From Ensifer sesbaniae (GTDB lineage: Bacteria; Pseudomonadota; Alphaproteobacteria; Rhizobiales; Rhizobiaceae), in assembly GCF_013283665.1 (NCBI RefSeq), contig NZ_JABEKU010000001.1, forward strand, positions 3,231,137 to 3,295,136: a stretch of DNA of 64,000 nucleotides, written 5' to 3'. The position numbers and the translations under genes were made by a program. The stretch's first letter is position 1, and each line of letters opens with the position of its first letter. Positions 1 to 64,000 of this stretch are shown in pieces. The notes beneath the pieces are model-generated. The model searched no databases and was not told the DNA's origin. It saw only the letters and a list, made by a program, of their open reading frames with translations.

Positions 1-1
1 A

Positions 2-29
2 ACGGCCGCCGCGGGTTGCGACGGCCGCC
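2..29 (-). terminator. possible terminator of the aldehyde dehydrogenase operon
   Basis: On the minus strand GGCCGTCGC and GCGGCGGCC form a 9-bp stem (one T-G pair) around a short loop, about 25 bases after the stop codon of the aldehyde dehydrogenase. The window ends before any T-run could be seen, so this is only a probable transcription end. Confidence 0.4.
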
Positions 30-52
30 TTTCAAGGGGCGTTATGCCTTGC

Positions 53-1486
53 TCAGGTGGCGTCCGGAACGTGGATGGTCTTCACTTCGAGGAAGTCCTC
101 GAGCCCGAAGATACCGCCTTCGCGGCCATTGCCCGACTGCTTGTAGCCACCGAACGGGCTGCCATAACGGTGCGGCCCGCCGTTGATGTGCACCATGCCG
201 GCGCGCAGGCGCGCGGCGACGCGCTCCGCGCGCTTCGGGTCGCCCGTCTGCACATAGGCAGCAAGACCGTAGTTGGTGTCGTTGGCGATCGCGATCGCTT
301 CCTCCTCGGTGTCGAAGGGAATGATCGCAAGCACCGGACCGAAAACCTCTTCGCGAGCGATGCGCATGTCGTTGTTGACGTCGGCAAAAATCGTCGGCTT
401 GACGAAGTAACCGGTCTCGAAGCCTTCGGGCTTGCCGGCACCGCCGACGAGAAGACGCGCACCTTCGGCGATACCCGCCTCGATCAGCGCCTGCACCCGG
501 CCGAACTGGATATGGCTGACGAGCGGGCCGATATGGCTGCCTTCCTTGGTCGGATCGCCCACCTTCGCCTCTTTGCCGACGCGCTTGGCGATCTCGACCA
601 CCTTGTCGTAGACGCTGCGCTCCACCAGCATGCGGGTCGGGGCATCGCAGGACTGGCCGGAATTGTTGAAGCATTCCAGCACGCTGCCGGTGACGCGATC
701 TTCGAGATCGGCATCGGCAAAGACGATGTTCGGCGACTTGCCGCCAAGCTCGAGCGTCACGCGCTTGACGGTCTCGGCCGCATCCTTGCTGACGGCGATG
801 CCGGCGCGGGTCGAGCCGGTGAACGACATCATGTCGATGTCGGGATGCTTCGACAGTGCGGCACCGGCATGGATGCCGTCGCCATTGACGAGGTTGAAGA
901 CACCGGCCGGGAAGCCCGCCTCATGCACCATCTCCGCATAGAGCATGGCGTTCAGCGGCGTGAATTCGCTCGGCTTCAGGATGCAGGTCGAGCCGGTCGC
1001 CAGCGCCGGCACCACCTTCAGGGCGATCTGGTTGATCGGCCAGTTCCAGGGTGTGATCAGCCCGCAGACACCGATCGGCTCGCGCAGGATCACGTCGCCG
1101 TTCGGCAGCCGGTCGCGGGTCTTCAGACGCTTCAGCGCGTCGATGAAGCCCTGGAGGTGACCGACGCCGACATCGGCCTGCTGCTCGCGGGTCATAGTCT
1201 TCGGCGCACCGAGTTCCATGGTGATCGTGTCGACCATCTCGTCGTAGCGGCGCTTGTAGACGGCGAGCAGTTTTTCGAGCAGCGCCAGCCGCTCCTCGAC
1301 GCTTGTTTGGCTATAGGCTGCAAAGGCCTTCTTGGCGGCGGCTACCGCGCGATCGATATCCTCGGCGGTGCCCATCGAGATCACCGCAACAGGCTTTTCA
1401 GTCGCGGGGTTCAAGACCTCCAGGTCGTTGGCAACGACCGGATCCACCCAGGCGCCGTTGATGTAGAACTTGCGTTTGTCGAGCAT
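53..1486 (-). CDS. NAD(P)-dependent aldehyde dehydrogenase
   Basis: Full-length 477-aa aldehyde dehydrogenase, a cytoplasmic enzyme that oxidises an aldehyde to the acid. It has the cofactor-fold segment ITPWNWP, the general base in LELGGKSP (about E246) and the catalytic cysteine in NNSGQSCDAP (about C280). I start it at the ATG at 1486, which follows GGAAGGAGGA at good spacing; an upstream in-frame start would add 14 unlikely residues. It is the last gene of a minus-strand operon with a polyamine-type ABC transporter and an MBL-fold hydrolase, so a substrate such as an aminoaldehyde released during amine breakdown is inferred. The exact substrate cannot be read from sequence. Confidence 0.9.
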   Translation of the reverse strand: MLDKRKFYINGAWVDPVVANDLEVLNPATEKPVAVISMGTAEDIDRAVAAAKKAFAAYSQTSVEERLALLEKLLAVYKRRYDEMVDTITMELGAPKTMTREQQADVGVGHLQGFIDALKRLKTRDRLPNGDVILREPIGVCGLITPWNWPINQIALKVVPALATGSTCILKPSEFTPLNAMLYAEMVHEAGFPAGVFNLVNGDGIHAGAALSKHPDIDMMSFTGSTRAGIAVSKDAAETVKRVTLELGGKSPNIVFADADLEDRVTGSVLECFNNSGQSCDAPTRMLVERSVYDKVVEIAKRVGKEAKVGDPTKEGSHIGPLVSHIQFGRVQALIEAGIAEGARLLVGGAGKPEGFETGYFVKPTIFADVNNDMRIAREEVFGPVLAIIPFDTEEEAIAIANDTNYGLAAYVQTGDPKRAERVAARLRAGMVHINGGPHRYGSPFGGYKQSGNGREGGIFGLEDFLEVKTIHVPDAT

Positions 1487-1502
1487 TCGCTCCTCCTTCC
1501 CG

Positions 1503-2249
1503 TCAGTTTGTCTTTTGTTTTTCAGCAAGCCAGTCGCGGATCAGCGCTCTGTAGCGCTCGCCGGAAAAGCTCGGAAAATGTCCGCCGTGAACGATACGTG
1601 CGGGGATCGTAAGCAGGCGTTCCATCGACGCCAGATAGTCGCCGGCATTGGAATGATAGGTGTCCTCGATCAGCGGCCCATCGTAGAGGATATCGCCGGA
1701 GAACAGGATACCGGTCTTCGCCTCGAAAAGCGCAATACCGCCGGGCGAATGGCCGGGCGTGTGGATGACCTCGAAGACCCGGTCGCCGAGATCGATGTGG
1801 TCGCCATCTTCCAAGAGCCGCGTCGCCGGCGCCGCCTTTACCGCATAGGTGGTGGAAGCATAGGGTTCGGGCGGCAGCGCGTCGAAGATCTCGTCGGCGA
1901 CATAGGGATCGGCGAGCGTATTCTTGCGCGTCGGGTGCGCCAGAAGATCCGCCTCGGCAGCATGCACACAGCGGCAGTCGAATTCGTGATGGCAGCCGAT
2001 GTGATCGAAATGGGTGTGACTGGCGACGGCGGTCAGGGCACGCTCGGTGACGAGCGGCACCCATTCTCTGAGCGACACGACGCCCATGCCGCTATCGACG
2101 AGCATGTCGCGGTCGCGGCCGCGCACATGCCAGATGTTGCAGCGATAGAATTCCTGGATATAGGGCTCGTCGATGGCGGTGACATCGTCGTCGAGCCGTC
2201 TCACCCGGTACCAGTCCTGAGGGGCAATTCTCCGCATCGCGCTACGCAT
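1503..2249 (-). CDS. MBL-fold metallo-hydrolase
   Basis: A 248-aa metallo-beta-lactamase-fold hydrolase. The metal-binding signature HTHFDH lies at about residues 78-83, a second histidine motif HTPGHS at about 163-168, and the aspartate in FSGDILYDG at about 185. These are the ligands of a dinuclear metal site. The start overlaps the end of the ATP-binding gene by 8 bases and the stop lies 16 bases before the aldehyde dehydrogenase start, so the three are probably co-transcribed. The family covers thioesterases, lactonases and glyoxalase II-like enzymes. Its place in an uptake/oxidation operon suggests hydrolysis of a pathway intermediate. An internal ATG at 2237 is an alternative start. Confidence 0.85.
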   Translation of the reverse strand: MRSAMRRIAPQDWYRVRRLDDDVTAIDEPYIQEFYRCNIWHVRGRDRDMLVDSGMGVVSLREWVPLVTERALTAVASHTHFDHIGCHHEFDCRCVHAAEADLLAHPTRKNTLADPYVADEIFDALPPEPYASTTYAVKAAPATRLLEDGDHIDLGDRVFEVIHTPGHSPGGIALFEAKTGILFSGDILYDGPLIEDTYHSNAGDYLASMERLLTIPARIVHGGHFPSFSGERYRALIRDWLAEKQKTN

Positions 2250-3339
2250 GTCCTGTGGCGGGCAAGGCTACGACGTCGGCGGCGCGCACGGCAAGCGGCA
2301 CGATCTCACCCTCGCGCACGCTTGCCGATTGCGGCAGATGAGCGACTAGGGCTCGGGTATCCGTGGCGCATGGCTGCAGATGGCAGCGATAATGCGTGCC
2401 GAAGAAGGCGCTGCCCGCAACGCGCGCTTCGCCGAGCGTCACGGTCGGCCCTTCCGCCCGATCGTCAGCGCGGAAATGCTCCGGACGGATGGTGAGCGTG
2501 ATGCGGTCGCCGGCCTTCGGCGCGGATGCAGTGAAATTATCAGCCGGAAGCGCCAGGCTGCCGAGCGCGGTTTCGACCTTGGCGGAACTCGCATCCGCCG
2601 CCGCGACGCGCCCCGAAACGAAATTGACCTCGCCCATGAATCCCGCCGAAAACAGCGAGCGCGGCCGCATGTAGATCTGCGACGGCGGACCGAAATCCTC
2701 GATCCGCCCCTGGTTCATCACCACGATGCGGTCGGCGATCGCCATCGCCTCTTCCTGGTCGTGAGTGACGTGCACGAAGGTCGTGCCGACGCGCTTCTGG
2801 ATCGCCTTCAGCTCGTCCTGCATCTGGCGGCGGAGTTTCAGGTCCAGCGCGCCGAGCGGCTCGTCGAGAAGCAGCACGTCGGGATCGACGGCAAGCGCGC
2901 GGGCAAGCGCCACGCGCTGGCGCTGACCGCCGGAAAGCTCGTGCGGCCTCTTGCCGGCGGACGCCTTCAGCCCGACGAGATCGAGGAAACCGAGCGCCTT
3001 CTCGTCACGCTCGGCCCTGGCAAGGCCGCGCATCCTGAGCCCGAAGCCGACATTGTCGACGAGGCGCATATGCGGAAACAGCGCATAGTCCTGGAACATC
3101 GTCGTCGTCGGGCGCTTCGACGGAACAACGTAGGTCATGTCCTGCCCGCCGATCGTTACGCGACCGGAAGTCGGCGACAGGAAGCCGCCGAGGATCGAGA
3201 GCAACGTGGTCTTGCCGCAGCCGGAAGGTCCGAGCAGCACGATGAATTCGCCGGCGCGGATATCGAGCGAGACCGCGTCGAGGGCCGTGAAGGCACCGAA
3301 GATCTTGCTGACGGTTTCGATCGAGACGGGAGCGGTCAT
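2242..3339 (-). CDS. ABC transporter ATP-binding protein, PotA-like
   Basis: ATPase subunit (365 aa) of a polyamine-type (PotABCD family) importer. It has Walker A GPSGCGKTT at about residues 37-45, the ABC signature LSGGQRQR near 134, Walker B LLLDEP near 157, and a C-terminal extension of about 120 residues of the TOBE type found in this class. The ATG overlaps the stop of the upstream permease by four bases, so the genes are translationally coupled. Spermidine/putrescine specificity is inferred from family resemblance and from nearby gamma-glutamyl-polyamine-type catabolic genes; related transporters also carry other small cations. Confidence 0.9.
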   Translation of the reverse strand: MTAPVSIETVSKIFGAFTALDAVSLDIRAGEFIVLLGPSGCGKTTLLSILGGFLSPTSGRVTIGGQDMTYVVPSKRPTTTMFQDYALFPHMRLVDNVGFGLRMRGLARAERDEKALGFLDLVGLKASAGKRPHELSGGQRQRVALARALAVDPDVLLLDEPLGALDLKLRRQMQDELKAIQKRVGTTFVHVTHDQEEAMAIADRIVVMNQGRIEDFGPPSQIYMRPRSLFSAGFMGEVNFVSGRVAAADASSAKVETALGSLALPADNFTASAPKAGDRITLTIRPEHFRADDRAEGPTVTLGEARVAGSAFFGTHYRCHLQPCATDTRALVAHLPQSASVREGEIVPLAVRAADVVALPATGHA

Positions 3340-4127
3340 GACTTTTTCGTCCTTCCGAACAGGGAAAGCTCGAGGATGAGCAGCACGGCCACCGAGGCTA
3401 GAAACACCAGCGAGCCGATGGCATTGGTCTTGGGGTTGAGGCCGGAGCGTAGCATGCTCCAGATCTCAACCGGCAGAGTCACGTCGAAGCGCGACAGCAG
3501 GAAGGCGATGATGAACTCGTCCCAGCTGAAGGTGACGGAGAGGAAGAAGGCGGCGAGGATCGAGGGCATCAGCATCGGCGCGGTCACCAGCGCCATCACC
3601 TTGAAATCGCTGGCGCCGAGGTCGCGCGCCGCCCGCTCGATATTGATGTGATGATCGCCCATCGAAGCATAGATGATGGCAAAGCAGAGCGGCAGGTTGA
3701 TCACTACATGGCCGATGCCGACCGTCATCAGCGACAGCGGGATATGGAGCGCGTTCATGAGCGACAGCAGGCCGAGCGCGATGATCAGGTAGCTGACCGT
3801 CATCGGCGCGATCAGCAGTCCCCGCTGCAGCGCCGAGCCCGGCAGCTTGTAGCGCGCCAGCGCATAGGCGGCAAGGAAGCCGAGCAGTACCGAGATGACG
3901 GAGGAGACGAGCGCGACGATGAGCGAATTGCCGAGTGCTGCCATCAGCTTGCGGTCGACGAAGACCGCCTCGTACCATTGCGGCGAGAACCCATTGAAGG
4001 GCGGCACCGGCAGGCGGCCATCCTGGAAGGAGAAGAGCACCAGCACGGCGACCGGCAGGAAGATGAAGGCGTAGACGAGGACGAGGTAGGTCCAGGAGAG
4101 AACGTTTGCGAAGATCCGGCGCAGCAT
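3336..4127 (-). CDS. ABC transporter permease, PotC-like
   Basis: Inner-membrane permease of 263 aa with about six hydrophobic segments. The cytoplasmic EAA-type loop is visible as ERAARDLGASDFKVMALVTAP, where the ATPase docks. The sequence YLIIALGLLSLMNALHIPL is typical of the PotC branch of spermidine/putrescine permeases. It starts two bases after the stop of the other permease and overlaps the ATPase gene by four bases, so it sits inside one tightly packed operon. The substrate is inferred from family only. Confidence 0.9.
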   Translation of the reverse strand: MLRRIFANVLSWTYLVLVYAFIFLPVAVLVLFSFQDGRLPVPPFNGFSPQWYEAVFVDRKLMAALGNSLIVALVSSVISVLLGFLAAYALARYKLPGSALQRGLLIAPMTVSYLIIALGLLSLMNALHIPLSLMTVGIGHVVINLPLCFAIIYASMGDHHINIERAARDLGASDFKVMALVTAPMLMPSILAAFFLSVTFSWDEFIIAFLLSRFDVTLPVEIWSMLRSGLNPKTNAIGSLVFLASVAVLLILELSLFGRTKKS

Positions 4128-4129
4128 CG

Positions 4130-5044
4130 TCAGGCCCTCTCGATCTTCAGCCAGCGGGCGCAGGCCACGTAGGCGAAGGTGACGGCCAGCATCAGCACGA
4201 TCGACAATGCGGCAGCCATCGGGAAATCCGCCCGGCGCCCGAGCTGCAGCATGATGATCTGCGGCAGCACCAGCTCGTTGTTGCCGCCGAGGATCTGTGG
4301 CGTGACGTAGTCGCCAATGCAGAGCACGAAGGTGAGGAAGGCGCCTGTCATGATGCCGGGGAGCGTCAGCGGCAGCACCACGTGCCAGAAGGTCTGGAAG
4401 GCATTGGCGCCGAGATCGGCGGCCGCGCGGCGGTAGTTCGGCGATAGCTGGATCAGGTTGGAATAGATCGTCAGCGTCAAGAGCATGACGAAGAAATGCA
4501 CGAAACCGATAACCGTCGCCGTGCGGGTACTGGCCAGCTCCAGCGGCTCGGAAATCAGCCCGATGCTCATGAACATCTGGTTAATGACGCCGTTCTTCGA
4601 CAAGACCAGCAGCCAGGAATAGGAGCGCACCACATAGGAGGTCCAGAACGGCAGGATCGCCAGGATCAGTGCCAGGCGCTGCAGCCGCTTCGGCACGCGC
4701 TCGGCGATGATCCAGGCCAGCGGATAGGCGAGCAGCACCGAAATCACGGTGACGATCACGGTGATTTCGAGCGAATTGACGAGCCCTTGGAACAACGCGT
4801 TCTCGGAGAAGAAACGCACGTAGTTGTCGAAGTTCCAGATGCGGACGAGATCCCGCCCTTCCCGCTTCCAGAGGCTCATGGCAGCCATGAAGGCAAAAGG
4901 CACGACGAAGAAGGCCAAGGTCCACAAAAGCGCCGGCGCGACGAAGCCCCAAGCCTTGCGTCGGTCCGCGTCTTCGAGCGCTGTCGCTGATCTCAAGGTT
5001 CCGGCGTCTGCCATGGCTATCCCGGGCTCAAGGGTTGCGGGCAT
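4130..5044 (-). CDS. ABC transporter permease, PotB-like
   Basis: Inner-membrane permease of 304 aa with a cytoplasmic N-terminal tail of about 35 residues and six predicted membrane spans. The EAA loop reads RRAAADLGANAFQTFWHV. FWTSYVVRSYSWLLVL is characteristic of the PotB branch. The ATG at 5044 follows a GGGGGC stretch; an internal Met ten residues later has a poorer ribosome site. It lies 77 bases downstream of the binding-protein gene and heads the permease pair of the importer. Confidence 0.9.
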   Translation of the reverse strand: MPATLEPGIAMADAGTLRSATALEDADRRKAWGFVAPALLWTLAFFVVPFAFMAAMSLWKREGRDLVRIWNFDNYVRFFSENALFQGLVNSLEITVIVTVISVLLAYPLAWIIAERVPKRLQRLALILAILPFWTSYVVRSYSWLLVLSKNGVINQMFMSIGLISEPLELASTRTATVIGFVHFFVMLLTLTIYSNLIQLSPNYRRAAADLGANAFQTFWHVVLPLTLPGIMTGAFLTFVLCIGDYVTPQILGGNNELVLPQIIMLQLGRRADFPMAAALSIVLMLAVTFAYVACARWLKIERA

Positions 5045-5121
5045 GATTTGCCCCCGCGCCGCCGCAGCGGCTCACAACGAAGATCAGGCGGGCGCGGCGT
5101 TAATCGCGCCCGCATCCATGA

Positions 5122-6219
5122 TTACTGCTGCAGCATTTCGGTCCAGGCATCCTGGAACTGCTGGTCGAGTTCGGCCGACGGGATCGGGTAAAGCTGCGTC
5201 TTCTTCAGATATTCCGCCTGCTGGTCGAAGCGCAGCGCCGCCTTCTGCTGGTCGGTGAGGTGCTCGTCCGCCCTGGCATTGGCCGGCATCGCCCAGTAGC
5301 AGGAAGAGGTGGCAAGCCGTGCCTGGCCCTCGGGGCTCAGGATGTACTGCACGAATTTCAGCGCCAGGTCCTGCTTGGTCGAATCCTTCATCACGCCGAT
5401 CGACTGCGCCCAGCGTACCGCGCCCTGTTCGGGAATGGTCCAGTCGAGGCTCGGCTTGTCGGCGGAGAGAACGGCGGTGATCCACTCGCCGCCGCCGACG
5501 AGAATGTCGACCTCGCCGGTCGCAAGCGCCGTCTGCGAGGAGACGACGTCGCTCACCTGCTTCGACACGGCGCGCATCGCCGCCAGCTTTTCCTTGATCG
5601 CCGGCATGTCCGCTTCGCTGAGTTCGGCGGTCTTCTTGCCGAGCCCGAGGCCGACGAGACCGATCATCGGCAGGTAATAATCATAGAGCGCGATGCGGCC
5701 CTTGTACTTGTCCGACCAGATGATCGACAGGTCCTGCATGTCCTTCGGGTCGACCTTGGTCTTGTCGTAGGAAATCGTGTTGTAGCCGAACTTCTCGGTG
5801 ACGGCGTAGATCTTGCCGTCCTTGGTGTTGTTCGCCTCCATGCGCACTTCCGGGAAGATGTCGGCGGTCGGCAGCCCATCTGCCGGCATTTCGGCGAGCA
5901 GGTCGAGGTCGATAGCACGATGAACGTCGACGCCATCGATGACGAGCACATCCCAGTCGCCCGGCTGCGATTGGTCGAGGATCGAGAGCCCCGCCCCGGT
6001 GCCCTCATAGACCTTGACGTTCACCTTGACGTCGTTGGCCTTCTCGAATGGTTCCAGCAGTACCGGATCGGTGTGGTCGCACCAGACGAGCGCGTTGAGC
6101 TCTTCCTGGGCAAAAGCCGGCGCGGGCGCTGCGGCCGTCGACAGCGCGGCGATGGCGATGGCCGCCGTGGAGGAGAAAAAACGGCGCAGGCGCGCACCGT
6201 CACGAACTGACTGCATCAT
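5122..6219 (-). CDS. periplasmic polyamine-type substrate-binding protein
   Basis: PotD/PotF-type extracellular binding protein, 365 aa. A signal peptide runs from an arginine-containing N-terminus through a hydrophobic stretch to APAFA, with cleavage expected before QEELN near residue 37. The mature part resembles the family (LVWCDHTDPVLLEPFEKAN, KDMQDLSIIWSDKYKGRIA). I place the start at the ATGATG at 6219/6216 after GAGGG; the longer reading frame would put 21 unsuitable residues in front of the signal peptide. It is the first gene of the operon and is transcribed away from the TetR gene, whose product is the likely regulator. Confidence 0.9.
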   Translation of the reverse strand: MMQSVRDGARLRRFFSSTAAIAIAALSTAAAPAPAFAQEELNALVWCDHTDPVLLEPFEKANDVKVNVKVYEGTGAGLSILDQSQPGDWDVLVIDGVDVHRAIDLDLLAEMPADGLPTADIFPEVRMEANNTKDGKIYAVTEKFGYNTISYDKTKVDPKDMQDLSIIWSDKYKGRIALYDYYLPMIGLVGLGLGKKTAELSEADMPAIKEKLAAMRAVSKQVSDVVSSQTALATGEVDILVGGGEWITAVLSADKPSLDWTIPEQGAVRWAQSIGVMKDSTKQDLALKFVQYILSPEGQARLATSSCYWAMPANARADEHLTDQQKAALRFDQQAEYLKKTQLYPIPSAELDQQFQDAWTEMLQQ

Positions 6220-6271
6220 GCTGTTGCCCTCTTGTTTTGACGCTCGTTCCGGCGTCTTCAAAAAAAGATTG

Positions 6272-6316
6272 AATGAATTCATTTTTTAAGTCAATCTCAA
6301 TTTTGAACCAATTCAT
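6272..6316. promoter_or_regulatory. candidate TetR operators in divergent promoter
   Basis: The 115-base gap between the binding-protein gene and tetR is very AT-rich. It holds the perfect 12-bp palindrome AATGAATTCATT at 6272-6283 and a second AATTCAT-containing element, TGAACCAATTCAT, at 6304-6316. Repeated AATTCAT half-sites between divergent genes fit autoregulated binding by the adjacent TetR protein. This is inference from layout. Confidence 0.45.
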
Positions 6317-6334
6317 AATTCGGGGAAACATCAG

Positions 6335-6952
6335 ATGACGGGACTGCGCGCACGGCAAAAGGCCGATCGGAACCGGCGTATTCTCGACGCCGCCGCCGCG
6401 CTTTTTCGCGAGGTCGGCTATGACAGCGCGCGCATCGAGGACATTGCCGAGCGCGCCGAGATCTCGGTCGGAACCTTCTACAACTACTATGAAAACAAGG
6501 GCGACATCCTGCTCGCCACCGTGTCGATGGAAGTCGAGGAAGTGCTTGCCGCGGGTCGCTCGATCGTCGACAATCCGCCCGCCTCCGTCATGGGCGCGCT
6601 CGATGCGCTGATCGGCGAATATTACGACCACTCGCTCTATTATCTCAGCAAGGAGATGTGGCGCACGGCCATGGCGATCGCCATCCAGCAGCCGGAAAGC
6701 CCGTTCAGCAAACGCTACACCGAACTCGATCGCCGGCTCTGCGAACAGATCTCGACCCTCATCCTCAAGCTGAAGGCCAAAGGAGTCGTCGCCATTGATG
6801 TCGATGTCGAAGCGGTCGGCGAGATGTTCTTCAACAATCTCAACATGATGTTCACTGAGTTCGCCAAGCGCGAGACGATGTCGCTCGACGACCTGAAGGC
6901 GCGCGTTTCCCGTCAGAACCGGCCGCTGGCGACGCTGATCGCCGCACGCTGA
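6335..6952 (+). CDS. TetR/AcrR-family transcriptional regulator
   Basis: A 205-aa regulator. The N-terminal helix-turn-helix (about residues 12-58) includes ILDAAAALFREVGYD and the recognition segment ISVGTFYNYYENKGD, diagnostic of TetR proteins. The C-terminal 140 residues are a ligand-binding helical domain of unknown specificity. The ATG is preceded by GGGGAAA. It is divergent from the polyamine-type transporter operon and probably represses it until an amine or aldehyde ligand appears; that role is inferred from position. Confidence 0.9.
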   Translation: MTGLRARQKADRNRRILDAAAALFREVGYDSARIEDIAERAEISVGTFYNYYENKGDILLATVSMEVEEVLAAGRSIVDNPPASVMGALDALIGEYYDHSLYYLSKEMWRTAMAIAIQQPESPFSKRYTELDRRLCEQISTLILKLKAKGVVAIDVDVEAVGEMFFNNLNMMFTEFAKRETMSLDDLKARVSRQNRPLATLIAAR

Positions 6953-7019
6953 GCCCGCTCGCCTCACGAGAACACGAACCGGAGCGAACCTCGCTCCGCG
7001 GAAAAACAAAGGGAATCGG

Positions 7020-7412
7020 ATGCAAGATCTCGAACAGTCGGTGCTCGCCGCCGCCGACGGGCTGGTTGCCGCCTTTGCGCAGCACGACCGTGTCGCCTAT
7101 TTCTCAGCCTTCGCGCCCAACGCCACCTTCATCTTCCACACACTCAACCGGCCACTCTTGAGCCGGGCGGAATACGAGGCGGAATGGTCGCTTTGGGAGA
7201 AGCGGGATGGTTTTCGCGTGCGCGCCTGCCGGTCGAGCGAGCGGCATGTCCAGGTGATCGGCAATGTCGCAGTCTTCACGCACCGCGTCGACACCGAGCT
7301 GGAGTTCAATGGCAAGCCCGCGACCGCCGACGAGCGGGAAACGATCGTGTTCCAACGGGAATCTTCAGGCGAATGGATTGCCGTGCACGAGCATCTGTCG
7401 CGGCTCGGCTGA
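7020..7412 (+). CDS. NTF2-like / SnoaL-type small protein
   Basis: A 130-aa protein with the cone-shaped NTF2-like pattern. An N-terminal helix (LAAADGLVAAFAQHD) is followed by FAPNATFIFHT and alternating beta strands ending in GEWIAVHEHLS. Proteins of this sort act as small-molecule-binding proteins, isomerases or hydrolases; no specific reaction can be assigned. It lies 67 bases downstream of tetR on the same strand and may be co-transcribed. The start has AAAGGGAA as ribosome site. Confidence 0.75.
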   Translation: MQDLEQSVLAAADGLVAAFAQHDRVAYFSAFAPNATFIFHTLNRPLLSRAEYEAEWSLWEKRDGFRVRACRSSERHVQVIGNVAVFTHRVDTELEFNGKPATADERETIVFQRESSGEWIAVHEHLSRLG

Positions 7413-7425
7413 TAACGGCGGGAGA

Positions 7426-7575
7426 TCAGATGGCGCCAAAGACAATGGCGCTGACAAAGGAAAAGGCGGCAAGGATGGCGATCGCGTGCGGAACTAGGTG
7501 GACAAGCGGCCGGCGCTGAGGTGCGGTTGCATAAAGCGTGTATCGGGACTGGACCATCGGTTTAGCAGCGTTCAT
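7426..7575 (-). CDS. 49-aa single-span membrane protein
   Basis: Small open reading frame. It begins MNAAKPMVQSRYTLYATAPQ, continues with an arginine/histidine-rich linker (RRPLVHLVPH) and ends in one hydrophobic span, AIAILAAFSFVSAIVFGAI. Support comes from a good ribosome site (GGAGAG seven bases before the ATG), a clean basic-then-hydrophobic layout, and its position filling an otherwise empty gap between two genes. It is convergent with the NTF2-like gene, whose stop lies 13 bases away. The C-terminal anchor would leave the basic N-terminus in the cytoplasm. Function unknown. Confidence 0.65.
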   Translation of the reverse strand: MNAAKPMVQSRYTLYATAPQRRPLVHLVPHAIAILAAFSFVSAIVFGAI

Positions 7576-7707
7576 CGCGTCTCTCCGTTCATGCGCGGGC
7601 CAGCGCCCATCGACTGTCTTGTTCTCCTATATTCTCCATTGAGTTTGTAGATATTATTTTCCGCAATTGGCGCAAACCGTAAAAAAATCGGTTCGACACC
7701 GGCGCCT

Positions 7708-8622
7708 TCAATGCCGGTTGCGCTTGCGCTCCTGCAGATGTTTCGACCAGGTCTCGCTGAACCACGGGGTCAACAGCGAAACGTCGGAGGCACGATGCGA
7801 GCGCGTCAGCGCGCTGTCCGTCTCGACGCAGGTCCAGACGGTGAAGGCCGTCAGCTCATGCTTGCCGAAAGTCTGGATCAGCGGAATATCCGCCGCGTCG
7901 CGCCCGCGGGCCACCGCAATGCGCCCCGCCCGCCGCTGGTTGTTCTTGGCGTCGAACGTATGCCACCGGTCACTGAGAAAGACCTCGAACCAGGCGTTGA
8001 AGTCCATCGGCGCCGGATTGTCGCTCTCCGGGATATCGGCCATGTAGCCGTTCACATAGCGCGCCGGCATGTTCATGCAGCGGCAGAAGGTTATCGCCAG
8101 ATGCGCATAGTCGCGGCTGACGCCAAGGCGATCCTCATGGGCTTCGAGCGCCGTTCGCATTGCCTGCGCATAGCCGTAACTGAACACGAGCCGCTCATGC
8201 ACATAGTCGCAAATCGCCTGGACGCGCTGCCAGCCCGGCGGCACGTCGCCAAACAGCCGCCAGGCGAGCGCGCCAAGCCGGTCCGTTTCGCAATAGCGGC
8301 TCGCCGCGAGATAGGGCAGCCACGCTGCCGGCAGATTTTCGACCGGCACCGCCTCGGCCAGCGGATCGGAGGCATCGAGCCTGCCATCGTCCTCGATGAC
8401 TGCATCATAGGACAGCTTGAAGTCGCCTTCAGGCACCGTCATCCGCAGACAATTGTTGCCATGCGGATCAGTGATCTGCTCCATCTTCACCAGCGGTGAA
8501 GACACCGGGCCATGTTCGCGGCGAAGGGTCCGTCGCCGCTCGGGCACTACGGAAAGATAGGTCATCATCGGAGTCGGTTGCGGACAGCGTATGCCGATCT
8601 CATAGCCAAAGCGCACGAACAT
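7708..8622 (-). CDS. transglutaminase-like protein, Cys-to-Ser at active-site position
   Basis: A 304-aa protein of the bacterial transglutaminase-like (cysteine-protease fold) family. It opens with the family's YEIGIRCPQPTPM strand and has the core around residues 150-260. Homologues I know of carry the nucleophile in GVCRDFAHLA; here the codons read GVSRDYAHLA, so the usual cysteine is serine (AGC). Later motifs, PARYVNGYM, FNAWFEVFL and WHTFDAKNN, are intact. The protein may therefore be a binding or regulatory homologue. The start follows GGGAGG. It has no obvious operon partner. Confidence 0.8.
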   Translation of the reverse strand: MFVRFGYEIGIRCPQPTPMMTYLSVVPERRRTLRREHGPVSSPLVKMEQITDPHGNNCLRMTVPEGDFKLSYDAVIEDDGRLDASDPLAEAVPVENLPAAWLPYLAASRYCETDRLGALAWRLFGDVPPGWQRVQAICDYVHERLVFSYGYAQAMRTALEAHEDRLGVSRDYAHLAITFCRCMNMPARYVNGYMADIPESDNPAPMDFNAWFEVFLSDRWHTFDAKNNQRRAGRIAVARGRDAADIPLIQTFGKHELTAFTVWTCVETDSALTRSHRASDVSLLTPWFSETWSKHLQERKRNRH

Positions 8623-9015
8623 CTGAGACCTCCCAGGATCAACCGGGAGTCAAATGCTCCCCGCCTGCCTTGCCCGCGGGAATGCGGGCCCTCCTTGGTA
8701 TCCGTTGGCATGCGGTCACTCCCAAGGACTGGCCACATGCCAAAGATGCAACGGGCCCATCCAGCCGACGGGCCGATGCCCTACAGCGACGCGCGTCTTC
8801 TCAGACGCGCAAAGGTCGCTGTAGCACTTTGAATCGCTGCATGTTTCTCTCCTTAAATCGGCGACGATTTAAGGAAACATGCAGTAGAGGCTTGATAGTA
8901 GCGCAACGACCGGCGACGCGAAATTGCGCTCCGCGGGAAATCGACTGTCCGACTCGCGCGCAAAGGGCGCGCCTTCCTGGCAAGCCACTCCTTCGCGGGG
9001 CGTCGGTCTTTCGCC
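8623..9015. other. intergenic gap, no gene seen
   Basis: Apart from the RIME-like repeat in its middle I see no convincing reading frame. Both flanking genes are on the minus strand, so the left part holds the upstream region of the transglutaminase-like gene and the right part the 3' end of the oxidoreductase transcript. Confidence 0.6.
8781..8884 (+). repeat. RIME1-like intergenic repeat, copy 1
   Basis: About 104 bp with two long hairpins. The first is framed by CTACAGCGAC and GGTCGCTGTAG with the inner stem GCGCGTCT/AGACGCGC. The second is framed by CTGCATGTTT and AACATGCAG with the inner stem TCCTTAAATCG/CGATTTAAGGA. Size and architecture match the Rhizobium-specific intergenic mosaic element RIME1. 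Other copies lie at 21358, 28980, 44791, 57808 (half) and 63280. Confidence 0.85.
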
Positions 9016-10326
9016 TTACAATCCGACCGCATCCTTGAACTGGTACCACCAGGAACCGATCGTCGAATATTGCGCGCGGAACATCCGCCCGCCCGGGAAT
9101 GGATACCAGGGCAGTTTCGCGAAGACGTCGTAGCGCGTGGTGTCGCCATCGATCGCCTCGGCGAGCGTGCGGCCGAAAAGGTGCGAACCGGTGACGCCGT
9201 GGCCACTGTAGCCGTGGGCGAAGTAGGTATTGGAGCCGATCCGGCCCATCTGCGGCACGCGGGTGAAGGAGAGCGCGAAGTTGCCGCTCCAGGCATAGTC
9301 GATCTTCACGCCCTTGAGCTCTGGGAACACCTTTTCGAGATTGGGTTTGAGCTTCGCAACCACATCGGCCGGATCGGTGCCGCCATAGACGGTGCCGCCG
9401 CCGAAGATCATCCGCTTGTCGGCAGAGAGGCGGAAATAATCGAGGATGTAACGCACGTCCTCGACGCACATGTCGCTCGGAATCAGCGCGTGCGCCAGTT
9501 CCTCGCCGAGCGGCGCCGTCGTGATTATCTGCGTCGAGACCGGCATAACCCGCGAGACGAGCTTCGGCACCGCGTCGCCGAGATAGGCATTGCCGCAAAG
9601 CACGACGATGCGCGCCGAAACCTCGCCGTTCTGAGTGTAGACGGTCGGCCGAGACGCCTCGTGGTCGACCCGCGTCACCGGCGACTGTTCATAGATGGTC
9701 CCGCCGATGCTTTCGAATGCGCGCGCCTCGCCGAGCACGAGATTGAGCGGATGCATGTGGCCGCCGGTCGTATCGAGCATGCCGCCGCAATAGGCATCCG
9801 ATTTGACGAGCTTGCGGAGCGCTTCGCGGTCGAGAAGCTGGTGGTCGTCCATGCCGTATTTGCGCCAGAGCGCCTGCTTGGCTTCGAGCTCCTTCATATG
9901 CGCAGGCGTATAGGCGGCATAGATGTTGCCCGGCTTCAGGTCGCAGTCGATCTGATACTGGCTGACGAGGCGGCGGATGATCTTGCCGCCCTCCTGCACC
10001 AGCCCGCCGATGAAGCGCGCCGCATCCTCGCCGTAGCGGCGCTGGATGGTCGACAGGCTGGCGTTGAGGCCGTTGACGACCTGGCCGCCATTGCGGCCCG
10101 ACGCCCCCCAGCCGACCTGCGCGCCCTCGACGACGACGACCTTGTAGCCCTTCTCGGCAAGATGGATCGCCGTCGACAGGCCGGAATAACCGGCACCGAC
10201 GACGCAGATGTCGGTCTCGACGCGACCCTTAAGCCGGACCGGTGTGCGGATGATATTGCGGGAAGCGGCGTAGTAGCTGGTCGGATAGCTGCCGTCGCCG
10301 GCATAGGATTTCTGTTTGGTAAGCAT
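9016..10326 (-). CDS. FAD-dependent amine oxidoreductase (gamma-glutamylputrescine-oxidase type)
   Basis: A 436-aa DAO-family flavoprotein. The FAD-binding motif VGAGYSGLSTAIHLAEKG lies at about residues 38-55, with GWGASGRNGGQV just after it, typical of PuuB-like enzymes that oxidatively deaminate gamma-glutamyl-amines. The start ATG at 10326 overlaps the TGA of the upstream ligase (TGATG), implying translational coupling. The frame is open for another 260 codons upstream, but that stretch is antiphase to the ligase gene and is not coding. With the ligase it would form the first two steps of gamma-glutamylated polyamine breakdown; the exact amine is inferred. Confidence 0.85.
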   Translation of the reverse strand: MLTKQKSYAGDGSYPTSYYAASRNIIRTPVRLKGRVETDICVVGAGYSGLSTAIHLAEKGYKVVVVEGAQVGWGASGRNGGQVVNGLNASLSTIQRRYGEDAARFIGGLVQEGGKIIRRLVSQYQIDCDLKPGNIYAAYTPAHMKELEAKQALWRKYGMDDHQLLDREALRKLVKSDAYCGGMLDTTGGHMHPLNLVLGEARAFESIGGTIYEQSPVTRVDHEASRPTVYTQNGEVSARIVVLCGNAYLGDAVPKLVSRVMPVSTQIITTAPLGEELAHALIPSDMCVEDVRYILDYFRLSADKRMIFGGGTVYGGTDPADVVAKLKPNLEKVFPELKGVKIDYAWSGNFALSFTRVPQMGRIGSNTYFAHGYSGHGVTGSHLFGRTLAEAIDGDTTRYDVFAKLPWYPFPGGRMFRAQYSTIGSWWYQFKDAVGL

Positions 10327-11693
10327 CAGACGATTTCCAGATAGGCGCTGAATTCGTAATCCGTGACCTGCTCGGCAAAGCCGGCGATCTCCTGGCGCTT
10401 GCAGGCGATCAGCATCGAGCGCAGCACGGGGTCGAAGATCTCGGCGGCAATCGGTCCTGCCTCGAAGGTATCGACCGCTTGCCCCCAATCGGCGGGAATT
10501 TTGGACAGTTTCTCCGCTGAATAGGCGCGCCCCGAAACCGGCGCCGGCGGCTTCCACTTGTTGCGGATGCCGACGAGTGCGGCGCCGAGGATCGCGGCGA
10601 TAACGAGATAGGGATTGGCATCCGCGCCGGCGACACGATGTTCGATACGGCGCGCATTGGGGTTGCCGCCGGGAATGCGGATCGCCGATGTGCGGTTCTC
10701 GTATCCCCAGCAGACGGCCGTGGGCGCATGCGTGTCGGGCCTCAGCCGCCGATAGGAATTGAAATGCGGCGCAAAAAGCAGGGTCGTCTCTGCCATGCCG
10801 CGCAAGAGGCCGGCAACGGCGTGCTTCAGCACCGGCGAACCTTCGTCGCTGCCGTCGTTGAAGACGTTGTTGCCCTCCTCGTCGAGCAGGCTGAAATGGA
10901 TGTGCATGCCGTTGCCCGAACGCGTGCCGTAAGGTTTCGCCATGAAGGTGGCGGCAAGCCCGTGCTTGCGCGCCACACCCTTGACGATGCGCTTGAAGAA
11001 AATGGCGTCGTCGGCCGCCTTCAGCGGATCGTCGGTGTGCAACAGGTTGATCTCGAACTGGCCGATGCCGTTCTCGGCGATCGCTGCGTCCGCCGGTACG
11101 TTCTGCCGGGCGCACTCCTTGTAGACGTCGGAGAAGAACTCACCGAAATCGTCGAGCTCGTCGATCGAGAGGATCGCGTCGGAATCGAGCCGCTTGCCGG
11201 TATAGGGCGAGATCGGCGGCACCGCGCTGTCCGGCTCCGGATCGATCAGGTAGAACTCCAACTCGGTCGCAACGACGGGGCGCAGGCCGAGTTCCTGATA
11301 TTCGCGCACGACCGCCGCCAGCGCCTGGCGCGGATCGGCAAGGAACGGCTTGCCGTCCTCGAGCTGTAGCCAGAGCGGCACCAGCGCGCTCGGCCGCGAG
11401 GTCCAGTTGACCGGCAGCGCTCCGCGGCCGGTGACGCCGCAGATGCCGTCGCGGTCGCCGCTCGCAAACACCTGCTCGCTGTTGATGATGTCCTCACCCC
11501 AGACGTCGACGCCAACGATCGAGAGCGGCATGCGGATGCCGCCGCCCAAGACCTTCGCCGCCTGCTCCACGGGAACGCGTTTGCCGCGCATGATGCCGTT
11601 GAGGTCGCAGACGACGGCTTGAATGCTCTCGATCGGCCCGTTCTGCTCGAGCCATGCCTTGAATGCGCTGGGGTCTTCCGCGTCGAGCGACAT
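10326..11693 (-). CDS. glutamine-synthetase-family gamma-glutamylamine ligase
   Basis: A 455-aa class-I glutamine-synthetase-fold enzyme. It shows the beta-grasp N-terminus, the ATP/metal segment ELEFYLIDPE near residue 145, HIHFSL near 275, and the arginine-rich ENRTSAIRIPGG near 330. Sequence style is that of the glutamate-putrescine ligase branch (PuuA-like) rather than ammonia-assimilating GlnA: it is short and lacks the adenylylation-site region. It is expected to attach glutamate to a polyamine or similar amine using ATP. It is the first gene of a two-gene operon, divergent from a GntR regulator, with a TGTGATCACA palindrome 17 bases upstream of the start. Confidence 0.85.
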   Translation of the reverse strand: MSLDAEDPSAFKAWLEQNGPIESIQAVVCDLNGIMRGKRVPVEQAAKVLGGGIRMPLSIVGVDVWGEDIINSEQVFASGDRDGICGVTGRGALPVNWTSRPSALVPLWLQLEDGKPFLADPRQALAAVVREYQELGLRPVVATELEFYLIDPEPDSAVPPISPYTGKRLDSDAILSIDELDDFGEFFSDVYKECARQNVPADAAIAENGIGQFEINLLHTDDPLKAADDAIFFKRIVKGVARKHGLAATFMAKPYGTRSGNGMHIHFSLLDEEGNNVFNDGSDEGSPVLKHAVAGLLRGMAETTLLFAPHFNSYRRLRPDTHAPTAVCWGYENRTSAIRIPGGNPNARRIEHRVAGADANPYLVIAAILGAALVGIRNKWKPPAPVSGRAYSAEKLSKIPADWGQAVDTFEAGPIAAEIFDPVLRSMLIACKRQEIAGFAEQVTDYEFSAYLEIV

Positions 11694-11709
11694 ATCGCAA
11701 ATCTCTTTT

Positions 11710-11719
11710 TGTGATCACA
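11710..11719. promoter_or_regulatory. palindromic operator candidate TGTGATCACA
   Basis: A perfect 10-bp palindrome flanked by a T-run (CTTTTTGTGATCACATTTTC) in the 175-base gap between the ligase and the divergent GntR gene, 17 bases from the ligase start. GntR/FCD regulators bind short GT..AC dyads, so it is a plausible target of the neighbouring regulator. Confidence 0.45.
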
Positions 11720-11868
11720 TTTTCAGAAAGTTGACATAGTTCAGGAGTTGGAGTCAAGCATGAGCAATGCTATCAGGCGTGTGACGTAGAGCGAGGCGTC
11801 GGCAAGTGTATGCGGCTCTCCGCTCGCATCCCGCTCCCACCGTGTACTAGGCAGAAGGACATGCACAC

Positions 11869-12561
11869 TTGAAACCCCTTGTTTTGCCGCCACTTGCGCG
11901 ACCCGACGGCATGACCACGCACGACTACGCCTTCAACCGGTTGCGCCAGGCGATCATGGTTGGCGCCTTCCGGCCCGGCACTTCTGTCACCATCCGCGGC
12001 CTTGCCGAAGCGCTCGAAAGCAGCCCGACGCCCGTGCGCGAGGCGCTGCGCCAGTTGACCTCGATCGGCGCGCTGCAGTTCCTGGAAAACCGCCGCATCG
12101 TCGTGCCGCACATTACGCCCGCCCGGTTCGAGGAGTTGATCTCGCTGCGCATCGCGCTCGAAAGCCATGCGGCCCGCCGGGCCGTCGCCCATCTTTCCGA
12201 GCGCCAGATCGAAAATATCACGGCAATCGACGACAGTATCGAGACGGAAATCCGCAGGGGCGACAAGGTGGCCGCACTGATCGCCAACCAGGCATTTCAC
12301 CGCAAGATCTACACGGCCAACCCCGATCCGGTCGCCATGCCGCTGATCGAAAGCGTCTGGCTGCAGCTTGGCCCCATCCTCGGGATTGCCATGGAACACG
12401 TCACCGAACTCTATGTGGTGGACCGGCATCGTGAAGCGATCGAGGCACTTCGGCGGCGCGACGAAGAGGCCGTCGCCGATGCGATCGCTGCCGATATCAG
12501 GGAGGGCATCGGCGGCTTTGACCAGCAGGCGGTCGCGCGTCTCCTGCGATTGGCCGCCTGA
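11869..12561 (+). CDS. GntR-family regulator, FCD (FadR) subfamily
   Basis: A 230-aa regulator. The winged helix-turn-helix (about residues 20-85) includes AIMVGAFRPGTSVTIRGLAEAL and SPTPVREALRQL. It is followed by an all-helical FCD ligand domain with LRIALESHAARRAV and metal-type histidines (NQAFHRKIY). The start I use is TTG at 11869 after AGAAGGAC; the next in-frame ATG is at 11911 and lacks a ribosome site. It is divergent from the glutamine-synthetase-like ligase and probably controls that operon, and possibly the peptidase downstream, which has a consensus FCD-type operator. Confidence 0.85.
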   Translation: MKPLVLPPLARPDGMTTHDYAFNRLRQAIMVGAFRPGTSVTIRGLAEALESSPTPVREALRQLTSIGALQFLENRRIVVPHITPARFEELISLRIALESHAARRAVAHLSERQIENITAIDDSIETEIRRGDKVAALIANQAFHRKIYTANPDPVAMPLIESVWLQLGPILGIAMEHVTELYVVDRHREAIEALRRRDEEAVADAIAADIREGIGGFDQQAVARLLRLAA

Positions 12562-12891
12562 CCTGCCGCCGGCACCGCAGATCCACAAATTTTAGTGTGA
12601 CTAAAATTCTATATTGACAATGCCGGAGCACGGCACCAAAGTCTTGCAAATACAAATGCATAGCGCCGGGAAGCGATCAGCTTTCCGAGCCTGTGCGCGT
12701 GCATTCGAGGGGGAGGAGACCGCTTGAAGAGCCAGAGATCCGTATCCCGGGGCAACACCTGCACCGGCCTCGAGCATTCCTCATAGACACACTTCGCGCC
12801 GAACCGGTCGGCGCTGTCCTCCACCCGTCCGTCGGCCAGCGACGTGAATGACGTTCGGCATCCCATTGCCTCCAACAAGACAGGAAACCCC
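12562..12891. other. intergenic gap between gntR and M24 peptidase
   Basis: About 330 bases with no convincing gene. It contains the operator-like dyad at 12588-12608. The rest shows no clear reading frame or RNA structure. Confidence 0.6.
12588..12608. promoter_or_regulatory. GntR/FCD-type operator dyad
   Basis: Perfect inverted repeat AATTTTAGT-GTG-ACTAAAATT. Its core TAGTGTGACTA fits the TNGTNNNACNA consensus of FadR/FCD-type regulators exactly. It lies 26 bases after the gntR stop and about 285 bases before the peptidase start, so it could be a target of the adjacent regulator. It could also form an RNA hairpin, but no T-run follows on the plus strand. Confidence 0.55.
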
Positions 12892-13995
12892 ATGACGGAA
12901 CTCACCAAGGCCCGTTTTGCCGCGCTCCGCCGCAAGATGGCCGAAAACGATGTCGGTCTCATCGCATTGGCGCCCGGATCGCACATGGATTGGCTGATCG
13001 GCTACCATCCGCATCCGGACGAGCGGCCCTGCCTGCTGTTGATCGGCCCGGAAAGGGAGGCTTTCCTGATGCCGGCGCTCAACGCCGAAGGCACACGCGA
13101 ACACACCGACATCGCTTTCCACAACTGGGCCGATGACGAGGGCCCGGCCGCTGCCCTGACGGCGGCGCTCGCCGATATCGGTGCCGAAAAGCCCGGCCGC
13201 GTCGTGCTCGACGAAACCATGCGTGCCGATTTCGCGCTGCTGCTGATCGATGCCCTGCCGGAAGATACCGCCCGCGAGTTCACGCCGGCAACGCTTGGCA
13301 GCCTTCGCATGCGCAAGGACAAAACCGAATACGAACTCCTGAAGATGAACGCCGGCATCGCCGACCGCGCCATGCAGGCGGCGTTTTCCAAGATCCGTCC
13401 CGGCATGACCGAGAAGGAACTGGCAGCCGAAATCCGCGGGCATTTCTCCTCCGAAGGCGCGGCACCGGCCTTCTGGATCGTCGGCGCCGGCGGCAACGGC
13501 GCTTTCCCGCATCACTCGGCAAGCGAGCGGGTGATCGAGGAAGGCGATGCCGTCGTGATCGATATCGGCGGCCGCAAGCAGGGCTTCCCGAGCGACATCA
13601 CCCGCATGGCGATCGTCGGCCGCGCGCCCGAGGGGTACGGCCAGATCCACACCATCGTCGAAAAGGCCGTGCAGGCGGCAATGAAAGCCGCGCGCCCCGG
13701 CGTGCTCGCCAAGGACGTGGATGCTGCGGCCCGCAAGGTGATCAGCGATGCGGGCTATGGCGAATACTTCGTGCACCGCACCGGTCACGGCATGGGCATC
13801 GACGGCCATGAGCCGCCCTACATCACCGCAACCTCGGAAACCGTGCTGGAAGAGGGCATGGTCTTCTCGATCGAGCCCGGCATCTACCTGCCCGGCCGCT
13901 TCGGCATCCGCCTCGAGGATATCGTCATCCTGCGCGAAGACGGGCCGGAGGTTCTTTCCTCGCTCTCCCGCGACGTGCACGTCGCCAAGGTCTAA
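12892..13995 (+). CDS. M24-family (Xaa-Pro/creatinase-type) metallohydrolase
   Basis: A 367-aa enzyme with a creatinase-type N-terminal domain (about 1-130) and a pita-bread catalytic domain. All five expected metal ligands are visible: the two aspartates in VVIDIGGRKQGFPSD, the histidine in GHGMGIDGHE, and the glutamates in SIEPGIY and IRLEDI. The group includes Xaa-Pro aminopeptidases, creatinase and ectoine hydrolase; the substrate is undetermined. The start is the ATG after ACAGGAAA; a GTG 16 codons upstream is less likely. A strong terminator follows at 14075. Confidence 0.88.
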   Translation: MTELTKARFAALRRKMAENDVGLIALAPGSHMDWLIGYHPHPDERPCLLLIGPEREAFLMPALNAEGTREHTDIAFHNWADDEGPAAALTAALADIGAEKPGRVVLDETMRADFALLLIDALPEDTAREFTPATLGSLRMRKDKTEYELLKMNAGIADRAMQAAFSKIRPGMTEKELAAEIRGHFSSEGAAPAFWIVGAGGNGAFPHHSASERVIEEGDAVVIDIGGRKQGFPSDITRMAIVGRAPEGYGQIHTIVEKAVQAAMKAARPGVLAKDVDAAARKVISDAGYGEYFVHRTGHGMGIDGHEPPYITATSETVLEEGMVFSIEPGIYLPGRFGIRLEDIVILREDGPEVLSSLSRDVHVAKV

Positions 13996-14074
13996 GGCTC
14001 TTCCAGGAAAAGTGTGAAACGGTTTTCCGTCGGAATCGCGACTTTTCGGAACACGGAATGAGCTGACGAAATTC

Positions 14075-14102
14075 GCGGCGCCTTCGGGCGCCGCTCTTCT
14101 TT
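14075..14102 (+). terminator. Rho-independent terminator
   Basis: Perfect 8-bp stem GCGGCGCC/GGCGCCGC with a stable TTCG tetraloop followed by TCTTCTTT, about 80 bases after the M24 peptidase stop. The preceding bases (about 14008-14031) also hold the smaller dyad GGAAAA...TTTTCC. Confidence 0.8.
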
Positions 14103-14125
14103 GCCCTATTCCCCTGCCGGCCTGG

Positions 14126-14383
14126 CTACTGGGTCGGTCGCTTGCGCGGCTTCGGCATCGCGCTTCCGGCACCCTCCTTGCCGCGGCGAGGACCATAGAC
14201 TGGCTCCCGCTGCTCGACCGGCGGCCATATCCAGTAATGGCCATAGGGCTTGCGCTGGATTCCCTCGTAATACTCGCCCTTTCTGGTGCGCATCTGTGCT
14301 TCGGCCTCGCCCGCGATCGTCACCACGATGAAGAACGCGCCGAACACGGCTGCAATCACGAACCAACATTCCGATTTCATCAT
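14126..14383 (-). CDS. small exported protein, 85 aa
   Basis: The N-terminus MMKSECWFVIAAVFGAFF continues as a hydrophobic segment ending AGEAEAQ, a plausible signal peptide or anchor. The remainder is a basic, proline- and tyrosine-rich tail (GEYYEGIQRKPYGHYWIWPP). The double ATG at 14383/14380 follows GGAGCTGGTG at good distance; the frame stays open upstream but without a ribosome site. It lies convergent to the peptidase and divergent from the FadR-type regulator. No family recognised; envelope location is inferred. Confidence 0.65.
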   Translation of the reverse strand: MMKSECWFVIAAVFGAFFIVVTIAGEAEAQMRTRKGEYYEGIQRKPYGHYWIWPPVEQREPVYGPRRGKEGAGSAMPKPRKRPTQ

Positions 14384-14490
14384 CACCAGCTCCTTACCTC
14401 CATGTCTACGCCGGGAGCGGGCGCGGTCAACACCTGCGCGTCTATCAGTTCCCGCTTGACGACCACCGCCGCCGTGATCATAGTGCTCAG

Positions 14491-14502
14491 ATGTCAGACC
14501 AA
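14491..14502. promoter_or_regulatory. possible FadR-type operator upstream of the lyase/ABC operon
   Basis: ATGTCAGACCAA reads TTGGTCTGACAT on the other strand. This is one base away from the TNGTNNNACNA pattern of FCD regulators, 23 bases before the regulator start. It is a reasonable autoregulatory site but rests on one imperfect match. Confidence 0.35.
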
Positions 14503-14525
14503 TTTGGCCTCTGGGAGGAAGCCGA

Positions 14526-15242
14526 ATGAGTGAACCGGCAAGAGCGGCGCTGATGCCCCTGCCCCCGGCCGACCGGGCCCAGCAGGTCATTGCTGCGTTG
14601 GCTGACTACATCGAACAATCGGGCCTGAAACCCGGCGAACGCCTGCCGGCAGAACGGGAGCTGATGACGGCTCTGGCCGTCGGCCGCTCCACCATTCGCG
14701 AAGTCATCCGCCACTTCCAGGCGCTCGGCGTCGTGGAGGCACGCAAGGGCAGCGGCACCTATCTCTTGCGCACGATCTCCGGCGCCACCGTCCATATGCC
14801 GCTCACGCTCGACGCCGCGCATCTGCGCGACGTGCTCTTGATGACGCTCGAGGTCCGCCGCGGCATCGAGGTCGAGGCGAACATGGTCGCCGCCCGCCGA
14901 CGCACCGACGAAGACCTGAAGATCATCGAAACGAAGCTCAACGAGATGGAGCGGGTGCATATCGCCAAGGGCACCTCGGGTCCGGAAGACCTCGCCTTTC
15001 ACCTGGCGATCTATGATGCCACCCACAATCCGCTGTTCCGCCAGCTTCTCGAACAGATGCGCGAGGCCTTCGAGCGCTTCTGGGAAGAACCGTTCGACCG
15101 GTCGGACTTCGCCCGCCGCTCCTTCCCCTTCCACCGCACCCTCTTCAACGCGATCGCGGCTCAAGATCCAGACACCGCGCGCGAAGAAACGCTGAAAATC
15201 CTCGCGATCGTCGAGGAAGACATCAAGGAAATGTCCAAATGA
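14526..15242 (+). CDS. FadR/GntR-family regulator (FCD domain)
   Basis: A 238-aa regulator. The winged helix (residues about 15-85) shows SGLKPGERLPAERELMTALAV and RSTIREVIRHFQALGVV, characteristic of the FadR branch. The FCD domain follows, with LEVRRGIEVEANMVAARR and FHLAIYDATHN. The start has GGGAGGAAG as ribosome site. Its TGA overlaps the ATG of the PLP enzyme (ATGA), so regulator and enzyme are translationally coupled. It is the first gene of a six-gene block ending in an ABC transporter and probably senses that transporter's substrate or a breakdown product. Confidence 0.9.
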   Translation: MSEPARAALMPLPPADRAQQVIAALADYIEQSGLKPGERLPAERELMTALAVGRSTIREVIRHFQALGVVEARKGSGTYLLRTISGATVHMPLTLDAAHLRDVLLMTLEVRRGIEVEANMVAARRRTDEDLKIIETKLNEMERVHIAKGTSGPEDLAFHLAIYDATHNPLFRQLLEQMREAFERFWEEPFDRSDFARRSFPFHRTLFNAIAAQDPDTAREETLKILAIVEEDIKEMSK

Positions 15243-16411
15243 CCAACGGCCTCGATCCGTTCGACCACGCCTCGCTGATCGTCGCGCATGACGAAGGCCA
15301 CGCCTTCGATGCCGTCGTGCCGCCGATCGTGCAGACCTCGCTCTTCACCTTCAAGGATTACGACGACATGGTCGCCTCCTACCGGGGTGAGCGCGTGCGG
15401 CCGATCTATACCCGCGGCCTCAACCCGACAGTACGCATGTTCGAGGAGATGCTGGCGAAACTCGAAGGCGGCGAGGACGCGATCGGTTTTGCCAGCGGCA
15501 TGTCGGCGATCTCCTCGACCGTGCTTTCCTTCGTCGAGCCGGGCGACCGCATCGTCGCCGTCAACCACGTCTATCCCGATGCCTTCCGCCTGTTCGGCAC
15601 GCATCTGAAGCGCATGAAGATCGAGGTGACCTATGTCGACGGCCGCGACGAGGAAGCGGTCGCGAAGGCCCTGCCCGGCGCCAAGCTCTTCTACATGGAG
15701 AGCCCGACGAGCTGGGTGATGGACACCCATGACGTCGCCGCACTTACCCGCCTCGCCAAGGACCAGGGCATCATCACAGCGATCGACAACAGTTGGGCAA
15801 GTCCGATCTTCCAGCAGCCGATCTCGCTCGGCGTCGACCTCGTCATCCATTCGGCGTCCAAATATCTCAGTGGCCACTCGGACGTCGTCGCCGGTGTCGT
15901 CGCCGGATCGAAGGAACTGATCGGCCGCATCCGCTCCGAGGCCTATCCCTATCTCGGCGGCAAGCTCTCGCCCTTCGACGCTTGGCTCTTGATCCGCGGC
16001 CTGCGCACCCTGCCGATCCGCATGAAGTCGCATGAGCGCTCGGCGCTTGAAGTCGCGCGGCGGCTGCAGGCCCATCCGCTGGTCGAAACGGTCTGCCATC
16101 CCGGCCTCGGCAACACGCTGCCTCCAGGCCTTTCCGGCACCTCGGGCCTGTTCTCCTTCATCTTCCGCGAGGGCGTCGACGTCAGGCGTTTCGCGGACCA
16201 TCTCGAACTCTTCAAGCTCGGCGTTTCCTGGGGCGGACATGAAAGCCTCATCGTGCCGGGCGAAGTCGTGCTGTCGCAGAAAGCTCAACCCAATTCCGCG
16301 GCCGCCTTCGGCATTTCGCCGCGGTCGGTACGGCTCCATGTCGGCCTGGAGGGAACGGAGGCCCTCTGGAGCGATATCGAGGCGGCGCTCGCCGTCGCTT
16401 CGACTGGCTGA
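15239..16411 (+). CDS. PLP-dependent cystathionine-lyase-type enzyme (Cys/Met metabolism family)
   Basis: A 390-aa fold-type-I PLP enzyme of the cystathionine gamma-synthase/beta-lyase family. The lysine that binds PLP is in VIHSASKYLSGHSDVVAG near residue 208. Other family marks are RGLNPTVRMFEEMLAKLEGG and FASGMSA near the N-terminus and SWGGHESL near the C-terminus. It would be a cytoplasmic lyase acting on a sulfur amino acid or a related beta/gamma-substituted amino acid. Coupling to a FadR regulator and an ABC importer, rather than to methionine genes, argues for catabolism of an imported compound. Confidence 0.85.
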   Translation: MTNGLDPFDHASLIVAHDEGHAFDAVVPPIVQTSLFTFKDYDDMVASYRGERVRPIYTRGLNPTVRMFEEMLAKLEGGEDAIGFASGMSAISSTVLSFVEPGDRIVAVNHVYPDAFRLFGTHLKRMKIEVTYVDGRDEEAVAKALPGAKLFYMESPTSWVMDTHDVAALTRLAKDQGIITAIDNSWASPIFQQPISLGVDLVIHSASKYLSGHSDVVAGVVAGSKELIGRIRSEAYPYLGGKLSPFDAWLLIRGLRTLPIRMKSHERSALEVARRLQAHPLVETVCHPGLGNTLPPGLSGTSGLFSFIFREGVDVRRFADHLELFKLGVSWGGHESLIVPGEVVLSQKAQPNSAAAFGISPRSVRLHVGLEGTEALWSDIEAALAVASTG

Positions 16412-16479
16412 CAGGAGCGGGATGCGGATCCCGCTCTCCCCACTATGAACCAAACCAACGAAGAAAAGAGGGAACAGAC

Positions 16480-17742
16480 ATGAAAAAACTGATCACTGCC
16501 ACGCTTCTCGCCAGCCTCATGGCCGGGAGCGCACTCGCCGACACCAAGCTGAAGCTCGTCGAGGTGATCACCAGCCCCGAGCGCACCGAGACGCTGAAGT
16601 CGATCGTCGCCAAGTTCGAGGCGGCCAACCCCGGCACGACGGTCGAGATCATCTCGCTGCCCTGGGGCGAAGCCTTCCAGAAATTCGCCACCATGGTCTC
16701 CGCCGGCGAGCTGCCCGACGTGATGGAAATGCCCGACACCTGGCTGTCGCTCTACGCCAACAACGGCATGCTCGAAAGCCTCGAGCCCTACCTCGCCAAG
16801 TGGGAACACACCGGCGGCCTCACCGAACGCGCGCTCGAACTCGGCCGTGACGTCAACGATACCGCCTATATGCTGCCCTACGGCTTCTATCTGCGGGCGA
16901 TGTTCTACAACAAGAAGCTCTTGTCGGAAGCCGGCGTCAGCGAGCCGCCGAAGACCATGGACGATTTCGTCAAGGCATCCGAAGCCGTCTCCAAGCTTCC
17001 GGGCAAATCCGGCTACTGCCTGCGCGGCGGTCCTGGCGGCCTCAATGGCTGGGTGATGTTCGGCGCCACCATGGCCGGGAGCAACAAGTTCTTCAACGAG
17101 GACGGCACCTCGACCATGAACAGCGAAGGCTGGGTCAAGGGCCTGACCTGGGTCATCGACCTCTACAAGAAGGGTTTGGCTCCAAAGGACAGCGTAAACT
17201 GGGGCTTCAACGAAATTGTCGCCGGTTTCTACAGCGGCACCTGCGCCTTCCTCGACCAGGATCCGGACGCGCTGATCGCCATTGCCGAGCGCATGAAGCC
17301 CGACGATTTCGGCGTCACCACCATGCCGAAGGGCCCGAGCGGCAAGGCTTTCACCACCATCGGCTTCGCCGGCTGGTCGATGCTCTCCGCCAGCCAGAAC
17401 AAGGACCTCTCCTGGAAGCTGATCGAGACGCTCGAAGGACCGGAAGGCAACATCGAGTGGAACAAGCGCACCGGCGCGCTGCCGGTGCACAAGTCGGCCG
17501 AGAAGGACCCCTTCTATGCAAGCCCGCAGTTCAAGGGCTGGTTCGACGAGCTCGCCGACAAGGACGTCGTGCTGACGGTCATGCCGACCTACCTCGAAGA
17601 ATTCGCCTTCTTCAAGGATTCGCTCGCCATCAAGACCACCCAGGAAGCTCTGCTCGGCGACATCACGCCGGAGGAACTTGCCAACCAGTGGGCGGACTAC
17701 CTGACCAAGGCACAGCAGAAGTTCCTGGCCAGCAAGAAGTAA
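16480..17742 (+). CDS. extracellular solute-binding protein, CUT1 (sugar) type
   Basis: A 420-aa periplasmic binding protein. The signal peptide is MKKLITATLLASLMAGSALA with cleavage before DTKLKL. The mature domain has the family-1 solute-binding pattern (FEAANPGTTVEIISLPWGE, FATMVSAGELPDVMEM). The start follows GAGGGAA. A perfect 12-bp-stem hairpin lies directly after the stop, which would make this binding protein more abundant than the permeases encoded beyond it. Specificity unknown; the CUT1 class mostly carries sugars and polyols. Confidence 0.9.
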   Translation: MKKLITATLLASLMAGSALADTKLKLVEVITSPERTETLKSIVAKFEAANPGTTVEIISLPWGEAFQKFATMVSAGELPDVMEMPDTWLSLYANNGMLESLEPYLAKWEHTGGLTERALELGRDVNDTAYMLPYGFYLRAMFYNKKLLSEAGVSEPPKTMDDFVKASEAVSKLPGKSGYCLRGGPGGLNGWVMFGATMAGSNKFFNEDGTSTMNSEGWVKGLTWVIDLYKKGLAPKDSVNWGFNEIVAGFYSGTCAFLDQDPDALIAIAERMKPDDFGVTTMPKGPSGKAFTTIGFAGWSMLSASQNKDLSWKLIETLEGPEGNIEWNKRTGALPVHKSAEKDPFYASPQFKGWFDELADKDVVLTVMPTYLEEFAFFKDSLAIKTTQEALLGDITPEELANQWADYLTKAQQKFLASKK

Positions 17743-17748
17743 GCCTGT

Positions 17749-17780
17749 GGCCGGCGGCGGCTTGCCGCCGCCGGCCTTTC
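17749..17780 (+). terminator. intra-operon terminator or mRNA-stabilising hairpin
   Basis: Perfect 12-bp stem GGCCGGCGGCGG/CCGCCGCCGGCC with loop CTTG followed by TTTC, seven bases after the binding-protein stop and before the permease genes. Such structures commonly give partial termination or 3'-end protection so that the binding protein is made in excess. Confidence 0.7.
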
Positions 17781-17838
17781 ATTCGTGAAAATAGGCACGC
17801 TCGAACAACCGGCGGCCGCACAGGGGAAAATTCGATCG

Positions 17839-18774
17839 ATGGACTATGTCGCCCGCCAAAGCGGCCTGCCCAAAAGCAGGACGCCGTTGATGAAGCGCAT
17901 CGCCGATGGCGCCGCGCCCTATCTCTATAGCGCGCCGGCGCTGATCCTGATCGTTACGGTCATGTTGGTGCCGCTGGTGCTCGGCGTCTCCTACGCCTTT
18001 CGCGACATCCAGCTCCTGAACCCGTTCTCCGGTGCCTATGTCGGTCTCGATCATTTCCGGGCACTCTCCGAGGACCAGGCCTTCTACAGGGCACTGCGCA
18101 ACACGCTCTGGTGGACCGGCGCCTCGGTTCTCCTTCAATTCGTCTTCGGCCTGATTCTGGCGCTGCTGCTCGACAAGCCCTTCTATGGCCGCGGCCTGGC
18201 ACAGGCCCTCGTCTTCCTGCCCTGGGCGGTGCCGAGCTTCCTCGCCGGCCTCAACTGGGCCTGGCTGTTCAATCCGGTCGTCGGTCCGCTGCCGCACTGG
18301 CTCTTCGGCCTCGGCATCATGAGCGGGCCGAGCAACATTCTCTCCGATCCCCAGCTTGCCATGTGGGGCCCGATCGTCGCCAATGTCTGGTGGGGCATTC
18401 CCTTCTTCGCGATCACGCTTCTTGCCGCCCTCCAGGCTATCCCCCGCGATCTCTATGAGGCCGCGAGCATCGATGGCGCCGGCCCGGTGCAGCGGTTCCT
18501 TTCGATCACGCTTCCCTTCCTTGCGCCGACGATCGCCATCACCATTCTGCTGCGCACGGTGTGGATCTCCAATTTCGCCGACCTGATCATCGTCATGACC
18601 AATGGCGGACCGGCCGACCGCACCCAGATTGTCGCCAGCTATATCTTCACCCAGGCCTTCAAGCGGCTGGATTTCGGCTACGCCTCGGCGATCGCGCTGG
18701 TGCTTCTGGCACTGCTGCTCGCCTATTCGATGCTGATCGTCATCCTGCGGCAGTGGCTCTTGAGCAAGGATTGA
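17839..18774 (+). CDS. sugar-type ABC transporter permease 1
   Basis: A 311-aa (from the ATG at 17839) MalF/UgpA-type permease with six predicted spans. The EAA loop is ALQAIPRDLYEAASIDGAG, the classic CUT1 docking motif. The ATG follows AGGGGAAAA; a GTG at 17785 in the same frame would add 18 residues and lies immediately after the terminator hairpin. It is followed after four bases by the second permease. Confidence 0.88.
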   Translation: MDYVARQSGLPKSRTPLMKRIADGAAPYLYSAPALILIVTVMLVPLVLGVSYAFRDIQLLNPFSGAYVGLDHFRALSEDQAFYRALRNTLWWTGASVLLQFVFGLILALLLDKPFYGRGLAQALVFLPWAVPSFLAGLNWAWLFNPVVGPLPHWLFGLGIMSGPSNILSDPQLAMWGPIVANVWWGIPFFAITLLAALQAIPRDLYEAASIDGAGPVQRFLSITLPFLAPTIAITILLRTVWISNFADLIIVMTNGGPADRTQIVASYIFTQAFKRLDFGYASAIALVLLALLLAYSMLIVILRQWLLSKD

Positions 18775-18779
18775 GACCA

Positions 18780-19613
18780 ATGCGCGCCAAACCTCTCTTC
18801 CTCACGATCGCGCACCGGCTGGCAATCCTCGCCTATATCGCCTTCGCGCTCTTCCCGCTCTATTGGCTGCTGAAGGTCGCAGTCACCCCGAACGACCTGC
18901 TCTATTCCGAAGGCATCAGGCTCTGGCCGTCGCACGCCAGCCTCGAACATTTCGATTTCGTGCTGCGCCACAGCGCCTTTCCGGTGTTCTTCAGGAACAG
19001 CCTGATCGTCTCCGGCTCGACGGCCGTCATCGTCACCATCCTCGCCTCGCTCTCCGGCTATGCCCTGTCGCGCTTCAACTTCCGCGGCAAGTACTGGCTG
19101 GTGGCGCTGATGCTTCTGACGCAGATGTTCCCGCTGGTGATGCTGGTGGCGCCGATCTTCAAGATCCTGTCGCCGCTCGGCCTCACCAACAGCCTGACCG
19201 GCCTCGTCATCGTCTACACCGCCTTCAACGTGCCCTTCGCCACCTTCCTGATGCAGTCCTTCTTCGACGGCATTCCGAAGGATCTGGAAGAGGCGGCGAT
19301 GATCGACGGCGCGACGCAGTTCGTCGCCTTCCGCCAGATCATCCTGCCGCTGACGCTGCCAGGCATCGCCGCGACGCTCGGCTTCGTCTTCACCGCCGCC
19401 TGGAGCGAGCTCCTGTTCTCGCTGATGCTGATCTCCGGCAACGACCAGGCGACCTTCCCCGTCGGACTATTGTCGTTCGTGTCGAAGTTCTCTGTCGACT
19501 TCGGGCAGATGATGGCCGCCGGTGTGCTTGCGCTCATCCCCGCCTGCCTCTTCTTCCTGCTCATTCAACGTTATCTCGTCCAGGGCCTCACGGCCGGCGC
19601 GGTCAAAGGCTGA
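18780..19613 (+). CDS. sugar-type ABC transporter permease 2
   Basis: A 277-aa MalG/UgpE-type permease with about six spans. The EAA loop reads FFDGIPKDLEEAAMIDGAT, followed by the conserved LPLTLPGIAATLGFVF. The start is the ATG at 18780, four bases after the previous stop; the reading frame extends further upstream only because it overlaps the first permease. Partner of the preceding permease and the following ATPase. Confidence 0.9.
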   Translation: MRAKPLFLTIAHRLAILAYIAFALFPLYWLLKVAVTPNDLLYSEGIRLWPSHASLEHFDFVLRHSAFPVFFRNSLIVSGSTAVIVTILASLSGYALSRFNFRGKYWLVALMLLTQMFPLVMLVAPIFKILSPLGLTNSLTGLVIVYTAFNVPFATFLMQSFFDGIPKDLEEAAMIDGATQFVAFRQIILPLTLPGIAATLGFVFTAAWSELLFSLMLISGNDQATFPVGLLSFVSKFSVDFGQMMAAGVLALIPACLFFLLIQRYLVQGLTAGAVKG

Positions 19614-19622
19614 GGATTACCC

Positions 19623-20690
19623 ATGGCTTCCATCGATATCGCCAACATCCAGAAATCCTACGGCATCCACCCGGTCCTGCACGATGTCGACCTGAAGATC
19701 GGCGACGGCGAATTCGTCGTGCTGGTCGGCCCGTCCGGCTGCGGCAAGTCCACGCTGTTGCGCATGATCGCCGGCCTTGAAAGCGTGACCTCGGGCGAAA
19801 TCCGCATCGCGGGAAGACGCGTCAACGAGCTGGCGCCGAAAGACCGCGACATCGCCATGGTGTTCCAGTCCTATGCGCTCTACCCGCACATGTCGGTCGC
19901 CAAGAACATGAGCTACAGCCTGAGGCTCCGGAAGACCGCCAAGGAGAAGATCGCGAGCATCGTCTCCAGTGCGGCCGCCAAGCTCGGCCTCGATCCGCTG
20001 CTCGAACGCCGGCCCCGCGCGCTTTCCGGCGGCCAGCGCCAGCGCGTCGCCATGGGGCGCGCCATCGTGCGCGAGCCGAAGGCGTTCCTGTTCGACGAGC
20101 CGCTCTCGAATCTTGACGCCCGCTTGCGCGAGCAGATGCGCGCCGAGATCAAGAAGTTGCACAAGGATCTCGGCGCGACCTCGATCTACGTCACCCATGA
20201 CCAGATCGAGGCGATGACGCTTGCCGACCGGATCGTTGCCATGAACGGCGGCTTCGTGCAGCAGGTCGGCAGCCCGCTCGATCTTTATGACCGGCCGGCC
20301 AACCTCTTCGTCGCCGGCTTCATCGGTTCGCCCGGAATGAACTTCTTCGAGGGCACCTACCTGAACGGCACCGCCCCGCGCTTCGAAACGGAAGGCGGCG
20401 TTGTCATCCCCGCACAGCCGCATCCCGCCTTGACCGACGGCGCCCGGGCGACCCTCGGCATCCGCCCGGAGCATGTGGAAATCGGCGCGGAAGCACCGGA
20501 TGCGCTCAAGGCCACCGTCGACCTGGTCGAGCCGACCGGCTTCGGCATCATCCTGCATCTCTCCTTCGGCCGCTCCGGCTTCAAGGCGTTCACAAACGAC
20601 CGCAGGTTCCTGAATGCCTCGGGTTCGCTTCCCGTACGGCTGCCGGTCGAGCGATTGCATTTCTTCAACGCCGCCGGCAATCGCGTCTGA
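19623..20690 (+). CDS. sugar-type ABC transporter ATP-binding protein (UgpC/MalK class)
   Basis: A 355-aa ATPase with Walker A GPSGCGKST near residue 38, signature LSGGQRQRVAMGRA near 135, Walker B FLFDEPLSNLD near 156 and the switch histidine in YVTHDQIEAMTLADR. The C-terminal 120 residues form the regulatory OB/TOBE domain of the MalK class. The ribosome site GAGGATT precedes the ATG. It is the last gene of the FadR-lyase-ABC operon; a weak hairpin at about 20720-20742 may end the transcript. Confidence 0.9.
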   Translation: MASIDIANIQKSYGIHPVLHDVDLKIGDGEFVVLVGPSGCGKSTLLRMIAGLESVTSGEIRIAGRRVNELAPKDRDIAMVFQSYALYPHMSVAKNMSYSLRLRKTAKEKIASIVSSAAAKLGLDPLLERRPRALSGGQRQRVAMGRAIVREPKAFLFDEPLSNLDARLREQMRAEIKKLHKDLGATSIYVTHDQIEAMTLADRIVAMNGGFVQQVGSPLDLYDRPANLFVAGFIGSPGMNFFEGTYLNGTAPRFETEGGVVIPAQPHPALTDGARATLGIRPEHVEIGAEAPDALKATVDLVEPTGFGIILHLSFGRSGFKAFTNDRRFLNASGSLPVRLPVERLHFFNAAGNRV

Positions 20691-20891
20691 CGGCCGATCC
20701 CTCTGGTGAAAATTTAGGCGCAGCCGGCGAACGGTCGGCTGCGGCGGTTGACTTCCACAAAGCGAGGCGTACCGTTTCAATGTCGCAAGTATCAACCGCC
20801 CGTGGCGCCAATTGAGAGAAGCAAGCACCGCCAAGACGACGAACTGACGATAGCCTTCCTTGCCTGCGCCCGGCGATTTTGAGGAAGTGTC

Positions 20892-21278
20892 ATGCGAAAT
20901 TTTGTTGTTGCCCTTGCCTTTTCGACAACTTCGCTCTGTCCGATCGCTGCCCTCGCGCAAGAGGGCGATGCCGCCGCCGGCGAGACCGTGTTCAAGAAAT
21001 GCGCCACCTGCCATATCGCCGACAGCGATACCAACAAGGTCGGCCCTTCGCTCAATCACGTGCTGGGGCGGACCGCCGGCACGCATCCCGATTTCAGTTA
21101 TTCCAAGGCAATGGTCGAAGCCGGTAAGGGCGGCCTTGTCTGGGATGAGGCAACGCTGCGCGACTATCTCAAAAACCCCAAGGCCAAGGTGAAGGGCACC
21201 AAGATGGCCTTTGCCGGACTGAAGGACGACACGGAAATCTCCAACCTCATCGCCTATCTCAAGCAGTATTCGCAGTAG
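20892..21278 (+). CDS. class I c-type cytochrome
   Basis: A 128-aa periplasmic monohaem cytochrome c of the c2 type. The signal peptide ends in CPIAALAQ before EGDAAAG. The haem site is KKCATCHIA near residue 38, and the axial methionine is in GTKMAFAGLKDD near 105. The start follows GAGGAAGTG. It sits 240 bases upstream of the oxidase operon on the same strand, so it is the likely electron donor to that oxidase. A RIME-like repeat separates the two, which may mean separate promoters. Confidence 0.9.
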   Translation: MRNFVVALAFSTTSLCPIAALAQEGDAAAGETVFKKCATCHIADSDTNKVGPSLNHVLGRTAGTHPDFSYSKAMVEAGKGGLVWDEATLRDYLKNPKAKVKGTKMAFAGLKDDTEISNLIAYLKQYSQ

Positions 21279-21357
21279 CCGAGAAAGATTAGAAGCAAGC
21301 GCCGCCCATGGCGAGACGGCGAATTGCGACTATTTTGCGTTCGTGCAATAATTGCAG

Positions 21358-21460
21358 TACAGCGCCACGCGTCTTATCAGACGCGCAAAGGTCGCTGTAG
21401 AACTTTGAATTCCTGCATGTTTTTGTCCTTTGATCGGCTACGATTAAAGGAAACATGCAG
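21358..21460 (+). repeat. RIME1-like intergenic repeat, copy 2
   Basis: Two-hairpin element in the same orientation as copy 1, lying between the cytochrome c gene and the oxidase operon. The first palindrome is ACAGCGCCACGCGTCT with its partner arm to CGCTGTAG. The second arm pair, CTGCATGTTTTTGTCCTT and AAAGGAAACATGCAG, is somewhat shorter than in copy 1. Confidence 0.85.
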
Positions 21461-21518
21461 CAGGCTCTACGGATTGCGTATTCATGCCCACAGCCGGCAG
21501 CGGCGAGGAGGGACAGAA

Positions 21519-22361
21519 ATGGCCGTGGTAGTTATTCTGGTTTTGTTGGCCGTCGGGTCGGTGTTGTTCCATCTGTTGAGCCCATGGTGGTGGACGCCGA
21601 TCGCGTCCAACTGGAATTACATCGACAATACGCTGATCATCACCTTCTGGATCACCGGCGTCGTCTTCGTCGCCGTGGTGCTCTTCATGGCCTATTGTGT
21701 TCTCCGTTTTCGCCATCGCCCGGGAAACCGGGCGGCCTATGAACCGGAAAACCGGAAGCTCGAAGGATGGCTCGCCGGCGGCACGACGCTTGGCGTCGCC
21801 GCCATGCTGACACCAGGCCTTTTCGTCTGGCATCAGTTCGTCACCGTGCCAAGCGGTGCTGCAGAGGTCGAGGTCGTCGGCCAGCAATGGTTGTGGAGCT
21901 TCCGCTTGCCCGGCGCCGACGGCAAGCTCGGAACCTCCGAAACGCGCGACGTCACCCCGGAGAATTCGCTCGGCCTCAATCGCAACGATGCGGCAGCCCT
22001 GGACGATGTCATCATCGAAGGCGGCGAACTGCATCTGGAAGTCGGAAAGCCGGTCAAGATCCTGCTGCGCTCCGTCGACGTTCTGCACGATTTCTACGTA
22101 CCGGAGTTCCGCGCCAAGATGGACATGGTGCCGGGCATGGTCACCTATTTCTGGCTGACGCCGACGCGCACCGGCACCTTCGAGGTGCTCTGTGCCGAAC
22201 TATGCGGGACCGGGCATCCGCAGATGCGCGGCACGGTCGTCGTCGACAATGCCGCCGACTACCAAACCTGGCTTTCGAGCCAGCAGACGTTTTCGCAGAT
22301 GATGGCAGCAACAGAGACGAAGCAAACGGCACAGGCAGAAAACGCCGCGGCGGCGCAGTAG
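21519..22361 (+). CDS. coxM: cytochrome c oxidase subunit II
   Basis: A 280-aa subunit II: two N-terminal membrane hairpin helices (about residues 1-20 and 38-62) and a periplasmic cupredoxin domain. The CuA ligands are visible as the histidine in VDVLHDFYVPEF, then CAELCGTGHPQM. The start follows CGAGGAGGGAC; the frame is open upstream through the repeat but that part is not coding. There is no fused cytochrome c domain, consistent with the separate cytochrome gene upstream. Symbol by gene order and resemblance to rhizobial coxMNOP. Confidence 0.88.
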   Translation: MAVVVILVLLAVGSVLFHLLSPWWWTPIASNWNYIDNTLIITFWITGVVFVAVVLFMAYCVLRFRHRPGNRAAYEPENRKLEGWLAGGTTLGVAAMLTPGLFVWHQFVTVPSGAAEVEVVGQQWLWSFRLPGADGKLGTSETRDVTPENSLGLNRNDAAALDDVIIEGGELHLEVGKPVKILLRSVDVLHDFYVPEFRAKMDMVPGMVTYFWLTPTRTGTFEVLCAELCGTGHPQMRGTVVVDNAADYQTWLSSQQTFSQMMAATETKQTAQAENAAAAQ

Positions 22362-22469
22362 GACGCGCGCCGACGGCGAGAACAATTCCGCGGTTCACCA
22401 TCCGGAATTGCATGTTCAAAGCGTTGGATCATTTCGTTGAAATGACCCGGTGTTGGGAGGTTCTCGCAT

Positions 22470-24248
22470 ATGGTCGACATTCGGTCAGGTACGGGCGAAC
22501 CGATTGGCCCCGCGGAAGTGGAGGACGTGGAGCTCTACCATCCCCATAGCTGGTGGACACGCTACGTCTTCAGCCAGGACGCGAAGATCATCGCCATACA
22601 ATATGCGTCGACCGCCATTGCCATCGGCATGGTCGCCCTGGTGCTTTCCTGGCTGATGCGGCTGCAGCTCGGCTTTCCCGGTGCCTTCGCCTTCATCGAC
22701 GCGGATCGTTACTATCAGTTCATCACCATGCACGGCATGATCATGGTGATCTACCTTCTGACCGCGCTTTTCCTCGGCGGCTTCGGCAACTACCTGATCC
22801 CGCTGATGCTGGGCGCGCGCGACATGGTCTTTCCCTATGCCAACATGCTGAGCTACTGGCTCTATCTGCTCGCCGTGCTCGTGCTCGTCGCGAGCTTCTT
22901 CGCGCCCGGTGGACCGACCGGGGCGGGCTGGACGCTCTATCCGCCACAGGCAGTGCTTTCGGGCACACCCGGCGGCAAGGACTGGGGCATCATCCTGATG
23001 CTCTCGTCCCTCATTCTCTTCATCATCGGCTTCACCATGGGCGGCCTCAACTATGTCGTGACCGTGCTTCAGGGCCGCGCGCGCGGCATGACGCTGATGC
23101 GCATGCCGCTCACCGTCTGGGGCATCTTCACGGCAACGGTCATGGCCCTGCTTGCCTTTCCCGCCCTCTTCGTCGCCTGCGTCATGATGCTCTTCGACCG
23201 CGTGCTCGGCACCAGCTTCTTCATGCCGGCGATCGTCGAGATGGGAGAGCAGTTGCAGCACGGTGGCGGCAGCCCGATCCTGTTCCAGCACCTCTTCTGG
23301 TTCTTCGGCCATCCCGAGGTCTATATCGTCGCGCTGCCTGCCTTCGGCATCGTCTCCGATCTCATCAGCACCCATGCCCGCAAGAACATCTTCGGCTACC
23401 GCATGATGGTCTGGGCGATCGTCATCATCGGCGCGCTCTCGTTCATCGTCTGGGCGCACCACATGTATGTCAGCGGCATGAACCCCTATTTCGGCTTTTT
23501 CTTCGCCACGACGACCTTGATCATCGCCGTGCCGACGGCGATCAAGGTCTACAATTGGGTGCTGACGCTCTGGCGCGGTGACATCCACCTGACCCTGCCG
23601 ATGCTCTTTGCACTCGCCTTCATCGTCACTTTCGTCAATGGCGGGCTGACAGGCCTGTTCCTCGGCAACGTCGTCGTCGACGTGCCGCTCTCCGACACGA
23701 TGTTCGTCGTCGCCCATTTCCACATGGTCATGGGCGTCGCGCCGATCCTCGTCATCTTCGGCGCGATCTATCACTGGTATCCGAAGATCACCGGCAGGAT
23801 GCTCAACGGCCTAATGGGGCATCTGCATTTCTGGGTCACCTTCATCGGCGCCTATCTGATCTTCTTTCCGATGCACTATCTCGGCCTGATCGGCGTTCCC
23901 CGCCGTTACTATGAAATGGGCGAAACCGCCTTCGTCCCGGCCTCTGCCCATACGCTCAACGAATTCATCACCATCATGGTTTTGGTGGTCGGCGCCGCGC
24001 AGATCATCTTCCTGTTCAATCTCGTCTGGAGCATCCGCCATGGTCGCGAGGCCGGCGGCAATCCCTGGCGGGCGACGACGCTCGAATGGCAGACGCCGGA
24101 AACGCCGCCGCGTCACGGCAACTGGGGCAAGGAACTGCCGGTCGTCTATCGCTGGGCCTATGACTACAGCGTTCCCGGGGCGCCCGAAGACTTCATTCCG
24201 CAGAACCAGCCGGGTTCGGCCGGCCTTGCGCCGGAGGGAGCCTCATGA
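22470..24248 (+). CDS. coxN: cytochrome c oxidase subunit I (haem-copper, A1 type)
   Basis: A 592-aa catalytic subunit with about 12 spans plus a C-terminal extension. The CuB/Tyr motif is GHPEVYIVALPAFG (His, Glu of the proton channel, cross-linked Tyr). The next two CuB histidines are in WAHHMYVSGM, and the haem histidines are in VAHFHMVMG. GHPEVY marks the A1 class, which pumps protons through D and K channels. The ribosome site is GGGAGG. It ends with a 4-base overlap with the next gene. Role: terminal oxidase reducing oxygen at the inner membrane. Confidence 0.93.
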   Translation: MVDIRSGTGEPIGPAEVEDVELYHPHSWWTRYVFSQDAKIIAIQYASTAIAIGMVALVLSWLMRLQLGFPGAFAFIDADRYYQFITMHGMIMVIYLLTALFLGGFGNYLIPLMLGARDMVFPYANMLSYWLYLLAVLVLVASFFAPGGPTGAGWTLYPPQAVLSGTPGGKDWGIILMLSSLILFIIGFTMGGLNYVVTVLQGRARGMTLMRMPLTVWGIFTATVMALLAFPALFVACVMMLFDRVLGTSFFMPAIVEMGEQLQHGGGSPILFQHLFWFFGHPEVYIVALPAFGIVSDLISTHARKNIFGYRMMVWAIVIIGALSFIVWAHHMYVSGMNPYFGFFFATTTLIIAVPTAIKVYNWVLTLWRGDIHLTLPMLFALAFIVTFVNGGLTGLFLGNVVVDVPLSDTMFVVAHFHMVMGVAPILVIFGAIYHWYPKITGRMLNGLMGHLHFWVTFIGAYLIFFPMHYLGLIGVPRRYYEMGETAFVPASAHTLNEFITIMVLVVGAAQIIFLFNLVWSIRHGREAGGNPWRATTLEWQTPETPPRHGNWGKELPVVYRWAYDYSVPGAPEDFIPQNQPGSAGLAPEGAS

Positions 24249-24949
24249 ACGTCGCCCTCATCTTCCTGGTGGTGATCCTCACGATCGCTGGCTGGTGGCT
24301 CAGCCGGCAGCGGCTCTTCTCCAAGCCGTGGCTAGAGGTCGGCCACACCTACGATCTCCGCCCGCACGATCGGCCTTCGATCCCGCCCGCGAAGATCGGC
24401 CTTGGCGTCTTCCTCGCGGTCGTCGCAGCCCTCTTCTCCCTCTTCATGAGCGCCTATTTCATGCGCATGGCATCCACCGACTGGTGGTCGACGCCGATGC
24501 CCCGGATCCTCTGGCTCAACACCGCCATCCTCGGGCTCGGCAGCCTGCTGCTCCACGCAGCAGGGGTGACGGCCGAGCGTCACCAGGACGACACGAGCCG
24601 CACGGCACTGATCGCCGCCCTTGCCGCGGGGCTGGCCTTCCTCGCCGGCCAGGTCTTCGCTTGGCGCGAACTCAGCGATGCCGGCTATCTGCTCGCCGAC
24701 AATCCGGCCAACAGCTTTTTCTACATGATATCTGGCATGCATGGCCTCCACATCCTCGGCGGCCTGTTCGCGCTTACCCGGGTGATCGTTAAGACGCGTA
24801 CCGGCCCGATGGGCGAAAAGGCCGTGCTGTCGATCACGCTTTGCGCCACCTATTGGCATTTCATGCTGGCCGTTTGGCTGGTGCTTTTCGCGCTCTTTTC
24901 CGGCTGGGCCAATGATTTCGTCGAGCTCTGCCGGCAACTCTTGACTTGA
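24245..24949 (+). CDS. coxO: cytochrome c oxidase subunit III-like protein 1
   Basis: A 234-aa membrane protein of the subunit III family with about seven spans, translationally coupled to subunit I (ATGA overlap). Family features include NPANSFFYMISGMHGLHILGG and TYWHFMLAVWLVLFALF. It is the first of two consecutive subunit-III-like genes, as in the coxO-coxP pair of rhizobial coxMNOP clusters. Confidence 0.85.
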   Translation: MNVALIFLVVILTIAGWWLSRQRLFSKPWLEVGHTYDLRPHDRPSIPPAKIGLGVFLAVVAALFSLFMSAYFMRMASTDWWSTPMPRILWLNTAILGLGSLLLHAAGVTAERHQDDTSRTALIAALAAGLAFLAGQVFAWRELSDAGYLLADNPANSFFYMISGMHGLHILGGLFALTRVIVKTRTGPMGEKAVLSITLCATYWHFMLAVWLVLFALFSGWANDFVELCRQLLT

Positions 24950-24960
24950 GGAGCCGTGGC

Positions 24961-25683
24961 ATGTCCGCCGAGACACATTCGCCTGTGAGACAACCGCTCC
25001 ATCGCCCGACCGGCCTTGCCGGCCTTGCCGCGGACTGGGCCTCCGATCAGCGGGCGTTCAAGAACGTCTCCTGGGGCAAGGCCATGATGTGGATCTTTCT
25101 CCTCAGCGACACTTTCATCTTCGGCTGCTTCCTCATCGCCTACATGTCGGCGCGCATGTCGACCGCCGTTCCCTGGCCCAATCCGAGCGAGGTGTTCGCG
25201 CTGCACATCGGCGGTACCGACGTGCCGCTGATCCTCATCGCCATCATGACCTTCATCCTGATCTCCTCCAGCGGAACCATGGCGATGGCCGTCAACTTCG
25301 GCTATCGCCGCGACCGCAAGAAGACCGCGCTTCTCATGCTGCTGACCGCCCTCTTCGGCGCCACCTTCGTCGGCATGCAGGCCTTCGAATGGACGAAGCT
25401 GATCACCGAGGGTGTGCGACCATGGGGCAATCCTTGGGGAGCGGCCCAGTTCGGCTCGACTTTTTTCATGATCACCGGGTTCCACGGCACGCACGTCACC
25501 ATCGGCGTCATCTTCCTGCTGATCATTGCCCGCAAGGTCTGGCGCGGCGACTTCGACACCGGCAGGCGCGGCTTCTTCACGAGCCGCAAGGGACAATACG
25601 AGATCGTCGAGATCACCGGCCTCTACTGGCACTTCGTCGACCTCGTCTGGGTCTTCATTTTCGCGTTCTTCTATCTGTGGTGA
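24961..25683 (+). CDS. coxP: cytochrome c oxidase subunit III-like protein 2
   Basis: A 240-aa subunit III with about five to six spans. Family marks are SDTFIFGCFLIAYM, the glutamate-containing LLTALFGATFVGMQAFEW, FFMITGFHGTHVTIGV and LYWHFVDLVWVFIF. I start it at the ATG at 24961 (ribosome site GAGGAG) rather than the TTG five codons upstream. It lies 11 bases after the first subunit-III-like gene. Confidence 0.9.
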   Translation: MSAETHSPVRQPLHRPTGLAGLAADWASDQRAFKNVSWGKAMMWIFLLSDTFIFGCFLIAYMSARMSTAVPWPNPSEVFALHIGGTDVPLILIAIMTFILISSSGTMAMAVNFGYRRDRKKTALLMLLTALFGATFVGMQAFEWTKLITEGVRPWGNPWGAAQFGSTFFMITGFHGTHVTIGVIFLLIIARKVWRGDFDTGRRGFFTSRKGQYEIVEITGLYWHFVDLVWVFIFAFFYLW

Positions 25684-25686
25684 GGC

Positions 25687-26073
25687 ATGGCCATGGCAGA
25701 GACGACGGCACACACCGGCACGGTACCGCAAGCTCAGGCGCAGGTGCAGGCGCCAGCGCATGAACACCAGCAGCACCCGATCGGGCTCTACCTGGTGGTC
25801 TGGCTGCTGCTCTTCGTGCTCAGCACCTTCTCCTATCTCGTCGACTATCTCGGGCTGCAGGGCTATCTCAGATGGTCCCTGATCCTGATCTTCATGGTGT
25901 TGAAGGCCGGGCTCATCGTGGCGATCTTCATGCACATGGCCTGGGAGCGGCTGGCGCTGATCTATGCGATCCTGCTGCCGCCCCTGCTGGTGCTCGTGCT
26001 CGTGGCGCTCATGGTTTCGGAATCGCACTACGTGCTCTTCACCCGCCTCGCCTTCTTCGGCGCCGCACCGTGA
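25687..26073 (+). CDS. cytochrome c oxidase subunit IV-type small membrane protein
   Basis: A 128-aa protein with a Gln/Ala/His-rich N-terminal tail (about 40 residues) and three hydrophobic spans. It matches the prokaryotic subunit IV layout, with the family-like KAGLIVAIFMHMAWE near residue 77. Start ATG three bases after the previous stop; a second in-frame ATG lies two codons in. Last gene of the oxidase operon, followed directly by a hairpin. Confidence 0.85.
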   Translation: MAMAETTAHTGTVPQAQAQVQAPAHEHQQHPIGLYLVVWLLLFVLSTFSYLVDYLGLQGYLRWSLILIFMVLKAGLIVAIFMHMAWERLALIYAILLPPLLVLVLVALMVSESHYVLFTRLAFFGAAP

Positions 26074-26410
26074 CCGCAAACGGCGCCAACCGAAAGGTGG
26101 CGCCGTTGAACGTCCATTGCTTCAGTGCGGCTGTAGTGATCATTCCGATCTCAAACCGACATGATCGACGCACTGCGATGACGCATTCGAATGCGCTCGA
26201 TTTTGCTGTATGGTGGAAAAGTCCCATTCGCGCCGGCGGGCGCTTTTTCTCACGAAATCAGTGGCATGACCGTCTCAACAGCTCTCGTTTCGCCATCCAC
26301 AAATTGCCCGGCTCTGGTCGTGCAGTTTGATGATAATGTCGTAGACAGGCTCTAGTCACGGCGGATCAAGCCCTAAAATCCGGCATCCAATCCAACTAGG
26401 GTCGCAATCA
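26074..26410. other. intergenic gap after oxidase operon
   Basis: About 337 bases without a convincing gene. It contains the hairpin at 26079-26107; the remainder should hold the promoter of the FAD/GcvT gene, but no clear -35/-10 pair stands out. Confidence 0.6.
26079..26107 (+). terminator. hairpin at end of the oxidase operon
   Basis: Perfect 10-bp stem AACGGCGCCA/TGGCGCCGTT with a 9-base loop, six bases after the subunit IV stop. No T-run follows, so it may be a 3'-end stabiliser rather than a strong terminator. Confidence 0.55.
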
Positions 26411-28972
26411 ATGGCAGAGTTTCCGCAAAAGGCGAAGGTCGTAATCATCGGGCTGGGTGGCATCGTGGGTGCCTCGATCGCGCACCACCTGATCGAGCGC
26501 GGCTGGGATGATATCGTCGGTATCGACAAATCCGGCGTCCCGACCGATATCGGTTCGACGGCACACGCCTCCGACTTCTGCTACACGACCAGCCACGATT
26601 ATCTGTCGGTTTGGACGACGCAGTATTCGATCGACTTCTTCGAGAAGATGGGCCACTACGCCCGCATCGGCGGCCTGGAAGTCGCCCGCACCGGCGACGA
26701 CGTCTGGATGGAAGAGATCAAGCGCAAGCTTTCCTCCGCCAAGGCCTTCGGCACCCGCGCACACTATGTCTCGCCGGCCGAGATCAAGAAGATGTTCCCG
26801 CTGATCGAGGAAGACCAGGTGATGGGCGGCATGTTCGACCCGGATGCCGGCCTCGTCATCCCGCGCTCGCAGACGGTTGCAGGCAAGCTGGTCGATGCGG
26901 CGGAAAAGTCCGGCAAGCTGCAGGTCTTCGGCAACACCCCGGCAAAGTCGCTCATCGTCGAGAACGGCCGTATCAAGGGTGTCGTCACCCATCGCGGCAC
27001 CATCATGGCCGACCACGTCGTCGTCTGCGCCGGCATCTGGGGCCGCCTCATTGCCGAAATGGTCGGCGAAGACCTTCCGGTCATGCCGGTCGACCATCCG
27101 CTCACCTTCTTCGGCCCGTACAACGAATTCGAAGGCACCGGCAAGGAAATCGGCTTCCCGCTGCTGCGCGACCAGGGCAACTCGGCCTATATGCGCGACA
27201 CCGGCGACCCGAAGACCACCGAAGGCGGCCAGATCGAGTGGGGCTATTACGAGACCACCAATCCCCGCCTCTGCCATCCGCGCGACATCCTCGAAAAGCA
27301 CGAGGCACGCCTGTCGCCCTCGCAGCGCGACCTGGAGATGGAGCAGATCATCGAGCCGCTCGAGCGCGCCATGGAACTGACGCCGATCCTCGGCGAACTC
27401 GGCTATAACGAGAGCCACTCCTTCAACGGCCTGCTGCAAGTATCGGCCGCCGGCGGCCCCTCCTGCGGTGAGAGCCAGAAGGTGCGCGGCCTCTGGTACT
27501 GCGTCGCCATCTGGGTGAAGGACGGCCCCGGCTACGGCAAGCTGATCGCCGACTGGATGACCGACGGCCGCACCGAGATCGACCATGCCTCGATCGACTA
27601 TTCCCGCTTCTATCCGCACCAGCTCGAGGAGAAGTTCATCGAGGGCCGCTGCTTCGAGGCGGCGCAGAAGATCTACTTCCCGGCCGTCCACACGCGCGAG
27701 CCCTATGCCACCGGCCGCAACGTCAAGCGCTCGCCCTTCTACGAGCGCGAGAAGGAGCTCGGCGGCTACTTCATGGAACTCGGCGGCTGGGAGCGCGCCC
27801 ATGGCTACGCCGCCAACGAGCACCTGCTGGAAAAATACGGTGACCGCGTCCCGGTGCGCGAGAACGAGTGGGACAGCCGCCACTTCTGGCGCGTTTCCAA
27901 CGCCGAACATCTGGCGATGAGCGAGGATTGCGGCATCGTCAACCTGTCGCACTTCCATATGGTCGATATCGAGGGTCCTGACCATGTCGAGCTGCTCGAG
28001 TGGCTTTGCGCCGCCAAGATCGGTGGCGACGGCAACATCGGCAAGGGCATCTACACCCACTTCCTCGATGACGAGGGCATGGTGCGGGCCGACTTCACCG
28101 TCTTCCGCATGGCCGACCGCTGCCGCCTCGTGAACGGCGCCGATGCCGGGCCGCGCGACTTCCACTACATGCGCCGCGTCGCGGAAGATCGCGGCCTCGA
28201 CGTCACCATCACCGACGTTTCGGAGAAGTTCATCACCATCGGCATCTGGGGGCCCAACGCCCGCGAAACGCTGAAGAAGGTGGTTGCCGATCCGGCCGGC
28301 CTCGATATCGAGAACTTCCCCTTCGCCGCGATCAAGCCGATCGAGATCGCCGGCAAAAAGGTCACGGCCTTCCGCATCTCCTATGTCGGCGAACAGGGCT
28401 GGGAACTGCACATGAAGTACGAAGATGGCCTCGCCGTTTGGGACGCGCTGCGCGCCACCGGCGTCATGGCCTTCGGCGTCGAAACCTATGCGAACTCGCG
28501 CCGCATGGAAAAGAGCCTGCGCCTGCAGAACGCCGATCTTCTCACCCAGTACAACCTCATCGAGGCCGACCTTGCCCGTCCGAAGGTCAAGGACGTGGAC
28601 TTCCGCGGCAAGGCAAAGCACCTGGAGTACAAGGCGCGCGAGCACCAGCCCGCCATGCTCTGCACGCTCGTCATGACTGACAACACCGACAGGAATGGCG
28701 TGAAGCGCTACCCGGTCGGTAACTTGCCGGTTATGGACCCGGAAACCGGCAAGGTTCTGATCGACGAACTCGGCCGTCGCTCCTACACCACCTCCATCGC
28801 TTTTGGGCCCACGATCGGCAAGAACATCGCGCTTGCCTATCTGCCCTGGTCCCATTGCCAGGTCGGCCGCAAGCTGAATGTCGAGTATTTCGCCGAGACC
28901 TATCCGGTCGAAGTCGTGGGTGTCGGCTACAAGCCGCTCTACGATCCCGAGAACCTGAAGCCGCGCACCTGA
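26411..28972 (+). CDS. FAD-dependent GcvT-fused dehydrogenase (dimethylglycine/sarcosine dehydrogenase type)
   Basis: An 853-aa two-part enzyme. Residues about 1-400 are a DAO-type FAD oxidoreductase with the dinucleotide motif IGLGGIVGASIAHHLIERG and a histidine in GSTAHASDF at the place used for covalent FAD in dimethylglycine dehydrogenase. Residues about 430-850 are a GcvT-type tetrahydrofolate domain (ISYVGEQGWELHM, FGVETYANSRRMEKSLR). It is expected to demethylate N-methylated glycines or betaine-like compounds and hand the one-carbon unit to folate. The ribosome site is weak. A single-gene transcript is likely, flanked by a gap and a RIME copy. Confidence 0.88.
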   Translation: MAEFPQKAKVVIIGLGGIVGASIAHHLIERGWDDIVGIDKSGVPTDIGSTAHASDFCYTTSHDYLSVWTTQYSIDFFEKMGHYARIGGLEVARTGDDVWMEEIKRKLSSAKAFGTRAHYVSPAEIKKMFPLIEEDQVMGGMFDPDAGLVIPRSQTVAGKLVDAAEKSGKLQVFGNTPAKSLIVENGRIKGVVTHRGTIMADHVVVCAGIWGRLIAEMVGEDLPVMPVDHPLTFFGPYNEFEGTGKEIGFPLLRDQGNSAYMRDTGDPKTTEGGQIEWGYYETTNPRLCHPRDILEKHEARLSPSQRDLEMEQIIEPLERAMELTPILGELGYNESHSFNGLLQVSAAGGPSCGESQKVRGLWYCVAIWVKDGPGYGKLIADWMTDGRTEIDHASIDYSRFYPHQLEEKFIEGRCFEAAQKIYFPAVHTREPYATGRNVKRSPFYEREKELGGYFMELGGWERAHGYAANEHLLEKYGDRVPVRENEWDSRHFWRVSNAEHLAMSEDCGIVNLSHFHMVDIEGPDHVELLEWLCAAKIGGDGNIGKGIYTHFLDDEGMVRADFTVFRMADRCRLVNGADAGPRDFHYMRRVAEDRGLDVTITDVSEKFITIGIWGPNARETLKKVVADPAGLDIENFPFAAIKPIEIAGKKVTAFRISYVGEQGWELHMKYEDGLAVWDALRATGVMAFGVETYANSRRMEKSLRLQNADLLTQYNLIEADLARPKVKDVDFRGKAKHLEYKAREHQPAMLCTLVMTDNTDRNGVKRYPVGNLPVMDPETGKVLIDELGRRSYTTSIAFGPTIGKNIALAYLPWSHCQVGRKLNVEYFAETYPVEVVGVGYKPLYDPENLKPRT

Positions 28973-28979
28973 TCCACTA

Positions 28980-29082
28980 TGCATGTCTCCTTAAATCGAC
29001 CTCGATTTAAGGACAAAGACATGCAGCAAATCAAAGTGCTACAGTGACCTTTGCGCGTCTCATAAGACGCGCGACGCTGTAG
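28980..29082 (-). repeat. RIME1-like intergenic repeat, copy 3
   Basis: Same element in inverse orientation, starting eight bases after the FAD/GcvT stop. It shows the stems CTCCTTAAATCGA/TCGATTTAAGGA and GCGCGTCT/AGACGCGC. It differs from copy 6 at about six positions, much closer than either is to the plus-oriented copies. Confidence 0.85.
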
Positions 29083-29101
29083 CGCGTTACGCCCAAAAGC
29101 C

Positions 29102-29132
29102 AAAGGCCCGCTCACATCCGAGCGGGCCCTTT
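29102..29132. terminator. bidirectional terminator
   Basis: Stem GGCCCGCTC/GAGCGGGCC with a 6-base loop, flanked by AAA on the left and CTTT on the right. It lies between the convergent FAD/GcvT and aldo-keto reductase genes and can serve both. Confidence 0.8.
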
Positions 29133-29159
29133 CGTATGTGCTTAGCAGCAAGATGGATG

Positions 29160-30089
29160 TCAGGGGAGCACGTGGCCTGCGGCGGTGAAAAGGCGATACC
29201 AGTCCTCGCGCGACAGGGTGATGTCGGCTCCGGGCACGATGTCTGCCAGCCGCTCAGGACTCGTCGTTCCCAAGACCACCTGAATGTTGGCCGGATGCCG
29301 GGCAATCCAGGCAAAAGCGATGGCCGACGGCGACACGGCATATTTCCCGGAGAGTTCGTCCAGCACACGGTTGAGCTCCGGGTAATTGGTCTCATCGCCG
29401 ACGAAGACGCCACCGAAAAAGCCCTGCTGGAACGGCGACCAGGCTTGCAGTGTCATGCGGTTGATCCGCGAATAGACGACGACCTCGCCGTCGCGATCGA
29501 TCGACTGCTCCAGGCCCGCCATGTTCGCAGCGATGCCGAAGGCAACGGACGGGGCGTGCGCAATGCTGAGCTGAATCTGATTGGCGACCAGCGGCTGGCG
29601 CACGGCCGTCTTCAAGAGATCGATCTGCCGTGGCGTGTGGTTGGACACGCCGAAATGCCTGACCTTGCCGGCCGCCTGCAGCTTGTCGAAGGCGTCCGCC
29701 ACCTCCTCGGGCTCGACCAGCGCATCCGGCCGATGCAGCAACAGAAGATCGAGGTAATCGGTCTTCAGTGCCGCGAGCGACCGGTCGACCGACTGGAGGA
29801 TATGATCGCGGGAGAAATCGAAGTAACCGCGCCGGATCCCGCATTTGCTCTGGACGACGATCTGTTCGCGCTCGGCCGGCTTCAGTTGGAGCGCGTCGCC
29901 GAAGCGGCGCTCGCAGGCGTGCAGTTCAGCGCCGTAGATATCGGCGTGATCGAAGACGTTGATGCCGACGTCGCGCGCCTTGCCATAGAGACGGCGAATG
30001 GCATCGTCGCTGAGATCGGCGATCCGCATCAGGCCGAGAACGGCGGATGAAACGGGGAGATCGGTTGTTCCCAGGTTGAACTTTTTCAT
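29160..30089 (-). CDS. aldo/keto reductase
   Basis: A 309-aa TIM-barrel NADPH-dependent oxidoreductase. It has the family tetrad region FDHADIYGAELHACERRFGDAL (Asp and Tyr), the lysine in IVVQSKCGIR, and the histidine in LDLLLLHRPDALVEPEEV. VLGTTSPERLADI near the C-terminus is the NADPH phosphate-binding segment. It resembles the YdhF branch. It is separated from the short-chain dehydrogenase by 249 bases and a very strong hairpin, so it is probably its own transcript. Substrate unknown. Confidence 0.88.
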   Translation of the reverse strand: MKKFNLGTTDLPVSSAVLGLMRIADLSDDAIRRLYGKARDVGINVFDHADIYGAELHACERRFGDALQLKPAEREQIVVQSKCGIRRGYFDFSRDHILQSVDRSLAALKTDYLDLLLLHRPDALVEPEEVADAFDKLQAAGKVRHFGVSNHTPRQIDLLKTAVRQPLVANQIQLSIAHAPSVAFGIAANMAGLEQSIDRDGEVVVYSRINRMTLQAWSPFQQGFFGGVFVGDETNYPELNRVLDELSGKYAVSPSAIAFAWIARHPANIQVVLGTTSPERLADIVPGADITLSREDWYRLFTAAGHVLP

Positions 30090-30250
30090 CGATTTGCGCT
30101 CGTATCATCGACGTCGTTTTGAAGGCGGAATCCCCGACCGCAGCCACAAACGGCCTGAAAGGGCGATTCTTGCCCCTCAATCTCTACCAGTCCGGGGGCG
30201 CTTGGCAAACGTCCGGACATTGTCGACGGTGGTACGGCGGGTGATAAGGC

Positions 30251-30284
30251 AGCAAGGCGCTGGCCGCCTGGCCAGCGCCTTGCT
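30251..30284. terminator. 15-bp perfect hairpin, terminator of short-chain dehydrogenase
   Basis: Perfect 15-bp stem AGCAAGGCGCTGGCC/GGCCAGCGCCTTGCT with loop GCCT, 55 bases past the stop of the minus-strand dehydrogenase gene. There is no long T-run. It is one of the strongest dyads in the window. Confidence 0.65.
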
Positions 30285-30338
30285 GTCCTATCGTCGTGGG
30301 AGCCGACAGGGTCGTCGGCTCCCGGTCCCGCCATCTGA

Positions 30339-31127
30339 TCATGCAGCAGAGCGATAACGCTCAGCCGGTTCGGACTGTGCGAAATTCGGGAGCATTGCCT
30401 GGCGCGCAGCGTCGAACCCATTCCACTGGCCCGCGTCCGGCAGCGGCGGGATCGTCACCAACTCGCGCCGGCCGAAACCGACCAAGGCTGCGTCGACGAG
30501 ATCACCAACCTCCATCACGCCCGCAAGCGTCTCGACATCGACGCCCGCGTGATCCCAGATCTCGGTGCGTGTCGCCGCCGGCAGGACCGCCTGCACATAG
30601 ACGCCCTTTCCTGCCAGTTCGACGTTCAACCCCTGGGAAAGAAACAGCACGAAGGCCTTGGTCGCGCCATAGACGGTGGCGCCCATCTCCGGAGCAAGGC
30701 CAACGACCGAGGCAATGTTGATGATCGCCCCGTCCCCCTTCTCGGCAAAACGAGGTGCCGCAGCATGCGCGAGCCTGGTGACGGCCGTGACGTTGAGCGC
30801 GATCAGCTTCGAAATGTCTTCGCTCTTCTGCTGCAGGAAGTCGCGCGGGATCGATGTGCCGGCATTGTTGACCAGAACACCGATGCGACCGTCTTCTCTC
30901 AGGCGCTGCTCGACCTTGGCCAGATCCTGCTCGTCCGTCAGGTCGGCGGGAACGACGTCCACATCGACACCGGTTTCGCTCCGCAAGCGCTCGGCAAGCG
31001 CTGCCATGCGAACGGCATTGCGGGCGACGAGAATGAGATCGTGACCGCGGCGCGCAAATCGCTCCGCATAGACGGCGCCGATACCGGTGGAAGCACCGGT
31101 TACGAGGACTGCAGGCTTCTTGCTCAT
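30339..31127 (-). CDS. short-chain dehydrogenase/reductase
   Basis: A 262-aa classical SDR. The cofactor motif is TGASTGIGAVYAERFARRG at the N-terminus, followed by VNNAGT near residue 86 and the catalytic YGATK near 153, preceded by the serine in NIASVVG. The start follows AAAGGAG. It is transcribed divergently from a TetR gene, and the promoter region between them holds two near-identical palindromes, so it is very likely the regulator's target. Substrate unknown; such TetR-SDR pairs often respond to reactive carbonyl or quinone compounds. Confidence 0.9.
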   Translation of the reverse strand: MSKKPAVLVTGASTGIGAVYAERFARRGHDLILVARNAVRMAALAERLRSETGVDVDVVPADLTDEQDLAKVEQRLREDGRIGVLVNNAGTSIPRDFLQQKSEDISKLIALNVTAVTRLAHAAAPRFAEKGDGAIINIASVVGLAPEMGATVYGATKAFVLFLSQGLNVELAGKGVYVQAVLPAATRTEIWDHAGVDVETLAGVMEVGDLVDAALVGFGRRELVTIPPLPDAGQWNGFDAARQAMLPNFAQSEPAERYRSAA

Positions 31128-31147
31128 CGAGTGTGCTCCTTTGTTTT

Positions 31148-31195
31148 ATACATGATGATCATCATGTATTTGGATATATGATGGACGTCATGTAT
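31148..31195. promoter_or_regulatory. paired TetR operators between SDR and tetR
   Basis: 31148-31169 is a perfect 22-bp palindrome (half-site ATACATGATGA). 31174-31195 is a second copy with four mismatches (ATATATGATGG... then CATGTAT). The two centres are 26 bases apart. They lie 21-68 bases upstream of the SDR start and just before the tetR start, as expected for an autoregulated repressor controlling both genes. Confidence 0.8.
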
Positions 31196-31221
31196 AAAGT
31201 CAAAGGAAATTTTGGGAGACG

Positions 31222-31800
31222 ATGATGCGCGTGAGCCGACAGCAGGTTGAAGAGAATAAGCGAACCATTCTGGAGGCCGCCGGTCGGCTGTTCCGGGAGC
31301 GTGGTTTCGAGTCCGTCACGGTGACGGATGTGATGAAGTCGGCCGGTCTCACCCATGGCGGCTTCTACGGCTATTTCAAATCCAAGGACGATCTGATTGC
31401 CCAGACGCTGGCCGAACTGCAAGGTGAGGGTGAGCCTCTGTCCGTGGACCTGGCGACTGTTGCGAGCCGTTATCTTTCCCCGGAGCATCGCGACGATTTC
31501 GGCCATGGCTGTCCGGTTGCCGCTCTGGCATCGGAAGTCATCCGTCAACCAGCGGAAGCGCGCGCCGAAATGACCGCGGGACTCAGGCGGCAATTCGCGC
31601 GCCTCAGCAAAGTAGCACCCGGCCCAGACGAAGCACATCGGCGCCGCGCCGCGATCGGAACCTGGTCTGCCATGGTGGGCGCGCTGATCCTGGCCCGAAT
31701 GGCCGACGATCCTGCCCTGTCCAACGAGATCCTCGCGGAGACCTGCACCTGGCTTTCGGCGCGGGATCACCAAGGGACTACGACCGCCGGCATTGCCTGA
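31222..31800 (+). CDS. TetR/AcrR-family regulator
   Basis: A 192-aa regulator. The HTH (about residues 10-55) reads ILEAAGRLFRERGFE and THGGFYGYFKSKDDL, the AcrR/NemR-like form with GGFYGYF in the recognition helix. The C-terminal domain includes GCPVAALASEV, with a cysteine that could be redox- or electrophile-sensitive, as in NemR-like proteins (inference). ATGATG start after GGGAGA. Divergent from the SDR gene. Confidence 0.9.
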   Translation: MMRVSRQQVEENKRTILEAAGRLFRERGFESVTVTDVMKSAGLTHGGFYGYFKSKDDLIAQTLAELQGEGEPLSVDLATVASRYLSPEHRDDFGHGCPVAALASEVIRQPAEARAEMTAGLRRQFARLSKVAPGPDEAHRRRAAIGTWSAMVGALILARMADDPALSNEILAETCTWLSARDHQGTTTAGIA

Positions 31801-31853
31801 TACGCAATGTATCTTGTCCCTCGCCCTTTTTTTGCAGCCCTTTAAACGTCGAA

Positions 31854-31880
31854 AGCCCGCAGGCTTTCACCTTGCGGGCT
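31854..31880 (-). terminator. terminator downstream of rrn/tRNA-fMet remnant
   Basis: Stem AGCCCGCA/TGCGGGCT with an 11-base loop, followed on the minus strand by TTTCGAC. It lies 20 bases beyond the 3' end of the initiator-tRNA fragment, where a normal rrn operon would terminate. It also lies 54 bases after the tetR stop on the other strand. Confidence 0.65.
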
Positions 31881-31899
31881 CTATGTATGTATTGGACTT

Positions 31900-31952
31900 T
31901 GGTTGCGGGGGCAGGATTTGAACCTGCGGCCTTCAGGTTATGAGCCTGACGA
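31900..31952 (-). pseudogene. 3' fragment of initiator tRNA (tRNA-fMet, CAT), 53 nt
   Basis: On the minus strand, TCGTCAGGCTCATAACCTG (anticodon arm with CAT) runs on through the T-arm GCAGGTTCAAATCCTGC to the acceptor end CCCGCAACCA. This is the 3' part of an alphaproteobacterial initiator tRNA, the last gene of the usual 16S-23S-5S-fMet operon. The first ~24 nt (5' acceptor strand and most of the D-arm) are missing, so it cannot fold as a tRNA. It is joined directly to the 5' end of 16S rRNA. Confidence 0.88.
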
Positions 31953-31989
31953 CAGCGTTCGTTCTGAGCCAGGATCAAACTCTCAAGTT
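31953..31989 (-). pseudogene. 5' stub of 16S rRNA, about 37 nt
   Basis: Reading the minus strand, CAACTTGAGAGTTTGATCCT and then GGCTCAGAACGAACGCTG are the universal first bases of 16S rRNA. Where an intact rhizobial gene continues GCGGCAGGCTTAAC, this copy switches to initiator-tRNA sequence. Everything from 16S position ~37 through 23S and 5S to the middle of tRNA-fMet is absent. Confidence 0.9.
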
Positions 31990-32277
31990 GAGAATTCAAT
32001 CATTGGCTTAAATCACGTCTCTGAATCGACGAGAACTCACACCCATCTTCCTCAACCATCCTACACGCTTCACAGCGCGCCGTATGGCCGGCTCAGCTCC
32101 CGTCGATCCAAAGGATCGGCGAAAGGCATCTGAGCCCAGAAAATGTAGTGTTGTCTCTTGATAAACGTGACCGCCAAAGTCTCTTTCCGAAGAACCCCTT
32201 AAGGTTCCTCGCGAGCTCCGCCGCCCACGTTTCTCTTTCTCATTATTCAATTGTCAAAAAACCGGTCAGTGATCGGG
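31990..32277 (-). other. rRNA operon leader region
   Basis: About 290 bases between the promoter and the 16S stub on the minus strand, with no reading frame of its own. It includes GACAATTGAATAATGAGAAA and GAGAAACGTGGGCGG, the kind of leader/antitermination sequence found ahead of rhizobial 16S genes. Its intactness shows the remnant was a complete rrn operon until recently, or still is one in the living genome. Confidence 0.65.
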
Positions 32278-32307
32278 CTTATAGACCCACCCCCTCTCAC
32301 ACGTCAA
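32278..32307 (-). promoter_or_regulatory. rRNA-type promoter
   Basis: Minus strand: -35 TTGACG (32302-32307) and -10 TATAAG (32278-32283) with an 18-base spacer, preceded by an A/T-rich stretch (TTTTTTTGAAAATGTC region, about 32308-32345) that resembles an UP element. Strength and position fit an rrn P1-type promoter. Confidence 0.75.
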
Positions 32308-32463
32308 CAGACATTTTCAAAAAAACTTCAAAATTCGACAACATCCTGATTCTAAAGAATAATTTCGACTGTTGATAATCTCTCTCGATTTTGAGGACCC
32401 GGGACGCCGGCTTTTGACAAGCAAATCACCGGCTCGCGCCATCTCGTCATCGTCCAGCACGAC

Positions 32464-33408
32464 TTACGGCCACGACGGGCGTCGAGGGCCCGTCATCACT
32501 GGCGTCGCTTCACGGGTGAAATACCCCCGGTTCTCCCGGGCGGTCTGCATCAGGAACTCCCGTACCGCCTTCACCCGTGGCACCGCCACCAGATCCCGAT
32601 GGCAGACCATCCAATAGGTGCGCTTGAGCTCGATCTCCTCCGGCAGGACGATTTCAAGGTCCGGCTCTTCCCGGGCCATGAAGTGCGGCAGCACACAGAG
32701 ACCGAGCCCCTGCCGCACCGCTTTCAGCTGCGTCAAAATACTCGAACTCTGGAAATGCGCCCGCAACCCCGGCTGCAGTTCCCCGAGATAGTCGAGACCG
32801 GGCGCGAAGATCATGTCCTCGATATAGCCGACGAAACGGTGCGCCGCGAGATCGTTGCGACCTTTGATCGGCGCATGCTTCGCAAGGTAGCTGCGTGCGC
32901 CGTAGACATGCAGCGTATAGGGGGTCAGCACCTCGGAATGGTAAGGGCCGGCTTTCGGCGCCGTCAGCGCCACCTGGATGTCCGCTTCCTTGCGCGATAG
33001 CGACATGATCTGCTGGATCGCCACCAGTTCCAACGAGACATTCGGGTAGCTCGCCGCAAAATCCGCCAGCCGGTCGGCCAGGAAGAAGTTACCGAAACCT
33101 TCGAGCGTGCTCAGCCTGACGACGCCGCGCTGCGCCGTCAGGCCGTCATTGATGTCGAGCTGCAATTGTTCGGTCTCGCGTTCGATGCGCTCGGCGGTTT
33201 CGATGAAGCGCTGCCCCATGCTGGTCAACACGTAACCGCGCGGATTGCGCTCGAACAGTTTCACCTTGAGGGCGAACTCCAGGCGATCGATACGCCGGGA
33301 AACGGTGGCGTGGCTGGTCCTCAACCGCCGCGCCGCCGTCGACAGTTGCCCGGTGCGGGCCACCGCGAGAAAGAACTGCAGATCGTCCCAGGTGAAATTC
33401 GGATTCAT
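32464..33408 (-). CDS. LysR-family transcriptional regulator
   Basis: A 314-aa LysR regulator. The N-terminal HTH (about residues 1-60) reads WDDLQFFLAVARTGQLSTAARRL then SHATVSRRIDRLE. The effector domain spans about 90-300. The start is the ATG at 33408 after GGGGAG; a GTG two codons upstream is also open. It lies divergent from, and 228 bases away from, the branched-chain-type ABC operon, which is its most likely target. It also lies just upstream of the rrn remnant, transcribed in the same direction. Confidence 0.9.
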   Translation of the reverse strand: MNPNFTWDDLQFFLAVARTGQLSTAARRLRTSHATVSRRIDRLEFALKVKLFERNPRGYVLTSMGQRFIETAERIERETEQLQLDINDGLTAQRGVVRLSTLEGFGNFFLADRLADFAASYPNVSLELVAIQQIMSLSRKEADIQVALTAPKAGPYHSEVLTPYTLHVYGARSYLAKHAPIKGRNDLAAHRFVGYIEDMIFAPGLDYLGELQPGLRAHFQSSSILTQLKAVRQGLGLCVLPHFMAREEPDLEIVLPEEIELKRTYWMVCHRDLVAVPRVKAVREFLMQTARENRGYFTREATPVMTGPRRPSWP

Positions 33409-33636
33409 CGCCACTCCCCATCTGTTCGAAAATGAACAGATCCTGTTTGCAATTTACGGTTCGGGCCGCTTGCATCCAAGCGTTTTTTTCCGGATTGTAA
33501 CGACCAGAGCCGACAACTGAGGAGCTTGTCTGGCCAAATATGAACAGAACGAAATGAACGATCCGGCATCGCCAACTGGCGCGCCGGAACCCGCGCGTAT
33601 TTTCACGCGACGGCTACGTCTCTGGAGGAGGACAAG

Positions 33637-34842
33637 ATGACGAAGAAACTGATCGTAACCTTGGCGGCAATGCTCGCCAGCAGCACGGCCGCTTTCGCCG
33701 ACGCATCCGACGGCAAGGTCAAGATCGGCATTCTGAACGACCAGTCCGGCGTCTATGCCGACTTCGGTGGCAAGTCCTCCTACGAAGCGGCGCTGATGGC
33801 GGTCGAGGATTTCGGCGGCAAGGTGCTCGGCGTGCCGGTGGAAGTCATCACCGCCGACCACCAGAACAAGGCCGACATCGCCTCCAACATCGCCCGCCAA
33901 TGGTACGATACCGAACAGGTCGACAGCATCATGGAGTTGACCAGTTCTTCGGTCGGCCTTGCCGTGCAGGCGCTGTCGAAGGAGAAAAAGAAGATCACCA
34001 TCAACACCGGCGCCGCGACCACCGAGCTCACCGGCAAGCAGTGCTCGCCCTACGGCTTCCACTGGGCCTACGACACGCACGCGCTTGCGGTCGGCACCGG
34101 CGGCGCGCTCGTCAAGCAGGGCGGCGACAGCTGGTTCTTCCTGACCGCCGACTATGCCTTCGGCTATTCGCTCGAGGAGAACACCAGCAACTACGTCAAG
34201 GAAAACGGCGGCACGGTGGTCGGCTCCGTCCGTCATCCGCTGGCAACCACGGATTTCTCTTCCTTCCTGCTGCAGGCGCAATCTTCCGGCGCCAAGGTGA
34301 TCGGTCTTGCCAATGCCGGTCTCGACACCTCGAACGCCATCAAGCAGGCGGCCGAATTCGGCATCGTCCAGGGCGGCCAGCGCCTCGCCGCGCTGCTCTT
34401 CACGCTCGCCGAAGTCCATGGCCTCGGCCTGGAAGCTGCCCAGGGGCTGACGCTCACCGAAGGCTTCTACTGGAACCGCAACGAGGAGAGCGCCAAATTC
34501 GGCAAGCGCTTCATGGAGCGCACCGGCAAAATGCCGAACATGGTCCATGCCGGCACCTATTCGGCCGTGTTCTCCTATCTGAAGGCGATCGAGAAGGCCG
34601 GCACCGACGACGCCGACGCCGTTGCCAGGGAATTGCATGCGCTGCCGGTCAACGACATCTTCGCCGAGAACGGCAATGTCGCCGAGAACGGCCGCATGAT
34701 CCATGACATGTACCTCTTGGAAGTGAAGAAGCCGGACGAAAGCAAGGAACCCTGGGACTATTTCAAGGTTCTTGCCACCATTCCGGGAGCGGAAGCCTTC
34801 ATCGATCCGGCCAAGAGCGGCTGCGACCTGGTGAAGTCGTAA
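33637..34842 (+). CDS. ABC transporter substrate-binding protein, branched-chain amino acid/urea-amide type
   Basis: A 401-aa periplasmic binding protein of the LivJ/LivK superfamily. The signal peptide is MTKKLIVTLAAMLASSTAAFA before DASDG. The mature N-terminus KVKIGILNDQSGVYADFGG is the family's ligand-binding strand. The start has the strong ribosome site GGAGGAGGAC. First gene of a six-gene operon with two ATPases, two permeases and a GMC oxidoreductase. Ligand unknown; this superfamily also binds aromatic and other small acids, and the GMC enzyme hints at an alcohol- or choline-like compound. Confidence 0.9.
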   Translation: MTKKLIVTLAAMLASSTAAFADASDGKVKIGILNDQSGVYADFGGKSSYEAALMAVEDFGGKVLGVPVEVITADHQNKADIASNIARQWYDTEQVDSIMELTSSSVGLAVQALSKEKKKITINTGAATTELTGKQCSPYGFHWAYDTHALAVGTGGALVKQGGDSWFFLTADYAFGYSLEENTSNYVKENGGTVVGSVRHPLATTDFSSFLLQAQSSGAKVIGLANAGLDTSNAIKQAAEFGIVQGGQRLAALLFTLAEVHGLGLEAAQGLTLTEGFYWNRNEESAKFGKRFMERTGKMPNMVHAGTYSAVFSYLKAIEKAGTDDADAVARELHALPVNDIFAENGNVAENGRMIHDMYLLEVKKPDESKEPWDYFKVLATIPGAEAFIDPAKSGCDLVKS

Positions 34843-34856
34843 GCGGTCCGATCGCA

Positions 34857-35639
34857 ATGAGCGCACCGGTCAGCGAACCGAATGGCGCGCCGCGGGTGGT
34901 TCTGTCCGCCCGCGGTCTGCGCCGTGACTTTGGCGGCTTCACCGCCGTCAACAACGTCAATCTCGACGTCCATCATGCGCGCGTGCATGCGCTGATCGGT
35001 CCGAACGGCGCCGGCAAGACGACGGTCTTCAACCTGTTGACCAAGTTCCTGCAGCCGAGCGACGGCACGATCACGCTGCTCGGCGAGGACATCACCCGCA
35101 CGGCGCCGGACAAAGTGGCGCGCATGGGCCTGGTGCGCTCATTCCAGATCTCCGCCGTCTTTCCGCACCTGACGGTGCTCGACAATGTGCGCGTCGCGCT
35201 GCAGCGGCCGAACGGACTTGCGACCCAGTTCTGGAAACCGATCTCGGCGCTCGACGGCCTCAATGCCAAGGCCGATCAGTTGATCCGATCGGTCGGCCTG
35301 GAGCGCGAGCGCAACGCCGTTGCCGCCGACCTTTCCTATGGCCGCAAGCGCGTGCTGGAGATCGCCACGACCCTGGCACTCGATCCCAAGGTGCTGCTGC
35401 TCGACGAGCCGATGGCCGGCATGGGCCACGAGGATGTCGGCATGGTCGCCGAGATCATCCGCGAGGTCGCGCGCGAACGCGCCGTGCTGATGGTCGAGCA
35501 CAATCTCTCCGTCGTCTCGACGCTCTGCCACCACGTCACCGTGCTCCAGCGCGGCGAGATCCTGGCCGAAGGCGACTATGCGAAGGTGTCGGCGGATCCG
35601 CGCGTGCGCACCGCCTACATGGGCACCGAGGAGGCCTGA
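34857..35639 (+). CDS. ABC transporter ATP-binding protein, LivG type
   Basis: A 260-aa ATPase with Walker A GPNGAGKTT near residue 44, signature LSYGRKRVLEIA near 162 (the LSYG variant typical of LivG-class proteins), Walker B LLLDEPMAGMG near 180 and the switch histidine VEHNLSVV. Start 14 bases after the binding-protein stop. One of two ATPases forming the heterodimer. Confidence 0.9.
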   Translation: MSAPVSEPNGAPRVVLSARGLRRDFGGFTAVNNVNLDVHHARVHALIGPNGAGKTTVFNLLTKFLQPSDGTITLLGEDITRTAPDKVARMGLVRSFQISAVFPHLTVLDNVRVALQRPNGLATQFWKPISALDGLNAKADQLIRSVGLERERNAVAADLSYGRKRVLEIATTLALDPKVLLLDEPMAGMGHEDVGMVAEIIREVARERAVLMVEHNLSVVSTLCHHVTVLQRGEILAEGDYAKVSADPRVRTAYMGTEEA

Positions 35640-35640
35640 C

Positions 35641-36342
35641 ATGAGACCGCTCCTGAAAGTTTCCGGCCTCAATGCCTGGTACGGCGAAAGCCATATCCTG
35701 CACGGCGTCGACCTGACGGTCGGCGAAGGCGAGATGGTCACCCTTCTCGGTCGCAACGGCGTCGGCAAGACGACGACGCTGCGCTCGATCATGGGCATCG
35801 TGCGCAAGCGCAAGGGCGAGATCAGCTTTGCCGGCGAAGACCTGATGAAAGTGCCGCTGCACCGGGTCGCCCATCGCGGCCTCGGTTTCATCCCCGAGGA
35901 GCGCGGCATCTTCTCGACCCTTTCGGTCCATGAAAACCTGCTGCTGCCGCCGGCGGTCGCCAAGGGCGGCCTGACGATCGACGAGATCTTCGAGCTTTTC
36001 CCGAACCTCTACGAACGCCGCAGCAGCCCCGGCACGAAGCTTTCCGGCGGCGAACAGCAGATGCTGGCGATCGCCCGCATCCTGCGCACCGGCGTTCGCA
36101 TGATGCTGCTCGACGAGCCGACCGAAGGACTTGCCCCAGTCATCGTCCAGCGCATCGGCGACGTGCTGAAAACCCTGAAGCAGCGCGGCATGACCGTGCT
36201 TCTGGTCGAACAGAACTTCCGCTTCGCCAGCAAGGTCGCCGACCGCTTCTACCTGATGGATCATGGCCAGATGGTCGGCGAATTCCCGGTCGCGGAACTC
36301 GCGACCCGCATGGACATGCTGCATGATGTGCTGGGAGTCTGA
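35641..36342 (+). CDS. ABC transporter ATP-binding protein, LivF type
   Basis: A 233-aa ATPase with Walker A GRNGVGKTT near residue 36, signature LSGGEQQMLAIAR near 135, and Walker B LLDEPTEGLAP, the classic LivF motif. The frame is open upstream, but the ATG at 35641, one base after the LivG-type stop, gives the normal LivF length. Confidence 0.92.
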   Translation: MRPLLKVSGLNAWYGESHILHGVDLTVGEGEMVTLLGRNGVGKTTTLRSIMGIVRKRKGEISFAGEDLMKVPLHRVAHRGLGFIPEERGIFSTLSVHENLLLPPAVAKGGLTIDEIFELFPNLYERRSSPGTKLSGGEQQMLAIARILRTGVRMMLLDEPTEGLAPVIVQRIGDVLKTLKQRGMTVLLVEQNFRFASKVADRFYLMDHGQMVGEFPVAELATRMDMLHDVLGV

Positions 36343-36345
36343 ACC

Positions 36346-37233
36346 ATGAGCACGATCTTCGGAATTCCCATGCAAGCCTTTCTCGGGCAACTGTTGATCG
36401 GACTGATCAACGGCTCGTTCTATGCGCTTTTGAGCCTCGGCCTGGCGATCATCTTCGGCCTCCTGCGGGTCATCAACTTCGCCCATGGTGCGCAATATAT
36501 GCTCGGCGCCTTCTTCGCCTGGATGCTGCTGTCGCATTTCGGCATCGGCTACTGGTCGGCGCTGATCGTGGCACCCGTCGCCGTCGGTCTCGTCGGCGCG
36601 GTCATCGAGCGCACCATGCTGCGGCGGCTCTATACGCTGGATCCGCTCTACGGCCTGCTCTTCACCTTCGGCCTGGCGCTGACCATCGAAGGCACCTTCC
36701 GCTACCTCTACGGCGCATCCGGCCAGCCCTATGCGACGCCAGCGGCGCTTGCCGGCGGCACCAATCTCGGCTTCATGTTCCTGCCCATCTATCGCGGCTG
36801 GGTGATCGTCTTTTCGCTGATCGTCTGCATCGGCACCTGGCTGGTGATCGAGAAAACCAAGCTCGGCTCCTATCTGCGCGCCGCCACCGAAAACCCGGTC
36901 CTGGTGCAATCCTTCGGCATCAACGTGCCGTTCCTGCTGACGCTGACCTATGCGCTGGGGGCTGGCCTTGCGGCTCTTGCCGGCGTGCTCGCCGCGCCGA
37001 TCTACCAGGTTTCGCCCCTCATGGGCTCGAACATCATCATCGTCGTCTTCGCGGTGGTGGTGGTCGGCGGCATGGGCTCGATCATGGGCGCGATCGTCAC
37101 CGGTTACCTGCTCGGTGTCGCCGAGGGATTGACCAAGGTCTTCTATCCGGAGGCCTCCAACATCGTGATCTTCGTGATCATGGCCATCGTTCTCATGATA
37201 CGGCCGGCAGGCCTCTTCGGCCGGGATGCTTGA
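36346..37233 (+). CDS. ABC transporter permease, LivH type
   Basis: A 295-aa permease with about eight spans. It begins with the family start LIGLINGSFYALLSLGLAII and the turn LRVINFAHGAQ, and contains the cytoplasmic GINVPFLLTLTYALGAGLA loop. Start three bases after the LivF-type stop; its end overlaps the next permease start. Confidence 0.92.
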   Translation: MSTIFGIPMQAFLGQLLIGLINGSFYALLSLGLAIIFGLLRVINFAHGAQYMLGAFFAWMLLSHFGIGYWSALIVAPVAVGLVGAVIERTMLRRLYTLDPLYGLLFTFGLALTIEGTFRYLYGASGQPYATPAALAGGTNLGFMFLPIYRGWVIVFSLIVCIGTWLVIEKTKLGSYLRAATENPVLVQSFGINVPFLLTLTYALGAGLAALAGVLAAPIYQVSPLMGSNIIIVVFAVVVVGGMGSIMGAIVTGYLLGVAEGLTKVFYPEASNIVIFVIMAIVLMIRPAGLFGRDA

Positions 37234-38221
37234 TATGACACTGACACTCGACATCGAAAAACCGAAGGAAAAGAGCCCGATCGTCACCCAGACCCTGTTC
37301 CTGGGAATAGGATTGGCACTCCTCATATTGGCGCCTCTGTTCTTCTATCCCGTCTTCCTGATGAAGCTCCTCTGCTTCGCGCTCTTTGCCTGCGCCTTCA
37401 ACCTGCTGCTCGGCTATACCGGCCTGCTCTCCTTCGGCCATGCGGCCTTCTTCGGCGGCGCGGCCTATTTTACCGCACACGCGGTCAAGGAATGGGGCCT
37501 GCCGCCGGAGCTCGGCATCCTCGTCGGCGTCGTCGGCGCGGCGGCGCTCGGCCTGATCGTCGGTTATCTGGCGATCCGCCGGCAGGGCATCTACTTCGCC
37601 ATGATCACGCTGGCGCTGGCGCAGATGTTCTATTTCTTCTGCCTGCAGGCGGAATTCACCAAGGGCGAGGACGGCATCCAGTCCGTGCCGCGCGGCCACC
37701 TCTTCGGCTTCATCGATCTTAGCCAGTCGACGAACATGTACTATTTCGTGCTCGGCGTCTTCGTCATCGGTGTCGCCATCATCTGGCGCATCATCCATTC
37801 GCCCTTCGGCATGATCCTGAAATCGATCCGCGAGAACGAGACGCGCGCCGTGTCGCTCGGCTATTCCGTGCGCAACTACAAGCTCGCCGCCTTCGTCATG
37901 TCGGCGGCGCTGACGGGCCTTGCCGGCGGCGTCAAGGCGCTGGTCTTCCAGTTCGCGACGCTCACGGACGTCGGCTGGCAGATGTCCGGCGAAGTGATCC
38001 TGATGACGCTGCTCGGCGGGATCGGCACGCTGATCGGCCCGCTCTTCGGCGCCGGGCTGGTGGTGACGCTGCAGAATTATCTCGCGACCTCGGAATTCCC
38101 GGTGACGATCATCACCGGCCTCGTCTTCATGGTCTGCGTGCTGGTTTTCCGTCGCGGCATCGTCGGCGAGTTCTATAATTCGCGGCTCGGCCGCAAACTC
38201 GGTTTTGAACACAGACAGTAG
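37226..38221 (+). CDS. ABC transporter permease, LivM type
   Basis: A 331-aa permease with eight to ten spans. Family marks are FNLLLGYTGLLSFGHAAFFG near residue 55, RRQGIYFAMITLALAQMFYF, and the loop SIRENETRAVSLGY. The start at 37226 overlaps the LivH-type stop; an ATG at 37235 is equally possible. Completes the importer. Confidence 0.92.
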   Translation: MLDMTLTLDIEKPKEKSPIVTQTLFLGIGLALLILAPLFFYPVFLMKLLCFALFACAFNLLLGYTGLLSFGHAAFFGGAAYFTAHAVKEWGLPPELGILVGVVGAAALGLIVGYLAIRRQGIYFAMITLALAQMFYFFCLQAEFTKGEDGIQSVPRGHLFGFIDLSQSTNMYYFVLGVFVIGVAIIWRIIHSPFGMILKSIRENETRAVSLGYSVRNYKLAAFVMSAALTGLAGGVKALVFQFATLTDVGWQMSGEVILMTLLGGIGTLIGPLFGAGLVVTLQNYLATSEFPVTIITGLVFMVCVLVFRRGIVGEFYNSRLGRKLGFEHRQ

Positions 38222-38314
38222 CTGGACTCTTCTCGCCCGCGCCGCGGCCGGGAAGAAGCCACCGCCCGATCCCGATCACTGACGGATCGAGCCCCGAATA
38301 TCGAGAGAGAACCC

Positions 38315-39910
38315 ATGGACACGTTCGACTACATCGTCGTCGGAGCGGGTAGCGCCGGCTGCGTGCTTGCCAACCGCCTTTCCGAAAACCGAGGGCATCG
38401 CGTGCTGCTGCTGGAGGCCGGCGGCCGCGACAACTATCACTGGATCCATATTCCGGTCGGCTATCTCTATTGCATCAACAATCCGCGCACCGACTGGTGC
38501 TTCACCACGGCCGCCGAAGAAGGCCTCAACGGCCGCTCGCTCGGCTATCCCCGCGGCAAGGTGCTCGGCGGCTGCTCGTCGATCAACGGCATGATCTACA
38601 TGCGCGGCCAGGCCCGGGACTACGACCATTGGCGCCAGCTCGGCTGCACCGGTTGGGGTTGGGACGATGTGTTGCCGCTCTTCCGTAAATCGGAGGACCA
38701 CTATCAGGGCGCCAATGAGATGCACGGGGCCGGCGGCGAATGGCGGGTGGAGAAGGCCCGCGTGCGCTGGGCGGTTCTCGATGCTTTCCAGAAGGCAGCC
38801 TCCGAAGCCGGCATTCCCGAAACGCCGGATTTCAACCGCGGCAGCAATGAAGGCTCCGGCTATTTCGACGTCAACCAGCGCTCCGGCATCCGCTGGAACA
38901 CGGCAAAGGCATTTCTTCGCCCGGCGCAGAAGTGCGGCAACCTGACGGTTCTCACCAAGGCGCATGTGCGCAAGCTGATCATCGAGGGTGACCGCATCGC
39001 CGGCGTCGAGTTCCAGCACGACGGCACGGTCAAGCGCGCCCGCGCCAGCCGCGAAACCGTGCTTTCCGCCGGCGCGATCGGTTCGCCCCACATCCTCGAA
39101 CTCTCAGGCATCGGCCGCGGCGACGTGCTGCAGGCAAACGGCATCGAGCTTCGTCACGAACGCGCGGGCGTCGGCGAAAACCTGCAGGATCACCTTCAGC
39201 TCCGTATGGCCTACAAGGTCACCGGCGTGCCTACCCTCAACGAGAAGGCGAACTCGCTTTTCGGCAAGGCGTCGATCGGGCTTGAATATCTGCTCAGGCG
39301 CTCCGGACCGATGGCAATGGCGCCGAGCCAGCTCGGCATCTTCACCAGGTCCGGCCCGGAGAAGGAAACGCCCGACCTGCAATATCACGTGCAGCCGGTG
39401 TCGCTCGACAAGTTCGGCGAACCGGTTCATTCCTTCCCGGCGATCACCGCCAGCGTCTGCAATCTGCGGCCCGAAAGCCGCGGCTCGGTGCACCTGAAAG
39501 GTCCGGACTTCGCCGCCGCACCGGACATCCGGCCGCGCTATCTGACCGCCGAAGCCGATCGCAACGTCGCCGTCAGCGCCATCCGGCTGACGCGGCGGAT
39601 CGTCAAGCAGCCCTCCTTCGCCCGTTTCAATCCGGTCGAGTTCAAGCCGGGTCCCTCCTATGAGTCCGAGGACGATCTGAAACGTGCGGCCGGCGATATC
39701 GGCACGACGATCTTCCACCCGGTTGGCACGTGCCGCATGGGTGCCGATCCGGAAAGCGTCGTCGATCCGGAACTGCGCTTTCGCGGTCTTAGGGGATTGC
39801 GCATCGCCGATGCCTCGATCATGCCGACGATCACTTCGGGCAACACCAACTCGCCGACGATCATGATCGCCGAAAAGGCGGCGACGATGATCCTGGCGGC
39901 CAATCGATAG
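38315..39910 (+). CDS. GMC-family oxidoreductase (choline/alcohol dehydrogenase type)
   Basis: A 531-aa flavoenzyme. The N-terminal FAD motif is [18 protein letters not shown], followed by GMC signature 1 ([19 protein letters not shown] near residue 80) and signature 2 ([15 protein letters not shown] near 250). The catalytic histidine is in [10 protein letters not shown] near 470 and the C-terminal [13 protein letters not shown] completes the family. It oxidises an alcohol using FAD. It lies 93 bases after the LivM-type permease on the same strand and probably acts on the imported compound or its derivative. Confidence 0.92.
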
Positions 39911-40131
39911 AGCAAATCCAGCCAAAGCGTGCAGCGGTTGCATCAGGAAACGCGTCGCATCGAACCCCAAGGTGCTGTTTCCAGATCGGATTCAGCAAAG
40001 GGAGCGGCGGCGGATAACGGTAAACTGGCCGAAAAGCGATGCGGAAAGCTTAAATCTCAGGGTCTGAGCCCCTATATCGGATGCCGATGGCTCAGTTTTG
40101 GGCCCAAGCAAGATTAGGGGTTTTGATAGCA

Positions 40132-41175
40132 ATGCAGCGATTTGGGCGTTTTGGACGAGCTCTGGCAATGATGGCGATCGGCTTGACCGTCGCGCTGACC
40201 GTTGTGGACGTCGCCGAAGCGCGGCGTTCGGGCGGCGGCTTCGGCAGCCGCGGTACCCGCACCTTCTCGCAGCCGCCCGTCACCCGTACCGCGCCGACCA
40301 ACGCCGCGCCGATCGACCGTTCGATGACGCCGCGCCAGGACGCCGGCCCGACCACGACCAACCCGGCGGCCGGCCAAACGCGCCCGACCACCGCTAACCA
40401 GCCGAACAGGCGTCCCGGCTTCTTCAACGGCTTCGGCGGATCGCTGCTCGTTGGCCTGATGGTCGGCGGCCTGATCGGCATGTTGATGGGCAACGGTCTC
40501 GGCGGCGCCGCAGGCTTCCTCGGCCTGATCGTGCAGATGCTTCTGATCGGCGGCCTGATCATGCTCGCGATGCGTTTCTTCGGCCGCGGCCAGCAAACGG
40601 CCTATGCCGGCCCGGCCGAGCGTTCGTCGGGTCAGCCGTCCTCGGCCGGCGCGCCCTCGTTCAAGATCCCGAGCATCGGCGGCGGCCAGGCGGGTGGTCA
40701 GGCAAATGTGCGCCCGGCTGCAACACCGGCGCCGGCGCCGGTTACTGACGGTCCCGCCGATGAAATCGGCGTCCAGCAGTCTGACCTCGACCAGTTCGAA
40801 AAGATGCTGAAGGACGTGCAGGCGGCCTACGCCGCGGAGGACTACGGCGCATTGCGTCGGCTGACGACGCCGGAGGCCATGTCCTATCTGGCCGAAGAAC
40901 TCAGCGACAACGCGACGAGCGGCGTCAAGAACGATGTGCGCGACGTGCATCTCGTCCAGGGCGATGTCGCCGAAGCCTGGTCTGAAAACGGGACCGACTA
41001 CGCGACCGTTGCGATGCGTTACGAGAGCATCGACGTGATGCGCGACCGTGCCACCGGCAAGGTGATCAGCGGCGATCCGGACAATCTGACCGAAGCGGTC
41101 GAGCTCTGGACCTTCGTGCGCAAGCCCGGTGCGGAATGGCAGGTTTCGGCAATCCAGGGCGTCAGCCACGACTGA
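40132..41175 (+). CDS. Tim44-like domain membrane protein
   Basis: A 347-aa envelope protein. It has an N-terminal signal/anchor (LAMMAIGLTVALTVVDVAEA), a Ser/Pro/Thr-rich linker with many TTNPAAGQTRP-like residues (about 30-95), a glycine-zipper membrane hairpin (about 100-160, LLVGLMVGGLIGMLMGNGLGG) and a C-terminal Tim44-like domain (about 225-347). Bacterial homologues are membrane-associated proteins of uncertain role, possibly chaperone-like. I start at the ATG at 40132; upstream codons look non-coding. Monocistronic, with a strong terminator after it. Confidence 0.82.
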   Translation: MQRFGRFGRALAMMAIGLTVALTVVDVAEARRSGGGFGSRGTRTFSQPPVTRTAPTNAAPIDRSMTPRQDAGPTTTNPAAGQTRPTTANQPNRRPGFFNGFGGSLLVGLMVGGLIGMLMGNGLGGAAGFLGLIVQMLLIGGLIMLAMRFFGRGQQTAYAGPAERSSGQPSSAGAPSFKIPSIGGGQAGGQANVRPAATPAPAPVTDGPADEIGVQQSDLDQFEKMLKDVQAAYAAEDYGALRRLTTPEAMSYLAEELSDNATSGVKNDVRDVHLVQGDVAEAWSENGTDYATVAMRYESIDVMRDRATGKVISGDPDNLTEAVELWTFVRKPGAEWQVSAIQGVSHD

Positions 41176-41195
41176 CGCGAAAAAGATCCACGAGA

Positions 41196-41226
41196 GGCCC
41201 GGTCGGCACCGCCGACCGGGCCTTTT
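41196..41226 (+). terminator. strong Rho-independent terminator
   Basis: Perfect 12-bp stem GGCCCGGTCGGC/GCCGACCGGGCC with the 3-base loop ACC, followed by TTTT, 20 bases after the Tim44-like stop. Confidence 0.9.
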
Positions 41227-41246
41227 CATTTTCAGGATCACGCTTT

Positions 41247-41723
41247 TCAGGACGGCGCGCTGGCCGAAGGCGCCTCCGGCGGCGCGAGGATGTGGGTAAT
41301 CAAATCCCGGAGCCAGCGATGGCCGGGGTCGCCGTCGCGTCGCCGGTGCCAGATCTGCCGAAAAGCAAAGGGTAGGATGGCGAAGGGCGGCTCGAAGACG
41401 ACCAATGATCCGATCTTCGCGTCTTGCGGCAAGATGCGACGCGCCACCGTCAGCACCAGGTCGGTTCCGCGCACGAGCCCAGGCGCCGCACTCCAATGGG
41501 GCAGCGCCAGCGCGATGCGGCGCTTGTGTCCCGCGGCCGCCAGCGCCAGGTCGATTTCGTTGCCGGCATCGCCGCGCAGCGAGACGAGAATGTGCGGCCG
41601 CTCCAGATAGGCCGTGAGATCCATCGTCTTTTCACCACCAAGGCTGGCGCCATCTGCCAGGCAGGCGAAATGTTCCTCGAAACGCGATGGCAGGACATCC
41701 GAAAACCGACGCGGCGGCCACAA
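41247..41723 (-). pseudogene. C-terminal fragment of a LysR-type regulator
   Basis: About 155 codons of an open frame that match the second half of a LysR effector domain: the strand HILVSLRGDAGNEIDLALA, the middle GTDLVLTVARRILP, and the C-terminal end FAFRQIWHRRRDGDPGHRWL. The DNA-binding HTH and first part of the effector domain are missing upstream, and no HTH is visible in any minus-strand frame before the divergent MFS gene. There is no ATG with a ribosome site at the fragment's beginning. It is therefore a truncated, probably dead regulator, most likely the former regulator of the MFS transporter. Confidence 0.75.
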
Positions 41724-41944
41724 CCGCCGTGTTGCGCGCTTGTCACACGAGAAGCGCGCATGGTAGATGGCTGATCATGTCGAGCGAACCCCATTTGATG
41801 GCCTGATTTGCCCCGCAAGGCGGGGCTTGCAGTTGTGAGCCCAAAACCGTCCGCCAACTGAGCGGACAGATTTCGTTCGCATCGATCCGCCCACCCCTCT
41901 TTTGAAAGAGGTACCCGGATCGACTGCCTGCTCTCGGGCTCGTC

Positions 41945-43186
41945 ATGACCACGTCAAACCTTTGGGGCTCAGCCGCCTTTCGGCGCATCAGCCTCGTTCT
42001 CGTCGTTCATTCCTTCGGCTCCTGGATGCTCGTTGCCGCCTTGCCGCTCATCGTCGCGGCACGCTTCGGCGCCGGCGCGGAACTGATCGGCAGCCTGGTG
42101 CTTCGCCTTCTGCCGCGCCTCCTGTTTGCGCCGCTTGCCACTGCGCTCATCCGAAGCACGGGCCCACGCATTCCCGTCCTCTGCGCAATCGCGGGCATTG
42201 CGGCAGCGATCCCTGGTCTGGCGCTTGCGCCGGATGCGATGACGTTCCAAGCCATCGTCATCCTCATCGGCCTTGCAGATACGGTGATCGCGCCAGGCCT
42301 GCTTGCGCTTCGCGCCGCATCCGTTCCGCCCGGCCGCAACATGGAAGCCAATACAGCCTTTCAGGCCATCGACCGCTTCGCCAAGATCTTCGGCCCGCCG
42401 GCAACTGGCATCGCAGCGGCGGCAACCTCTATTTCGACTACCCTTTTCGCCCTGACGCTCGCCCATGTCGTCGCGGCAAGTCTCCTGCTGCGCCATGCCG
42501 GCAACCAGCCGCCCCGCGCGCCGTCGGTCTCCGGCACGCTGAATTTCCGGCAGGAGGCAATCGCGATCATGCGCGACAATCCGCTGCTCTGGGCTCTGCT
42601 CCTCCCGGCCCTTGGTTACATGGTTTCGCTTGGCGCGCTGCAGCCGTTCCTGTTCTGGCTCAACCGCGACCAGTTTCACCTCGGGCCGGAGATGTGGACC
42701 GTTCTGCTCGGCGCCCAAGGTTTGGGCGCCCTCCTCGGCGCCCTCGTCTCAAACCGGCTGGCAAGGGCGCTGAACGATATGGGCACACTGCTGATTGCCT
42801 ATCTCGTCGCAAGCCTGCTCGAGGGCATCTCGACCTTCGCACTGATCTTCGCGCCCAACCACGGTACGGCCATGGCGCTTTTGATTATCGGCGGCATACC
42901 GGAGATGGTCGCCTTCGCGGCCTACTTCACCCTGGTGCAGCGATGCCTGTCTCTGGAGCGCCAGACGGTGTTCTACGCTCTCACCCTGCCGCTGATGGAC
43001 TTGAGCCTTGCCATCGGCGTGCTGTCTGGAGCGATGCATACGAGCGGGTTCATGTCCCTCGGGCAATTCTGGCTGTTTGCCAGTGCCTGTACCGTCCTGC
43101 CGGTCCTGCCCTTCCTCGGATGGCGAGGGAGGATCGCGGACCGCCAGATGGCCGCACCGAGCCAAAAAGATCAACGGCGGCCGTAA
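41945..43186 (+). CDS. MFS transporter
   Basis: A 413-aa major facilitator protein with about 12 hydrophobic spans and a basic cytoplasmic C-terminal tail (RIADRQMAAPSQKDQRR). The first loop has the drug-exporter-like arrangement (RFGAGAELIGSLVLRLLPRLL). Probably an efflux carrier; the substrate cannot be told. The ribosome site is weak. Two small hairpins (about 41810-41826 and 41849-41867) lie in the upstream region it shares with the truncated LysR fragment. Confidence 0.82.
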   Translation: MTTSNLWGSAAFRRISLVLVVHSFGSWMLVAALPLIVAARFGAGAELIGSLVLRLLPRLLFAPLATALIRSTGPRIPVLCAIAGIAAAIPGLALAPDAMTFQAIVILIGLADTVIAPGLLALRAASVPPGRNMEANTAFQAIDRFAKIFGPPATGIAAAATSISTTLFALTLAHVVAASLLLRHAGNQPPRAPSVSGTLNFRQEAIAIMRDNPLLWALLLPALGYMVSLGALQPFLFWLNRDQFHLGPEMWTVLLGAQGLGALLGALVSNRLARALNDMGTLLIAYLVASLLEGISTFALIFAPNHGTAMALLIIGGIPEMVAFAAYFTLVQRCLSLERQTVFYALTLPLMDLSLAIGVLSGAMHTSGFMSLGQFWLFASACTVLPVLPFLGWRGRIADRQMAAPSQKDQRRP

Positions 43187-43249
43187 CTTGCGGCTGGCGC
43201 GATCGGCTTAGTCTGGCCATACTCGGTCCGGGCTAAAAAGGGGTATGGC

Positions 43250-44728
<1,479 letters not shown>

Positions 44729-44790
44729 GGACAATCGGCGCGCGAAAGCCCGGCGTCAAATTCCCTTCATGCGACCGTGAAATAAGCCGA

Positions 44791-44889
44791 CTACAGCGCC
44801 GCGCGTCTCTTGGACGCGCTAAGGTCGCTGTAGCACTTTGAAATACTGCATGTTTCCTCAAATGGGAGACACTTTAAGGAAACATGCAG
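44791..44889 (+). repeat. RIME1-like intergenic repeat, copy 4
   Basis: About 99 bp in plus orientation. The first hairpin (CTACAGCGCC...GGTCGCTGTAG) is well kept. The second hairpin is diverged and partly mispaired (TTTCCTCAAATGGGAGACACTTTAA region) between the arms CTGCATG and CATGCAG. It lies between aldehyde dehydrogenase and ppk2. Confidence 0.8.
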
Positions 44890-44941
44890 GGGCGATAGTA
44901 GCACAAAGCTGCCACCGGACGCGCTGTATTCGGAGGGTCAG

Positions 44942-45862
44942 ATGAACAGATCGAACGACGGGATCGAAATGCACGACTGGCTGGAGGCGGAACTGGCCGA
45001 CACGCTGGACGAAGACTACGAACTCGAGCTTTCCGAACCTGCGCTCTCCGAAGAGATCCGCAAGATCTACCGCAAGAACCACCCGCCATCGATCCCGCGC
45101 ATCGATTACTTCCGTACGCTGCTGCGGCTGCAGGCCGAGCTCATCAAGCTTCAGGACTGGGTGGTCTACCACAAGGAAAAAGTGGTGGTGATCTTCGAGG
45201 GGCGCGATTCCGCCGGCAAGGGCGGCGTAATCAAGCGCATCACCCAGAGGCTCAATCCGCGCGTCGTGCGCGTCGCCGCGCTGCCGGCACCCTCCGACCG
45301 TGAAAAGACGCAATGGTACTTCCAGCGCTACGTGCCGCACCTGCCGGCCGGCGGCGAGATCGTGCTCTTCGACCGCTCCTGGTACAACCGCTCCGGCGTC
45401 GAGCGGGTCATGGGCTTCGCCACCGAAGACCAGGTCGAGCAGTTCTTCAACGACGTTCCGGAATTCGAGCGCATGCTGGTCCGCTCGGGCATCCGGCTCG
45501 TCAAGTACTGGTTCTCGATCACCGACGAAGAGCAGCAGATGCGCTTCCTGGTGCGCATCCACGATCCCCTGAAACAGTGGAAGCTCTCACCGATGGACCT
45601 GCAGTCGCGGGTGCGCTGGGAAAGCTATACCAAGGCCAAGGAAGAGACCTTCGCCCGCACCAACATCCCCGAAGCGCCCTGGCATATCGTCGAAGGCAAC
45701 GACAAGAAACGTGCCCGGCTGAACTGTATCGACCACCTTCTGACGCAGATCCCGTACGAGGAGGTGCCGCACGAGGAAATCACCCTGCCCGAGCGCGTCT
45801 TCAACCCGGACTACGAGCGCAAGGTGCTGCCGCCGGAACTCTACGTGCCCGCGAAATACTGA
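44942..45862 (+). CDS. ppk2: polyphosphate kinase 2
   Basis: A 306-aa PPK2-family enzyme that transfers phosphate between polyphosphate and nucleotides, mainly making GTP/ATP from polyphosphate. The P-loop is FEGRDSAGKGGVIKRI near residue 84, the Walker B/lid segment is VLFDRSWYNRSGVERVMGF near 140, and RVRWESYTKAKEET and the acidic C-terminus match the single-domain class. Start ATG after CGGAGGG. Monocistronic, beginning about 50 bases after a RIME copy. Polyphosphate reserves are common in soil rhizobia. Confidence 0.93.
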   Translation: MNRSNDGIEMHDWLEAELADTLDEDYELELSEPALSEEIRKIYRKNHPPSIPRIDYFRTLLRLQAELIKLQDWVVYHKEKVVVIFEGRDSAGKGGVIKRITQRLNPRVVRVAALPAPSDREKTQWYFQRYVPHLPAGGEIVLFDRSWYNRSGVERVMGFATEDQVEQFFNDVPEFERMLVRSGIRLVKYWFSITDEEQQMRFLVRIHDPLKQWKLSPMDLQSRVRWESYTKAKEETFARTNIPEAPWHIVEGNDKKRARLNCIDHLLTQIPYEEVPHEEITLPERVFNPDYERKVLPPELYVPAKY

Positions 45863-45969
45863 CGCCGTGGGCGCAGTGGCGCTTGCGCCGCCGCCCCGGC
45901 CGCAGTTGAAAGCGAGGCGGCGCCCGCCCGCCTCGCTTGCAATATCGCCGCGAAAATCAGAGATTGCCG

Positions 45970-45985
45970 TGAAACGACAGTTTCA
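45970..45985. promoter_or_regulatory. RpiR operator candidate 1
   Basis: Perfect dyad TGAAAC-GACA-GTTTCA ten bases upstream of the rpiR start codon used here. It is one of five related dyads around this regulator and the MFS gene. Confidence 0.65.
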
Positions 45986-45995
45986 TGGAATCGAC

Positions 45996-46838
45996 ATGAG
46001 CCCCAAAGAACGCTCCTTCCTCACGCGCGTCCGCCAGGTGCTGCCGGAACTGCATCCTGCCGAACGGCGGCTGGGCGACTTTCTCTGCGATTTTCCCGGC
46101 GAGATCGCGAGCTACTCGGCCCAGGAACTGGCGGCGCTGGCGCATGTGTCGAAGGCGACCGTCTCGCGCTTCATCCAGCGCCTCGGCTACGAGAATTACG
46201 AGGAGGCGCGCCGCCATGCCCGCGCCGACAAGCAGACCGGTTCGCGCCTCTTCCTGGCCACCGCCACCGACAGCGGCGGCGAGCAGTCGCTTTCCTCGCA
46301 TGTGGCGCAAGGGGTCGCCAACATCGAGGCGACGTTCCTCGCCATCTCCGAGACCCAGGTGACGGCAGCGGCAACCACCATTCTCGGCGCCCGCAAGGTC
46401 TGGGTCATCGGGTTTCGCGCCAGCCATTCCTTCGCCACCTATCTGCAGTGGCAGATGACGCAGGTAATCGAGAACATCTCGGCCATTCCCGGTGGCGGCC
46501 AGACGCTGGGCGAGCATCTGGTCAGCATCGACCGCGACGATGTCGTCATCCTCTTCGGCCTGCGTCGACGCGTTTCCCTGATGGAGCCATTGCTCGCACA
46601 GCTGGAAAAGGCCGGCGCACGGCTGCTCTATATCACCGACGAGGGTGTGCCCTTCCTCAATCAGGCGGAATGGCATTTCCGCTGCCAGACGCTGGCGCCA
46701 GGCCCCCTCTTCAATCACGTCTCAGTCATGGCGCTCTGCCATCTCCTGACGACGCGATGCATCGAAATCGCCGGCACGTCCGGTCGAAATCGGCTCCGCG
46801 GTATCGAAGCCATCAACGATGCACTTGAGGAATTGTGA
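45996..46838 (+). CDS. MurR/RpiR-family transcriptional regulator
   Basis: A 280-aa regulator. The N-terminal HTH-6 domain (about 1-78) includes ELAALAHVSKATVSRFIQRLGY. The C-terminal SIS domain (about 120-260) binds a phosphosugar-like effector (ARKVWVIGFRASHSFATYLQWQM, DRDDVVILFGLRRR). I start at the ATG at 45996; a GTG at 45969 is in frame but would put the operator dyad inside the gene. It is followed by an MFS gene and a racemase-like gene whose promoter holds four further dyads, so autoregulation and control of that pair are expected. Confidence 0.88.
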   Translation: MSPKERSFLTRVRQVLPELHPAERRLGDFLCDFPGEIASYSAQELAALAHVSKATVSRFIQRLGYENYEEARRHARADKQTGSRLFLATATDSGGEQSLSSHVAQGVANIEATFLAISETQVTAAATTILGARKVWVIGFRASHSFATYLQWQMTQVIENISAIPGGGQTLGEHLVSIDRDDVVILFGLRRRVSLMEPLLAQLEKAGARLLYITDEGVPFLNQAEWHFRCQTLAPGPLFNHVSVMALCHLLTTRCIEIAGTSGRNRLRGIEAINDALEEL

Positions 46839-46885
46839 GCGTCGATTGGGCATTTGCTTGAAACGCCAGAATATTTTTTGCGCAC

Positions 46886-46903
46886 GAGAAATCTGAGTTT
46901 CAG
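46886..46903. promoter_or_regulatory. RpiR operator candidate 2 (imperfect)
   Basis: GAGAAAT-CTGA-GTTTCAG, the weakest of the five dyads. Its centre is 63 bases from that of candidate 3, about six helical turns. Confidence 0.45.
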
Positions 46904-46947
46904 CCACGCACGCAAAGGCAACTTGCCGCCAAGGCTTTGACACAAAA

Positions 46948-46967
46948 CGAGAAACCACAGTTTCTCG
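46948..46967. promoter_or_regulatory. RpiR operator candidate 3
   Basis: Perfect 8-bp-arm dyad CGAGAAAC-CACA-GTTTCTCG in the rpiR-MFS intergenic region. Confidence 0.65.
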
Positions 46968-47047
46968 CAAAATGGCACGAAATCTGCATTCCGTCGATTG
47001 CGTCACGAAGCGGCCTGGTCCTTTCGCAGCGCATCATAGAATCTTCT

Positions 47048-47095
47048 ATGAAACCAGGATTTCATGATGTAGTTTTTATGAAACTTGGTTTTCAC
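47048..47095. promoter_or_regulatory. RpiR operator candidates 4 and 5
   Basis: Two dyads with centres 30 bases apart, ATGAAAC-CAGG-ATTTCAT (47048-47065) and ATGAAAC-TTGG-TTTTCAC (47078-47095), ending 36 bases before the MFS start codon. Three tandem-like sites upstream of the transporter fit tight repression by the adjacent RpiR protein. Confidence 0.65.
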
Positions 47096-47131
47096 ATTTT
47101 CACGTTGTTAAGCCATAAAGGGGAACGAACC

Positions 47132-48595
47132 ATGGCAGCGGAAAATATGGTGCCTTCCGGCAGGTCATCGCCGGTCATCAGACAGTTGGAATCAGCCTTC
47201 ACCAAGATCGGCGTCACCGGCGCCCACAAACAGATCCTTGCGCTTGTCCTCATCGGCTGCCTGTTCGACAGCTTCGAGCAGAACACCATCGGCGTCGCCG
47301 GCCCGATCCTGAAGGAGCACTGGGGCCTTACCGGAACCGACATCGGTTTCCTCAACACCATCACCTTCGGCAGCGCCGCCCTCGGGCGCCTGCTCTCCGG
47401 CATCCTCGGCGACCGTTACGGCCGGCGCGTGATGTTGACGATCAATCTGCTGCTCTTCACCATCGGCTCGGCCGCCTGCGCCATGGCGCCGAATTTCGCG
47501 ACGCTCTGCTTCGCCCGCGCCATCGTCGGCTTCGGCGTCGGTGGCGAGATTTCTACGGCGGTAACCATGCTGTCGGAGTTCTGCTCGCCAAAATTCCGCG
47601 GCACGGCAGCCGGCCTCGTCAATGTCGGCGCCGGCGGTTTCGGCAATTTCCTGGCGCCTGCCTTCGGCCTGATGATCTTCACCCTCTTCCCGGGTGAAAA
47701 CAGCTGGCGCTGGCTCTTCGCCTCGCTCGCCCTGCCGGCCCTGCTCGTCGTCTTCTACCGCCGCCTGGTGCCGGAAACACCGCGCTTTCTCGCCTCGCAG
47801 GGCAAGATCGACGAGGCCAACAGGGTGCTTTCGATCCTTGCCTCCGGCTCGTTGCGGCCGCGCAATCTCAAGGTTCAGGAATATCTGACCAAGGACCACC
47901 TGAAGGATGAGGAACCGGCCAAGAGCGATTGGAAGGAACTCTTCCGCGCGCCCTTCATCGGCCGCACCATTCCGGTCGCCATCGCGATCCTGATGAGCTA
48001 CGGCGCCCAGCTTTCGGTACTGACGCTGATGCCGATCATCTTCGTGTCCATGGGCTACACGCTGCAGGGCAGCCTGCTCTACAGCATGATCATCCAGAGC
48101 GGCAGCGTGCTCGGCGCCATCGCCGCATCGATGTTCGGCTACTATTTCCCGCGCAAGAAGGTGCTGACCCTTGGTGCCGCCTGCGCCTGCCTTGCGGCCG
48201 TCTCGATCGCCTATCTCGGCGCCAACATCTATCTGGTGTTGCTCTTCGGCGCGATCTTCCAGTTCTTCGTGCTGCTGCTCAACACCTCGATCTGGATCTA
48301 TGCTCCCGAACTCTTCCCGACCCGCATCCGCGCCTTCGGCGTGGCGCTGATCCTGGCAACCGGCTCGGCCGCAGGTTCCTTCATTCCCACCATCGCCGGA
48401 GCGCTGTTCGACACCTACGGCATGGTCGGGGTCTTCGGTCTCGCCGCCGGCATGTATGCGGTCTTCGCCTTCTGCATCCAGCTCGGACCCGAGACCTACG
48501 GCATGTCGATGGAAGACTTGACCCAGCCGGCGGACGCCGACCTCGCAAAGGCTGGCACTTCTGAAATCAACGTCGGCGTGGAACTGAGAACGTGA
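47132..48595 (+). CDS. MFS transporter, organic-acid/sugar-acid importer type
   Basis: A 487-aa major facilitator with 12 predicted spans. The A-motif is GRLLSGILGDRYGRRVML, followed by FARAIVGFGVGGEISTAVTMLSE and, in the second half, PELFPTRIRAFGVALILATGSAAG. These segments resemble the metabolite:H+ symporter/SV2-like group that imports organic acids or aromatics. The ATG at 47132 follows AAAGGGGAA; the frame runs 65 codons further upstream through the operators and is not coding there. It overlaps the racemase-like gene at GTGA. Confidence 0.88.
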   Translation: MAAENMVPSGRSSPVIRQLESAFTKIGVTGAHKQILALVLIGCLFDSFEQNTIGVAGPILKEHWGLTGTDIGFLNTITFGSAALGRLLSGILGDRYGRRVMLTINLLLFTIGSAACAMAPNFATLCFARAIVGFGVGGEISTAVTMLSEFCSPKFRGTAAGLVNVGAGGFGNFLAPAFGLMIFTLFPGENSWRWLFASLALPALLVVFYRRLVPETPRFLASQGKIDEANRVLSILASGSLRPRNLKVQEYLTKDHLKDEEPAKSDWKELFRAPFIGRTIPVAIAILMSYGAQLSVLTLMPIIFVSMGYTLQGSLLYSMIIQSGSVLGAIAASMFGYYFPRKKVLTLGAACACLAAVSIAYLGANIYLVLLFGAIFQFFVLLLNTSIWIYAPELFPTRIRAFGVALILATGSAAGSFIPTIAGALFDTYGMVGVFGLAAGMYAVFAFCIQLGPETYGMSMEDLTQPADADLAKAGTSEINVGVELRT

Positions 48596-49251
48596 GCGCA
48601 CATATCCTTCTGATCAACCCGAACAGTTCGCGTGCCACCAGCGACATGATGGTCGCCATCGCACGCCGGGCCGCATCAGGACGCGTGGCCGTGGCAGTCG
48701 CCACGGCCATGCGGAACCCGCCGATGATCGTGACACCCGAGCAGCTGGATGCGGCCGCTGCCGAGGTCGTCGAGATCGGCGAAAAACATGAGGCCGGGTG
48801 CCTCGGCATTGTCGTCAGCGCCTTCGGCGATCCCGGCCTTGCCGCCCTCAAGCATCGCCTCGCGATCCCCGTGATCGGCATCTGCGAGGCCTCGATGATC
48901 GAGGCCTCGCAGGACGGCCGCAAGTTCGGCGTCGCCACCACGACGCCGGAATTGATCCAGGCAATCGACGACCGCGCCCGCGATCTCGGCGTCTGGGAGC
49001 AATATACCGGCATCCGCTGCACATCCGGCGATCCGCTGGCGCTCTCCGCCCACCCGGAACGCCTGCTGGACGCCCTCGGCGACGCCGTCCGCCAGTGTGT
49101 CGAACTGGATGGCGCCGAAGCCGTCATCATCGGCGGCGGTCCGCTGGGCCAGGCGGCCGAACAGCTCCAGCCGCTGTTCTCGACGCCGATTATCGCGCCC
49201 ATCCCGAGCGCCATCGACCGCATGCTCGACCTGATGCGGGTCGCCGCCTGA
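48592..49251 (+). CDS. Asp/Glu/hydantoin racemase-like protein lacking the catalytic cysteines
   Basis: A 219-aa member of the Asp/Glu racemase superfamily. The N-terminus ILLINPNSSRATSDMM is the family phosphate/substrate loop. Racemases and hydantoin racemases have two facing cysteines, in VIACFGDPG-like and GCAGM-like loops. Here these read VVSAFGDPG and IIGGGPLG, so both cysteines are replaced. A different lyase or decarboxylase-like chemistry or a binding role is possible. GTG start overlapping the transporter stop shows tight coupling; it probably acts on what that carrier imports. Confidence 0.8.
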   Translation: MSAHILLINPNSSRATSDMMVAIARRAASGRVAVAVATAMRNPPMIVTPEQLDAAAAEVVEIGEKHEAGCLGIVVSAFGDPGLAALKHRLAIPVIGICEASMIEASQDGRKFGVATTTPELIQAIDDRARDLGVWEQYTGIRCTSGDPLALSAHPERLLDALGDAVRQCVELDGAEAVIIGGGPLGQAAEQLQPLFSTPIIAPIPSAIDRMLDLMRVAA

Positions 49252-49384
49252 CAGGCATTCATCATCGCAGACACCCAAAAGGATTATGGATCCGGCAGCG
49301 GTAACGCCTGTTTCCGCCGCCTGCCCCGTGGTATTTTTGCTCTTTCCAATTGGGCGAGACCGAAGCTGGGGCGGAGGTTGCGCG

Positions 49385-49975
49385 ATGAAATCTCTTCTTG
49401 CTCCGCTCGCCGCCGTGGCCTTCTTTGCCGCGGCAGCCATGGCGGGCCCCTTGCATGACGCGGCAAGGGAGGGCGATACCGCACGCGTCAAACAACTGCT
49501 CGACCAGGGAACCGACATAGCCGAGCCCGATGCGGCCGGCGAGCCGGCGTTGCTGATCGCCGCGCTCAAGGGACGCACCGAGGTCGTCGCTCTCCTCATC
49601 GATCGCGGATGCGACATCGAGATCCGCAACAAGGGCGGCCTGACGGCGCTGCACGCCGCCGCCTATGGCGGCAATCTCGAAACCGCCAAGCTGCTCGTCG
49701 CCAAGGGGGCTGCCGTCAACGACGTCGCCAACTTCTACAAGATGTCGCCGCTGCACGCAGCAGCCGAAGAGGGCCACGCCGAGATCGTCGCCTTCCTGCT
49801 GACCAACAAGGCCGACATCGAGGTCAAGGAACGCAACGGCTACACGCCGCTGACACAGGCGGGATGGCGCTCGCACTGGCCGGCCGCCGAGCTTCTCCTG
49901 AAGGCGGGAGCCACCTGCCAGAAAGCCGATCTCGTCGGCGATTGGCTCTATGGCGAATGCACAAAACGACAATGA
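49385..49975 (+). CDS. exported ankyrin-repeat protein
   Basis: A 196-aa protein. The signal peptide MKSLLAPLAAVAFFAAAAMA is followed by GPLHDAAREGDTARVKQLLDQG and three to four further ankyrin repeats (about residues 22-170; e.g. GLTALHAAAYGGNLETAKLLV, SPLHAAAEEGHAEIVAFLL). A C-terminal WLYGECTKRQ carries a cysteine that may pair with the one in GATCQKADL. Periplasmic protein-protein interaction module. The start follows GGAGGTTG. The YHS-domain gene begins 29 bases later, so the two are likely one operon. Confidence 0.88.
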   Translation: MKSLLAPLAAVAFFAAAAMAGPLHDAAREGDTARVKQLLDQGTDIAEPDAAGEPALLIAALKGRTEVVALLIDRGCDIEIRNKGGLTALHAAAYGGNLETAKLLVAKGAAVNDVANFYKMSPLHAAAEEGHAEIVAFLLTNKADIEVKERNGYTPLTQAGWRSHWPAAELLLKAGATCQKADLVGDWLYGECTKRQ

Positions 49976-50004
49976 CGAATACATCCGGCAACGGAGGACA
50001 TGGC

Positions 50005-50508
50005 ATGTCTCGATTTCCGATAGCGGCCGCGATCGCGGCGACGGCGATATTCCTTGCATTCACCGGCGCAACGCGCGCGGAGGAGCCCGTCAACACCGGC
50101 TATTTCGGCGACGTGGCGATCAAGGGGTATGATCCGGTCGCCTATTTCACCGAGAACAAGGCGGTCGAAGGATCGCCGGAATTCACCTATCGCTGGCTCG
50201 GCGCCACCTGGCAATTCGCCAGCGCCGAGCACCGTGACCAGTTCATGAAGGAGCCGACCCGCTATGCACCGCAATATGGCGGCTATTGTGCCGACGGCGT
50301 CTCCTTCGGCACCGTGACGACCAACATCGACCCGAAAGCCTGGCGCATTATCGAGGGCAAACTCTACTTAAGCTACGATCCGGGCGCAGCCGATGGCTTC
50401 GAGAAGAACCCGGCCAAAGTGGTCGATTCACGCAAGCACTGGTCCGAGGTCGAGCAGACGCTGCTCACGGAGAAGACGTCGATCAACTGGATGAAGCCCT
50501 CGCCCTGA
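50005..50508 (+). CDS. exported YHS-domain protein
   Basis: A 167-aa periplasmic protein. The signal peptide ends about FTGATRAEE. The YHS core (about residues 30-95) includes AIKGYDPVAYF, YRWLGATWQFASAEHRDQF and YAPQYGGYCADGVS, with one cysteine. YHS domains are small metal-associated modules found in copper-handling and oxidoreductase proteins. The start follows GGAGGACATGGC; a longer frame overlaps the ankyrin gene and is not coding. Paired with the ankyrin protein; joint function unknown. Confidence 0.85.
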   Translation: MSRFPIAAAIAATAIFLAFTGATRAEEPVNTGYFGDVAIKGYDPVAYFTENKAVEGSPEFTYRWLGATWQFASAEHRDQFMKEPTRYAPQYGGYCADGVSFGTVTTNIDPKAWRIIEGKLYLSYDPGAADGFEKNPAKVVDSRKHWSEVEQTLLTEKTSINWMKPSP

Positions 50509-50537
50509 TTGCGTTGCCAATCAGGACATGATCGGCA

Positions 50538-52751
50538 TCATTGCTGGATCGAAAAGAACTTCAGCGCCTGCGGTGTGACGTTGATATAGTCGGCGCTGCG
50601 CTGGCCGTTTGCCGTATTGCGGTAGACGTAGCCGCAGACCATGCGATCCAGAAAGTACCCTTCGTATTTCTCGCAAAGCTGATTGCCCTTCACTTCGATA
50701 CGACCGGTGATGCTCGTATTGCTGCTGCGATAGGCGGTGTTGCCGGCCTTGTCGAAGAACTGGGCGAAGCTCGTGCCGTTCTTGTGCGTGCCGACCCAGG
50801 TCTTGTCGTTGGTCAATTGCTGCAGTTCCGCCGGACCGAGCCGATCGCTGGGGGAACCAACGAAACCGAAGGGCCATTCGGGGATACCCGCGGTGCGCAG
50901 CCCGAAGAGATGCCGATGGAGATCCTCCTCGCGCCAATAGTCATAGAGATAGCTGTAATAGGTCAGGTTGCTGTCCGGGAAGAGCTTCAAGAGTTCTGCT
51001 GCTTCCGCCGCAGCGCTCGCCTGATCGCCGCGCTGGGCATAGGCCGATATCAGGTACTCCCGCACCGCTTCGGCTTTCGGCAGTTCCTCGCGTGCCGATT
51101 CGATCAGTGGGATCGCCCGTTCGAGGCGGCGCGCCGTGTAGTAGACGATGCCTGCCATGAGTTCCAGGGTGGACGACGGCGAAGGGTCGAGCCTCAGCGC
51201 CCGCTCGATGTCCTCGATCGCCTGCTGATGTTCGCCGGTCTGGACAAGAACCAGCGCCAGATTGGCGAGCGCTTCGGCATCGTTGGGCTGAACTGAGACC
51301 GCGCGCAGCGCCGATTGCCTTGCCTCGGAAGCGCGTCCATCGACGAGCTGAAGCAGCGCCAAGACCGTGTGGGCGCGCGCATTGTTGGCGTCGAGCTTCA
51401 GAGCCTGCCCGGCCGCATCATAGGCGATCTTGCGCGCCACGGCCGCGGACCAGAGATAATTGTAGTCGTTGCGCCAGACATCGACCGCGACCCGGGCTAT
51501 GCCGGCATGAGCATCGGCAAAATCGGGATCGAGGTCGATCGCCCGTTGGTAGAAGGCGAGCGTCTGACGATTGGTCTCGACATCGCGCCAGATAAGGCCC
51601 TGCTGCTCGGCGCGCATGTAGTTGTCATAGGCCTCGAGATTGTCCGTGGGGATGCGCGCCAGTTGGTCACGCTCGCCCTCGCTGAGCTTGACCTCGAGCG
51701 CGGCAATGATCTTGCCGATCACGTCGTCCTGGACGGCAAAGAGATCGGCATACTGCCGGTCGTAGCGCTCCGCCCACAACGACAGCCCGCTCGCCGCGTC
51801 GATGAGCTTGACGTTGATGCGCAGGCGCTGGTCGGTGCGTTGCAGCGTGCCTTCCAGCACATAGCGCACGCCGAGTTCGGCGGCGACGTCCTGGATCTTG
51901 GTGGCATTGCCCCTCAGCGCAAATACCGAATGCCGGGCGATGACGAAGAGCCCGGAGACCTTCGACAATTCGGTGATGAGATCGTCGGTCAGGCCTTCGG
52001 CCAGGTGATCGTGACCACTGTCGCCGCTGACATTGATGAAGGGCAGCACCGCGACGGAAGGCTGGTCCGACAGGGGGTAGGCGAAGCGCTGCGCGGAATC
52101 TATCGACGAGATCAGCGTCCAGGGCTGCCACCAGGCGATCGCTGCCGCCAGCACAAGCGCGGCCAAACCGATCGCCACGCTCTGGCGGGCGGCTCGCCCC
52201 TTTTTCTCGCCAAAAGTCTTGCCTGCGGCTTCGGGTTCGAGGAGCACGCGGTAGACACGGATCGGCTCGCCGATGCCCTTCACCGGTTGCCACCCCAGCG
52301 ATGCAAATCCGACCTTCAGCTTGGAGCTGATCTGGTCGTAGGCGGTGCCCGATATCGCAATGCCGCCCGGATGGGCCAGCCCCTGCACCCGGTCGGCGAT
52401 GTTGACGCCGTCGCCGTGGATGTCGTCGCCCTCGACGATGATGTCGCCGAGATTGATGCCGATGCGGAAATCGAGCCGCTCGCCGTCAGGCCCCCGCTCA
52501 TCCTCCGCCGCCGCCTTGTGTTTCTGGATATCGATCGCGCATTGCGCTGCGTCGACGACGCTGCGGAATTCGACGAGCAGACCGTCGCCCATCGTCTTCA
52601 CCAGCCGTCCGTGATGCTCACGAAAGAGCGGCTCGAGAATGGTGCACAGGTCCGACTGGAAGCGAAGGCGCGTCCCTTCCTCGTCGAGTCGGCTCAGGCG
52701 GCTGTAGCCGACGACATCCGCAATCAGGACGGCAGCGAGACGGCGCTCCAT
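50538..52751 (-). CDS. class III adenylate cyclase with TolB-like and TPR domains
   Basis: A 737-aa protein. The N-terminal class III cyclase domain (about 1-185) has the metal aspartate in LIADVVGYSRL, GDGLLVEFRS and the second catalytic block DFRIGINLGDIIVEGDDIHG with GVNIADRVQ. One transmembrane helix follows (about 195-215, IGLAALVLAAAIAWWQPW). Then come a FlgO/TolB-N-like domain (SVAVLPFINVSGD) and about six TPRs (380-600). The start ATG is chosen at the cyclase domain edge. Expected to make cAMP in the cytoplasm; numerous such cyclases are typical of Sinorhizobium. Convergent with the YHS gene. Confidence 0.88.
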   Translation of the reverse strand: MERRLAAVLIADVVGYSRLSRLDEEGTRLRFQSDLCTILEPLFREHHGRLVKTMGDGLLVEFRSVVDAAQCAIDIQKHKAAAEDERGPDGERLDFRIGINLGDIIVEGDDIHGDGVNIADRVQGLAHPGGIAISGTAYDQISSKLKVGFASLGWQPVKGIGEPIRVYRVLLEPEAAGKTFGEKKGRAARQSVAIGLAALVLAAAIAWWQPWTLISSIDSAQRFAYPLSDQPSVAVLPFINVSGDSGHDHLAEGLTDDLITELSKVSGLFVIARHSVFALRGNATKIQDVAAELGVRYVLEGTLQRTDQRLRINVKLIDAASGLSLWAERYDRQYADLFAVQDDVIGKIIAALEVKLSEGERDQLARIPTDNLEAYDNYMRAEQQGLIWRDVETNRQTLAFYQRAIDLDPDFADAHAGIARVAVDVWRNDYNYLWSAAVARKIAYDAAGQALKLDANNARAHTVLALLQLVDGRASEARQSALRAVSVQPNDAEALANLALVLVQTGEHQQAIEDIERALRLDPSPSSTLELMAGIVYYTARRLERAIPLIESAREELPKAEAVREYLISAYAQRGDQASAAAEAAELLKLFPDSNLTYYSYLYDYWREEDLHRHLFGLRTAGIPEWPFGFVGSPSDRLGPAELQQLTNDKTWVGTHKNGTSFAQFFDKAGNTAYRSSNTSITGRIEVKGNQLCEKYEGYFLDRMVCGYVYRNTANGQRSADYINVTPQALKFFSIQQ

Positions 52752-52994
52752 CGACGAGCTCTCAACGTACGATGTACCCCAAGGGCAGATGTTACCGCAG
52801 CTTGGCAAACAGCGCCATCGGCGCACACCGGCAGGACACCTGCTCAACGCCGTAACCGTAACCTACTGCACCAACCACCCGCCAGGGCCGACATGTCCGA
52901 TCGAGAGCCGGCGACGGCAAGATCGCACTTTCCCGAGTCCCAGCCGGTGAACTAAGCTTCCCGCGTCGCGAATCAAGCGCGGGAGACCGAGTGC

Positions 52995-53801
52995 ATGGAG
53001 TTCCGGGACGACGACCTCGCCGCGTTCGCCGAGAATGGCGCAGCGCCCCTGCCGGCCGCAGCGGCCGAGGGCCACGTCGCGCGGAACGGCGCAAGCATCT
53101 GGTATGCGACCTATGGCAAGGGCGCACCGGTGATCCTGTTGCACGGCGGCCTTGGCCACAGCGGCAACTGGGGCTACCAGGTCCCGGCACTGCTGGAGGC
53201 CGGTCGCCGCGTCATCCTAATCGACAGCCGCGGCCACGGCCGCAGCACCCGCGATACCCGACCCTATAGCTATGAATTGATGGCGTCGGACGTGCTCGCC
53301 GTCATGGACAGGCTGCAGATCGAGACGGCCGCCTTTGCCGGCTGGAGCGACGGCGCCTGCATTGCGCTCGTTCTCGCCTCGATGGCGCCGGAGCGTGCCG
53401 CCGGCGTCTTCTTCTTCGCCTGCAACATGGACCCGAGCGGAACCAGGGAGATCGAACCGAGCCCGATCCTCGACCGCTGCTTCGGCCGCCATTCGAGCGA
53501 CTACAGGCAATTGTCGGCAACACCTGACGATTTCGGCGCCTTCGTCGACGCCGTCAGCGAGATGCAAAGGACCGAGCCGAACTACACGGCCGAGGACCTC
53601 GGCAGGATCCGCGTCCCGGTCGCGATCGTTCAGAGCGAGAATGACGAGTTCATCAAGCGCGAGCATTCTGACTATCTCGCCCGCAGCATTCCCGGCGCCG
53701 AATTCATCCTGCTTCCCGGCGTCAGCCATTTCGCACCGCTGCAGCGGCCGGACCGATTCAATGCGGTCCTCAACGCATTCCTGGCAAAGCTGCCGGGTTA
53801 A
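52995..53801 (+). CDS. alpha/beta hydrolase
   Basis: A 268-aa esterase/lipase-fold enzyme. The oxyanion-hole motif is LLHGGLGHSGNW near residue 50. The nucleophile elbow is GWSDGA near 117 (Ser). The acid is probably the aspartate/glutamate in QSENDEFIKREH, and the histidine is in GVSHFAPLQRP near 250. The cap region is short. Convergent with metH. No pathway context; substrate unknown. Confidence 0.88.
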   Translation: MEFRDDDLAAFAENGAAPLPAAAAEGHVARNGASIWYATYGKGAPVILLHGGLGHSGNWGYQVPALLEAGRRVILIDSRGHGRSTRDTRPYSYELMASDVLAVMDRLQIETAAFAGWSDGACIALVLASMAPERAAGVFFFACNMDPSGTREIEPSPILDRCFGRHSSDYRQLSATPDDFGAFVDAVSEMQRTEPNYTAEDLGRIRVPVAIVQSENDEFIKREHSDYLARSIPGAEFILLPGVSHFAPLQRPDRFNAVLNAFLAKLPG

Positions 53802-53870
53802 TCCTGCCCCGATCGCCTGACTACCGGATGGGGCGGGCCGGTCTCGACCCACCTTCCCCGCCGGCCACGG

Positions 53871-56800
53871 TTACTCGGCCGCCTCGGACTCCGGCATCGG
53901 CACATAGTTGAGGATCGGCGAAAGCCAACGCTCGACCTCGCGGATCGGCATGCGCTTGCGCTCGGCATAATCCTCGACCTGATCGCGCTCGACCTTGGCG
54001 ACACCGAAGTAATAGGCTTCGGGATGACCGACGTAGAGGCCGGAAACCGACGATCCCGGCCACATCGCATAGCTTTCCGTCAGGCTGACGCCGATCGCAG
54101 CTTCCGCATCGAGCAGCCGGAAGAGCGTCGCCTTTTCCGTATGATCGGGCTGCGCCGGATAGCCGGGCGCCGGCCGGATGCCGGCATAGGGCTCGCCGAT
54201 CAGTTCCTCAGGCGTGAAAGCCTCGTCGGCCGCATAACCCCAGAGTTCCTTGCGCACATATTCGTGCAGGCGCTCGGCAAAGGCCTCGGCGAAGCGGTCG
54301 GCCAGCGCCTTGACCAGGATCGACGAATAGTCATCGTTGGCGCGCTCGAAACGCTCGGCAATCGCGACTTCCTCGATCCCGGCGGTGACGACGAAGCCGC
54401 CGACATAGTCATTGGAACCGCTGGCCGCCGGGGCGACGAAATCGGAAAGCGCCACGTTCGGGCGGCCGTCGCGCTTCGTCAGTTGCTGGCGCAGCGTGAA
54501 GAAGGTCGCGAGCTCAGACGTCCGGTCTTCATCGGTGAACAGCCGGATGTCGTCGCCGACCGTTCCCGCCGGCCAGAAACCGACGACGGCCTTCGGTGCG
54601 AACCATTTCTCCTCGACGATTTTCGCAAGCATCGCCTGGGCATCGTCGAACAATTGCCGGGCGGCGGCACCCTGCGCCTCGTCCTCCAGGATCTTCGGAT
54701 AGACGCCCTTCAGCTCCCAAGTCTGGAAGAACGGGGTCCAGTCGATGTAATGGGCGAGTTCTGCGAGATCCCAGCTTTCAAACACGCGCGTGCCGAGGAA
54801 GGACGGCGTCTTTGCCTGGTAGCTCGCCCAGTCGACTTTGTGCTGGTTGGCGCGGGCCTGCGACAGCGGCAGACGGCGCTTTTCCGCTTCGTTGCGGGCA
54901 TGCACCTCGGCGACCTTGCGGTATTCCGCTCGGACCGTCTCCATGTAGTTACCCCGCGCTTCCGGCGACAACAGGCTCGAGACGACGCCGACGGCGCGGC
55001 TGGCATCGGTGACATAGACCGTCTGGCCGCGATCATAGCGCGGATTGATCTTGACCGCCGTATGGACACGGCTGGTGGTCGCGCCGCCGATCAGCAGCGG
55101 CACGTCGAAACCCTCGCGTTCGAGTTCGGAGGCGACATGCACCATCTCGTCCAGCGACGGGGTGATCAGGCCCGAAAGCCCGATGATGTCGACCTTCTGC
55201 TCACGCGCCACTTCGAGGATCTTCGCCGAGGGCACCATGACGCCGAGATCAATGATCTCGTAATTGTTGCAGGCAAGCACGACGCCGACGATGTTCTTGC
55301 CGATGTCATGCACGTCGCCCTTGACCGTCGCCATCAGGATCTTGCCGGCGCTTTCCCGCGCTCCGCCGCCATTGGCAAGCTTCTCCGCCTCCATGTGCGG
55401 CAGCAGCACGGCGACCGCCTGCTTCATCACGCGGGCGGATTTCACCACCTGCGGCAGGAACATCTTGCCCGAGCCGAAGAGGTCGCCGACGACGTTCATG
55501 CCGGCCATCAGCGGACCTTCGATGACATGCAGCGGCCGCGCGGCGGCAAGGCGCGCTTCCTCCGTATCCATTTCGATGTATTCGGTGATGCCGTTGACCA
55601 GCGCATGTTCGAGGCGTTTCTCCACCGACCACGCGCGCCAGGAAAGATCCTTCTCGCGGCCCTGTGCGCCGCCCTGCCCGCGATAACGCTCGGCGATTTC
55701 CAGCATGCGCTCGGTCGAATCGGCGCGGCGGTTGAGCACCACGTCCTCGCAGGCCTCGCGCAGTTCCGGATCGATCGCGTCATAGACGGCGAGCTGGCCG
55801 GCATTGACGATACCCATGTCCATGCCCGCCTGGATGGCGTGGTAGAGGAAGACCGCATGCATCGCCTCGCGCACCGGCTCGTTGCCGCGGAACGAGAAGG
55901 AGAGGTTGGAGACGCCGCCCGACACATGCACATGCGGCAGGGTGGCAATGATCTCGCGCGTCGCTTCGATGAAGTCGACGCCGTAATTGTTGTGCTCCTC
56001 GATGCCGGTCGCCACCGCGAAGATGTTCGGGTCGAAGATGATGTCCTCGGGCGGGAAACCCGCCTCCTCCGTCAGGAGCTTGTAGGCACGGGTGCAGATC
56101 TCGACCTTGCGCGCCTTGGTGTCGGCCTGGCCGGCTTCATCGAAGGCCATGATGACGACGGCCGCGCCATAGGCGCGGCAGAGCCTGGCGTGATGCAGGA
56201 AAGCCTCTTCGCCTTCCTTCATCGAGATCGAATTGACCAGCGGCTTGCCCTGCACGCATTTCAAGCCCGCCTCGATCACCTCCCATTTCGACGAATCGAT
56301 CATGACAGGCACCCGGGCAATGTCCGGCTCGGAGGCGACGAGGTTCAGGAACTCGACCATCGCCTGCTTCGAATCGATCAGGCCCTCGTCCATGTTGACG
56401 TCGATGATCTGGGCGCCGTTCGCCACTTGGTCACGCGCGACGTCGAGCGCTGCCGAATAGTCGCCGGCGGTGATCAGCTTGCGGAACTTGGCCGATCCGG
56501 TGACGTTGGTGCGCTCGCCGACATTGACGAAGGGAATGTCCGAAGTCAGCGTGAAGGGCTCCAGCCCGGAAAGCCGCATCAGCGGCTCGACCTTGGGGAT
56601 CGCGCGCGGGCGATGCTTGGCAACGGCTCTCGCGATGGCGCTGATATGGGCCGGCGTCGAACCGCAGCAGCCGCCGACGATATTGACGAGACCGTCACGC
56701 GCGAAGGCTTCCACCTGCGCTGCCATCTGCTCCGGCGTCTCGTCATACTGGCCGAACTCGTTCGGCAGGCCGGCATTGGGATAGGCGCAGACGAAGGTGT

Positions 56801-57641
56801 CGGCGACACCGGAGAGCTCGTCAATATGGGCACGCATGGCATTGGCGCCGAGCGCGCAGTTGAGCCCGATGGTGAAGGGCTCGGCGTGGCGCACCGAATG
56901 CCAGAAGGCGGTCGGCGTCTGGCCGGAAAGCGTGCGGCCGGAGAGATCGGTGATCGTGCCGGAGATCATCACAGGCAGATCGACGCCCTTTTCGGCGAAC
57001 ACTTCCTTGGTTGCGAAGATCGCGGCCTTGGCGTTCAGCGTGTCGAAGATCGTCTCGATCAGGATGATGTCGGCGCCGCCATCGATCAACCCGCGGATCT
57101 GTTCGGCATAGGCAATACGCAAGTCGTCGAAGGTGACGGCGCGATAGCCGGGATTGTTGACGTCGGGCGAGATCGACGCCGTGCGGTTGGTCGGTCCGAG
57201 CGCGCCGGCGACGAAACGGCGGCGGCCGTCCTCGGCCTCGGCGCGCTTGGCGGCACGGCGCGCCAGCCGGGCGCCGTCGCGGTTGAGCTCATAGACCATG
57301 TCCTCCATGCCGTAGTCGGCCTGGGCGATGCGGGTCGAGGAGAAGGTGTTGGTTTCGAGGATGTCGGCGCCGGCGATCGCATAGGCGTAGTGGATGTCCT
57401 CGATCGCCTTCGGCTGCGTCAGCGTCAGAAGGTCGTTGTTGCCCTGCTGGTGACAGGCGCAGCCGCCGAATCGGTCGCCGCGGAAATGCTGCTCGACGAA
57501 GCCGAGCTGCTGGATCTCCGTGCCCATCGCGCCATCCATGATCAGGATGCGTTCGCGCGCCGCTTGGGCGAGCGCCCGCTTGATCTCGGAGCCCTCCGGC
57601 TTGGAGGAAACGTCACCGAAAAGGGCGCCGATGGCGGACAT
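53871..57641 (-). CDS. metH: cobalamin-dependent methionine synthase
   Basis: A 1256-aa MetH transferring the methyl group of methyltetrahydrofolate to homocysteine. All four modules are present. The homocysteine domain has the zinc cysteines at about C262 ([11 protein letters not shown]) and C325/C326 ([10 protein letters not shown]). The folate domain begins near 360 ([13 protein letters not shown]). The cobalamin domain has [10 protein letters not shown] near 778, whose His is the lower ligand. The AdoMet reactivation domain ends near residue 1250 and includes [12 protein letters not shown]. The ATG at 57641 follows GGGAGAT. A perfect palindrome lies 47 bases upstream and probably regulates it. 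Confidence 0.96.
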
Positions 57642-57687
57642 GGGAAATCTCCCGTTCTGAAAACGACAAACAATAAACGAGTCAATC

Positions 57688-57707
57688 ACATAAAGATATC
57701 TTTATGT
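57688..57707. promoter_or_regulatory. 20-bp palindromic operator upstream of metH
   Basis: ACATAAAGATATCTTTATGT is a perfect 20-bp palindrome. A TTGACA -35-like hexamer on the minus strand overlaps its edge, so a bound protein would block the promoter. The ATAAAGATATCTTTAT core resembles operators of ArsR-family regulators of the S-adenosylmethionine cycle (SahR-like) in alphaproteobacteria; the regulator itself is not in the window. Confidence 0.7.
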
Positions 57708-57737
57708 CAACATATGGCGCGATCACATTTGCCCGCC

Positions 57738-57774
57738 ACAAAAAGAAAATGGCCCGCCGCGATTGCGACGGGCC
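57738..57774 (-). terminator. terminator of the ROK-UPF0303-AGE operon
   Basis: Minus strand: stem GGCCCGTCGC/GCGGCGGGCC with loop AATC, followed by ATTTTCTTTTT. It lies about 60 bases after the AGE stop codon. Confidence 0.85.
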
Positions 57775-57807
57775 ACATCGGTAGGGCGGTTCAGAGCCGC
57801 GCCGCTG

Positions 57808-57858
57808 CAAAGTGCTACAGCGGCCTTCTCGCGTCTAATAAGACGCGAGGCGCTGTAG
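57808..57858 (-). repeat. half RIME1-like repeat, copy 5, overlapping a gene end
   Basis: Only the CTACAG...CTGTAG hairpin of the element, in minus orientation; the TGCATG hairpin is missing. It encodes the last seven codons and the stop of the AGE-family gene on the minus strand. Confidence 0.75.
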
Positions 57859-59007
57859 GCAATCTTCCGATTCGTAGATGGCGCAGAGGATATGATAGAA
57901 GCTGCTCGCCGGTGCCGGTTCCTCGACGAAGCTGCCGTCGGCCTTCTGCTTGTCGCGCCAGAGGCCCGCAACCGGCGTCTCCAGGAACGCCCGAAGTGCC
58001 GCCGCCGCCCGGGCGGCCGAAGCGAGGTAACGCTCTCGCTCAACGCCATTGGTGAGTGCCGCGAAGCGGATCGACGCTTTCAGCCACTCGGTCTGCGGCC
58101 AGAGCCGTGCAATCGGATCGGCCACCGAGAGATCGTCAAGCAGCGTCATGATCGCCACGTTGCGGTTCGGGCAGATGCCGTGCGCCTCGCCGATATCGAA
58201 CAGCCGCCGCGCCTTGACGATCGCCTCGGCGCTGCCGCGGCGCTCCGCCCAGCGCAGCAGCAGCCAGGCCCATTCGAACAGATGGCCGGGCTCGACGATC
58301 CGGCCCTTGTCGCCGGCAAAGGGCGCCCAGTCGTGATCGAAGAACTCACGCAGAACGCCGGTCTCGGCGTCGATGAAATGATCCATCGCCAGGTCCGCAA
58401 TCTCGTCGGCGAGATTGGCCCAGGCGACCTGATCGAATCCGTCCACGATCTCGCTGGCGAGGCAGGCCTCGAAGAGATGCATATGGGGGTTGGAACAGAG
58501 CGGCAGACGCGGAGGATTGTCTTCCTCGAAACCCGCGACCGGATGCTTGGCGTGAGCTTCGATCCGGGATCGAAGGTCGTTGCTGCGTTCGGTCATTTCG
58601 GCCTTGCGTGCCGGCACGACCTCGGCGAGATAGGCGAAGGCCAACAGGGTGAAGGCCTGGTTGTAGAGATCAAACGACGGGTCGAGCAGGTTGCCATCGG
58701 CATCGGCGAGCGCGCCATAAAAGCCGCTCGGCTGCTTGAAGACGCGATCGAAATAGGCAAGTCCGCCTTCGGCTGCACCGCGCCAGTCACCACTCCATCC
58801 GCGCCGGCCAGCTTCCGCGAAGCAATAGACCTGCCGCGGCTGCACCCGCGCACGCCGGTTGGCGCGGGTCGGCTCACCGGCCATATCGATCGTCTCGACG
58901 AAACCGCCGGCGGCATCGACACCCGCCTCGCGCCAGAGCGGCAGGGCCTTGTCGGCCAGCCACTGCGAGAGAACACGAGACTGAGAAAAGATATCGTCTG
59001 CCAACAC
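57835..59007 (-). CDS. AGE-family sugar epimerase/isomerase
   Basis: A 390-aa (alpha/alpha)6-barrel protein of the N-acylglucosamine 2-epimerase / mannose isomerase family. Catalytic-type residues are visible in RVQPRQVYCFAEAGRRGW near 35-55, NPHMHLFEACLA near 170 (two His), and EPGHLFEWAWLL near 240. The GTG start directly abuts the UPF0303 stop (TGAGTG). The last seven residues (LQRLASY) and the stop come from a half RIME repeat, so the natural C-terminus was probably altered. Likely interconverts aldose and ketose sugars supplied to the ROK kinase. Confidence 0.87.
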   Translation of the reverse strand: MLADDIFSQSRVLSQWLADKALPLWREAGVDAAGGFVETIDMAGEPTRANRRARVQPRQVYCFAEAGRRGWSGDWRGAAEGGLAYFDRVFKQPSGFYGALADADGNLLDPSFDLYNQAFTLLAFAYLAEVVPARKAEMTERSNDLRSRIEAHAKHPVAGFEEDNPPRLPLCSNPHMHLFEACLASEIVDGFDQVAWANLADEIADLAMDHFIDAETGVLREFFDHDWAPFAGDKGRIVEPGHLFEWAWLLLRWAERRGSAEAIVKARRLFDIGEAHGICPNRNVAIMTLLDDLSVADPIARLWPQTEWLKASIRFAALTNGVERERYLASAARAAAALRAFLETPVAGLWRDKQKADGSFVEEPAPASSFYHILCAIYESEDCLQRLASY

Positions 59008-59502
59008 TCAGTCCTCGAGCTTCAAGCCGTCATGATCCTTGCCGAGCAAGATCGCGAGCGCCTCGACCACCATGTTGTGGTCCTCGCGCTGCGGCAGCCC
59101 GGAAACCGTGACGGCACCGATGCAGCCTGTACCCTTGACGACGATTGGAAAGCTGCCGCCATGCGCGGCATAGTCGGCGTCCGACAGCCCAAGCTTGGCC
59201 TGCAGATTGGTTTGCGCCTTCGCGAGTTCGCGACCGGTGGCATAGCTGCTCTTGAACAGCCGGAACACGGTGTTGCGCTTGCGGCGCACCCAGTTCGGAT
59301 TGTCCGGCGTCGCGCCGTCGAGCGCTGCGTAGAATACCTGCATCGAGAACAGCGTGACGTCGATCACCACGCCGAGCTTGCGTTCGACCGCCATCTTGCG
59401 CAGCCGCGAGCCGAGTTCCCAGGCCGTTTCGAGGTCGAAACGCTCGAACTGCAATTCCTGTTCCTGCCGCGCGATGCGGGCCAGATCCTTGTCGATGTTC
59501 AT
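59008..59502 (-). CDS. UPF0303 / haem-degrading-domain (GlcG/HbpS-like) protein
   Basis: A 164-aa cytoplasmic protein of the UPF0303 group. Family segments are FDLETAWELGSRLRKMAVER near residue 20, RRKRNTVFRLFKSSYATG near 75 and the C-terminal GTGCIGAVTVSGLPQREDHNMV. The related HbpS/GlcG fold binds haem or small ligands; the role here is unknown. The ATG at 59502 follows GGAAGGA; a TTG three codons upstream is less likely. It lies five bases after the ROK stop, inside a sugar operon. Confidence 0.85.
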   Translation of the reverse strand: MNIDKDLARIARQEQELQFERFDLETAWELGSRLRKMAVERKLGVVIDVTLFSMQVFYAALDGATPDNPNWVRRKRNTVFRLFKSSYATGRELAKAQTNLQAKLGLSDADYAAHGGSFPIVVKGTGCIGAVTVSGLPQREDHNMVVEALAILLGKDHDGLKLED

Positions 59503-59507
59503 GGGAA

Positions 59508-60404
59508 TCAATCCTTCCAGAGCCAGGCCGCGCCGCGCACGCCGGAGCTGTCACCATGCAGGGCCTTACGAACAGGCGTCTCGAACGTGTCGCCGAAGAG
59601 ATAGTTGACCACGCGCGGCGGCACGTCGGCATAGATCTCGTCGACATTCGACATGCCGCCGCCAAGCACGAAGACATCGGGGTCGACGATGTTGGTGAGC
59701 AGCGCCAGGCTCCGCGCCAGCCGGTCGACGAAGCGTTCATACACGCCCGTTGCCACCGGGTCGCCCGCCCGTTTCGCGTCGATGATGTCGCGCCCGCGCC
59801 GTTCGGTGCCTGTCGTGAGCCGGTAGTCGAGTTCGACGCCGGTGCCGCAGGCATACATGTCGAGGCAGCCCTGCTTGCCGCACCAGCACCTGTGGCCGGG
59901 ATACTCGTCCTTCGTCATCCAGGGCAGCGGATAATGGCCGATTTCGGCGGCAACGCCCTGGTATCCGGCATGCACCTTCTTGTCGATCGCCAGCCCCCCG
60001 CCATGGCCGGTGCCGACGATGACCCCGAAGACCACATGTGCGTCCTTGCCGGCGCCGTCGACCGCCTCCGAAACCGCCAGGCAATTGGCGTCGTTGGCCA
60101 GCCGCACCGGCCGTCCGAGTGCGGTTTCGAGGTCGCGGCCGAGCGGTTTGCCGTTGATCAGCACCGCGTTGGAGTTGCGCACGATGCCGGTACGCGGATT
60201 GGGGCTGCCGGGAATGCCGATGCCGATCGAGCCCTTTTCGCCGGCAGTCTGCTCGGCGGCGGCAACGAGATCGAGAACGGCGCGGATGCAGTCGTCGTAG
60301 CCGCTCGTCGGGGTCGCGAGGCGATGACGGGCGCGCGTTTCGCCATCGCGGCCGAGCGCGATGACTTCCATTTTCGTGCCGCCCCAATCTATTCCGATGA
60401 ACAT
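59508..60404 (-). CDS. ROK-family sugar kinase
   Basis: A 298-aa ROK protein. The N-terminal ATP loop is GIDWGGTKMEVIAL. The catalytic region is RLANDANCLAVSEA near residue 105, with the general-base aspartate. The zinc-binding motif GHRCWCGKQGCLDMYACG near 170 is the ROK signature. There is no N-terminal HTH, so it is a kinase rather than a repressor. Fructose, mannose, glucose or N-acetylated sugars are candidate substrates; the AGE isomerase in the same operon points to mannose/fructose or an amino sugar. First gene of the operon. Confidence 0.88.
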   Translation of the reverse strand: MFIGIDWGGTKMEVIALGRDGETRARHRLATPTSGYDDCIRAVLDLVAAAEQTAGEKGSIGIGIPGSPNPRTGIVRNSNAVLINGKPLGRDLETALGRPVRLANDANCLAVSEAVDGAGKDAHVVFGVIVGTGHGGGLAIDKKVHAGYQGVAAEIGHYPLPWMTKDEYPGHRCWCGKQGCLDMYACGTGVELDYRLTTGTERRGRDIIDAKRAGDPVATGVYERFVDRLARSLALLTNIVDPDVFVLGGGMSNVDEIYADVPPRVVNYLFGDTFETPVRKALHGDSSGVRGAAWLWKD

Positions 60405-60633
60405 ATCTGGATCAGGTCTCTGATGAAGGTCTCAAGGGGAGCGCCGGCTTTCCTCCCGCCAGCGCCCGCCTTGCTTAGCATTCGGAAGACCTGAAAGACC
60501 AGCCCCATCCGGTGACCTGAAGCGAGGATCGGACGGTGCGCACGCAAGGGGCGGCTGTCTCGCATTTCCGGGCGCTGCCACGCAAAAACACTTGGCGAAA
60601 ACCTCATGCTTTTGTATGGGTGCTATCCGAGTG

Positions 60634-60710
60634 GTCCCGTAGCTCAGCAGGATAGAGCACCAGATTCCTAATCTGGGGGTCGCGCGTTCGAATCGCGCCG
60701 GGATCACCAT
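60634..60710 (+). tRNA. tRNA-Arg (anticodon CCT)
   Basis: 77-nt cloverleaf: acceptor GGTCCCG/CGGGATC with discriminator A and encoded CCA, D-arm AGCTCAGCAGGATAGAGC, anticodon arm CCAGA-TTCCTAA-TCTGG giving anticodon CCT (reads AGG), and T-arm GCGCGTTCGAATCGCGC. Complete and functional in appearance. LysR debris begins about 45 bases downstream. Confidence 0.95.
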
Positions 60711-60754
60711 CTCAAGTATTTGTCCAGATAATACTGGCTGTAGCAGCCCCCTGA

Positions 60755-60874
60755 ACCGTCAAGCTCCTCGAGTGCCGTCACCTTGCGGCAGAGAGTAGAT
60801 ACCGGCATTCGCCGGCCGAAACTCTCAAATCGGGCAACGGCGACGAAGACCGCGATGGCGTTCAGGTCGGCCAA
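60755..60874 (-). pseudogene. degraded LysR HTH fragment
   Basis: The minus-strand frame reads ADLNAIAVFVAVARFESFG followed by RRMPVSTLCRKVTALEEL. This is the start of a LysR HTH in which the stretch normally between SFG and MPVS (about ten residues, SAAARALG-like) is missing. After EEL it runs into unrelated sequence toward the tRNA. It is a remnant with an internal deletion and a lost 3' part, beside tRNA-Arg. Confidence 0.65.
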
Positions 60875-61006
60875 GAATTCCGATGCCGCCGAGCGACCGG
60901 GAAAAAGACGCATGCGCGTCATGTGCCTGTCACGAACGGCCGCTAGTAGAAACTTACACCTCGCCGATGACCACGGATGAACTGGCATCGGTTGACGGTG
61001 ATGAGG

Positions 61007-61032
61007 AAGGTCGGGTCGCCCCGACCTTTTTT
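61007..61032 (+). terminator. orphan strong terminator
   Basis: Stem AGGTCGGG/CCCGACCT, loop TCGC, followed by TTTTT. A textbook intrinsic terminator with no protein gene upstream on the plus strand except tRNA-Arg, which ends about 300 bases earlier. It could end a small RNA or the tRNA read-through transcript. Confidence 0.8.
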
Positions 61033-61185
61033 GTTGGGTTCGGCGGCGTTCCCCGCCAGGCTGCGACTGCCCTTTCCTCGGGGAGCCGCAGGATCTCTAT
61101 TCACGAAATCGTTACCGGCTGCCGGAGACGGCACAAAATGGGCTCTCGATCATTTTCCTTGCAGAAGGGAGAATGGTGAAAGCTC

Positions 61186-61545
61186 ATGAAAACGCTGGCT
61201 ATTATTGCGCTTTCGCTGGCAACGGCCCTCTCCAGCGTGGACCCGGTACAGGCATTCCCGTCGGTCAGTCCACTGAAGGCGGGCCTATCGAATGTCGAAC
61301 AGGTCACCCATCGTCATCGCCAGTGGTACTACGATGACGATGATGAAGATGGATGGCGATACGACCGTCGCTACTACGACGAAGACTACGACGACTACTA
61401 TCGGTATCGTCGCTATCACCACCGGCATCATCACAGCGATATTGGCGCATTTATCGGCGGCTTCGCCGTTGGTGCGATCCTCGGCGGCGCTTTGAGCGCC
61501 CCGCCAAGGCGGCACTATCACCGCCACTCGAACTCGAATTGGTGA
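61186..61545 (+). CDS. small exported Asp/Tyr/His-rich protein with glycine-zipper
   Basis: A 119-aa protein. The signal peptide MKTLAIIALSLATALSSV ends about VQAFP. A highly charged, aromatic middle follows (about residues 45-80, runs such as YYDDDDEDGW, YYRYRRYHHRHHH). Then come a glycine-zipper-like segment, DIGAFIGGFAVGAILGGALS, and a His-rich tail. The layout resembles the N-terminal part of BA14K-like rhizobial surface proteins, but the conserved BA14K C-terminus is not present. The His/Asp clusters suggest metal binding or envelope interaction (inference). Confidence 0.7.
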   Translation: MKTLAIIALSLATALSSVDPVQAFPSVSPLKAGLSNVEQVTHRHRQWYYDDDDEDGWRYDRRYYDEDYDDYYRYRRYHHRHHHSDIGAFIGGFAVGAILGGALSAPPRRHYHRHSNSNW

Positions 61546-61655
61546 TACATACTGCTGCCGCCTCGTAGGGTGCCGATCGCCCTGCTTTCGGCAGGGGGGC
61601 TGATCGTGCTGAAATCATTCCTGGCTGCGGGTGACCGCCGCTACTCGGTGACGGC

Positions 61656-62024
61656 TCAATCGTCCGGCCGGCAGACACGCAGCCGATGGCCGTCCGGATC
61701 GAGAGCGACGAAAGTGCGACCAAACACGGCAGTCTTCAGCTCCTGCTCGATTGCCATTCCGCGCCGGCGCCAATCCGCATAGAGGCGCTCGACTTCCGCG
61801 TCATCCTTCACCATGAAGGCGATTTCCGAGCGATGGCCGGTGCCGGACGAGACGAAGTCCCTCGCCTGGGTAGACCAGAGGCTGAAGGTCAGGCCGTTTT
61901 CGAGTCCGAAGGCGACATAGGCAGGAAAGGAAGCAACGGGTTCGCGCCCGAGCAGATCGGCATAGAACAGGGCGCTTTTTGCCGGGTCGTCGACATAGAG
62001 CAGGACAAGGTTCGGTGACAGCAT
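61656..62024 (-). CDS. VOC/glyoxalase-family protein
   Basis: A 122-aa single vicinal-oxygen-chelate domain. It has the paired beta-alpha-beta-beta-beta halves LVLLYVDDPAKSALFYADLLG and IAFMVKDDAEVERLYADW, ending in FVALDPDGHRLRVCRP. Relatives include antibiotic-binding (bleomycin-resistance-like) proteins and dioxygenases; the residues do not settle which. Start ATG after AAGGAGAT. Monocistronic. Confidence 0.85.
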   Translation of the reverse strand: MLSPNLVLLYVDDPAKSALFYADLLGREPVASFPAYVAFGLENGLTFSLWSTQARDFVSSGTGHRSEIAFMVKDDAEVERLYADWRRRGMAIEQELKTAVFGRTFVALDPDGHRLRVCRPDD

Positions 62025-62148
62025 CTTCGGATCTCCTTCTTCTGATGACCGGAACCTAGTCGAAGCTGCTGTCAGCTTTTGTCAGCATGGAGCGCATAGC
62101 GACAGGCGACCGGTCCATTGAACCGGCCTCTGGCTGGAAGGCGGCGCG

Positions 62149-62310
62149 TCAGAAGACGGCGAGGTATTTCAACAGAGAGACGATGCCGATGATGATCACG
62201 ATGGTCTGGACGATCTGCTTGGCGCGTGCGTCGAGCGGCAGCCGCTGGACGAGATAGAGCACCAACACAATGACGAGGAATGTAATCAGGATTCCGATAA
62301 GCAGCCCCAT
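62149..62310 (-). CDS. 53-aa two-span membrane protein (Thivi_2564-like)
   Basis: Small gene. The first hydrophobic segment is MGLLIGILITFLVIVLVLYL, the short polar turn VQRLPLDARAKQ follows, and the second segment is IVQTIVIIIGIVSLLKYLAV. A strong ribosome site AAGGGAG precedes the ATG by seven bases. The layout and the LPLDARAKQIV turn match a family of tiny conserved membrane proteins I know as Thivi_2564-like. Function unknown. Isolated between the VOC and META/MliC genes. Confidence 0.75.
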   Translation of the reverse strand: MGLLIGILITFLVIVLVLYLVQRLPLDARAKQIVQTIVIIIGIVSLLKYLAVF

Positions 62311-62449
62311 GGATCAACTCCCTTTTCACAACGACAGCGCGACAGCGCCGGGATTGTAACTATGGAGCGAGGGCAAAGGTTCCGAGTTGCCCGGCAACGT
62401 CTTTAGCCGGGTTGTGCCAACCGGCTCGGGAAGGCAGGTAAAAAAGGCG

Positions 62450-63172
62450 TCAGGGAGCGGGCTTGCAGGCGATGCCCTGATCATTCTCGCCCTTCGTCAC
62501 GTCGAAAAGCGTCGCCTCGTCGCCCTCGGTCCACCAGATATATTGCCCGCCGGCATATTGGGCGCCGGAGCCGGAGATCACGTTCGAAGCCACGACGAAG
62601 GTGCCGTCGATCGTAAAGGTCACCAGGGATACGGCGCCCGCATTGATATACTGCGCCTCGAGGGCCTTGCCGCCGCAATCGTAGCGAACCGCTTGCCGAT
62701 CCACGGCATCGGCGCCGGGCACGCGGATCGTCACATCGGCGCCCTGAGAGCCGGCGGTCATCAATGCGAGCTTCATGGCGGTCGCGCCTTCCGCCTTGAC
62801 GAGAACGAGCTTCGATCCCTCGACGGTCCAGGAGAGTTCGCTGCGGAGCGCCTCGAGGAATTTCTGCTCCTGGGTCATCGCCGCCGGCACGCACATCTTG
62901 CGTGTCGATGCGGCCGGTCCGAAGGTGATCTTCGTGCCCGACAGACTGAAGGTACCGGTGAAATGGTTGCAGCCGGCCATGCCGCCAAAGGTGCCGTCCT
63001 CGCGGATTTCGAGCGTCGACTGCAGATCGTCGACCACGCCGCCGCCACCGATGTCTTCGGCAAGCCAGGTGCCGACGAGCTGCTGCGGCACGTCTTCGGC
63101 GGCAACCGGCTGCATCGAGGCCATCTCGATCGTCACGCAGGCGCAGGAAACGGCGGTAATGACTTTCAGCAT
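62450..63172 (-). CDS. exported META/HslJ plus MliC-domain protein
   Basis: A 240-aa protein. The signal peptide begins MLKVITAVSCACVTIEMASM, with cleavage around VAAED. The META/HslJ domain (about 32-125) contains LVGTWLAEDI, FGGMAGCNHFTGTF and RKMCVPAAMTQEQKFLEAL. An MliC-like lysozyme-inhibitor beta-barrel (about 150-235) contains AVRYDCGGKALEAQYI and QYIWWTEGDEATLF. This suggests an envelope stress/lysozyme-defence protein in the periplasm. The ATG at 63172 follows GAAGGAG. A cysteine in SCACVT could be a lipobox but is not well placed. Confidence 0.83.
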   Translation of the reverse strand: MLKVITAVSCACVTIEMASMQPVAAEDVPQQLVGTWLAEDIGGGGVVDDLQSTLEIREDGTFGGMAGCNHFTGTFSLSGTKITFGPAASTRKMCVPAAMTQEQKFLEALRSELSWTVEGSKLVLVKAEGATAMKLALMTAGSQGADVTIRVPGADAVDRQAVRYDCGGKALEAQYINAGAVSLVTFTIDGTFVVASNVISGSGAQYAGGQYIWWTEGDEATLFDVTKGENDQGIACKPAP

Positions 63173-63279
63173 CGCGAGCTCCTTCGGGCGTCGACTCAAG
63201 CAGTCCGATTCTTAGACCCTGGACGAGACGGATTGAAGACCGCGCCCTTGTTGCCGGCGGAATTCGCCTGTAGAGCCTA

Positions 63280-63383
63280 CTGCATGTCTCCTTAAATCGA
63301 CTTCGATTTAAGGACAAAGACATGCAGCAAATCAAAGAGCTACAGCGACCTTTGCGCGTCTGATAAGACGCGCGGCGCTGAAG
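63280..63383 (-). repeat. RIME1-like intergenic repeat, copy 6
   Basis: About 104 bp in minus orientation between the META/MliC gene and dxr. Both hairpins are complete (CTCCTTAAATCGA/TCGATTTAAGGA and GCGCGTCT/AGACGCGC). One outer arm ends CTGAAG instead of CTGTAG. Nearly identical to copy 3. Confidence 0.85.
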
Positions 63384-63484
63384 CGCACAACATACAATAT
63401 AAAAGTTCGGATCGATCTGGCGAAGATCATGCGCTACGCTCGCGACGAAAGCCGCCTCGCGCATCCCCTCCGAAAAAGAAGAAC

Positions 63485-64000
63485 ATGGGTATTGGCATGG
63501 CATCCCGCGACAATGCGAAGCGCCGACTGACGATCCTCGGGTCGACCGGTTCGATCGGCACCAACACGCTCGACGTCATCGAGCGTCTTGGCGGTCGCGA
63601 GCGCTTCGAAGTCGTCGCCGTCACCGGCAATGGCAACATTCCCCTGCTCGCCGAACAGGCGGTGAAGGCCGGGGCGGAGCTCGCCGTCACCGCCAATGAG
63701 AGCCAATACGAAAACCTGAAAGCGGCGCTTGCCGGCACCGGCATTGCCGTCGCCGCCGGCAGGAGCGGCCTGATCGAAGCGGCCGAACGCGACGCGGATT
63801 GGGTGATGGCGGCCATTGTCGGCAATGCCGGTCTTGCCCCCACCCTCGCCGCCGCCCGCCGCGGCGCCGACATTGCGCTCGCCAACAAGGAGTGCCTGGT
63901 TTCCGCCGGCAGCCTCTTCATCGAGGCGGTGAAGAAGGGCGGCGGACGATTGTTGCCCGTCGACAGCGAACACAACGCCATTTTCCAGGTGCTCGAGGAA
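63485..64000 (+). CDS. dxr: 1-deoxy-D-xylulose-5-phosphate reductoisomerase, 5' part
   Basis: The first 172 codons of Dxr; the frame is still open at the window edge. It catalyses the NADPH-dependent second step of the MEP isoprenoid pathway. It has the NADPH motif LTILGSTGSIGTNTLDVI near residue 15, VVAVTGNGN, MAAIVGNAGLAPTLAA near 110, ALANKECLVSAG near 135 and the start of the metal site LPVDSEHNAIFQ near 160. An ATG at 63497 is an alternative start. It begins about 100 bases after a RIME copy. Confidence 0.95.
   Translation, partial: MGIGMASRDNAKRRLTILGSTGSIGTNTLDVIERLGGRERFEVVAVTGNGNIPLLAEQAVKAGAELAVTANESQYENLKAALAGTGIAVAAGRSGLIEAAERDADWVMAAIVGNAGLAPTLAAARRGADIALANKECLVSAGSLFIEAVKKGGGRLLPVDSEHNAIFQVLEE

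Follow-up and report, generated by a model that had tools for sequence, protein, structure and literature searches.

The apparent stump of an rRNA (rrn) operon in the DNA stretch analysed here is, judging from sequence comparisons, almost certainly an assembly artefact in which the ends of two different rrn operons have been joined, and not a real feature. This stretch, called the window, spans 64,000 nucleotides (C1:3231137-3295136) of the 6.90-Mb Ensifer sesbaniae assembly, which comprises five contigs and is designated G000. Very probably, the window skips the bodies of the two operons (rrnA and rrnB) as well as about 435 kb that lie between them and that were left on a separate scaffold. 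Because the junction is almost certainly an assembly error, there is little ground for expecting a gene for a short chimeric RNA at this location.

Composition of the locus

When read on the minus strand, the locus consists of a LysR gene, an rrn promoter, a leader, the start of 16S rRNA and the 3′ part of tRNA-fMet, followed by a TetR gene. Its parts, with the evidence used for each, are as follows.

32464..33414, minus strand: LysR-type regulator gene, adjoining one rrn operon (rrnA) on the 5′ side; Pfam LysR_substrate and HTH_1
32307-32302, minus strand: rrn promoter −35 element TTGACG, read from the letters
32283-32278, minus strand: rrn promoter −10 element TATAAG, read from the letters
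32265..32463, minus strand: end of piece A, the putative rrnA upstream region and promoter, ending at 32265; exact 55-nt blocks
31953..32264, minus strand: piece X, a probable 312-nt scrap holding rrn leader (from CGGTTTTTTGAC) and about 38 nt of 16S; S. chiapasense match and leader distances
31900..31952, minus strand: start of piece B, the last 53 nt of the tRNA-fMet assigned to the second operon (rrnB); copies in C1 and C3
31222..31800, plus strand: TetR-type regulator gene, the 3′ neighbour of rrnB; Pfam TetR_N

The original prediction had described the promoter elements, a 16S start and the last 53 nt of tRNA-fMet on the minus strand, and the letters bear out all three. The 16S start reads GAGAGTTTGATC from 31984 and runs to 31953, and a terminator-like hairpin can be recognized by eye after the tRNA-fMet part. 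Neither Rfam at its gathering threshold (rRNA) nor ARAGORN (tRNA) makes a call at the junction, as expected because only fragments are located there. Rfam searches of the window at the same threshold reveal no 16S, 23S or 5S rRNA between the promoter and tRNA-fMet, and so the locus lacks the content of a functional rrn operon. The sole tRNA called in the window is a tRNA-Arg (anticodon CCT) at 60633-60709 on the plus strand.

Breakpoints and contig ends

Searching the same genome with the 561-nt locus as query yields four further matches, all of them partial. Two are rrn promoter regions (C3:441651-441705 and C2:2073905-2073959), each followed by exactly 100 N. A third, at C3:6029, is a 3′ part of tRNA-fMet that begins directly after 100 N, and the fourth, at C1:713, belongs to a full-length tRNA-fMet that follows 5S rRNA close to the beginning of C1. 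Together with those in the window, the promoter ends and the tRNA ends number three each, suggesting that three operons were broken. The N runs in the 29 loci of this genome that were checked measure 100 nt or are parts of such gaps at the edge of the locus.

Both breakpoints of the apparent stump coincide with contig ends located elsewhere in the same assembly. The tRNA break at 31952 is the same base at which scaffold C3 restarts after its 100 N, and the leader break falls at 32265, the final base of the C2 rrn-promoter contig ahead of its N gap. Contigs that adjoin in a de Bruijn graph share exact sequence of one constant length, set by the overlap, and here that length is 55 nt. The 55 nt ending at 32265 are identical to C2:2073905-2073959 and the 55 nt ending at 32271 are identical to C3:441651-441705. 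In the tRNA block, the window matches C1 exactly over 55 nt and C3 over 58 nt, and C1 and C3 carry the same sequence over the first 55 nt of piece B. Likewise, a 23S rRNA query finds one full copy at C3:1-3000 plus a 55-nt end at C1:1-55, where C1:1-55 is identical to C3:2946-3000 over exactly 55 nt. In total, the exact shared length is 55 nt in four comparisons, with exceptions of 58 nt (tRNA block, C3) and 49 nt, which is all that the C3 and C2 promoter ends have in common. This last value, though not itself 55, fits a three-way merge.

No match to a bacterial 16S model was detected in this genome, which is weak evidence of absence because the same search was positive in just nine of 14 control genomes and because closed relatives have N blocks next to 16S.

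These observations point to a particular route to the artefact. The assembly would have been built from a de Bruijn graph whose overlaps measured 55 nt, a kind of assembler that we infer from the shared blocks, and the near-identical rrn operons would have broken into repeat contigs. Later scaffold joining would then have placed 100-N gaps at the three other rrn ends, and at this location would have butted three pieces together without N: the rrnA 5′ flank and promoter (to 32265), the scrap at 32264-31953, and the rrnB 3′ flank (from 31952). The step that produced a gap-free join is likewise conjectural. Two features count against an artefact, namely that the join has no N, unlike the three other rrn ends, and that the start and end points of piece X are not accounted for by the 55-mer alone.

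Another gap-free boundary is present at C3:3000|3001, where the 23S contig, ending in the 55-mer common to C1:1-55, abuts an insertion-sequence-like stretch (the L028:2946-5928 region) without N. This stretch is bounded by inverted repeats (3003-3025 and 5903-5925, 74% complementary) and includes a Mutator-family transposase frame interrupted by a second, DDE-type transposase frame. The boundary is probably another gap-free misjoin, with a true insertion as the alternative.

The leader join

The leader had originally been described as intact, with a length of approximately 290 bases, and this description does not hold. The leader motif follows TATAAG at a distance of 22 nt in the window, versus 137-152 nt in the nine relatives' loci in which both elements are readable, where three spellings of the motif were accepted and L009, L010, L012, L013, L016 and L017 were left uncounted as second copies of named loci. 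About 115-130 nt of leader present in relatives are therefore absent from the window, and the gap begins at 32265|32264. Nineteen loci from relatives contain the exact 18-nt promoter end, of which 18 belong to the set of 27 Ensifer/Sinorhizobium loci (L032-L058) and one is L154 of S. chiapasense; in all 19, CGAG or ACGAG comes next. The other nine of the 27 loci have no exact copy of this 18-mer and were left out of the leader distances. A match to the rrn leader of S. chiapasense (93.9%), whose rrn is complete, begins exactly at 32264. Given this cut in the leader and the break in tRNA-fMet, three pieces appear to abut: flank A, the 312-nt scrap X and flank B.

The leaders of the relatives are of some interest in their own right. 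Between the promoter and a TTTTTTGACAATTG-like motif they carry a variable stretch of approximately 115-130 nt (e.g. L154:6852-7284; n = 9 readable), which opens with a conserved GAGGGCGGCGGC.

The 16S/tRNA join and the possibility of a genuine deletion

The 16S and tRNA sequences had been proposed to look alike at the breakpoint, and this proposal stands in part: eight of the first 10 positions agree, but there is no exact micro-homology. The junction 10-mer, with up to two mismatches allowed, occurs at 65 of 63,990 plus-strand positions of the window and at none of 2,890 in the 23S contig. No comparable overlap was seen by eye at the leader join. Some assemblers close gaps using inexact overlaps of about 10 nt. 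Recombination at near-homologous sites was considered on the basis of this likeness, which is suggestive, but an inexact assembler overlap fits equally well.

If the deletion were nevertheless genuine, unequal recombination would have left a strain-specific rrn stub driven by its promoter, which would produce a chimeric RNA of roughly 420 nt composed of leader, 16S and the 3′ part of tRNA-fMet. The letters do include a promoter and the terminator-like hairpin, and the partial likeness at the 16S/tRNA join would suit such an event. However, chance would have had to place breaks at exact contig ends known from elsewhere in the assembly, and to do so twice. A second loss of about 115-130 nt in the leader would be needed as well, and the C3 segment of roughly 435 kb would have to have been lost or relocated. 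Moreover, the junction is absent from the other genomes searched, although N blocks near 16S weaken those searches. We therefore regard a genuine deletion as very improbable.

The flanks in related genomes

Of the 80 loci returned for the LysR flank, the analysis covered the 27 Ensifer/Sinorhizobium ones (L032-L058). In 25 of these, the contig ends 94-673 nt past LysR. Locus L056 continues from LysR through the leader into an ordinary 16S, and in S. psoraleae (L058) the LysR relative is interrupted by a block of 6,698 N, after which comes a 3′ part of tRNA-fMet. Two closed genomes carry rRNA operon parts beside LysR, which are 23S, 5S and tRNA-fMet in G007, and part of 23S, 5S and tRNA-fMet in G001; the 16S side reads N in both, over 2,500 nt and 5,000 nt, respectively. 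With the LysR query, G006 and G014 were negative and G009 gave a weak match only. In S. fredii USDA 205 (L047:10934-20933), in contrast to the remaining Sinorhizobium loci examined, the contig extends a further 10 kb past the LysR relative, and no rRNA match occurs there.

On the opposite side, TetR comes after the tRNA-fMet that ends an rrn operon in four of five closed relatives (G001, G006, G009 and G014), and the TetR query gave only weak matches in G007. Both flanks are readable in one closed relative only, G001, where they adjoin different rrn copies: the operon beside TetR lies at C1:2.79 Mb and the one beside LysR at C1:3.30 Mb, 0.51 Mb apart. Thus, in that genome the LysR and TetR flanks belong to two operons. 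Partial evidence from the four further closed relatives agrees, with the TetR side represented by G006, G009 and G014 and the LysR side by G007. The presence of rrn operons at these flanks in closed relatives, like the position of the breakpoints on contig ends, speaks against the original suggestion of a decayed rrn locus formed by recombination and producing a chimeric RNA. The other option offered at the time, a repeat collapse in the assembly, was right in kind. However, the event is larger than a local collapse, with the 5′ flank of one operon joined to the 3′ flank of another.

The segment between the two operons

In the five closed relatives, the two corresponding tRNA-fMet copies are on the same strand and are 420-506 kb apart. 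Three probes of about 8 kb each, taken from C3 of the E. sesbaniae assembly (6-442 kb), were placed in these genomes. The probe adjoining the C3 promoter end maps beside rrnB, on its 5′ side, in all five, and the middle probe maps between the two operons in all five. The probe adjoining the C3 tRNA end maps beside rrnA, on its 3′ side, in four of the five, with G007 as the exception, and this probe also matches other contigs strongly in G006, G007 and G014. Because the three probes map there in relatives, C3:6029-441705 (about 435 kb) is placed by synteny between the LysR and TetR flanks.

The assembly itself has LysR and TetR adjacent and C3 separate, an arrangement that could also be real if rrnA and rrnB had recombined and excised the DNA between them. 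C3 would then be a separate replicon, a single intact rrn operon would reside between LysR and TetR, and only the stub would reflect collapse. Homologous recombination between direct rrn copies can have this outcome. However, all three C3 probes lie between the operons in four closed relatives, as do two of the three in G007, and the breaks of C3 are contig breaks at rrn repeats, for which a repeat misjoin alone gives the same picture. A true excision of this kind is accordingly rated highly unlikely. Under the preferred reading of a misjoin between two operons, each of the two places most likely carries a complete rrn operon in the cell, and the C3 segment lies between these operons, an arrangement that for this strain is extrapolated from its relatives.

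Distribution of the junction

A pattern representing the junction, with up to three mismatches permitted, was found in one of 394 genomes of the family and in one of 16 genomes of the genus, and in both cases this was the E. sesbaniae genome itself. A deletion common to relatives was thus not found, within a search that is limited by N blocks near 16S. Among 72,556 plasmid records, none covers 80% of the 100-nt junction, and 209 match a part of it. A conserved short RNA was also considered and was ruled out on the grounds that the junction is present in this genome only, with the reservation that a hidden copy is possible in the N blocks beside 16S, which weaken arguments from absence in general.

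Comparison with known systems and implications

The loss of rRNA by repeat collapse in an Illumina assembly, relative to ONT and hybrid assemblies, has been reported (PMC13028912). The present case resembles that description in that the assembly contains fewer of the multi-copy rRNA operons than the cell. It differs in that unlike flanks are also joined without N, such that the product looks like a continuous gene fusion. According to a study of S. fredii NGR234, the chromosomal rrn order is 16S, tRNA-Ile, tRNA-Ala, 23S, 5S and tRNA-Met, and the three rrn operons differ mostly in their promoter and terminator regions (PMC6381291). Differences of this type agree with the flank-specific rrn ends observed here; unlike NGR234, however, the window has only the ends of two such operons. 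The sections of these two papers that were consulted contain no description of the G000 genome.

By synteny, the join would hide two rrn operons together with about 435 kb of chromosomal sequence, and conclusions on gene order should not be drawn across 31.9-32.3 kb of the window. More broadly, this locus serves as a caution that scaffold joins made without N at rRNA repeats can imitate gene fusions and deletions.
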